Assembly (NCBI GenBank): GCA_026982655.1
Contig: JALSGO010000012.1
Location: 1 to 33,008 of the forward strand
DNA length: 33,008 bases
DNA from: Candidatus Bipolaricaulota bacterium
GTDB taxonomy: Bacteria > Bipolaricaulota > Bipolaricaulia > RBG-16-55-9
Reading direction: 5' to 3'
Each line of letters begins with the position of its first letter. The first letter of the stretch is position 1. The notes under the pieces are model-generated. The model searched no databases and had not been told where the DNA came from. It saw only the letters and a program-made list of their open reading frames with translations. This document shows, piece by piece, positions 1-33,008 of the stretch. The translations under genes were made by a program, and so were the position numbers.

Positions 1-228
1 GCGGCGCACGGCGCGGGTGTGGTGGAGCATCTCCTCGAGGGTGACGGGCACGGTGCTCTCGTACCCCAAGACGTTGTTTCCCACGGAGTCGCCCACCAAA
101 ACGACGTCGATGCCCGCTCGGTCGGCCAGCCGTGCCGTGGGGCAGTCGTAGGCGGTGATCATGCTGATCGGCTCGCCCCGGGCCTTCATCTCGAAGAGCG
201 TAGGGATCGTGACCTTCCCGTCGGCCAT
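1..228 (-). CDS. panB: 3-methyl-2-oxobutanoate hydroxymethyltransferase, N-terminal part (cut by window start)
   Basis: This enzyme transfers a hydroxymethyl group from methylenetetrahydrofolate to 2-oxoisovalerate, the first committed step of pantothenate and CoA synthesis in the cytosol. Only the first 76 codons are present; the frame is open to base 1. The translation starts [20 protein letters not shown] and carries the PanB hallmarks [13 protein letters not shown] (residues 20-32) and [17 protein letters not shown] (about 39-55, with the metal-binding GDS), followed by [16 protein letters not shown]. The ATG at 228 is preceded by GTGAGCAGG. It is transcribed away from the amidohydrolase operon, from a promoter that shares its -35 region with that operon. 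The identity is firm; completeness cannot be judged. Confidence 0.93.
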
Positions 229-244
229 CCTGCTCACCGGAGCT

Positions 245-273
245 ATGGTAGTCGTGTCGACCGGCTTGTGCAA
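245..273 (-). promoter_or_regulatory. sigma70-type promoter of panB
   Basis: On the minus strand TTGCAC (268-273) and TACCAT (245-250) are separated by exactly 17 bp, and the panB ATG lies 16 nt beyond the -10 box. The -35 box overlaps the -35 box of the oppositely directed promoter. Confidence 0.6.
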
Positions 274-295
274 TGCCGCGATCGTGTGCTACCCT
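266..295 (+). promoter_or_regulatory. sigma70-type promoter of the amidohydrolase operon
   Basis: TTGTGC (266-271), an 18-bp spacer, then TACCCT (290-295) preceded by TGC, as in an extended -10. Transcription would start near 302, giving a leader of about 12 nt before the ATG at 314. Confidence 0.5.
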
Positions 296-313
296 CACCG
301 ACGGTGATCTCGA

Positions 314-1186
314 ATGACCCCGTCCGTACCGGTGATCGACATCCACGTCCACATCCAGCCCTGGCGGATGCTCAAGCCCGATGTGCTCGAACTCTGGAAG
401 CGTTATCACGCCGACTTCGATCGTCTCCTGAAGCTTGCGGAGGCCCCCGGCGAGTTCTTGAAGCTCCTGGACGAGTGGGGGGTCGAACGGGCGGCGCTCA
501 TCAACTACGTGAGCCCCGACGTGATGGGCTTCACCGACGAGACGAACGCCTTCGTCGCCCAATACTGCCGAGCGGCCCCCGACCGTCTCCTGCCCGTGGG
601 CTCGCTCCACCCTCGCTACACGAAGGACCCCGAGGCCGAGATGGCCCACCTCGTGGAGGAGCTGGGGATCCGCATCGTCAAGATCCACCCGCCCCACCAG
701 CTCTTTTACCCCAACGACTACCTCAACGGCCTGGACGCCCTCGGAGCGATCTACGAGAAGGCCCAAGAGTATAAGATCCCCGTGATGGTCCACACGGGGA
801 CGTCGGTCTTCCCCGGCGCGCGGGTCAAGTACGGCGACCCCCTCGGTTTGGACGACGTGGCGATCGACTTCCCCAAGCTCACGATCCTGATGGCCCACGG
901 GGGGCGGCCCCTGTGGACGGAGCCGGCCTTCTTCCTCCTGAGGCGTCACGAGAACGTCTGGCTCGACATCTCGGGCATCCCGCCCCAGAATCTGTTGAAA
1001 TACTTCCCGCGCTTTGCGGAGATCGCGCACAAATCGCTCTTCGGGAGCGACTGGCCGGGCCCCGGCGTAAGAAGCATCCGAGCCAACGTGGAGCGCTTCC
1101 TCGAGCTTCCGCTCCCCGAGGAGACGAAGCGCGCCGTGCTGTACGACAACGCGGCCCGGCTCTGGGATTCCCTGCTCAAACTCTAA
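314..1186 (+). CDS. Amidohydrolase-2 family metal-dependent hydrolase
   Basis: A 290-residue TIM-barrel hydrolase of the amidohydrolase-2 (ACMSD-like) group, which act on C-N or C-C bonds of small cyclic or carboxylated substrates. Visible metal-site elements are DIHVH (His11, His13), VKIHPPH (Lys123, His125), VMVHTG (His160), LMAHGG (His195) and FGSDWPG (Asp246), in family order. There is no signal peptide, so it is cytosolic. The substrate cannot be read from sequence. It is the first gene of a run with a DASS-type carboxylate permease 3 bp downstream, so a role in using an imported organic acid is possible (inference). The ATG at 314 was chosen because the family motif begins at residue 9 and the promoter lies directly upstream. 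Confidence 0.85.
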   Translation: MTPSVPVIDIHVHIQPWRMLKPDVLELWKRYHADFDRLLKLAEAPGEFLKLLDEWGVERAALINYVSPDVMGFTDETNAFVAQYCRAAPDRLLPVGSLHPRYTKDPEAEMAHLVEELGIRIVKIHPPHQLFYPNDYLNGLDALGAIYEKAQEYKIPVMVHTGTSVFPGARVKYGDPLGLDDVAIDFPKLTILMAHGGRPLWTEPAFFLLRRHENVWLDISGIPPQNLLKYFPRFAEIAHKSLFGSDWPGPGVRSIRANVERFLELPLPEETKRAVLYDNAARLWDSLLKL

Positions 1187-1189
1187 GAG

Positions 1190-2587
1190 ATGCCGTTGCT
1201 CCGTTGGCTGTGGGTCCGCCGCTGGCTTTGGCTGGGGCTCCTCGTGGGCCTGCTCGTTTTGCTGCTCCCCCGGCCCGAGGGGCTCTCCCCGGAGGGGCAA
1301 CGAGCCCTGGCGCTGCTCGCCACGGTGATCGTCTTTTTGGTGACGGAGCCGATCCCCCTGCCCGCCACGGCCCTTTTGATCGCCTTCGGCCAAGCCGTGC
1401 TTGCCCTGGGGAGCCCCAACGAGATCGCCCGCTCCTACATGAGCGACGCCGTCTTCTTCATCATGGGCTCCTTGATGATCTCCGTGGCCTTGGTCAAGCA
1501 GAAGTTCGACGTGCGGATCGCCTTCGCGCTCCTTCGGCTTACGGGCCCCAACGCGTACCGGGTGGCCGCGGGGCTGGCGACCGTCTCGGCGCTCTTGGCC
1601 TCGTTCATCGGGGAGCACACCGTGGCAGCGATGATGCTCCCCGTGGCCTTGGGGATCCTGGCCGCGGTGGAGCGCGACCGCTCTGGGGCTTCCACCCGGC
1701 AGCTGGCCGCGCTGCTGCTGCTGTCCATCGTCTACGGCTGTGCGATCGCCGCCCTGGGGACGCCCTCCGGCGGGGCGCGCAACGCGATCATGATCGACTT
1801 CTGGCGTCGGATGTTCGGCATCGAGGTGGACTACCTGCGGTGGATGCTCTACGCCTATCCCTTGGTGTGGTTGCAGCTGCCGTTCGTCCTCTGGGTGCTG
1901 AGCCGGACCTTTCGGCCCGAGGTGGTGGATCTCCGCCGGGCGCTGGTCCGACTGCGGCGCCGCGTGCGGGAGACGGGGCGTCTCTCGCGGCGGGACGCCG
2001 AAGCTCTCGGCCTCTTCCTGTTGATCCTCGTGGGCTGGATCGCCTTCAGCGGGCAGCTGGGGTTGGGGATGGTGGCCGTGCTGGGGGCCGCGCTGTACCT
2101 GGTGACGGGGCACGTCCGTTGGGAGGACCTCAACGCGGGCGTCAACTGGGGCGTGGTGTTGCTCTACGCGGCGGCGATCTCGCTGGGCTATCGGTTGCAG
2201 ACGACCGGCGCGGCGGCTTGGCTGGCGCAGACCCTTCTGGGCTTGGCCGGCGGGGGGGAGGGGAGCTTGCTGCTCCTGATCGCGTTGTTGATGGTCGCGT
2301 TCACCAACTTGATGAGCAGCGGTGCCGCGGTGGCCGTCCTCGGGTCGGTCACCCTGCAGATGGCGGCCCTTTCGGGCACGAGCGTGTTGGCCGCCGGCTT
2401 TGTGACCTCGCTCTCCTCGGCATTCGCCTTCCTCACGGTGATCGGGACCCCGGCGGCCACGATCGTCTACGGCAGCGGCCGGCTCCGCCCGAGCGACTTC
2501 GCCCGCGCCGGGGCGCGCCTCCTGGTGGCCTCCGTTATAATCCTCCTGCTGCTCGCGCGGTTCTACTGGCCCCTGCTGGGGCTTTAA
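1190..2587 (+). CDS. SLC13/DASS family anion permease
   Basis: A 465-residue polytopic membrane protein with about 11-12 hydrophobic segments, homologous in plan to divalent anion:Na+ symporters that import succinate, citrate or sulfate. Family marks are the re-entrant loop LASFIGEHTVAAMMLP (residues 136-151), GTPSGGARN (190-198), FTNLMSSGAAVAVL (371-384) and VIGTPAATIVYG (417-428); the two halves show the inverted-repeat plan of the family. The SNT sodium-site motifs of the well-studied members read GEHT and SSG here, so coupling to Na+ is uncertain. The start lies 3 bp after the amidohydrolase stop, so the two are co-transcribed and probably translationally coupled. Substrate unknown; a carboxylate is the likeliest guess. 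Confidence 0.85.
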   Translation: MPLLRWLWVRRWLWLGLLVGLLVLLLPRPEGLSPEGQRALALLATVIVFLVTEPIPLPATALLIAFGQAVLALGSPNEIARSYMSDAVFFIMGSLMISVALVKQKFDVRIAFALLRLTGPNAYRVAAGLATVSALLASFIGEHTVAAMMLPVALGILAAVERDRSGASTRQLAALLLLSIVYGCAIAALGTPSGGARNAIMIDFWRRMFGIEVDYLRWMLYAYPLVWLQLPFVLWVLSRTFRPEVVDLRRALVRLRRRVRETGRLSRRDAEALGLFLLILVGWIAFSGQLGLGMVAVLGAALYLVTGHVRWEDLNAGVNWGVVLLYAAAISLGYRLQTTGAAAWLAQTLLGLAGGGEGSLLLLIALLMVAFTNLMSSGAAVAVLGSVTLQMAALSGTSVLAAGFVTSLSSAFAFLTVIGTPAATIVYGSGRLRPSDFARAGARLLVASVIILLLLARFYWPLLGL

Positions 2588-2599
2588 GAAGGGAGCGAG

Positions 2600-3544
2600 A
2601 TGCGAAAGATCCTGGTGCCGATCGCCTACTGGGAGGCCTGTCAGGTGGCTCTTCAGTATGCGGGGCGACTCGCCTTGGGAACGGGCGCGTCGCTCACGGT
2701 ACTCCACGTGGCCACCCCGCCCCGGGAGACCCTACTGGGCCGAGGCCTCTCCTCGGAGAAGCTCGAAGATTGGGGAGTGGAGCCCCCGCACTTTGAGCTG
2801 CTCCGTCGCGCGCAGGACTCCCTGCAAGAGCTCGGGCTCTTCCAACTCGACGAACGCGAAAAGCCCCTAGCAAAGCATGCCTTGAGGGCGATCGCCCACG
2901 GGCTCTACGAGGTGCACCTGGTGGGCGTGCACGAGCAAGACGTGCGCTTCCGGCTGCGGGAGGGTCCGCCCGTCCGGGAGATCCTCCGGGAGGCCGAGGA
3001 CCCGGAGTACGACCTCGTTCTCCTGGGGACGCGGGGGCACACGGGGCTTCGGCGCTGGCTCCTGGGGAGCGTGGCCCAGGAGGTTGCGATGGGCGCGCCC
3101 TGCTCGGTGCTCGTGGCCAAGAACCTCCGGCCCGATCAGGGACTGATGGTAGGGGTGACGGGCCGGGAGACGGCCCTGGAAGCCGTCCGCCAGGCGGGGG
3201 AGATCGCGGGCACCCTGGGCGTTCCGCTGGCGCTCCTCGCCGTGATCCCGGAGGAAGGGAAGAGATCGGAAGCCGAGCGGCACCTCCGAGAGGCCCGTTC
3301 GGTCCTCCCCTCCGAGCTTGCGGAGCGCGCGGAGGAGCGGGTGCGGGTGGGCGATCCGGCGCAGATCCTCATAGAGGAAGCCAGCGAGGAGTTTATGCTG
3401 GCGTTGGGCCGCGTCCGGCGCTCCAAGGTGAAGGAGATGCTGCTGGGGGACATCTCGATGAAGATCTTGGAGCAGTCGCCGGGGCCGGTGCTGCTGGCCG
3501 CCCCGCCGCGCCCGCTGCCTGCCTCGGAGGCCGAGGAGCCCTAA
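2600..3544 (+). CDS. Tandem universal stress protein (two UspA domains)
   Basis: A 314-residue soluble protein with two Usp folds. Domain 1 (about 1-170) starts MRKILVPIAYWEACQVAL and ends with the ATP-binding signature GTRGHTGLRRWLLGSVAQEV followed by SVLVAK, matching the G-x2-G-x9-G-S pattern. Domain 2 (about 175-300) is divergent: the matching stretch reads ALGRVRRSKVKEMLLGDISM and keeps less of the signature, so it probably binds nucleotide poorly (inference). AAGGGAG stands 4 nt before the ATG. It sits between two transporter genes and directly abuts the antiporter gene; Usp domains are often linked to or fused with cation and anion transporters, so a regulatory role for one of them is plausible. 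Confidence 0.88.
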   Translation: MRKILVPIAYWEACQVALQYAGRLALGTGASLTVLHVATPPRETLLGRGLSSEKLEDWGVEPPHFELLRRAQDSLQELGLFQLDEREKPLAKHALRAIAHGLYEVHLVGVHEQDVRFRLREGPPVREILREAEDPEYDLVLLGTRGHTGLRRWLLGSVAQEVAMGAPCSVLVAKNLRPDQGLMVGVTGRETALEAVRQAGEIAGTLGVPLALLAVIPEEGKRSEAERHLREARSVLPSELAERAEERVRVGDPAQILIEEASEEFMLALGRVRRSKVKEMLLGDISMKILEQSPGPVLLAAPPRPLPASEAEEP

Positions 3545-5554
3545 ATGCCCGAGTCCACGCTCTTTCGGGACCTCCTCTTGGCGATGCTGGCCGCGGCCGG
3601 CGGGGGAGCGCTGGCGTATCTCGTAAAGCTCCCGCTCTTTTTGGGCTACATCGTCGGAGGGGCGCTCGTGGGGCCCTTCGTGGCCGCGCCGGGCACCTCC
3701 GAGTTCCGGGTCATCGAGCAGCTGGCCGAGCTGGGGGTCCTGCTGCTCATGTTCACCCTGGGACTGGAGTTCTCCCTGAAAGAGCTGGTCCGGATGCGGG
3801 GGGTCGCCCTGGGCGGGGGGCTTTTGGGCATCGCCCTCATGATCGCGCTGTTCCTGGGGCTGAGCCAAGGGATCGGCCTCCCCCTCCCGGAAGCGTTGGT
3901 GCTGGGGGCGACCGTCTCGGTGAGCAGCACGATGATCATCGCCAAGCTGCTGCTGGAGCGGGGGGAACTCGACACCCGCCACGGACGCCTCGCCATCGGG
4001 ACCCTCCTTGTAGAAGATTTGGCCGTGGTGGTGATGCTCTTCCTGCTGCCCGCCCTCGCCGCCCTCCTAAGCCCCACGGCGAGCCCGGAGACGGGAGCGG
4101 GCGGCGACGTGCTCGGGATCTTGGGGGCCTTCGGGAAGGGCGTGGCCGTGGTGGTGCCCGTCTTCTGGCTCGCCGTGCGGGTGGTGCCCCCCTTGCTCGA
4201 TCGGGTGGCCCGGGCGCGCAACTTCGAGCTCTTCCTGTTGGTCGCCCTGGTGCTCAGCCTGGGGACGGGGCTCATCACCGCTCAGGCGGGTCTGTCACCC
4301 GCGCTGGGGGCCTTCTTGGCGGGGCTGGTCATCGGGGAGTCGGACTACGTCCACGAGACGCTCGCCCGCGTGCTTCCCCTCCGGGACCTCTTCGTGGCCC
4401 TCTTCTTCGTGTCGATGGGGATGCTCCTCGACCCGGAGCTGCTGGCGGGGAACCTCCCGCTGGTGGGGCTGCTCGTGCTCGCGGGCGTGCTGGGCAAGGG
4501 ATTGGTCCGGGGGGTGCTGGTTTGGCTCTTCCGGCAGCCCGTGAGGGTGGCCCTCTTCACCGCGCTGACGTTCACCCAGATCGGGGAGTTCTCGTTCGTG
4601 ATCGGGAAGATGGGCGCGGAGCTGGGGCTGCTCTCGCCCGCGGGGTACAACGCGCTCCTGGCCGCCTCGCTGCTCTCGATCTTCGTAAGCTCGTTCTTGT
4701 TCCGACTGGCCCCGCCGCTCTGGGACCTCGTACGCCGGAGGTTCCCCCGGCTGGAGGGGCCTCGGGCCCTCGAGTTCGAGGGAGAGGTCCCCGAGGGGGG
4801 CCCCTTGGGGGGCCACGTGATCGTCTGCGGCTACGGGCGGATGGGCAGCGCCGTGGGGGAGGCCCTTGCGCGCTTCCGGGTCCCGTTCGTGGTCGTCGAG
4901 CGCGACCCCGAGAAGGCCCGAAGACTCAAAGCCCAGGGGACAGGCGTGATCTTGGGGGACGCCGCGCACGAGCCCGTCATCGCCGCCGCCCGTCCGGAGC
5001 GGGCGCGCCTGGCGGTGCTGGCTCTTCCGGACTTCCCGCGGGCGAAGGGGGCCTTCCGGCACCTGCGGGCTCGGAACCCCTCCTTGCCCGTCCTGGCGCG
5101 GGCCCACTGGGACGAGGAGCGGGAGGAGCTCTTCCGCGAGGGCGTCTCCGAGGTGATCCAGCCGGAGTTCGAGGGAGCCATCGAGTTGATCCGCCACGCG
5201 CTGCTGCACGCCGGCGTGCCCGCCCTGGAGCTGGAGGAGTACCTCCACGAGCTGCGCCAGCGGCGCTACGGAGCGCTCTTGCAGGAGTGGCTCCAGCGGG
5301 AGGACCCCCACGGGCGGCTCCAGAAGGTCCAAGAGGTCGAGATCCCCCGGGAGAGCCCCTTGGTGGGACGCTCTTTACGGGAGTGTCAGATCCGGGAACG
5401 CACGGGCGTCACGGTGCTCCAGATCCGCAGGCGGAAGGGGCAGACGGTGCTGAACCCGCCTCCCGAGACGGTGATCGAGCCGGGGGATCGGGTGCTGGTG
5501 CTGGGCACCCCCACCCAGATCGTGGAGTTCCTCGAGCTGAGCCGTTGTCTATAG
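3545..5554 (+). CDS. CPA2-type cation:proton antiporter with RCK (TrkA-N/TrkA-C) domain
   Basis: A 669-residue membrane antiporter of the Kef/YbaL type, exchanging K+ or Na+ for H+. Residues about 1-395 form roughly 12 transmembrane segments with the family stretches YLVKLPLFLGYIVGGALVGP, LLLMFTLGLEFSLKEL and GLSPALGAFLAGLVIGESD. A cytosolic Rossmann domain follows (about 421-540, with HVIVCGYGRMGSAVGEAL as the NAD(H)-binding glycine loop and VVERD as the acidic end of strand 2), then a TrkA-C domain to the C-terminus (GDRVLVLGTP). The ATG is immediately after the TAA of the stress-protein gene with no gap. It is the last gene of the four-gene operon. The ion cannot be assigned from sequence. 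Confidence 0.9.
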   Translation: MPESTLFRDLLLAMLAAAGGGALAYLVKLPLFLGYIVGGALVGPFVAAPGTSEFRVIEQLAELGVLLLMFTLGLEFSLKELVRMRGVALGGGLLGIALMIALFLGLSQGIGLPLPEALVLGATVSVSSTMIIAKLLLERGELDTRHGRLAIGTLLVEDLAVVVMLFLLPALAALLSPTASPETGAGGDVLGILGAFGKGVAVVVPVFWLAVRVVPPLLDRVARARNFELFLLVALVLSLGTGLITAQAGLSPALGAFLAGLVIGESDYVHETLARVLPLRDLFVALFFVSMGMLLDPELLAGNLPLVGLLVLAGVLGKGLVRGVLVWLFRQPVRVALFTALTFTQIGEFSFVIGKMGAELGLLSPAGYNALLAASLLSIFVSSFLFRLAPPLWDLVRRRFPRLEGPRALEFEGEVPEGGPLGGHVIVCGYGRMGSAVGEALARFRVPFVVVERDPEKARRLKAQGTGVILGDAAHEPVIAAARPERARLAVLALPDFPRAKGAFRHLRARNPSLPVLARAHWDEEREELFREGVSEVIQPEFEGAIELIRHALLHAGVPALELEEYLHELRQRRYGALLQEWLQREDPHGRLQKVQEVEIPRESPLVGRSLRECQIRERTGVTVLQIRRRKGQTVLNPPPETVIEPGDRVLVLGTPTQIVEFLELSRCL

Positions 5555-5735
5555 GAATAGAGTGGCTTCTCGCCCGCGCCCGCGCCGGTCTCGCGGGACC
5601 TTGGAGGAGAGAGCGACGATTGGGGCAGAAGTGGTGGAGGTTCCACAGCCGGGGGACCCGCATCGCTTCCAGGCCCCACGGCCCGGCGGCCTCTTAGGCT
5701 GCCCACGTCCAAGGGTAGGGGGAAGCCGCGAACCG

Positions 5736-5764
5736 TTGAGCCGCCGGGGGAGTTCTGCTACGCT
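5736..5764 (+). promoter_or_regulatory. sigma70-type promoter of trpS
   Basis: TTGAGC (5736-5741), 17-bp spacer, TACGCT (5759-5764) with TGC in front (extended -10). The leader to the trpS ATG is about 14 nt and carries GGAGG at 5775-5779. The rest of the 5555-5784 gap shows only short hairpins; no T-box or other riboswitch signature was seen. Confidence 0.55.
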
Positions 5765-5784
5765 ATAAGGCACGGAGGATCACG

Positions 5785-6813
5785 ATGAGCCCATTCAAGG
5801 AGAAGGTGCGGGTCGTCTCGGGGATTCAGCCCACGGGAGAGCTGCACATCGGCAATTACTTTGGGGCCATCCGGAACTGGCTCGCCCTGCAAGACGAGTA
5901 CGAGTGCTTCTTCTTCATCGCGGACTACCACGCCATCACGGAGGAGTGGGACCCGGAGCAGCTCCGACGCAACACCCAGAACTTGGTGCTCGACCTTCTG
6001 GCCTGCGGGATCGACCCCGAGCGCTCCGTGCTCTTCGTGCAGTCCCACGTCCCGGAGCACACCGAGCTCTGCTGGGTCTTCAACGCCCTGGCGGGGTACG
6101 GCGACCTCCAGCGGATGACCCAGTTCAAGGAGAAGCGCGAGCACGTCGAACGCACGCAGGAGTTCGTGAGCGTGGGGCTCTTCGACTACCCTGTCCTCCA
6201 GGCGGCGGACATCCTCATCTATCACGGAGCCAAGGTGCCCGTGGGGGAGGACCAGCTGCAGCACTTAGAACTCACCCGCCGCATCGCCCGGAGGTTTAAC
6301 GCCCGCTTCGGGGCGTACTTCCCCGAGCCGGAGCCCCTCTTAAGCGAGGCCCCCCGCATCATGTCCCCCGCCGCTCCGGAGAAGAAGATGAGCAAGAGCT
6401 TAGGGCCGAAGCACTATCTGGCCCTCTTCGAGCCCGAGGAGAGCTTCTGGGAGAAGATCAAGACGGCGGTCACGGACACGGGTCCCCAAGGGGAGACGAT
6501 GAGCCCCGGGGTAGCCAACCTCTTCCTGCTCCTCAAGCTCTCGGCCGCCCCGGAGGTGTACGAGGGCTTCCGGGCCGAGTACGCCCAGGGCACGATCCGC
6601 TACGCTAAGCTCAAGGAGGCTGTCTTCGAGCACTTGATGGAGGTTCTCCGGCCCCTCCGGGAGCGGCGCGCCAAGCTCACGGAGGCCGACGCGCGGGCAG
6701 CCATGGAGCGGGGGGCGGCCAAGGCCCAAAAGGTCGCCCAAGAGACGCTGCACGAGGTGCGCAGGCGCATCGGGGTAGGACCGGTTCCTCCCGATGACGT
6801 CGGAACATCCTGA
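5785..6813 (+). CDS. trpS: Tryptophanyl-tRNA synthetase
   Basis: A class Ic aminoacyl-tRNA synthetase of 342 residues that charges tRNA-Trp. The Rossmann nucleotide motif HIGN is at residues 21-24 within SGIQPTGELHIGN, and the second signature KMSKS is at 201-205. The tryptophan-pocket stretch YPVLQAADILIY and VPVGEDQLQHLELTR are both typical. Length is normal for bacterial TrpRS. The ATG has GGAGG 6 nt upstream. It has its own promoter and is followed by the separate nuoC promoter, so it appears monocistronic. Confidence 0.97.
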   Translation: MSPFKEKVRVVSGIQPTGELHIGNYFGAIRNWLALQDEYECFFFIADYHAITEEWDPEQLRRNTQNLVLDLLACGIDPERSVLFVQSHVPEHTELCWVFNALAGYGDLQRMTQFKEKREHVERTQEFVSVGLFDYPVLQAADILIYHGAKVPVGEDQLQHLELTRRIARRFNARFGAYFPEPEPLLSEAPRIMSPAAPEKKMSKSLGPKHYLALFEPEESFWEKIKTAVTDTGPQGETMSPGVANLFLLLKLSAAPEVYEGFRAEYAQGTIRYAKLKEAVFEHLMEVLRPLRERRAKLTEADARAAMERGAAKAQKVAQETLHEVRRRIGVGPVPPDDVGTS

Positions 6814-6834
6814 GGTCGCCGGGATCGGGGACGG

Positions 6835-6863
6835 TTGAGAAGCGCGTTGAGGTCTGCTATGAT
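6835..6863 (+). promoter_or_regulatory. sigma70-type promoter of nuoCDI
   Basis: TTGAGA (6835-6840), 17-bp spacer, TATGAT (6858-6863) with TGC in front. Transcription would begin near 6870. This makes a start at the upstream in-frame ATG 6881 unlikely, because it would leave no ribosome site in the message. Confidence 0.65.
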
Positions 6864-6916
6864 GGCCGCGGTCCCTTGCGATGTCGGCCTGCGGGAAGGA
6901 GGCATCTCGTACGCGA

Positions 6917-7519
6917 ATGGACGCGAACCCCGAACAGACGGGCGGAGCCACGGAAGCGGTCGAGCGGGTGATCCGCGCGATCCGCGAGCGCTTCCCCGAC
7001 GCCGTGATGGAGGAGACAACGCTCGCGTCGGGCTGGAAGGCGCTCGTGCTCAGCCCCAAGGGCCTGCGGGACTGCATACGGCTCGCCAAAGAGCTGGGCT
7101 TTCGCGCCTTCTACGACCTCACCGCGGCGGACTACTGGGAGATCGAACCCTACTTTCACGTGCTCTACGTCCTGCACTCTCCCGATCCTCCGGCCAAGCT
7201 GGTCTTCCAGGTGCGGGTGCCGCGGGAGGATCCGGTGCTCCCCTCCATCGTGGACCTCTTCCCGGGGGCCAACTGGTACGAGCGGGAAGTGTATGATTTC
7301 TACGGGATCCGCTTCGAGGGACACCCCAACCTGACGCGTCTGATCATGCCGGACGAGTGGATCGGCCACCCCCTGCGCAAGGACTACCCCCTCACGGAGG
7401 AGCCGGTGCAGTTCAAGGGGCACATCCCGGAGAAGCTGCCGAGCGAAGTGATCCCCAAGCAGTACGAGCCTTACCCCGATCGGGCTCGAGACGGAGACCG
7501 GAGTGGAGGGAAGGGATGA
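6917..7519 (+). CDS. nuoC: NADH-quinone oxidoreductase subunit C
   Basis: The 30-kDa-type subunit of the hydrophilic arm of respiratory complex I, packed against NuoD near the quinone site. The 200-residue product has the family core (VLHS, then [20 protein letters not shown]) and the signature [19 protein letters not shown] (about 121-139), ending in LRKDYPL. I chose ATG 6917 rather than ATG 6881 because AAGGAGG (6896-6902) precedes it and 6881 lies only about 10 nt from the predicted transcript start; the 14-nt spacing from the AAGGAGG is long. The stop overlaps the nuoD start (ATGA). Confidence 0.92.
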
Positions 7520-8748
7520 GTCGAGAGCGCGTCACCCGAGCCGGGGAGCAAAAACGCCTCGAGGAGCGCATCCGCCATACGAGCCGGGAAGAGCTCGACC
7601 TCCAGCGGGTGGGCGTGGACCAAGAGACGGGCCGCGAGACGATGCTCCTCAACATGGGGCCGCAGCACCCCAGCACCCACGGCGTGCTGCGCTTGGTGAT
7701 CGAGCTCGATGGCGAGATGATCGTAAGCTGCAAGCCCGTCATCGGGTATCTGCACACGGGGATCGAGAAGGAGTGCGAGTACCGCACCTACCATCAGGTG
7801 GTGCCCCTCATCGACCGCCAGGACTACTTAAGCCCGCTCAACGAGGAGATGGGATACGTCTTGGCCGTGGAGAAACTGCTGGGGATCGAGCCGCCCAAGA
7901 GGGCCCAGTACATTCGGGTGATGTGCGCGGAGCTCTCCCGCATCGCGAGCCATCTGGTTTGGCTGGGAACCAGCGCCTTAGAGCTCAACGTCTCCAGCGT
8001 CTTCATGTATTGCTTCCAGGATCGGGAGCGAGTCCTGGACCTCTTCGAGATGGTGTCGGGGGCCCGGATGTTCCCCCGGTACTTCCGGATCGGCGGGGTG
8101 ATGCGGGACCTACCGCGGCGGGGGTTTGTGGAAAGCGTGCGGACGTTCCTGAAAGATCTGCGACGCAACCTGCAGAAATATCACGGTCTGTTGACGAACA
8201 ACCCCATCTGGAAGATGCGCAACGTGGGGATAGCGCGCATCACCGCGGAGCAGTGCTACGCCTACGGGGTGACCGGACCCATCTTGCGGGCCACGGGCGT
8301 AGCCTACGACGTGCGCAAGGCGTTTCCGTACTCATCGTATCAGGACTTCGAGTTTGAGATCCCCACGCAGACGGCCGGAGACGCCTACGCCCGGTATCTC
8401 GTGCGCATGGCGGAGATGGAACAGAGCGCACGGATCGTCGAACAAGTGCTCGAAAGGCTTCCGGACGGCCCGATCGTCGTCGAGGACCCGAAGATCCGGA
8501 AGCCGCACCCCCACCGAGGGCTCTTCGTGCCGCCGGGCAAGTCGTACGTGACCGTCGAGTCCCCGCGGGGGGAGAAGGGCTACTTCGTGGCGAGCGACGG
8601 GAGCAACAAGCCCCTCCGGGTGCGGATGCGTTCGCCCTCGTTCGCCCACGTCCAGGCTCTCCCCCTCCTGATCGAGGAGGCGTACCTGGCCGACTGTGTG
8701 GTGGCCATCGCCAGCATCGATCCCGTGTTGGGCGATGTCGACCGCTAG
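7516..8748 (+). CDS. nuoD: NADH-quinone oxidoreductase subunit D
   Basis: The 49-kDa-type subunit of complex I, which forms the quinone-binding cavity with NuoB. The 410 residues include [58 protein letters not shown] and the terminal [11 protein letters not shown]. The paired CxxC motifs that bind NiFe in related hydrogenases are absent, so this is a Nuo subunit and not a group 4 hydrogenase large subunit. The frame stays open far upstream, but the start is ATG 7516, overlapping the nuoC stop by 4 bp with GGAGGGAAGGG just before it. Confidence 0.95.
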
Positions 8749-8811
8749 TCCACCCGCAGCCCGGAACGCGCCGGAGGACGAAGGGAAAAACGGGGAGGGA
8801 AAAATCCGAAG

Positions 8812-9309
8812 ATGTCCGTCAAGAACGCGATCGAAGGCTTAGGGGCGCTACTTAAGGGGATGAGCATCACCTTTCGCTACCTCTTCGAGCCGCCCGTGAC
8901 GATCCAGTACCCGGATGAGAAACGCAAGCCCCCCGCGATGTTCCGCGGGCGTCACTACCTGCGCCTCTGGGAGGACGGCACGGAGCGCTGCATCGCCTGT
9001 CACCTCTGTGAGATCGTCTGCCCGGCCCAGGCGATCCACGTGGTCGACGCGCCCAACCCGAAGAAGAACCCCATCTCCAAATCCCACCGCTACGCGGCGG
9101 ACTTCCAGATCAACATGCTCCGCTGCATCTTCGTAGGGGATTGCGAAGAGGTCTGCCCCGTCGACTGCATCGTCTTAAGCGACGAGTACGAGATCTCGGG
9201 CTACACCCGCGAGGAGCTCATCTACACCAAGGACATGCTCGTGGAGAAGCACCCCGGGGCCTCGGGCCGCGATCCCATGGTCAAGCGCGGCGACGGGCGG
9301 ATGGAGTGA
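8812..9309 (+). CDS. nuoI: NADH-quinone oxidoreductase subunit I, with an altered second 4Fe-4S motif
   Basis: The 8Fe ferredoxin-like subunit carrying clusters N6a and N6b in the electron wire of complex I; 165 residues. The first motif CIACHLCEIVCP is intact (Cys60, 63, 66, 70). The second reads CIFVGDCEEVCPVDC: Cys105, Cys111 and Cys115 are present, but the usual second cysteine is Val108. An extra cysteine, Cys119, follows. The affected cluster should be the one ligated by 105/108/111 plus Cys70. It follows nuoD by 63 bp; nuoH, which usually lies between D and I, is missing. The 3' end overlaps the tail of the convergent Uma2 gene by 29 bp. Confidence 0.92.
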   Translation: MSVKNAIEGLGALLKGMSITFRYLFEPPVTIQYPDEKRKPPAMFRGRHYLRLWEDGTERCIACHLCEIVCPAQAIHVVDAPNPKKNPISKSHRYAADFQINMLRCIFVGDCEEVCPVDCIVLSDEYEISGYTREELIYTKDMLVEKHPGASGRDPMVKRGDGRME

Positions 9310-9885
9310 TCCTCTTTGCTTGCTCCCAAAGCTCCGCGAGCCGGAGCGCAAGTCCCGGCAGGAGCCTCGAGCGGAGGGTCTCGTCCCGCGGCGGGTAGGT
9401 CGCTGTGTGGCGGAACTCGTGGGACTCGGGGCCAGCTCGTACTGCTCTAGGGCCTCGCGATCGGGGTCGATGAGCCAGTATTCCTTCACGCCGTGGCGGG
9501 CGTAGATCTGAGGTTTGAGCGTTCGATCTTGCTCCTCGGTGAACTCGGAGAGCACCTCCACGATCAAGTCCGGCGCCCCCTGGACGTTTCGCTCCGTGAG
9601 GAGGGGAAGCCGCTCGTTCGACAGGAAGAGCACATCGGGTTGGACGACGTTCGTGCGCGAGAGCACCACGTCCGTCGGGGCGACGAAGACCCGGCCTCGC
9701 TTCTTCCGCCGGCCAAACTCCCGAAGCAGCGCAAAAACGTTTCCCACGACCGTCTGGTGCTTCGTCTTGGGTGCGGGCGACACGTAGACCTCCCCCTCCA
9801 AGATCTCATAGCGCCTGCCGTCGTTGGGGAAGTGCACGTAGTCTTCATACGTTAAGACGATCTTTTGCACCGGGGCCTTGGCCAT
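9281..9885 (-). pseudogene. Uma2-family endonuclease-like protein, frameshifted near its C-terminus
   Basis: Uma2 (DUF820) proteins have a PD-(D/E)XK nuclease-like fold and are common in cyanobacteria and thermophiles; their role is unclear. From ATG 9885 the frame reads MAKAPVQKIVLTYEDYVHFP, then YEILEGEVYVSPAP, VVQPDVLFLS, APDLIVEVLS and EYWLIDPDREALEQYEL, all typical. Near 9430 the reading frame breaks: the continuation SRLLPGLALRLAELW, the expected Uma2 C-terminus, is in another frame. One extra base in the GGCCCC run at about 9431-9436 (as read on the minus strand) would rejoin them and give 201 residues ending at the TGA at 9281-9283. It may be a true pseudogene or a homopolymer sequencing error. 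Left unrepaired, the frame runs on through the nuoI antisense strand. Confidence 0.82.
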
Positions 9886-9902
9886 ATCCGCTCACCGCCC
9901 GC

Positions 9903-9931
9903 AGTGTACCGGAACGCGTCGGGAGGGACAA
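9903..9931 (-). promoter_or_regulatory. sigma70-type promoter of the Uma2 gene
   Basis: On the minus strand TTGTCC (9926-9931), 17-bp spacer, TACACT (9903-9908). The ATG follows 17 nt later and has GGTGAG upstream. Confidence 0.45.
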
Positions 9932-9960
9932 ACGGCCTCCTCTTTGAACCGCGAAGATCT

Positions 9961-9981
9961 CCACGGGATGGCCACCCGTGG
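9961..9981 (-). terminator. Hairpin downstream of the pyr operon
   Basis: CCACGGG (9961-9967) and CCCGTGG (9975-9981) form a 7-bp perfect stem with a 7-nt loop, about 40 bp past the archease stop. There is no T-tract, so terminator function is only suggested by position. Confidence 0.3.
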
Positions 9982-10019
9982 GGAGGGCAAGAACCCCACA
10001 GCCGGGGCGCGTCGCAAGG

Positions 10020-10448
10020 TTAGATGTCCACCACGCACTCGACCCGCCAGCCCTCCGGCGTCTCCTCACACCGCAACCCGGAGTAGGTGGCGGCCTTGAC
10101 GTCGACCTTGCTGCCGTGCTTCTCGACGTCGTAGGGCTCGCCCCAGGCTCGGGCTTGGAGGGCGTAGCCCCCGTTGCCGTCGTCTCTCGAAATGCTCACC
10201 TCGAACTTCGAGAAGACGAGCCCTTGGGAGTCCTTCTGCACGAGGAGGGCGTTCAGCCACTCGAAGAAGAGCCGATCGAGCCCCTCCGCTTCGAGGGCGA
10301 TCTCCACGACCTCCCGGGGCTCCACGTCTTGGACGTTTACCATGAGGTCGAAGAGGGCTTTGGCCCCCTCGGCGAACGCTTCCTCGATGGTGGCCCCCCA
10401 AGCGACCAGCCACGCCTCCCCCGTGTGATCGCGATATTCGTAGGGCAT
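10020..10448 (-). CDS. Archease (RtcB RNA ligase activator)
   Basis: A 142-residue protein of the archease family, which helps the RNA ligase RtcB guanylylate and turn over during tRNA splicing or RNA repair. It starts MPYEYRDHTGEAWLVAWG, continues EEAFAEGAKALFDLMVNV and DRLFFEWLNALL, and ends ECVVDI with the family's C-terminal acidic residue. The metal-site stretch usually read HTADI is HTGEA here, so Glu stands where Asp is normal. Start ATG 10448 lies 2 bp after the thpR stop; a frame continuing upstream is antisense shadow. Last gene of the pyrB-pyrI-thpR-archease run. No rtcB gene is in the window. Confidence 0.88.
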   Translation of the reverse strand: MPYEYRDHTGEAWLVAWGATIEEAFAEGAKALFDLMVNVQDVEPREVVEIALEAEGLDRLFFEWLNALLVQKDSQGLVFSKFEVSISRDDGNGGYALQARAWGEPYDVEKHGSKVDVKAATYSGLRCEETPEGWRVECVVDI

Positions 10449-10450
10449 CT

Positions 10451-11089
10451 TTACGCCTCCCCGGAATCCTGCGGTGGCCCTTCGGGAGAGATGCCCGCGG
10501 CGTGAAAGGGCAGCCGAAACAGGGGCGTGTAGATCGCCCCCTGCGGGGTGAGGTCGCTCCTCATCAGCGTAAGGGCCGTCACGCGGGCCTCGAGGTGAAA
10601 GTCGGGGTAGCTTTGGAGCGCGCGGGCCAGCTCCCGCACGCCCGGGCTCGGGGGCCGTTCCTTGACCCGCCCCAGGGTGATGTGCGCCACAAACCCACGG
10701 CCCTCCGGGGCAAACCCCAAGGGCTCGAGCGCCTCCTCCAAGCGGGCGGCCAGCTCGGCCAGCTCCCGAGGCTCTCGGGAAGATCCGACCCACACCACCC
10801 GCGGGCGCTCCCGGACGGGAAAGGCCCCTAGGCGATCGAGGGTCCACCGCACGGCCCCGTCTACAGGGCTCCCCTCGAGGGCCTTCCGGGCCGCCGCCTC
10901 CAGCTCGGGAAGCCGCCCCTCCTCGACGTCGCCCAGGAACTTGAGGGTGATGTGGAGGTTCTCCGCCCGCACCCAGCTCGCCTTTACGGGAACCCTCTTA
11001 AGGGTTTGGGTAATCCGGTCGAGCTTCGCTCGGAGTTCCTCCTCGAGTTCGACGCAGAAGAAGGCGCGGACCGTCCCGCTTCTCATCAT
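10451..11089 (-). CDS. thpR: RNA 2',3'-cyclic phosphodiesterase (LigT/2'-5' RNA ligase family)
   Basis: A 2H phosphoesterase of 212 residues that opens 2',3'-cyclic phosphate ends of RNA; members were first named for 2'-5' ligase activity. The two catalytic HxT motifs are visible: HITLKF (His46, Thr48) and HITLGR (His136, Thr138). The fold's starting strand VRAFFCVEL and GDV after the first motif are typical. The ATG overlaps the pyrI stop by one base (TGATG); an adjacent ATG at 11086 is an alternative start. Pairing with archease downstream points to a shared interest in RNA ends carrying cyclic phosphate. Confidence 0.9.
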   Translation of the reverse strand: MMRSGTVRAFFCVELEEELRAKLDRITQTLKRVPVKASWVRAENLHITLKFLGDVEEGRLPELEAAARKALEGSPVDGAVRWTLDRLGAFPVRERPRVVWVGSSREPRELAELAARLEEALEPLGFAPEGRGFVAHITLGRVKERPPSPGVRELARALQSYPDFHLEARVTALTLMRSDLTPQGAIYTPLFRLPFHAAGISPEGPPQDSGEA

Positions 11090-11592
11090 CAGAGGATCAG
11101 CTCCACCTGTTCGCCCCGGACGAGCCCCTCGCAGTAGTGGCAGCGCAGCTCCAGGGGCTTCTCCCGCTCGCAGAGGAAGAGCGTGGGGACCCCCTCTTGG
11201 GGGTCGTTCGTGATGCAGTAGCGGTTGGGGCACTTGAGCACGCCGTGAAGCTCCCGGGGGAGGGAGATGCGATCCTTCTTGATGATTTGGTACTCCTCCA
11301 CGATGTTGATCGTCGCCTCCGGGGCGATGATCGCGATCCGTTGGAGGGTCTCCTCGTCGATGACGCGGTTTTCGATCTTGACGATGTCCTTGCGGCCCAG
11401 GGAGCGGCTGCGCACGTTCATCGCCATCACGACGATGTCCGAGACCCCCCGGTCGATCCCGAGCACCCGCAGCACCGCCGGGGCCATCCCCGCCGGGATG
11501 TGGTCGATCACCGTCCCCCGCCGGATCTTCGAGACCTTAAGCTCCCCGGCCCCCTTCTTCGCGTTCGCGTTCGCGCCCCCGCTCTCGCTCAT
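11089..11592 (-). CDS. pyrI: Aspartate carbamoyltransferase regulatory chain
   Basis: The regulatory subunit that binds CTP/ATP and holds PyrB trimers together in the allosteric dodecamer. The 167 residues include the nucleotide domain (KIRRGTVIDHIPAG, KDIVKIENR) and the zinc domain with Cys121, Cys126 (CPNRYC), Cys151 and Cys154 (CHYC), all four ligands present. It has a 15-20 residue Ala/Gly/Asn/Lys-rich N-terminal extension compared with the E. coli protein. It starts 6 bp after pyrB. PyrI is common in archaea and enterobacteria but patchy elsewhere, so its presence implies feedback-regulated aspartate carbamoyltransferase here. Confidence 0.95.
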   Translation of the reverse strand: MSESGGANANAKKGAGELKVSKIRRGTVIDHIPAGMAPAVLRVLGIDRGVSDIVVMAMNVRSRSLGRKDIVKIENRVIDEETLQRIAIIAPEATINIVEEYQIIKKDRISLPRELHGVLKCPNRYCITNDPQEGVPTLFLCEREKPLELRCHYCEGLVRGEQVELIL

Positions 11593-11598
11593 CCCATC

Positions 11599-12699
<1,101 letters not shown>

Positions 12700-12744
12700 T
12701 CAGCAAACTAACGCGACGGCATCTGAACGGGGGAATTCTCTAGC

Positions 12745-13041
12745 ATGCAAGACGGCTCTCAGCTCATCTCTACGCTGTTGTTGCTGTTCTTCTTTGGGGT
12801 GTTTTTTTACTTCTTCCTGATCCGTCCCGAGCGGCGGCGACGGCAGCAGCACAAAGAGCTCATCGACTCCCTCAAGCGCGGGGATAAGGTCGTCACCATC
12901 GGGGGGATTGTGGGCACGATCAAGAAGGTCGACAAAGAACACGTCTGGCTGGAGGTGGAGGACGGGGTGACCCTCAAGCTCGTCAAGGAGAGCGTGGCGG
13001 AGAAGGAACGGAAGAGCCCGGTTCGGGAGGGCACTCCATGA
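12745..13041 (+). CDS. yajC: Preprotein translocase subunit YajC
   Basis: A small accessory subunit of the Sec holotranslocon that associates with SecD and SecF. The 98 residues comprise a single membrane anchor (about 7-26, rich in Leu and Phe), a basic RPERRRRQQHKE stop-transfer stretch, and a soluble domain with LKRGDKVVTIGGIVGTI, the YajC signature. The stop overlaps the secD start (ATGA), the usual yajC-secD-secF order. Confidence 0.95.
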   Translation: MQDGSQLISTLLLLFFFGVFFYFFLIRPERRRRQQHKELIDSLKRGDKVVTIGGIVGTIKKVDKEHVWLEVEDGVTLKLVKESVAEKERKSPVREGTP

Positions 13042-14447
13042 GGATGAGGCTGGGGTCGGGAAGCCAAGGGCTACGGGCTGCGCTCATCGCGATCGCCTTC
13101 CTCGGCTCGGTGGCGGTCATCGCCGTCGAGAACCCCATCCTGGGGCTCGACCTACGGGGGGGCGTGATGCTCCTCCTGGAAGCCCATCCCGAGGACTGGG
13201 AGAAGCTGCCGATCGCGGACCGCAGGCGGGCCATCGAGGAGGCCGTGCGCATCATTCGGCTCCGGGTGGACCAATCCGGTCTGACGGAGACGATCGTGAC
13301 CCAAGCCGGGGAGAACCGCATCTGGGTGGAGATCCCCTGCCCGGCTCCTCCGAAGCCCTGCACCCGCCCCGAGGAGGTGCGCGACCTCATCGAGCGCCGC
13401 GGGTTCCTCGAGTTCCGCAAGGTCCTGCGCGTCGAGCCCTACGTGGAAGGCGAACCTCCCCGCACCAACCCCTTTGAGGAGGCGGTCTACTACCCCGACT
13501 CCCCCGAGGGCCCGGTCTACCTCATCGTGGAAGCCACCCCCTTGCTCACCGGCGACAAGATCCTCAACGCCCGCGCGGAGGCGGGGACGTTCCAGAGCGG
13601 ATCCCCCTTTGTCGTGGTGCTGACGTTCACGGAGGAGGGAGCCCGCCAGTTCGCCGAGCTCCTGCGCACCGGCAAGCTCAAGGGGGGCGAGGTCCCCGGG
13701 GACGGCCGAGGGGACCAGATGGCCATCATCCTCGACGGGAGGGTCCAAAGCGCTCCAACCATCGACAAGACGCTCGTGGACGCCGCTCGCCTCCAGGGGT
13801 GGCGGGCCATCCGCGACACGACCCAGATCACGGGGTTGGCCACCAACGAGGAGGCCACCCGGTTGGCCATCGTCCTCCGCTCGGGGAACCTCCCCGTGCG
13901 CCTGCGCACCATCTTGGAGGAGAGCATCGGCCCCTCGCTGGGGCAGGACTCCATCCGCAAGGGGATCTTCGCCTCGGCGCTGGCCGGCGCGTTGGTGCTC
14001 CTCTTTATGGTCTTCTACTACCGCCTGGCCGGCCTGATCGCCGACCTCACCCTGGCCTTGAACCTCCTGATGCTCATCGCCGCGATGATGCTCCTGGACG
14101 CCACCTGGACCCTCCCCGGGATCGCGGGCTTGATCCTGACGATCGGCATGGGGGTCGACTCCAACGTCTTGATCTTCGAGCGCGTCCGGGAGGAGCTGCG
14201 GTCGGGCAAGACGGTCCGCGCGGCGATCGACTTCGGCTACGAGCGGGCGCTGCTTACCATCGTGGACGCGCACGTCACCACGCTCATTACCGCGCTCATC
14301 CTCTTCACGTTCGGGACCGGGCCGATCAAGGGGTTCGCCACCACCTTGAGCATCGGTATCTTCATCAACCTGTTCACGGCCCTGGTCGGCACCCGCCTGG
14401 CGTTCGACTTCCTCAAGGAGCGTCAGCCAAGGAGGCTTAGCATATGA
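13038..14447 (+). CDS. secD: Protein translocase subunit SecD
   Basis: With SecF forms the proton-driven complex that pulls exported proteins from the outer side of the membrane. The 469 residues give one N-terminal membrane segment (about 15-32), a large extracytoplasmic P1 region starting NPILGLDLRGGVMLLLEA, and five C-terminal segments with QDSIRKGIFASALAGALVL, GIAGLILTIGMGVDSNVLIF and ERVREELRSGK. The length is shorter than E. coli SecD (615) but normal for many thermophiles. Overlaps yajC and secF by 4 bp at each end. Confidence 0.96.
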   Translation: MRMRLGSGSQGLRAALIAIAFLGSVAVIAVENPILGLDLRGGVMLLLEAHPEDWEKLPIADRRRAIEEAVRIIRLRVDQSGLTETIVTQAGENRIWVEIPCPAPPKPCTRPEEVRDLIERRGFLEFRKVLRVEPYVEGEPPRTNPFEEAVYYPDSPEGPVYLIVEATPLLTGDKILNARAEAGTFQSGSPFVVVLTFTEEGARQFAELLRTGKLKGGEVPGDGRGDQMAIILDGRVQSAPTIDKTLVDAARLQGWRAIRDTTQITGLATNEEATRLAIVLRSGNLPVRLRTILEESIGPSLGQDSIRKGIFASALAGALVLLFMVFYYRLAGLIADLTLALNLLMLIAAMMLLDATWTLPGIAGLILTIGMGVDSNVLIFERVREELRSGKTVRAAIDFGYERALLTIVDAHVTTLITALILFTFGTGPIKGFATTLSIGIFINLFTALVGTRLAFDFLKERQPRRLSI

Positions 14448-15523
14448 AGACCCAACGCATGTCGGAGGCCTCCGGCGCCGATCGCCGCCCTCCCAAGATG
14501 ATCCGTCTCCTCGGGGAGACACACATCGACTTCATGGGCAAGCGGAGGATCGCCTTCCTCCTCTCCACGGGGTTGGTGCTGCTGGGGCTCATCGCCGCCT
14601 TCCAGATCTTCGTGACGGGGCAGGCCAATTTGGGGATCGAGTTTACCGGAGGGACGTCCGTGACCCTGGAGTTCAAGCAGGACGTGTCCCTGGAGGAGGC
14701 CCGCCGCCTCCTGCGGGAGAGCGGCTTTAGCAACCCGCAGATCACGGACGCCAAGGGGGGAGAGGGGTTCAAGCTGATCGTGCGCGTCAAGGCCGACGAG
14801 GCGCCGGGCCGCGAAGCCGTGGAGGTGGCCGATCGCATCAAGGAGATCTTCGAGGGGGCTTTTCCCGACAACCCCGTGCTCGACACGAGCAGCACCTCCA
14901 TCGGCCCGGCCATCGGGGCCGAGCTGCGCCAAAAGGCGGTCTACGCCATCGTCTACGCCATCATCGGGATCATTGCCTACATCGCCGTCCGCTTCGACTT
15001 CAAGTTCGGGGTGGCGGCCACGGTGGCGATGTTCCACGACGTCTTGGCCGTCATCGGGATCATGTGGCTGAAGGACTTCTTCGTGCCCACGGAGTTCACC
15101 CTCCTCATCATGACCGCGGTCCTGACGCTGGCTGGATACTCCCTCACGGACACCGTGGTCGTCTTCGACCGCATCCGCGAGAACCTCAAGAAGCGCCTCA
15201 AGCTCCCCTTAGATCAGCTCATCAATCACTCGATCAACCAGGTCCTGAGTCGGACGATCGTGACGTCCCTGACCACGTTCCTGGTCGTCTTCTCGATCTT
15301 CCTGTTCGGGGGTGAGGTGCTGCGAGACTTCGCGTTCGCCCTCATGATCGGCGTGATCGTGGGGACCTACTCCTCGATCTTCGTGGCCAGCCCCTTGCTC
15401 ATCGTCTGGCGGGGCGGGCGGGGCAAGCTCCTCGGTCAAGCTCCCGCCTCTTCCTCCCCTGCGCAGTCGACGTCGCCTGCGACGTCCGCCTCGGCCGCGG
15501 GAAGGCACGCTACCGGGGCGTAG
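14444..15523 (+). CDS. secF: Protein translocase subunit SecF
   Basis: Partner of SecD, 359 residues and six membrane segments. Family marks are GIEFTGGTSVTLEF (about 65-78), SSTSIGPAIGAELRQKAVYA, LAGYSLTDTVVVFDRIREN and the terminal FALMIGVIVGTYSSIFVASP. It has an unusual Ala/Ser/Pro-rich C-terminal tail of about 30 residues. An earlier cluster of basic residues and a second in-frame ATG (14459) make the exact start slightly uncertain; ATG 14444 fits the overlap. The stop codon lies inside a hairpin shared with holA. Confidence 0.95.
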   Translation: MKTQRMSEASGADRRPPKMIRLLGETHIDFMGKRRIAFLLSTGLVLLGLIAAFQIFVTGQANLGIEFTGGTSVTLEFKQDVSLEEARRLLRESGFSNPQITDAKGGEGFKLIVRVKADEAPGREAVEVADRIKEIFEGAFPDNPVLDTSSTSIGPAIGAELRQKAVYAIVYAIIGIIAYIAVRFDFKFGVAATVAMFHDVLAVIGIMWLKDFFVPTEFTLLIMTAVLTLAGYSLTDTVVVFDRIRENLKKRLKLPLDQLINHSINQVLSRTIVTSLTTFLVVFSIFLFGGEVLRDFAFALMIGVIVGTYSSIFVASPLLIVWRGGRGKLLGQAPASSSPAQSTSPATSASAAGRHATGA

Positions 15524-15529
15524 CGTGCC
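15504..15529. terminator. Bidirectional hairpin enclosing both stop codons of secF and holA
   Basis: GGCACGCTAC (15504-15513), loop CGGGGC, GTAGCGTGCC (15520-15529): a perfect 10-bp inverted repeat. The holA stop (CTA on plus, 15510-15512) is in the left arm and the secF stop (TAG, 15521-15523) in the right arm. No T-tract on either side, so it may act as an RNA 3'-end stabiliser or a Rho-type or collision site rather than a classical terminator. Confidence 0.6.
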
Positions 15530-16514
15530 GCCGGCGCACCGGAACCGCGTAGATCCAGCGGAGGGCAACGGTCCACAGGGCATCCTCGGGGCGGTATTCT
15601 CCCCGCTTCATCCGCACGTCCGCCTCCTGGAGGGCCTGGAGCAGGTCGATGAGCGCCTGCGTCGGATCCGGATCGGACAGGCGTCGGAGCAGGCTGAGGC
15701 GTCGGCGGACCAACCAGGGAAGATCGCCCGTCCGACGGGCGATCTCCTCGCGGGAGAGGCCCTCTGCAGCGAGCGAGTGCGTCGCCAGCAGGTGCCGGAC
15801 CTGTGCGGCGAACAAGTAGAAGACCCGAGCGGGCTCCTCTCCTCCCTCCAAGACGGCGGCGAGCTTCGATAAACCGGAGGCATCGCGGCTCAAGAGGGCC
15901 TCCAAGGCCGCAAAGACGTTGGCCCCCCGGTCGGCGTACACCACCCCGCGGACGTCTTCCGGGGTGAGCCGGTTGCCCGGCACCGCGTGGGCGTAGAGGG
16001 CCAGCTTCGTGACCTCTTGAGCCCACCGGCTCACGTCCTCTCCCTCTACGCTCTCCAGCAGGTATCGCATTCCCGCCGGGGGCAGCTTCAGTCCTCGTTC
16101 TTGGAGTAGGCGCCGGACGACCGCCGGGAGCTCCCGACGGGTGGGGGAAGGGTATTCCTGTACTCGTCCGCGCTCGGAGAGGAAGCGGTAGAGGGCGCTG
16201 CGCTTGTCCAGCCTCTCGCCCTCCAGCACGACATACCGTCCCGGCGGGAGGGGGGACCGAAGGTGCTTGAGCAAGAGGGAGGCCTCGGAGGCCGAGAGCT
16301 TGTCTACCCGATGGACGCGGAGGAGCCGTCCCTCCGCAAAGAGGGAGTGCGCACGAAGGGCTTGGACGAACTCGCGCAGCGAGAACTCCTCCCCGTCGAA
16401 GCGAAGCTCCGTAAGTCCCGTAGGGTTCTGCTCCCTCAACTCTTGGCGCAGCCGGCTGAGGGCTTCTCTCCGCAGCCAAGCGTCGCCGAGCAAGAGGTAC
16501 AGCGCCTTGTCCAT
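15510..16514 (-). CDS. holA: DNA polymerase III delta subunit
   Basis: The clamp-loader subunit that opens the beta sliding clamp at the replication fork. The 334-residue product starts MDKALYLLLGDAWLRREAL and has the HolA N-terminal Rossmann-like features (LLRVHRVDKLSASEASLLLKHL, YVVLEGERLDKRSALYRFL), then a helical AAA+ lid with EDVSRWAQEVTKLALYA, and FYLFAAQVRHLLATHSLAAE in the C-terminal collar. No Walker motif, as usual for delta. ATG 16514 is used; no Shine-Dalgarno sequence precedes it and a TACAAT lies 10 nt upstream. Convergent with secF. Confidence 0.9.
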   Translation of the reverse strand: MDKALYLLLGDAWLRREALSRLRQELREQNPTGLTELRFDGEEFSLREFVQALRAHSLFAEGRLLRVHRVDKLSASEASLLLKHLRSPLPPGRYVVLEGERLDKRSALYRFLSERGRVQEYPSPTRRELPAVVRRLLQERGLKLPPAGMRYLLESVEGEDVSRWAQEVTKLALYAHAVPGNRLTPEDVRGVVYADRGANVFAALEALLSRDASGLSKLAAVLEGGEEPARVFYLFAAQVRHLLATHSLAAEGLSREEIARRTGDLPWLVRRRLSLLRRLSDPDPTQALIDLLQALQEADVRMKRGEYRPEDALWTVALRWIYAVPVRRRHATPR

Positions 16515-16524
16515 ACCAGGGAGG

Positions 16525-16553
16525 ATTGTACCCCGGACCGGCCCCCTTGGCAG
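16525..16553 (-). promoter_or_regulatory. Possible promoter of holA giving a leaderless mRNA
   Basis: On the minus strand CTGCCA (16548-16553), 17-bp spacer, TACAAT (16525-16530). The -35 is weak (4 of 6). Transcription would start about 4 nt before the ATG. Confidence 0.4.
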
Positions 16554-16605
16554 CTTCTCCCGGACTCGGGTAAGGTATGGAGGCTTGCTCGCGCTTCCCC
16601 GCTCC

Positions 16606-16637
16606 GTCGGTCCGGGCACCCCCGAACCGGGACCGAC
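16606..16637. repeat. Strong inverted repeat in the holA upstream gap
   Basis: GTCGGTCC (16606-16613) pairs with GGACCGAC (16630-16637); two further pairs form past a single bulged G, leaving an 11-nt loop. It has no T-tract and lies in the 263-bp gap between holA and the zinc-ribbon gene. Function unknown. Confidence 0.5.
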
Positions 16638-16703
16638 CGACATCCAGGGCTGCGTCGCGGGGAGCAACGAAACGAGGAGAGGAGACGGGGAGAAAACGAG
16701 ACA

Positions 16704-16766
16704 GGGGCCGGGTCCCCTCGACGCTTCCTTCTCCCTCTCACCACCGAACTCCTACGACCCGGCCCC
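16704..16766 (-). terminator. Long-loop inverted repeat after the zinc-ribbon gene
   Basis: GGGGCCGGGTC (16704-16714) and GACCCGGCCCC (16756-16766) are perfect 11-bp complements separated by 41 nt. Read on the minus strand the structure begins 12 nt past the stop of the gene at 16778-17140 and is followed by TGTCTCGTTTT, which suits a terminator. The large purine-rich loop is unusual for one. Confidence 0.45.
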
Positions 16767-16777
16767 GCATCGTATCG

Positions 16778-17140
16778 TTAGGGCTCCCGCGCCGTCTGCT
16801 GCCCCCCGCTGCCGAAGAGGGCGTTCAAGAAGTAGACCAAGCCCATCCCGATCGCCGTACCCAGGACTACCCCCTCGAAGAAGCGTTCCTTGGAGCCGAA
16901 CCGCTGCTGGGTGTACCCACAGTGAGGACAGCGGAGATACTCGTTCTCCTTCTTCTCCGTCTTGAAGCGTTCCAACTCCGACTTGCAGATCGGACAACGG
17001 CGCGGCTCTAACACTTCCGGGGGGATCTTCTCGATCCCCTTCTTGATCAAAGCTAGCTCGACCTCCTTGGCGTTCTCGTACACCCAGAGCGGAACCTTGA
17101 TCGTCTTGTACGCCTCTACGTCTTTGAGGGTCGTCCTCAT
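16778..17140 (-). CDS. Zinc-ribbon membrane protein of unknown function
   Basis: I do not recognise this 120-residue protein. Residues about 10-45 (YKTIKVPLWVYENAKEVELAL) look like a strand followed by helices, as in ribbon-helix-helix proteins. A zinc ribbon follows with CPIC (about 49-52) and CPHC (71-74) and YTQQRFGSKER after it. A single hydrophobic segment (VVLGTAIGMGLVYFLNALFG, about 91-110) lies near the C-terminus, so the ribbon probably faces the cytosol. It has a near-consensus promoter and diverges from another strand-helix-helix protein 177 bp away. Its third codon positions are less GC-biased than those of neighbouring genes. Confidence 0.7.
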   Translation of the reverse strand: MRTTLKDVEAYKTIKVPLWVYENAKEVELALIKKGIEKIPPEVLEPRRCPICKSELERFKTEKKENEYLRCPHCGYTQQRFGSKERFFEGVVLGTAIGMGLVYFLNALFGSGGQQTAREP

Positions 17141-17188
17141 GGTGACTTGGTGGAATATTCTCTATTTCTGTATTTCGATCTAAGTAGG

Positions 17189-17217
17189 ATTATACTCGCA
17201 TTCTACTCGTCCGTCAA
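17189..17217 (-). promoter_or_regulatory. Near-consensus promoter of the zinc-ribbon gene
   Basis: On the minus strand TTGACG (17212-17217), 17-bp spacer, TATAAT (17189-17194), the closest match to consensus in the window. The leader to the ATG at 17140 is about 42 nt and AT-rich. Confidence 0.75.
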
Positions 17218-17221
17218 GACG

Positions 17222-17251
17222 TTGTGTCCACCGGACGGAGTCGGGTACAAT
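17222..17251 (+). promoter_or_regulatory. sigma70-type promoter of the RHH-like gene
   Basis: TTGTGT (17222-17227), 18-bp spacer, TACAAT (17246-17251). The -35 boxes of the two divergent promoters are only 4 bp apart, so both could answer to one regulator. Confidence 0.5.
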
Positions 17252-17317
17252 CCTTCGGGGTAGAACCCCTTGGGTTCCTGGGGAAGCGTCCGTTTCGGAG
17301 AGGGAAGGGAGATCCTC

Positions 17318-17560
17318 ATGCAGCTTACCGTATATTATAACCGTGACGACGAATGGCTGATCGAGAAGCTCAAGGCCTATGCCTATGCGGAGCGAAAGAG
17401 CGTGAGCGCCGTCGTGCTCACGGCCCTGCAGGCCTACTTCGAGACGGGGAAACCCCTAGAGGAGGGGAAGACTCTGCCTTCGCCGCCCCCGTCCTCTCCT
17501 GCGCCCGCTGCAGGGACCGAGTCCAAGCCGCGTAAGCGGGGCAAGAAGAAGGGGGCCTGA
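17318..17560 (+). CDS. Ribbon-helix-helix-like small protein
   Basis: An 80-residue protein. The N-terminal half (MQLTVYYNRDDEWLIEKLKA, then AYAERKSVSAVVLTALQAYF) has the strand, helix, turn, helix plan of CopG/Arc-type DNA-binding proteins, with RKSVSAVV as the turn and start of helix 2. The C-terminal 30 residues are Pro/Ser-rich and end in a basic RKRGKKKGA tail. ATG 17318 is preceded by GGGAAGGGAG; an in-frame upstream ATG at 17270 lacks a ribosome site. It may regulate itself and the divergent zinc-ribbon gene (inference). Convergent with pafA. Confidence 0.65.
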   Translation: MQLTVYYNRDDEWLIEKLKAYAYAERKSVSAVVLTALQAYFETGKPLEEGKTLPSPPPSSPAPAAGTESKPRKRGKKKGA

Positions 17561-17579
17561 GCGATCGGCATCCCGTCCC

Positions 17580-17619
17580 GCAGGAACCTGCAGGACGACA
17601 CCTCGCAGGAGGTACGAGG
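17580..17619. repeat. Small inverted repeats between convergent RHH-like and pafA genes
   Basis: GCAGGAACCTGC (17580-17591) is a short self-complementary element and CCTCG (17601-17605) pairs with CGAGG (17615-17619). The stems are short and lack T-tracts; they may end transcription from either side. Confidence 0.25.
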
Positions 17620-17629
17620 CGGCTAGCGG

Positions 17630-19114
17630 CTAGGGCCGATGGGCTCCCCGTAGGTATCGGAGGAAGCGCTCCACCGCGCGATCGTAGGTGTCGAAGGGGT
17701 CCTCAAACGTCAAAGCCCGCTTAGCCCCCACCGTAACCCCGTCCCACTCGATGAGGTAGTCCCGGATGGGCAGGGCCCGTAGGGCTTGGACGAGCCGCGC
17801 GCGGGCCTTGGCCCGGGTGTGCTCCGGGCCTTGGTAGAGCGCCAGCTCGATCTCCTCCTCCCCCACGATGCGGCGGATCCCCTCGGAGTCGGCGAGGGCG
17901 AAGAAGAGCCCCTGCTCCGGGTGGATGTTGTGGTACTCCAAGTCCAGGCTGTGGAGCGCCTGATCGTTCCAGTCGAGGCCCTCCGCCTCGCGATAGAGTT
18001 GGAGCATCTTGTACTTGGCCACCCAATCGAGGCGGTCCGCCAGCTCTAGGGGGTCGCGCTCCAGGGCGTCTAAGACGTGCTCCCACTCGTCGAGCAAGTA
18101 GTCGGTCTCCTCGTCGCGGCCCCGGAAGCGCTGGGCGGCCTCGAGGTAGCGGCGCTGGACGTCCACGGCCCGGATCGTCCGCCCGTCCTCGAGACGGGCG
18201 AGCCACTGCCAGGTGGGATCCCGCGAGATCTCCCGCAGGGCGTGGATGGGCTGATCCAACCGCAGATCTTGCGGGGCGGCGTGCTCCTCCAGCGCGTCGA
18301 GCACCAGGGCCGTGGTCCCGATCTTCAGGAACTCCGCGTACTCCGACATGTTTGACTCTCCAAACAAAATATGCAGCCGCGGGGCCCGCGAGGCGTCCTG
18401 GAAGCTGTCCCACTTGGGGTTGATGAGCGCGCGGCTGAAGCGCACCCGCCCGGAGGCCACATAGAGAATGTGATCCGCCCGCTGGGAGAGCTGAAAGTCC
18501 ACCGTGGGGTCGGGCTCGACGCCGTAGATCTGGTCGAGAAAGGCGTAGTCCACCCGGTGGCGGCTCAGCCCCCGGATCATGCGCCGGGGGTCGCTCGTCA
18601 AGCGATGGCCTCCCACGCGCCCCGCGCCCGCGAAGATCTGGCGCGTGACCAGAAACGGGATCAGGGGGGCGAGCCGTTGGCCGTAGGGGTGCGTCTCGGG
18701 GCTCAAGGAGTAGTTCTCGTGGCAGCCGAAGGTATGGCCCCCGTAGTGATCCACGTTGTTGTTGTGGAAGCTGACCCGCTCCTCCCAGCCCAGCTCCTGC
18801 AACAATTTGATGATCAGCCGCTGGCCCGCCTTGTCGTAGGCGATCACGTCCCGCAGGGTGAGGCACTCGGGGGTGGCGTACTCGAGGTGGCTGCCCACCA
18901 CGTCGATGTAGAGCCTTCCGCCGTTGATGAGGAAGCCCCCGGCCTCGGCGGGCTCGAAGAAGGCGTCGCGGGCGTAGCGGTCGATGAGCCCCCAGCGCTG
19001 GTCCCGGAAGGCCTGATCTTTCACGCGCTCGACGACCTCCTCGGGCTTCCCCAACACGGGGTCGCGGACGAAGCAGCCGAACTCCGTCTCGATGCCGACG
19101 ATTCTGCGCAACAT
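17630..19114 (-). CDS. pafA: Pup-protein ligase PafA
   Basis: Joins the C-terminal glutamate of Pup to a lysine of a target protein using ATP. The 494-residue product has the glutamine-synthetase-like fold: GIETEFG (metal-binding Glu9), GGRLYIDVVGSHLEYATPEC (catalytic Asp71), then NNNVDHYGGHTFGCHENY, LIPFLVTRQIFAGAGRVGG, RLHILFGESNMSEYAEFLKI and FEDPFDTYDRAVERFLRYL at the end, which matches PafA and not Dop. The Dop-specific loop is absent. DVVGSH has one residue more than the mycobacterial DVGSH. The ATG overlaps the prcA stop by one base (TGATG); the frame is open further upstream but only as prcA shadow. Last gene of the proteasome operon. Confidence 0.93.
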   Translation of the reverse strand: MLRRIVGIETEFGCFVRDPVLGKPEEVVERVKDQAFRDQRWGLIDRYARDAFFEPAEAGGFLINGGRLYIDVVGSHLEYATPECLTLRDVIAYDKAGQRLIIKLLQELGWEERVSFHNNNVDHYGGHTFGCHENYSLSPETHPYGQRLAPLIPFLVTRQIFAGAGRVGGHRLTSDPRRMIRGLSRHRVDYAFLDQIYGVEPDPTVDFQLSQRADHILYVASGRVRFSRALINPKWDSFQDASRAPRLHILFGESNMSEYAEFLKIGTTALVLDALEEHAAPQDLRLDQPIHALREISRDPTWQWLARLEDGRTIRAVDVQRRYLEAAQRFRGRDEETDYLLDEWEHVLDALERDPLELADRLDWVAKYKMLQLYREAEGLDWNDQALHSLDLEYHNIHPEQGLFFALADSEGIRRIVGEEEIELALYQGPEHTRAKARARLVQALRALPIRDYLIEWDGVTVGAKRALTFEDPFDTYDRAVERFLRYLRGAHRP

Positions 19115-19926
19115 CAGGGCAAAAACGCGTTCAGCTCCTCCTCGGGGAGGAAGCGCAGCAGCCGCTCCCGGCGGAGGTCCCGCTCCAAGAGGGCCGCCTC
19201 TACCCGCTCGCCCCCGCCCTCGAGGGCCTCGGCCAGCACGTTGCGGAGCTCCTCCTCCGGGGGCAGCGGGGCCTTCTCCCACTCCTCGGGCTCGGGCTCG
19301 GCTTCGGTCCCCTCCTCCAGGGCCCAGCGGCCGGTGGACCAAGCCTGGAGGGCCCGTTGCAGGCCCTCTTCCAGGGATAGCGCCTTGCGGGGTTTGCGCT
19401 TCGGGTTCGGGGAGCCCTCACCGGAGAGAACCCGCTCCATGAGCACCTCGGCGAAGTCCGTCCCCGCCGCGGCGGCGTAGTCGTGGTACAGCGCAAACTC
19501 CCCGTCGTAGTTGAGCACGTAGTACAGGTCCTCCGAGGGGGCCTCGGCCACCTGGACGAAGAGCCCTCGGATCACGAGGGGGGTGCGGAACGGGTCGGCA
19601 AAGGAGCGCTTGAGCGCGGGGCTGATGGCGAAGCCCACTACCCGCTGGATGGAGACGTCCTGCTCGCTGCGCTGGTACCCCTCGGCGTGGGCGAAGTCGA
19701 CCGCCGCGTGGCGGACGGCCTCGAGATCCGAGGGGTTCCCCAGGCCCGCAAACGCCAGACGATCATAGATCTCGAAGATCTTCGACTGGGTGCGGCGGGT
19801 GGTCAGCAGCAGGATGCCCTCTCGACAGCTGAGGGCGGCCACGGGGCTTCCGCCGCGGAGGCGGTCCTCGACGTAATCGGCCTTCTGGCGGAGGGTCTGT
19901 TGCCAGTCGTAGGGCGTGTAGGCCAT
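19114..19926 (-). CDS. prcA: Proteasome alpha subunit
   Basis: Forms the outer heptameric rings of the 20S core that gate substrate entry. The 270-residue product begins MAYTPYDWQQTLRQKADYVE, followed by SPVAALSCREGILLLTT, KIFEIYDRLAFAGLGN and FAHAEGYQRSEQDVS, aligning with mycobacterial PrcA. It lacks a catalytic Thr, as expected for alpha. The C-terminal 75 residues are charged (PEPEEWEKAPLPPEEELRN) and longer than in mycobacteria. The frame is open to 20070 and an upstream ATG exists, but the family N-terminus fits ATG 19926. A 170-bp gap separates it from the membrane-protein gene, while it overlaps pafA. Confidence 0.92.
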   Translation of the reverse strand: MAYTPYDWQQTLRQKADYVEDRLRGGSPVAALSCREGILLLTTRRTQSKIFEIYDRLAFAGLGNPSDLEAVRHAAVDFAHAEGYQRSEQDVSIQRVVGFAISPALKRSFADPFRTPLVIRGLFVQVAEAPSEDLYYVLNYDGEFALYHDYAAAAGTDFAEVLMERVLSGEGSPNPKRKPRKALSLEEGLQRALQAWSTGRWALEEGTEAEPEPEEWEKAPLPPEEELRNVLAEALEGGGERVEAALLERDLRRERLLRFLPEEELNAFLP

Positions 19927-20002
19927 GCTCGCCGGATCGCGCTCCTCTCCTGCCTTCGATGTGAAGGCGAAACGTTGGGTCCCGATACGATAACGAATCC
20001 CC

Positions 20003-20022
20003 GCCGAGCCTGCCAGCTCGGC
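20003..20022. repeat. Inverted repeat in the gap before prcA
   Basis: GCCGAGC (20003-20009), loop CTGCCA, GCTCGGC (20016-20022) is a perfect 7-bp stem within the 170-bp gap inside the proteasome operon. It could be a processing or regulatory element that sets the alpha to beta ratio; no promoter in the gap is convincing. Confidence 0.3.
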
Positions 20023-20096
20023 CCTCTCCACACGCAGGCACAGGAAGACGATCCCGCTCCCTGCACCCAAAGCGCTCGTCTAAGGCTCAGAGGGGG

Positions 20097-20828
20097 TCAC
20101 CCCATCCCAATATTCCTCCGGATGTCGAGGTAGAGAAACGCAAGGACACCGAAGGGGAGGGGATCATAAAGGGCCTCGATCCCGGCCACGATCCAGGACT
20201 CCGGGAAGAGAAGCCCCAAGAGGAGCGAGGGAAAGACGATGAGTAGCAGGACTACGAGCACGGCTCCCCAATCCCTGCGCACCAGCTCGTAGCTCCTCCG
20301 AATGCCTGCCCAACCGTAGACTCCTTCCTCGACGAAGACGAAGGCGATGAAGGCGGTGAACAACAGCACCAGAAAGAAGGCGAACAAGGCCGCATACAGC
20401 CAGAGCAGTCCGATGAATCGGATGAGAGCGGTGAGTCCCACGGCCGTCACGAAGATGGCGACCTCTAAGCCGAGGATCAAAGCCAGGGTCCCCAGGATGG
20501 GACCGATCTCGGACAGCACGAACCCGTAGGCCTCCTGCAGACTCGCCGTCCGCCCTTGGATGCGGTCGAGGATCGCCTTGGACAGCGCGTAGGATCCTAG
20601 GAACGTGATAAAGATCCCCGGCAGGAGCGCCAGCAGACTCACTTCAAGGGGTTGGGACTCAGAGACGAGCAGGAAGTACAGAAGTTCTCCGCTCAATCGG
20701 GCGATAAGGGCGATGCCAAAGAACGTAAGGAAGTTCTTGCGATAGAGGGCCAGCGCCCGCTTCCAGGCCTCCCCCATCGTCAGCGGGAGGTCTGGGGAGG
20801 GCCAACCCTCTCCCTTCACCTCCGGCAC
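20097..20828 (-). CDS. Polytopic membrane protein encoded inside the proteasome operon
   Basis: I do not recognise this 243-residue protein beyond a resemblance to the broad membrane families that start with an amphipathic helix of the type MGEAWKRALALYRKNFLTFF (YciC-like or GlpQ-membrane-domain-like). About six hydrophobic segments can be seen: LIARLSGELLYFLL, LLALLPGIFITFLGSYAL, ILGTLALILGLEVAIFV, LLWLYAALFAFFLVLLFTAF, AVLVVLLLIVFPSLLLGLLF and PLPFGVLAFLYLDI. The start is GTG 20828, three bases after the prcB stop, so translation is probably coupled. Base composition is less GC-biased at third positions than in prcB and prcA. A membrane protein here is not part of the known Pup-proteasome set. 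Confidence 0.8.
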   Translation of the reverse strand: MPEVKGEGWPSPDLPLTMGEAWKRALALYRKNFLTFFGIALIARLSGELLYFLLVSESQPLEVSLLALLPGIFITFLGSYALSKAILDRIQGRTASLQEAYGFVLSEIGPILGTLALILGLEVAIFVTAVGLTALIRFIGLLWLYAALFAFFLVLLFTAFIAFVFVEEGVYGWAGIRRSYELVRRDWGAVLVVLLLIVFPSLLLGLLFPESWIVAGIEALYDPLPFGVLAFLYLDIRRNIGMG

Positions 20829-20831
20829 GGC

Positions 20832-21680
20832 TTACACCCCCGTCATCAACTCCCTCTTGAGCACCCGGACGCGCTCCTCGGGGACGTCTTCGATGCCCCG
20901 GGCAGTGATGATTTTCGCCAAGGGGGGGTAGCCCGCCAGCCCCGAGGTCGCGGGATCCAGGCCCGCTGCTACGTCCAGAAGGAGCAACGACTCCCTCAGG
21001 GCCTCGTCGAGCGACATCTCGGGGAAGGGCTTCTTGGCGCGGGCTATATATTCCAACGCCCCGCGGATCTTCTCCGCCCCGGAGCCCGCCGCGCTGTACT
21101 CCCGGCTCTCGAAGCGGGCCCCTAAAATGTCATAGAAGAAGACCCGTCCCTCGCCCTTGCGCGCATCATAGGTGCTGACGATGGGGACAAACCCCCCGAT
21201 CCCCTGAAGAAGGGAGGGCACGCTCTGGGCGAGCACCTTGGAGACCTCCGAGAGCTTCCCCTCCAGGCTCATCTCCTGGAGCTGGCTGCGGGCGTAGTAC
21301 TTGAACGAGTGGCGCAGGTACCGGGCCGCCTCGGCGGCCTGAGCGTAGGAGCCCGCGATCGCGATCAGGGTGTAGTCGTCCAGCTTTAAGATCTTTTCCG
21401 CCTCGTCGTACAGGATCCCCGTGGCCGCGGTGGCCCGACGGTCGGCCACGTTGAGCACGCCCTCTTGGTACTTGAGGGCGATGACCGTCGTGCCGTGGGC
21501 CTCTCCCCCTAAGGGGAGCTCCCGATCTCGCATCCGAACCCCGGCCCCAGGGCGCGGTTCGGGTTGGGGAGCCCCCGCCGCGGGAACGGGCGAGAGCGGG
21601 GCCGGGGCGGAGCCCCCGGCGCGCTCCAACAGTCGGCGAAAATCGCCCCCGGTGCGATCCGGCTCGAACTCGATCGTCAT
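20832..21680 (-). CDS. prcB: Proteasome beta subunit
   Basis: Forms the inner catalytic rings of the 20S core. The 282-residue precursor has a 63-residue Pro/Ala-rich propeptide and then HG|TTVIALKYQEGVLNVADRR, placing the N-terminal nucleophile at Thr64 after self-cleavage. Asp and Lys partners are seen in VADRRAT and EKILKL, and the body continues LIAIAGSYAQAAEAARYL, GGFVPIVSTYD and SGAEKIRGALEYIA. Mature length about 219, close to mycobacterial PrcB. It starts 9 bp after pup; the ribosome site is weak, suggesting coupling to pup. Confidence 0.95.
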   Translation of the reverse strand: MTIEFEPDRTGGDFRRLLERAGGSAPAPLSPVPAAGAPQPEPRPGAGVRMRDRELPLGGEAHGTTVIALKYQEGVLNVADRRATAATGILYDEAEKILKLDDYTLIAIAGSYAQAAEAARYLRHSFKYYARSQLQEMSLEGKLSEVSKVLAQSVPSLLQGIGGFVPIVSTYDARKGEGRVFFYDILGARFESREYSAAGSGAEKIRGALEYIARAKKPFPEMSLDEALRESLLLLDVAAGLDPATSGLAGYPPLAKIITARGIEDVPEERVRVLKRELMTGV

Positions 21681-21689
21681 GGTTCCGTG

Positions 21690-21860
21690 TTATTGGCCGC
21701 TGCGCTGGCGGTAGCGGCGGGCCTGGCGCGGGTCGACCCGCTTCATCCGCTCCAGCAGGTCCTTGGTGTTGGGGCGCTCCACGTCCGGGGTGCGCGGCCC
21801 GTCCTCCTGAGGGCGGGTGAGCGGCTCCGGGGGCGCCGGTCGGGTGGTGCGCTCGGGCAT
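21690..21860 (-). CDS. pup: Prokaryotic ubiquitin-like modifier, UBact-type Pup
   Basis: A 56-residue disordered tag protein: MPERTTRPAPPEPLTRPQED at the N-terminus, a predicted helix with RPNTKDLLERMKRVD (29-43) for binding the Mpa coiled coil, and the C-terminus QARRYRQRSGQ. It ends in Gly-Gln, so it needs Dop deamidation to Glu before ligation. The Arg-rich RYRQRSG ending differs from the GGQ/GGE of actinobacterial Pup and matches the UBact type reported from non-actinobacterial phyla. Strong GGAGGTGA lies 5 nt before the ATG, and dop ends 5 bp upstream. The position between dop and prcB is as in mycobacteria. Confidence 0.92.
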   Translation of the reverse strand: MPERTTRPAPPEPLTRPQEDGPRTPDVERPNTKDLLERMKRVDPRQARRYRQRSGQ

Positions 21861-21865
21861 CGGGG

Positions 21866-23401
21866 TCACCTCCTCGTCCTCGCCTGTGCGTCGTCCGTAA
21901 GATGTCGGGTCCATTCTACCACATCGTGCAAGGAAGCGTCCGGGGGGAGTTCGCGCCCGTCGATCGCCTCGTCCACGCAGCGGGTGAGGTCCAACTCGAC
22001 CGTCCGGCGCCCCTGCTTCAGGGAGAGGCGCCCCCAGCTCGCGGCGGAGACCTCGAAGCGCTGCAGACAAAGCCCCCGCAGGAAGGCCCGGGTGTCCCGC
22101 GGCGGGAGCTGCCTCGCCCGCTCGATCTCCTTCTCCTTGAGGATCCGTTTCACAACCCCCTCGGTTTGTAGGGCCCAAAAGAGCCCCCGGTGCGGGTCGA
22201 GGCTGTGGTACTCCAGCTCCAAGCTCTGCAGGAGCTCCAGGGGAGCCGTCTCCCACTCGAGCCCTTCGGACTCCAAGAACGAGTCGAGGAGGGCCTTCTT
22301 CGCGGCCCAGTCCAAGCGGTCGCTCAGCTTCCTAGGGTCGGCTTCGAGGTCGTCGAGCGTGCGGGCCCACTCGCGCAGCACCCAGTCCGTCTCCCGATCC
22401 CGACCCTCGAAGAGCTCTTGAGCGGCCAAGAGATAGGCCCGCTGGACCTCCACGGCGGGGATCGTCTCCCCCTCGCGGGTCTCGACCGTCCAGCCCCCCT
22501 CGGGGTTGCGCGCGAGGGCCTTGATCGCTCCGATGGGGTCCCGAAGCTCCACGGGCGGGCCGTAGCCGCGCTCGAGCACGCCCAGCACCAGGGCGGTGGC
22601 GCCCACCTTGAGGGCCGCGGCGTACTCGCTCATCAGGGCGTCCCCGCAGATCACGTGGAGTCGGCGCCACCGTGCGGGATCGGCGTGCGGCTCGTCCCGG
22701 GTGTTGATGAGGGGCCGCCGGTGGAGGGTGTCGACGCTGGCCAGCTCGTCGAAGAACTCCGCCCGCTGCGAGAGCTGATAGACCTTGGCCCCCGGCTCCG
22801 GGCCCGTCTCGCAGCCGACCTTCCCCGCGCCCGCGTAGAGGATTCGGGTCACCAAGAAGGGGAGGAGTCCGGCCATCAGCCGCTCGAAGGGGAGATCTCG
22901 GCGCACTAAATAATTTTCGTGGCAGCCGTAGCTCATCCCGTGGTAGTCGCTGTTGTTCTTGTAGACGGCCACGTACCGTCCGGTCTCCTGGCGGTAGCGG
23001 CAGGCCGCGGCCCAGACGATCCGCTCCCCGGCGCGGTCGTGGGTCAAAAGATCCCACAAGGAGCGGCACTCCGGCGTGCTGTACTCCGGGTGGCCGTGGT
23101 CGTGGTAGAAGCGCGCCCCGTTCCGCAAGAGCCGGTCGACGTGGTCCTCCCGGGGGGAGCGGGGCTCCGGCCCCCGGGCGTGTCGGGATTGGCGCTCGAT
23201 CTCCTCGTCCTGGGGGTGGGTCGTAAGGCGCGAGGCCCGAAATCCCCGTACGTCTTGGAGGGGGCTCTCGCCGCGGTAATCCCAAACGGCCCGGGAGGAG
23301 ATCGTCTGGACGAGCCGGCGGGCCTCGGCGGTGAGCTCCCCCACGGAGACGCCCTCGATGTAGAGGCCGTACTCCGTCTCCAGGCCGAGCAGGCGGTCCA
23401 T
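21866..23401 (-). CDS. dop: Pup deamidase/depupylase Dop
   Basis: Deamidates the C-terminal Gln of Pup and removes Pup from tagged proteins. The 511 residues share the PafA fold: GLETEYG (Glu8), NGARFYHDHGHPEYSTPEC (Asp101), YKNNSDYHGMSYGCHENYL, LLPFLVTRILYAGAGKVG and INTRDEPHADPARWRRLHVI. The stretch WDYRGESPLQDVRGF (40-54) is the Dop-specific loop and sets it apart from PafA. The C-terminus DASLHDVVEWTRHLT also matches Dop. Begins 6 bp after mpa with a poor ribosome site, and is followed by pup after 5 bp. Confidence 0.94.
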   Translation of the reverse strand: MDRLLGLETEYGLYIEGVSVGELTAEARRLVQTISSRAVWDYRGESPLQDVRGFRASRLTTHPQDEEIERQSRHARGPEPRSPREDHVDRLLRNGARFYHDHGHPEYSTPECRSLWDLLTHDRAGERIVWAAACRYRQETGRYVAVYKNNSDYHGMSYGCHENYLVRRDLPFERLMAGLLPFLVTRILYAGAGKVGCETGPEPGAKVYQLSQRAEFFDELASVDTLHRRPLINTRDEPHADPARWRRLHVICGDALMSEYAAALKVGATALVLGVLERGYGPPVELRDPIGAIKALARNPEGGWTVETREGETIPAVEVQRAYLLAAQELFEGRDRETDWVLREWARTLDDLEADPRKLSDRLDWAAKKALLDSFLESEGLEWETAPLELLQSLELEYHSLDPHRGLFWALQTEGVVKRILKEKEIERARQLPPRDTRAFLRGLCLQRFEVSAASWGRLSLKQGRRTVELDLTRCVDEAIDGRELPPDASLHDVVEWTRHLTDDAQARTRR

Positions 23402-23407
23402 AGGGGA

Positions 23408-25159
23408 TCAGACGACGGACTCCGTGGCCGGGAGACGGCGGTCGCCCTCGCGGATGGGGCGGACCTCCACGACGTCCTCGGGGTCGTAGTCGAGGAGCTT
23501 GAGCCAGTCCTCGAGGTAGTCCGTCTTGGGGAAGATCTCGTTCTCCTTGTACTCTTGGCGGAGGGCCTCGAAGAGGTCGTCCGGGCCGATCCCCTCCTCG
23601 TCCGTGCCGCGGTCGATGCACCGCTGGATGGCGTACTCTTTCGCGCGCTCGACCGCGCTCATGATGAGCGCGCCGCTCACCAGGTCGCTCCAGTAGAGCG
23701 TCTCCCGCCGACCGCTTCGCAGGTGCACTTCCAAGAAGGCCGTCTCCGGGCTCCTCCGGAAGAGGTACTCGGTCGCCTCCTGGACGAGGGCCTCGCGGGC
23801 CTTTTCCCAGCGCCCGTCGTGCCGCTTGATCCACTCCGGGTCGAGGGGCACGCCCTTGCGGAGGTAGATGCGGAAGATCTCCGCCGACGCCCGCCGGTCG
23901 GGACGGGAGACCTTCACCTTGCGGTCGATCCGCTCCGGGCGCAGCAGCGCCGGGTCGATGTAATCGGGACGGTTCGAGGTGAGCATCACCACCACGTTCT
24001 CCAGCTCCACCAGCCCGTCCATCTCCGCGGCGAACTGGGGGACCACCGTGTTGGCGATGTTCAAATGCCTCCCGCTGCTGCGGACCCTAAGCAGGGCGTC
24101 GGCCTCGTCGATGAAGATGAACACGAGGTTCCCCTCTTTCGCCCGCTCGCGGGCCGCGGCGAAGATCTCGCGGACCATCCGCTCCGTCTCCCCGAGCCAC
24201 ATGTTCAAGAGCTGCGGCCCGTTGATCAGCATAAAGCACTCGCGCACGTCCCGGCCCGTCTTCTCCCGGTAGGACTTCGTGAGGTTATACGCGGTGGCCT
24301 TGGCGATGAGGGTCTTCCCGCACCCCGGCGGGCCGTAGAGTAGAATCCCTTTGAGTTGCTTCTTGCCGAACTTCTTGTAGAGCTCGGGATAGAGCAGGGG
24401 GCGCTCGATGGTGTCCCGGATGAGCTTGATCGCTTCCTCCTGCCCGCCCACCCGGTCCCAGGGGATCTCGGGGATCTTCTCGAGGTAGTAGCCGCGGACC
24501 TCGCTCTTCCGGAAGTGCTCGAGGGCCACCCGCAACGAAGGCTCCAGCCGCACCTCGTCACCGGGCTTTAGGGGAGCGTCCTCCAGGGCGGAGGAGCGCA
24601 GGATGATCCGCCCCGAGAGCTGGTGGCCGTCCAAGGAAACGCGCAACCTGCCGTCGGGGAGGACCTCTGCGACCTTGACGATGGGGCCCTCGGGGTGATA
24701 GCCCAGATCGCCCACCACGGCGAAGGCCTCGTTCACCTTGACGCGCGTCCCCACCTGAAGCTGGCGGATATCGAGGTGGGGGTCGACGTTCGCGTAGTAC
24801 TCCGCGTCCCCGACGGCGATGTAGGCGATCCCCTCGTCGGGGGAGCCCAAGTACGTCCCGATGCGGTTGGCCGGGGAGGTGAGCTTCTCGTAGGCCTCCT
24901 CGTACTGCGCCAAGGCCTCGCGGGCCTCTTCCATCGCCCGCTCGTCGGCCTGGAGCTGGTAGTCCAAAAGCTCCAAGAGCTCCCAGCGAGCGTCGTCTCG
25001 GGGCGTGCGGGCCAGGATCTCGCGGAGGATCGCCCGCGCGCGCAGCCGGGGCTCCAGCACGAAGGGACCGTCCTCGGGACGGGAACCGCGCTCCCTCTCC
25101 CTTCCCTCCCCGCGACCGTGGGGCTCCTCTTCGGGCGAAAGGTCCTTGCGTCGAGCCAT
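23408..25159 (-). CDS. mpa: Proteasome-associated AAA ATPase Mpa/ARC
   Basis: Hexameric unfoldase that captures pupylated proteins and threads them into the 20S core. The 583 residues comprise a charged N-terminus (1-35), a coiled coil (about 55-95), two OB-like domains (about 96-225) and an AAA+ module with Walker A GPPGCGKT (276-283), Walker B FIFIDEAD (347-354) and arginines in LLRPERID (406-412). The pore loop reads NMWLGE, with Trp321 in the place of the usual Tyr. The C-terminus is RRLPATESVV and lacks the GQYL-type tail that docks mycobacterial Mpa into PrcA. ATG 25159 is preceded by AGAGGAGATC. First gene of the operon. Confidence 0.94.
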   Translation of the reverse strand: MARRKDLSPEEEPHGRGEGRERERGSRPEDGPFVLEPRLRARAILREILARTPRDDARWELLELLDYQLQADERAMEEAREALAQYEEAYEKLTSPANRIGTYLGSPDEGIAYIAVGDAEYYANVDPHLDIRQLQVGTRVKVNEAFAVVGDLGYHPEGPIVKVAEVLPDGRLRVSLDGHQLSGRIILRSSALEDAPLKPGDEVRLEPSLRVALEHFRKSEVRGYYLEKIPEIPWDRVGGQEEAIKLIRDTIERPLLYPELYKKFGKKQLKGILLYGPPGCGKTLIAKATAYNLTKSYREKTGRDVRECFMLINGPQLLNMWLGETERMVREIFAAARERAKEGNLVFIFIDEADALLRVRSSGRHLNIANTVVPQFAAEMDGLVELENVVVMLTSNRPDYIDPALLRPERIDRKVKVSRPDRRASAEIFRIYLRKGVPLDPEWIKRHDGRWEKAREALVQEATEYLFRRSPETAFLEVHLRSGRRETLYWSDLVSGALIMSAVERAKEYAIQRCIDRGTDEEGIGPDDLFEALRQEYKENEIFPKTDYLEDWLKLLDYDPEDVVEVRPIREGDRRLPATESVV

Positions 25160-25233
25160 CGCTCTCGATCGATCTCCTCTCAGGCAGGTCGGGTCCGTAT
25201 TTGCATCCGTTCCCGTCCCCGCGTCGATCCTAT

Positions 25234-25262
25234 ACGTTACCGCGCCGCCGAGGGGTGTGCAA
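25234..25262 (-). promoter_or_regulatory. Weak candidate promoter of the proteasome operon
   Basis: On the minus strand TTGCAC (25257-25262), 17-bp spacer, TAACGT (25234-25239). The -10 box matches only half the consensus. The leader to mpa would be about 68 nt. The -35 half of an inverted repeat shared with the protease promoter lies here. Confidence 0.35.
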
Positions 25263-25266
25263 GGGC

Positions 25267-25295
25267 TTGCAGCGCGCGGCAAAGCCCATTATAGT
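25267..25295 (+). promoter_or_regulatory. sigma70-type promoter of the secreted protease, leaderless
   Basis: TTGCAG (25267-25272), 17-bp spacer, TATAGT (25290-25295). The ATG at 25306 is 10 nt past the -10, so the message should start about 4 nt before the start codon. Confidence 0.6.
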
Positions 25296-25305
25296 GCGCA
25301 CCGCC

Positions 25306-26697
25306 ATGGATCGGACGACCCCGGCACGCCTCCGGCTTCCGGCTATACTAAGCCTCCTCGCGCTCGCGGTTTGGGCGCTTCCCGACGGCGTCCGGGCCCA
25401 GATGGAGGGGCAGGGACGCGTCCTCCCGTACGAACCGTACGGGCCCCGCTCCGTGCGGGCCCAGCTGGCGGAGAGCCTGCGGCTCCTGGGGCTGGATCGG
25501 GTGCACCGCGAGCTGGGGATCCGGGGAGCGGGCGTCGGCGTGCTGGTGATCGACGACTGGACCTTCCGTCCGGAGCGGGGCTACGTCCACGGGCAGGCGG
25601 TGGCGGAGACGATCCGAGGGGCCGCGCCGGAGGCGACGCTCTGGTTCTGTCGGCTCGACTTCGCCCAGGCGGGGCCCCAAGAGCTTGCCGACTGCCTGAA
25701 CGACGTGCTCCTGCAGGACCTGCCCGTGCGGGTGGTGAACCTCAGCTTCGCCTCCGGGGACGGACTCTATGGGGAGCCCTGCGGCTTCCTCGCCCAAGAC
25801 CCCCGCAACCCCTTGGCCCGAGCGATCCGCGCTCTCTATGAGCGAGGGGTGATCTTCGTCGCCGCCTCGGGGAACGACGGGTTCAAAAGGGGCCTGCGGT
25901 TCCCCGCCTGCCTTCCTGAGGTGCTGAGCGTGGGGGCCACCTACGACTTCACCGGGGAGGCCGTCTTCCGGTCGGAACAGGTCTCCTGCGCCGACCGGGC
26001 CGCCCCCGACCGGGTGACCTGCTACTCCGACGTGGCCCCGTACCTCGACGTCGTCGCGCCGGGGACGGTGGTGAGCACGCCCTCGGCCCCGGACTTCGGC
26101 GGCACCTCGGCGGCGGCCCCCCTCGTGAGCGGGGTGGCGGCGCTCCTGCTCTCCGCGCAGTCCCGGCTGACGGCTCCGGAGGTCGTCCGCGTCCTGAGAA
26201 GCACAGGGGTCCCGGCCTTCGACCCGAGGGCCAACGCGTACTTTCCCCGCGTCGACGCGTATCGAGCGCTGCAGGCGGTGCTCTCCCCTTCCCCGGCTCC
26301 CCCCGCAGGCCTAGGGGCCTTCGACGCCAACGGGAACGGCCTCATCGACGACTCGGAGTTCTTCGCCGCCGTGGACGCCTGGATCGAGGGCACCCTCCCC
26401 GACGGGGTCTTCTTCGCCCTCATCGACGCCTGGGTGGCCCGAGCGCCCGTTCGAGGGACGGCTTCTCCTTCCCCGCCTCCCCTCTCGCTCCACGGCCTCC
26501 GGCTCGAAAATGCGGACACGATCTGGATCTACGACGCGCGGGGCCGCCGGCTCGCCGCGATCTCCCGGCCCCGGCTCCCGCAGCTCCAACGGCTCCTGCG
26601 CCGCCGGGCCAACGGCGTTTACCTCTATGTCATCCAAGAGAGCGATTCGGAAGGGCACCGGGTGCGGACGGTGGGAAAGCTCGTCGTGCTGCGCTGA
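25306..26697 (+). CDS. Secreted subtilisin-like serine protease with EF-hand loop and sorting-like C-terminal module
   Basis: A 463-residue exported S8-family protease. A signal peptide (about 1-31, ending GVRA) is followed by the catalytic domain: Asp83 in VLVIDDW, His95 in VHGQAVAE, oxyanion Asn190 in VAASGNDG and nucleophile Ser268 in GGTSAAAPLVSG. Spacing between Asp and His is very short (12 residues). After a Pro-rich linker comes a perfect 12-residue EF-hand loop DANGNGLIDDSE (340-351), as in dockerin-like modules, and then a beta module IWIYDARGRRLA ... ANGVYLYVIQ ... GKLVVLR resembling C-terminal sorting or FlgD-type domains. The start was chosen at the signal peptide; open frame upstream lies before the promoter. 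Confidence 0.88.
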   Translation: MDRTTPARLRLPAILSLLALAVWALPDGVRAQMEGQGRVLPYEPYGPRSVRAQLAESLRLLGLDRVHRELGIRGAGVGVLVIDDWTFRPERGYVHGQAVAETIRGAAPEATLWFCRLDFAQAGPQELADCLNDVLLQDLPVRVVNLSFASGDGLYGEPCGFLAQDPRNPLARAIRALYERGVIFVAASGNDGFKRGLRFPACLPEVLSVGATYDFTGEAVFRSEQVSCADRAAPDRVTCYSDVAPYLDVVAPGTVVSTPSAPDFGGTSAAAPLVSGVAALLLSAQSRLTAPEVVRVLRSTGVPAFDPRANAYFPRVDAYRALQAVLSPSPAPPAGLGAFDANGNGLIDDSEFFAAVDAWIEGTLPDGVFFALIDAWVARAPVRGTASPSPPPLSLHGLRLENADTIWIYDARGRRLAAISRPRLPQLQRLLRRRANGVYLYVIQESDSEGHRVRTVGKLVVLR

Positions 26698-26703
26698 GGG
26701 GGG

Positions 26704-26776
26704 TGGACCCGAGGGGACTCGAACCCCTGACCTCCTGGATGCCATCCAGGCGCTCTCCCAGCTGAGCTACGGGCCC
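26704..26776 (-). tRNA. tRNA-Ala (anticodon GGC)
   Basis: On the minus strand the 73-nt cloverleaf is complete: acceptor GGGCCCG/CGGGTCC with the G3:U70 pair that identifies tRNA-Ala, D arm GCTC...GAGC, anticodon arm CCTGG-ATGGCAT-CCAGG with anticodon GGC, and T arm AGGGG-TTCGAGT-CCCCT. Discriminator A73 is followed by CCCCC, so the CCA end is not encoded. It lies 6 bp from the protease stop, convergent with it. Confidence 0.97.
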
Positions 26777-26790
26777 CGGTGACGGTCCCC

Positions 26791-26819
26791 ATACTACCGA
26801 GTTCCCGCCCGGAGATCAA
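26791..26819 (-). promoter_or_regulatory. sigma70-type promoter of tRNA-Ala
   Basis: On the minus strand TTGATC (26814-26819), 17-bp spacer, TAGTAT (26791-26796), 14 nt upstream of the tRNA 5' end. Confidence 0.6.
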
Positions 26820-26853
26820 GTCGGTGGGTTCGAGAAGGAAACGGGTCCGGGTC

Positions 26854-26882
26854 TTGACAATCCCCGTCTTTTGTGCTACCAT
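26854..26882 (+). promoter_or_regulatory. Strong promoter of the exported beta-rich protein
   Basis: Consensus TTGACA (26854-26859), 17-bp spacer, TACCAT (26877-26882) with TGC in front. It drives a leader of about 138 nt. Confidence 0.8.
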
Positions 26883-26888
26883 TACGCC

Positions 26889-27026
26889 TGCTCAGGAAGA
26901 TGAAAAAGACCACAAGGAGGTGGTTCGCCTAGGCGAAGTTAACCACAAGTCGGTTTAAATCCCTAGGGGTTTAACAGGCTATTTCACCGTCCAACCAAAC
27001 CCGTGTAGAAAAAAGGAGGTCGCTAC
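26889..27026 (+). promoter_or_regulatory. Structured 5' leader of the exported beta-rich protein
   Basis: The leader contains the 14-bp palindrome TTCGCCTAGGCGAA (26924-26937), flanked by GTGGTT (26920-26925) and AACCAC (26941-26946) which can pair as an outer stem. A second AT-rich hairpin follows with GTTTAAATCCC and GGGGTTTAAC (about 26953-26975). There are two strong Shine-Dalgarno sequences: AAGGAGG at 26914-26920 with no start codon at the right distance, and AAAAAAGGAGG ending at 27019, 7 nt before the ATG. No known riboswitch class was recognised. It may stabilise the mRNA of an abundant envelope protein. Confidence 0.55.
26900..26932 (+). CDS. Possible 10-residue leader peptide
   Basis: ATG at 26900 reads MKKTTRRWFA and stops at TAG 26930, inside the palindrome of the leader. 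Only a weak AGGA lies directly before the ATG, so translation is doubtful. If it is translated, ribosomes would open the first hairpin. Confidence 0.25.
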   Translation: MKKTTRRWFA

Positions 27027-28520
27027 ATGTCTAGCAAGTTTAAGGTTCTCAGCTGCGCGTTAGCCCTTGTAGTGGCGCTCGGCTTTTTCGGCACCATTGC
27101 CAAGGCTGACGTGACGGGCAGCTTCGGCGTCAACCTGGCCTTTGCCCCCATCGACTGCCGCTGGCTCGTCCTCATGGACCCCGATGCCTCCGCCCCGACC
27201 CCGCTCCCCTTCGCCGACCAGCCCTGTGAGAACACCGTCTACAAGTTCGACCTGCAGACGGACCTCAACGTCAACGTCACCATCAGCGGCTTGACGATGA
27301 GCATCCACTCCCACGCCGGCACCACGGGGTTCGAGGACATCATTCTGACGTTCGCCACCACCCTCGGGGCCCTCGACATCACCAGCATGTTCGTCTTCGC
27401 CCAGCCCTTCGCCATCGGGCTGGCTCCCGACGGCCAGGTCCTCAACCTCTGTATCGTCGAGCCGGGCGACACCCCGGCCACGGCGGACGACTCCTGTCAG
27501 ACCCTCTTCGTCAAGAAGCGGGTCGAGGCCTCCATCAGCCTGGGTGGGGTCACCTTCAGCAACCTCGCCATGTTCGAGGACGTCACCTTCCCCAACTACT
27601 GCGTGGACTTCTTCATCGGGGACGTGACGGCCTCCCTGTACGACCTGGCGGGTTGTGTCCCGGCCATCAAGGGGCTTGACACCCCGATCTACTACGGTGC
27701 GCAGTCCCAGAACTTCGGCTTCGGGGACGTCGTCTTCATCGAGGGGCAGACCCCGAGCGGGATCACCGTGCGGGCAGAGACGGGCATCTGCGCCGAGCAG
27801 CTCGTCAACGCCACCAAGAAGCACGTCTGGGACTACCGGGTGAACTCCGACTGCGTCAGCGGCGCGGCTTCCCAGGGCGTGAAGCCGCCGGTGGTCTTCA
27901 GCTTCGAGAAGCTCTTCATCGAGGGCATCCCCTTGGCCGCGGGCATCTCGGTGGACATCCAGGTCCTGTGCGGCAGCCTCGAGGGCAGCGCCGAGCCGAA
28001 CCCCTTTGGACCCACCTTCTTCCAGTGCCAGGCCGGCTCGACCTGGACGATCACGGGTGGGCCGCTCTTCAACCTGATCCAGATCTCCACGCTGCTGGAG
28101 CAGATCCTCGGTCCGGCGTCCCTCTCGGACATCACCGTGCTCGCCGCCGGTGGGCCGTTGCTCCTGATCATGGACATCGACCCGGCGGACTTGGCGATCA
28201 CCTTCTTGTTCGCGCAGGCGAACTTCACCATCAACCCGGACACCAACCCGGCCAGCCTGCGGATCCGCGTGATCGGCACGCCGGGCATCGCCTTCATGGA
28301 CTGGCGGCTCTCCATCGCGCGGGCCGGGCTGAGCTTCTTCGCGGACATCGACTGGGACGTGGCGAGCGGCAGCTTTGACTTCGACGACCTGACCTTCGGC
28401 ATGGTCGCCGAGGCGGGGATCATCACCGTGGAGTCCTCGCTCTTCATCGACGAGGGCGGCACGAACCCCGAGACGGCCTACCTCGTGGGTGGGAGCCTCA
28501 ACTTCACGGTCAGCTTCTAA
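27027..28520 (+). CDS. Exported beta-strand-rich envelope protein of unknown family
   Basis: A 497-residue protein with a clear signal peptide (MSSKFKVLSCALALVVALGF, cleavage near AKA-DV at residues 27-28). The mature part is made of alternating polar and hydrophobic stretches such as ITVRAETGICA and LNVNVTISGLTMSIH, with paired cysteines (about ten) that may form disulfides. It ends SLNFTVSF; a terminal Phe after alternating residues is the mark of outer-membrane beta-barrels, so an outer-membrane or surface location is likely if the cell is diderm (inference). The strong promoter, ideal ribosome site, intrinsic terminator and heavy use of C-ending codons suggest high expression, as for a major envelope or S-layer-like protein. 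Confidence 0.8.
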   Translation: MSSKFKVLSCALALVVALGFFGTIAKADVTGSFGVNLAFAPIDCRWLVLMDPDASAPTPLPFADQPCENTVYKFDLQTDLNVNVTISGLTMSIHSHAGTTGFEDIILTFATTLGALDITSMFVFAQPFAIGLAPDGQVLNLCIVEPGDTPATADDSCQTLFVKKRVEASISLGGVTFSNLAMFEDVTFPNYCVDFFIGDVTASLYDLAGCVPAIKGLDTPIYYGAQSQNFGFGDVVFIEGQTPSGITVRAETGICAEQLVNATKKHVWDYRVNSDCVSGAASQGVKPPVVFSFEKLFIEGIPLAAGISVDIQVLCGSLEGSAEPNPFGPTFFQCQAGSTWTITGGPLFNLIQISTLLEQILGPASLSDITVLAAGGPLLLIMDIDPADLAITFLFAQANFTINPDTNPASLRIRVIGTPGIAFMDWRLSIARAGLSFFADIDWDVASGSFDFDDLTFGMVAEAGIITVESSLFIDEGGTNPETAYLVGGSLNFTVSF

Positions 28521-28565
28521 TCGCATCGCAAGGACGGTCGCAAGCGTTCCCGCCTAGGGAACGGA

Positions 28566-28607
28566 AGAGGGGCCGGAGCCGATCCGGCCCCTCTCCTTTT
28601 TGTTTTT
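28566..28607 (+). terminator. Intrinsic terminator of the exported protein gene
   Basis: Perfect 12-bp stem AGAGGGGCCGGA (28566-28577) and TCCGGCCCCTCT (28583-28594), 5-nt loop, followed by CCTTTTTGTTTTTG. The best intrinsic terminator in the window. Confidence 0.95.
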
Positions 28608-28619
28608 GTGTCGTGCTCT

Positions 28620-29102
28620 CTATCCGTTGACCCACCCCATCACCCCCACGGTGCTCAGGGTCACGACCGCCCCTGCGAGCAGGACCCCTAAGGCGATGGG
28701 CCCCAGCGCCCTTCGAGGGGGGATGCCGAAGAGCGTGGCCACGGCGCACCCGGTCCACGCCCCGGTCAGGGGGAGCGGGATCGCCACGATGAGCACCAGA
28801 GCCCACGGACCCCAGCGCTCGATTCCCCTCCGGAAGCGCTCTTGCGTGAGCCCCATCCACCGGTCCAAGAGCTTCGGGAGCCAGGGCCAAGGGGCTCGAG
28901 AGAGCCCTTCGAGCAGACCCTTCAGCAGGAAGAGCAGCGGGAGCACGGGCAACAGGTTCCCCGCGATGCCCAGCCCCAACGCGACGAGGGGGGCCATCCC
29001 ATAGTGGACGATCGCCAGGGGGATGGCCCCGCGCAGCTCGCTCACCGGCAGCGCGGCCACCCCCAGGACGATCCACGCCTCCCGGAGCGATTCGCCTCCC
29101 AT
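28620..29102 (-). CDS. Small multidrug-export family membrane protein
   Basis: A 160-residue polytopic membrane protein matching the Sm_multidrug_ex family (PF06695): PVSELRGAIPLAIVHYG near the N-terminus with the signature E-L-R-G-A-I-P, then LGIAGNLLPVLPLLFLLKGL, FRRGIERWGPWALVLIVAIPLPLTGAWTG and a last helix at ALGVLLAGAVVTLSTVGVMG. Three to four membrane segments. The family name is historical and transport activity is not well shown. ATG 29102 has no Shine-Dalgarno sequence and a TACAAT 7 nt upstream, suggesting a leaderless message. The frame is open upstream only as cysS shadow. Divergent from cysS. Confidence 0.85.
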   Translation of the reverse strand: MGGESLREAWIVLGVAALPVSELRGAIPLAIVHYGMAPLVALGLGIAGNLLPVLPLLFLLKGLLEGLSRAPWPWLPKLLDRWMGLTQERFRRGIERWGPWALVLIVAIPLPLTGAWTGCAVATLFGIPPRRALGPIALGVLLAGAVVTLSTVGVMGWVNG

Positions 29103-29109
29103 GGCCCCG

Positions 29110-29115
29110 ATTGTA
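29110..29115 (-). promoter_or_regulatory. -10 box of the small multidrug-export gene, leaderless
   Basis: On the minus strand TACAAT ends 7 nt before the ATG at 29102, so transcription would start at or next to the start codon. The -35 position (ACGGCG) is poor. Confidence 0.35.
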
Positions 29116-29121
29116 CCCGAA

Positions 29122-29150
29122 TTGCACGCCCGCGCCGTAGCGACTATACT
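29122..29150 (+). promoter_or_regulatory. sigma70-type promoter of cysS
   Basis: TTGCAC (29122-29127), 17-bp spacer, TATACT (29145-29150). Transcription would start near 29157, about 30 nt before the preferred cysS start. Confidence 0.65.
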
Positions 29151-29186
29151 CAAGGTCCAAACCATCCGGAATCCATGAGGACTGCG

Positions 29187-30638
29187 ATGGCCATCAAAAT
29201 CTACAACACGCTCACCCAAAGGCTGGAGGAGTTCGAGCCCCGGGAGCCGGGACACGTCCGCATGTACGTCTGCGGACCCACCGTCTACGATTACTTCCAC
29301 ATCGGAAACGCCCGTCCGTTCATCTTCTACGACGTGGTCCGGCGGTATTTGGAGTACCGCGGGTATCGCGTCTCGTTCGTGCAGAACATCACGGACGTGG
29401 ACGACAAGATCATCCACCGGGCCGCCGCCGAGGGGATCTCGCCCCAAGAGGTGGCGGAGAAGTACACCCAAGCCTACCGGGAGGACCTCGAGAAGCTGGG
29501 CGTGCTCCCCGCCGACTACCAGCCCAAGGCGACGGAGTGGATCCCCCAGATGGTCGAGTTCGTGCAGACCCTGATCGACAAGGGGTACGCCTACGTGTTG
29601 GAGAACGGGGACGTCTACTTCCGGGTGCGCAAGTTCGAGGGCTACGGGAAGCTCTCCGGCAAGACGCTGGAGGAGCTGGAGGCGGGGGCCCGCGTGGAGG
29701 TGGACGAGCGCAAGGAGGACCCCATGGACTTCGCGCTCTGGAAGAGCGCCAAGCCGGGCGAGCCCAAATGGCCCGCCCCCTGGGGCGAGGGAAGACCCGG
29801 CTGGCACCTGGAGTGCTCGGTGATGTCCATGGGGCTCCTGGGGGAGACGCTCGACATCCACGGCGGCGGGCAGGACCTCATCTTCCCCCACCACGAGAAC
29901 GAGATCGCCCAGAGCGAGGCGGCCACCGGAAAACCCTTCGTGCGCTACTGGATGCACAATGGGCTTTTGAAGTTCCAGGGCGAGAAGATGAGCAAGTCCC
30001 TGGGGAACTTCGAGTACGCCCGGGATGTGGTGGCGAAGTACGGCAGGGAGGCCGTGCGCTACTTTTATTTGAGCAAGCACTACCGCACGCCGATCAACTT
30101 CACCCACGAGGCGATGGCCGACGCCCGGCGGGCCGTCGAGCGCGTCTACAACCTCCTAGAGGAGATCGACCAGGAGCTCTCCCGCCGGAACGCGCATGCC
30201 CAAGAGATCGAGCCGGAGGCGCTCACGGAGCGGGGTCGGGAGTTCTTGGAGTTGCTGGAGCGCACCCGGCAGGAGTTCTTGGAGCAGATGGACGAGGACT
30301 TCAACACGGCGGCGGCGTTGGGCGTGCTCTTCGAGCTGGTCAAGGAGGCGAACCTCTTCCGCCGGGAGGTGGCCGACGAAGACCTTCCGCTCCTCCGAAA
30401 GACCTTCGAGCTGATCCGCGAGCTGGGGAGCCCCCTGGGGCTCTTTCAGGAGACGCCCTGGAAGCGGGCCGAGGGCGAGCTGCAGGAGCAGCTCATCGAG
30501 CTCCTCCTCGACGTGCGCAAGGAGCTGCGCAAGAAGAGGGAGTTCGAGCTCGCGGACGCCATTCGGGCCCGGCTGGCCGAGCTGGGGATCGAGCTGAAGG
30601 ACAAGGGGGAGGAAACCGTCTGGGGCTACCGCGCGTAG
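29187..30638 (+). CDS. cysS: Cysteinyl-tRNA synthetase
   Basis: Class Ia synthetase that charges tRNA-Cys. From ATG 29187 (MAIKIYNTLTQRLEEF, 483 residues) it shows the zinc-ligand and substrate stretch VCGPTVYD (Cys29), the HIGN motif in YFHIGNARPF, QNITDVDDKII, GWHLECSVMSMGLLG, IFPHHENEIAQSEAATG and KMSKSLGN. The C-terminal anticodon domain ends EETVWGYRA. An in-frame ATG at 29175 is possible, but GAGGA 6 nt before 29187 and the usual family N-terminus favour the shorter form. Own promoter; convergent with the epimerase gene. Confidence 0.96.
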   Translation: MAIKIYNTLTQRLEEFEPREPGHVRMYVCGPTVYDYFHIGNARPFIFYDVVRRYLEYRGYRVSFVQNITDVDDKIIHRAAAEGISPQEVAEKYTQAYREDLEKLGVLPADYQPKATEWIPQMVEFVQTLIDKGYAYVLENGDVYFRVRKFEGYGKLSGKTLEELEAGARVEVDERKEDPMDFALWKSAKPGEPKWPAPWGEGRPGWHLECSVMSMGLLGETLDIHGGGQDLIFPHHENEIAQSEAATGKPFVRYWMHNGLLKFQGEKMSKSLGNFEYARDVVAKYGREAVRYFYLSKHYRTPINFTHEAMADARRAVERVYNLLEEIDQELSRRNAHAQEIEPEALTERGREFLELLERTRQEFLEQMDEDFNTAAALGVLFELVKEANLFRREVADEDLPLLRKTFELIRELGSPLGLFQETPWKRAEGELQEQLIELLLDVRKELRKKREFELADAIRARLAELGIELKDKGEETVWGYRA

Positions 30639-30671
30639 CCGGCCCTGCGGGTCGATCCACGGCCCACTCCC

Positions 30672-31082
30672 CTACTCCGTTCCCCCGTCCGTTGACGGGT
30701 CCTCCACCAGCTCCACCAATACGCCGTGAAACCCCTTGGGGTGGACAAACGCGACGCGATGCCCTCCGAACCCCGGTCGGGGCTTCTCGTCGACGAGCCT
30801 TGCTCCTTGGGCCTGGAGCTCTTGGAGGGCCTTCTCGACGTCGGGGACGGCGAAGGCGAGGTGGTGGAGCCCCTCTCCCCGCCTCTCCAGAAACGTTTGG
30901 ACGGGTCCTTCCCCCAAGGGCTGGATCAGCTCCAGTTTAGGGGGTTCCTCCCCGAGCCAGCTTACGGCCACGCGGAACTCCTCGACGATCCCGCGGGCCG
31001 TCTCCTTGAGCCCTAAGAGCCCGAAGCGCGCGACGGCCTCTTCCAGCTCCTCCACGGCGATCCCGATGTGATGGAGTCTCAT
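30672..31082 (-). CDS. mce: Methylmalonyl-CoA epimerase (VOC family)
   Basis: Interconverts (R)- and (S)-methylmalonyl-CoA in propionate metabolism. The 136 residues form two vicinal-oxygen-chelate repeats: LHHIGIAVEELEEAVARFGL at the start, GEGLHHLAFAVPDVEKAL in the middle and DEKPRPGFGGHRVAFVHPKG then GVLVELVE, which supplies the metal-binding Glu. These match epimerase more closely than lactoylglutathione lyase. No mutase gene is in the window to support the pathway. The ATG at 31082 lacks a Shine-Dalgarno sequence and a TATACT lies 7 nt upstream. Confidence 0.9.
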   Translation of the reverse strand: MRLHHIGIAVEELEEAVARFGLLGLKETARGIVEEFRVAVSWLGEEPPKLELIQPLGEGPVQTFLERRGEGLHHLAFAVPDVEKALQELQAQGARLVDEKPRPGFGGHRVAFVHPKGFHGVLVELVEDPSTDGGTE

Positions 31083-31089
31083 CGTCTTT

Positions 31090-31095
31090 AGTATA
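31090..31095 (-). promoter_or_regulatory. -10 box of the epimerase gene, leaderless
   Basis: On the minus strand TATACT ends 7 nt before the ATG. The -35 position (TAGTCG) matches only 3 of 6. The transcript would begin at the start codon. Confidence 0.4.
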
Positions 31096-31202
31096 GCCGC
31101 TCGCGCTCGCCGCGACTACGTCTCCCCCGAGCAGGCAGAGCGGTTCCCCTGCCGTGGCCGTGAGGGGATTGCGAGGACCGGGGCTCAGGCGGATAAGGGG
31201 GC

Positions 31203-31231
31203 TTGACACGGGTAAGGAGCTTATGTAAGAA
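31203..31231 (+). promoter_or_regulatory. Promoter of the secreted repeat protein
   Basis: Consensus TTGACA (31203-31208), 17-bp spacer, TAAGAA (31226-31231). A leader of about 48 nt carries AGGAGG 8 nt before the ATG. Confidence 0.6.
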
Positions 31232-31285
31232 TTACACCGAGAGAGCAAAAAGAACCCCTGGAAGCAAGGGCAGGAGGCATTCACG

Positions 31286-33008
31286 ATGGGGAATCGCACT
31301 TTTGGGGGCAAGGCCCTTTTCCTCGGAACTCTCGTTTTCCTGCTAGGGATGGTCGGACGGACCTACGCCCAAGAAGGTACCCTTCCGGAGTTTCGCTTTG
31401 CCTTCGTTCTCGAATCCCTCATCGATCCGACTACCTCTCAAGCGGATATCGATGCTGCCCATATCGCGGATCTGGTGGTAGACAGGACGAGAGGAGCGGT
31501 GTATGCCACAGCACGACACGGCGTATCCATGGATTTCGACCCCGATCCCGCCGGAACGTTTATCCTGGACCCCAGGGGGGTATACAGCAGTTTCATCGCG
31601 AGTTACGACTCTTCCGGGGACTTCCGGTGGGCGTTTAATGTAAGCAGCGATTCACCGAACGGACGCGTGACCTTTTCTGAGATTGCATTGGATGATGCGG
31701 GCAACTTGTATACGGTAGGCTACTACAACGGGACGATCGACGTGGATCCGGACCCATCGGATTCTTTTCTGCTTACTTCTAATGGGGATTACGATGTTTT
31801 CGTGGCCAGCTACGATCCCTCCGGAACCCTGCGATGGGCTTTCAGCCTGGGCGGACCCAACACGGATCAAGGCTATGACATCTCTCTGGATGCGTCGGGA
31901 AACCTTTACATTGTCGGTAGGTTTTCCGACGCTACCGTGGACTTTGATCCCGACCCCAGTGTCACCTTCCTGCTTTCCACGTCCGGCACCAATGGCTTCC
32001 TGGCGAGCTATGACGCTCTAGGCAATTTCCGCTGGGCCTTTGCCTTGGAGAGGCTCTCGACCACGGGGGCCTCCGCCCTTCCCCGCCTGGCCGTTTACGG
32101 TTCCGGTATCGCCGTCATCGGCCTTTTTAACGACATCACGTTGGATGTCGATCCCGATCCTTCCACCCGCTTTATCTTGACAGCGCCCCCCAGCCCAAGG
32201 TCGCAAGCGTTTCTCGCCACCTATGACTTTACCGGCCAGCTCCAGTGGGCCTTTGCTATGCCCGAGGATGCTTACCTCATGAACCTCGCAGTGGATGCGT
32301 CAGACAATCTCTATGTAGCTGGATTCTTCGGAGCGTTTGTCCCCACGTTGGACGTAGACCCCGATCCTATCGACTCGTTCACCCTGACCTCGGCCGGAGG
32401 AGACGACATTCTCCTAGCGAGCTACGACGCCTCGGGCGGCTTTCGTTGGGCCTTCAGCCTGGGGGGGCCCGACACGGATCGAGCGTATGACCTCGCTGTC
32501 GAAGGGAGCTACGTGTATATTGCCGGATTCTTCTCGTATGCGACCGTAGACTTCGACCCCGATCCGGATACGGTGTGGGACCTCACTTCTGCCCGCCGCT
32601 TAGGCTACCTAGCCAGTTACGATTCGCTTGGGGACTTCCGTTGGGCTTTCTCGTTCGGGGATCCCGATGCCGATCTTACCAACCTAATGGAGATTGCTTT
32701 GGATGGAATCAACGTGTACGTTGCAGGGCACGGGGAGATCCCGGGTGGGGACTTCGATCCCGATCCCGACGCTTCCTTCCTTCTTTCTACCGTTACGAAC
32801 AACGATTTTTATCTGGCCAGCTATGCAGACCTTGCCGCCGCCGACCTTCCTCCGCCTCCGCCGCCGGTGGGGGGGGATCCGCCGATTTGGGGTTCGGTGG
32901 TGGTGTTTCCCACCCCGGAGCTGCCCTTCGGCTCCGGGCCCGATCGCGATCTCAACCGTGACCGCGACCTGAACGACTGCGTCCTGCGCTACCGAGATCT
33001 CTCTACGG
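31286..33008 (+). CDS. Secreted FDPDP-repeat (SBBP-like) protein, C-terminus cut by window end
   Basis: Open from ATG 31286 to the last base (574 codons seen). A signal peptide ends near TYA-QEG (about residue 28). Then come seven repeats of about 66-70 residues, each with a calcium-site-like core such as VDFDPDP, VDVDPDP or LDVDPDP (near 31531, 31741, 31938, 32145, 32353, 32548 and 32755), followed by FLLTS, an ASYD-SG-FRWAFSLGGP strand set and LDASGNLYIVG. This is the pattern of beta-propeller SBBP-type repeats. After them lies a PPPPPP linker and the start of another domain (VVFPTPELPFGSG, then an Asp/Arg/Asn-rich stretch). Codon use is more A/T-ending than in neighbours. Confidence 0.85.
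   Translation, partial: MGNRTFGGKALFLGTLVFLLGMVGRTYAQEGTLPEFRFAFVLESLIDPTTSQADIDAAHIADLVVDRTRGAVYATARHGVSMDFDPDPAGTFILDPRGVYSSFIASYDSSGDFRWAFNVSSDSPNGRVTFSEIALDDAGNLYTVGYYNGTIDVDPDPSDSFLLTSNGDYDVFVASYDPSGTLRWAFSLGGPNTDQGYDISLDASGNLYIVGRFSDATVDFDPDPSVTFLLSTSGTNGFLASYDALGNFRWAFALERLSTTGASALPRLAVYGSGIAVIGLFNDITLDVDPDPSTRFILTAPPSPRSQAFLATYDFTGQLQWAFAMPEDAYLMNLAVDASDNLYVAGFFGAFVPTLDVDPDPIDSFTLTSAGGDDILLASYDASGGFRWAFSLGGPDTDRAYDLAVEGSYVYIAGFFSYATVDFDPDPDTVWDLTSARRLGYLASYDSLGDFRWAFSFGDPDADLTNLMEIALDGINVYVAGHGEIPGGDFDPDPDASFLLSTVTNNDFYLASYADLAAADLPPPPPPVGGDPPIWGSVVVFPTPELPFGSGPDRDLNRDRDLNDCVLRYRDLST

Follow-up and report, generated by a model that had tools for sequence, protein, structure and literature searches.

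A membrane-protein gene between prcB and prcA in a Bipolaricaulota Pup-proteasome operon: a probable relict of a MoxR/DUF58 gene cluster

The Pup-proteasome locus usually displays the gene order mpa, dop, pup, prcB, prcA, pafA; outside Actinobacteria and Nitrospirae, Pup-pathway genes are found sporadically (PMC7947786). A second described gene set, from mycobacteria, consists of Rv3689 (membrane protein), Rv3691 (DUF4350), Rv3692 (MoxR), Rv3693 (DUF58), Rv3694c (SpoIIM) and Rv3695 (RDD) (PMC8191103). In the literature searched, no description was found of MoxR-cluster genes associated with the Pup-proteasome, nor of a proteasome in Fraserbacteria or Acetothermia.

The stretch of DNA analyzed here (the window, 33,008 nt) is contig C12 of a 2.08-Mb draft genome of Candidatus Bipolaricaulota (169 contigs, 90% complete; termed G000). 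Relatives are from GTDB genomes labeled Ca. Bipolaricaulota, Ca. Acetothermia and Ca. Fraserbacteria. The window has a complete Pup-proteasome locus (PrcA, PrcB, Mpa, a Pup ending in Gln, PafA and Dop), with several NCBIfam scores below the equivalog cut-offs. All components are present in the usual order, however prcB and prcA are kept apart by an open reading frame termed mem. The locus reads mpa, dop-like, pup, prcB, mem, prcA, pafA-like on the minus strand:

23408–25162, minus strand: mpa/arc proteasome ATPase
21866–23401, minus strand: Pup ligase/depupylase family, best NCBIfam match Dop
21690–21860, minus strand: pup, 56 aa, C-terminus SGQ
20832–21680, minus strand: prcB, proteasome beta subunit (TIGR03690, E = 2e-35, below cut-off; PF00227, E = 5e-24, above cut-off)
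20097–20828, minus strand: mem, 243-aa six-helix membrane protein with a GTG start, an orphan homologue of gene 1 of a MoxR/DUF58 cluster
19927–20096, minus strand: mem–prcA spacer, 170 nt, in which no remnant of other cluster genes was found
19983–20015, minus strand: 33-nt conserved block preceding prcA, shared with another species of the genus (G002)
19114–19926, minus strand: prcA, proteasome alpha subunit (TIGR03691, E = 9e-18, below cut-off), its start set by alignment to MAYTPYDW of relatives
17630–19120, minus strand: Pup ligase/depupylase family, best NCBIfam match PafA

The open reading frame between prcB and prcA

The initial annotation described mem as a six-segment membrane protein with a GTG start, 3 nt after prcB and between the two core-particle genes, and both the open reading frame and a structural model agree with this. 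The prcB stop codon is at positions 20832–20834 and is separated from the GTG by 3 nt (TAA-GCC-GTG), a spacing that makes translational coupling of mem to prcB plausible. The third-position composition had also been said to differ, and it does so mildly (GC of 0.795, as against 0.86–0.92 in the operon neighbors).

The length of mem is by itself weak evidence of coding, because an open frame of at least 243 codons is present in 15 of 500 Markov-randomized versions of the interval (3%). Two homologues are found at the same place in G002, a congener of the window genome and the second species of genus g1 (draft 85% complete), with 55% and 49% identity to the window mem. Differences per codon position between the window mem and the first G002 copy are 0.34, 0.27 and 0.45, highest at third positions, and the dN/dS ratio is 0.40. 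The homologues and this coding-type divergence show that mem is a genuine coding gene. The dN/dS ratio is 0.27 for prcB and 0.06 for prcA (first 159 codons only); as judged from these ratios, mem is fast-evolving yet under purifying selection. An assembly or binning artefact, or a spurious open reading frame, might be suspected in a draft of 169 contigs, given the 3% of randomized intervals with a frame of this length. The likelihood of this is negligible: the independently assembled genomes G002 and G001, the latter from another genus of the family, carry homologues at this position whose divergence is of the coding type, and the G002 copies refute it. The gene is therefore not absent from this position in all close relatives, a possibility raised at the outset.

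An AlphaFold2 model of mem, built from four sequences (pLDDT 87, pTM 0.84), displays six long helices of membrane-spanning length together with short interfacial helices. The protein sequence of the window mem gave no match in Pfam and nothing useful in NCBIfam and PDB, and a tblastn search of plasmid records gave no match. With the model as query, the nearest Foldseek structures were a phage DUF975 protein (TM 0.55/0.63) and CysZ (TM 0.58/0.62), none reaching E = 0.001; this is a loose likeness of fold and no claim of sulfate transport is made. Homologues of mem in the gene clusters of G001 and G051 (see below) weakly match DUF7847 (PF25231), DUF7544 (PF24400) and GPDPase_memb (PF10110), with E-values of 2e-5 to 5e-4, below the cut-offs. 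For DUF7847 the G001 homologue scores 24.3 bits against a curated cut-off of 28.7, and the window mem has no match. The six-helix fold resembles these families, the window mem protein itself being without a Pfam match.

The gene cluster in related genomes

A prcB gene is present in 15 of 100 genomes of the phylum, every one within the order of the window genome. In 12 of these prcB and prcA are directly adjacent: G003, from the window's own family f1, plus 11 genomes distributed over families f2, f3 and f4. They are split in G000, G002 and G001, all of family f1. Thus the split is an oddity of this family, and mem, present at the locus in 3 of 15 proteasome-bearing relatives, is not a conserved component of the Pup locus. 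The number of genes between prcB and prcA forms a series of 0, 1, 2 or 7.

The seven genes are found in G001. They have the order mem homologue (immediately after prcB), DUF4129, DUF4350-like, MoxR (PF07726), DUF58 (PF01882), SpoIIM (PF01944, on the opposite strand) and RDD (PF06271). The DUF4350-like label is from position and likeness; Pfam gave nothing above cut-off for this membrane protein. G051 (family f2) has all seven as well, with gene order and orientations unchanged, on a contig other than that of its prc genes. In G052 (family f3) the set is divided between two contigs, genes 1–5 on the first and SpoIIM and RDD on the second, away from prc in each case. The occurrence of this cluster elsewhere without prc shows the G001 block to be an independently existing cluster, whose normal first member is the gene adjacent to prcB. 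Compared by listed gene kinds, G001 and G051 correspond to Rv3689–Rv3695 in content and order: the membrane gene comes first, and SpoIIM is read from the opposite strand. Unlike the mycobacterial set, the G001 cluster lies between prcB and prcA, and the window keeps the head gene only.

Among 19 genomes of the order, SpoIIM and RDD are found in G001, G051 and G052 only, as are strong DUF58 matches (at least 50% identity). The MoxR proteins of these three genomes form one clade (99/99), separate from the MoxRs of G000 and G002.

Across the 100 phylum genomes, clear matches to a mem profile are confined to the f1 genes and the cluster heads of G051 and G052. Alignment by hhalign of the three g1 mem sequences with those of G051 and G052 gave a probability of 98.4% and E = 8e-15. 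In the mem tree the G001 and genus-g1 sequences group together (99/99) on a very long branch; the window mem has 36% identity to that of G001. On the strength of the hhalign result and the tree, the window mem is homologous to the membrane gene of the MoxR/DUF58 cluster. Homologues away from any proteasome gene, which had been named as evidence against a proteasome link, are therefore present in the clusters of G051 and G052.

A probable relict of the cluster

No DUF4129, MoxR, DUF58, SpoIIM or RDD neighbors or remnants were found in the window. G000 and G002 (drafts 90% and 85% complete) have neither SpoIIM nor RDD, nor MoxR and DUF58 of the cluster type. Thus, within draft completeness, six of the seven cluster genes were lost in genus g1. 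Mem appears to be the only gene left from a MoxR/DUF58 (stress/membrane) cluster of seven genes once inserted between prcB and prcA (probability about 0.78).

As to the course of events, we infer that an ancestor within family f1 would have gained the cluster between prcB and prcA, with the other six genes then being lost in g1. Mem would probably be translated by re-initiation or coupling from prcB. It is proposed that it was retained because it lies 3–5 nt behind prcB, with probable co-translation. Fast evolution and one duplication, as a [prcB 3′ end + mem] unit, would have followed. The ancestors of mem would have partnered a MoxR-DUF58 machine at the membrane. The window protein, now orphaned, is most likely still a polytopic inner-membrane protein of the DUF7847/DUF7544/GPDPase_memb kind.

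Mem may alternatively still serve another MoxR/DUF58 system (contigs C165, C138 and C19), its place in the prc operon being incidental. G000 has two further MoxR loci and two distant DUF58 homologues, as does G002, which gives this proposal some footing; however, the retained MoxRs fall in two other clades and no mem homologue lies beside them. It is regarded as a doubtful alternative, though one to be kept in mind.

The initial annotation suggested that mem tethers the proteasome to the membrane or supplies it with membrane substrates. A related proposal is that, once the remaining cluster genes had gone, the Pup-proteasome system took mem over, for example to dock Mpa/20S at the membrane or to act as an adaptor for membrane substrates, and that this use is why the gene was kept. 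Selection on mem in two species (dN/dS 0.40), its retention right behind prcB and its duplication in G002 are consistent with recruitment, and the long branch would suit a changed function. On the other hand, 12 of 15 proteasome-bearing relatives are without mem, the gene is far less constrained than prcB (0.27) or prcA (0.06), and there is neither a shared domain nor a literature link. Recruitment is thus quite unlikely. For both the tether and the substrate supplier no positive support was obtained, the nearest homologues belonging to MoxR/DUF58 clusters away from prc in two families and 12 of 15 relatives having no insert. The broader proposal, that a MoxR/DUF58 membrane chaperone machine is functionally joined to the Pup-proteasome, with the whole machine in the G001 operon and mem docking or feeding the proteasome in g1, is very improbable. 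A role of mem in the 20S core is possible but unsupported, because most proteasome-bearing relatives are without the gene; most likely it has none. The earlier statement that no link between this type of protein and the Pup system has been described holds in the literature searched. The position of mem is probably a matter of history (insertion and co-translation) and is no proof of proteasome function.

If mem is the relict of a cluster, a Pup-proteasome operon outside Actinobacteria has tolerated a whole foreign cluster between the genes of its core subunits, and the insert has worn down to one orphan gene. This is a warning that operon neighborhood is an unsafe guide to function. The natural series of 0, 1, 2 and 7 inserted genes offers a setting in which to ask whether a membrane protein orphaned from its MoxR cluster retains its old function or takes on a new one.

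Duplication, prcA leader and branching within the family

G002 (locus L005, contig G002:C66) displays two tandem mem copies between prcB and prcA. The spacer between them contains 52 nt copied from the 3′ end of prcB, identical to the window prcB at 50 of 52 positions (E = 9e-23). The presence of a prcB tail before the second copy shows that the duplicated unit was [prcB 3′ end + mem], with mem already behind prcB. It may also be noted that this 52-nt copy is closer to the prcB tail of the window than to that of G002 itself. The suggestion that mem is a recent insertion stands as to insertion but not as to age: mem is common to both g1 species, and in another genus this site holds the whole cluster.

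The 33-nt block upstream of prcA (19983–20015) is kept in G002 at 29 of 33 positions, a score reached by none of 300 shuffles. It is a possible prcA promoter or operator (TGGCAG-N17-TATCGT), and a scan upstream of prcA for the sigma-70-type promoter consensus gave no match. A prcA leader shared by G000 and G001 was considered and rejected: the ATTCGYTAT match is no better than in shuffles, and the 33-nt block is not significant in G001.

The branching within family f1 bears on the number of insertions. The SecD/SecF tree favors G001 with G003 (83/84, not starred) and places G004, the closest genus, as sister of g1 (99/98). The tree of Pup-operon proteins favors G003 with the window genome (89/90, not starred), and a grouping of g1 with G001 is not rejected (p = 0.18). 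On SecD/SecF a single clade of g1 and G001 without G004 is rejected (p = 0.001), and a clade of g1, G004 and G001 is not (p = 0.26). If either favored branching is true, G003 lost the whole insert cleanly or insertion occurred twice; one insertion with clean loss in G003 and two insertions are both possible. G004 has fragments of Pup-ligase family genes on two contigs, C155 and C224. These suggest an assembly gap at the locus, so that the state of prcB and prcA is unreadable in this assembly; the idea that G004 is without a Pup system was dropped.

The species trees, which keep g1 and G001 apart, and the lack of significant similarity between the prcA leaders of G000/G002 and G001 would be consistent with an independent event, in which g1 acquired a single membrane gene between prcB and prcA that had nothing to do with the cluster inserted in G001. 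The site is the same, however, as is the prcB-adjacent gene, and the closest homology of mem is to the first gene of the cluster; an independent event is considered unlikely. The relict reading, preferred here, has as its counterpoints the f1 branching, the lack of a Pfam match, the 36% identity to the G001 mem and the gap in G004.

Several minor observations were made on Pup loci of the order. In SKYB128, an M48 metallopeptidase gene (L010:10703–11950) lies directly after prcB, and the rest of the contig gave no prcA. In genera g7 and g8 of family f3 (L052–L054, L056–L060), mpa was not found beside dop-pup-prcB-prcA; by contrast, mpa adjacency is kept in f1, f2, f4 and G052. The Pup C-terminus differs within the order, being SGQ in G000, G051 and G062 and SGE in G003, G052, G058 and G061; from this variation the need for Dop deamidation seems to have changed more than once. 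A subtilisin-like protease gene is divergent from mpa both in the window (25201–26697, plus strand) and in G003 (L008:3554–4849).
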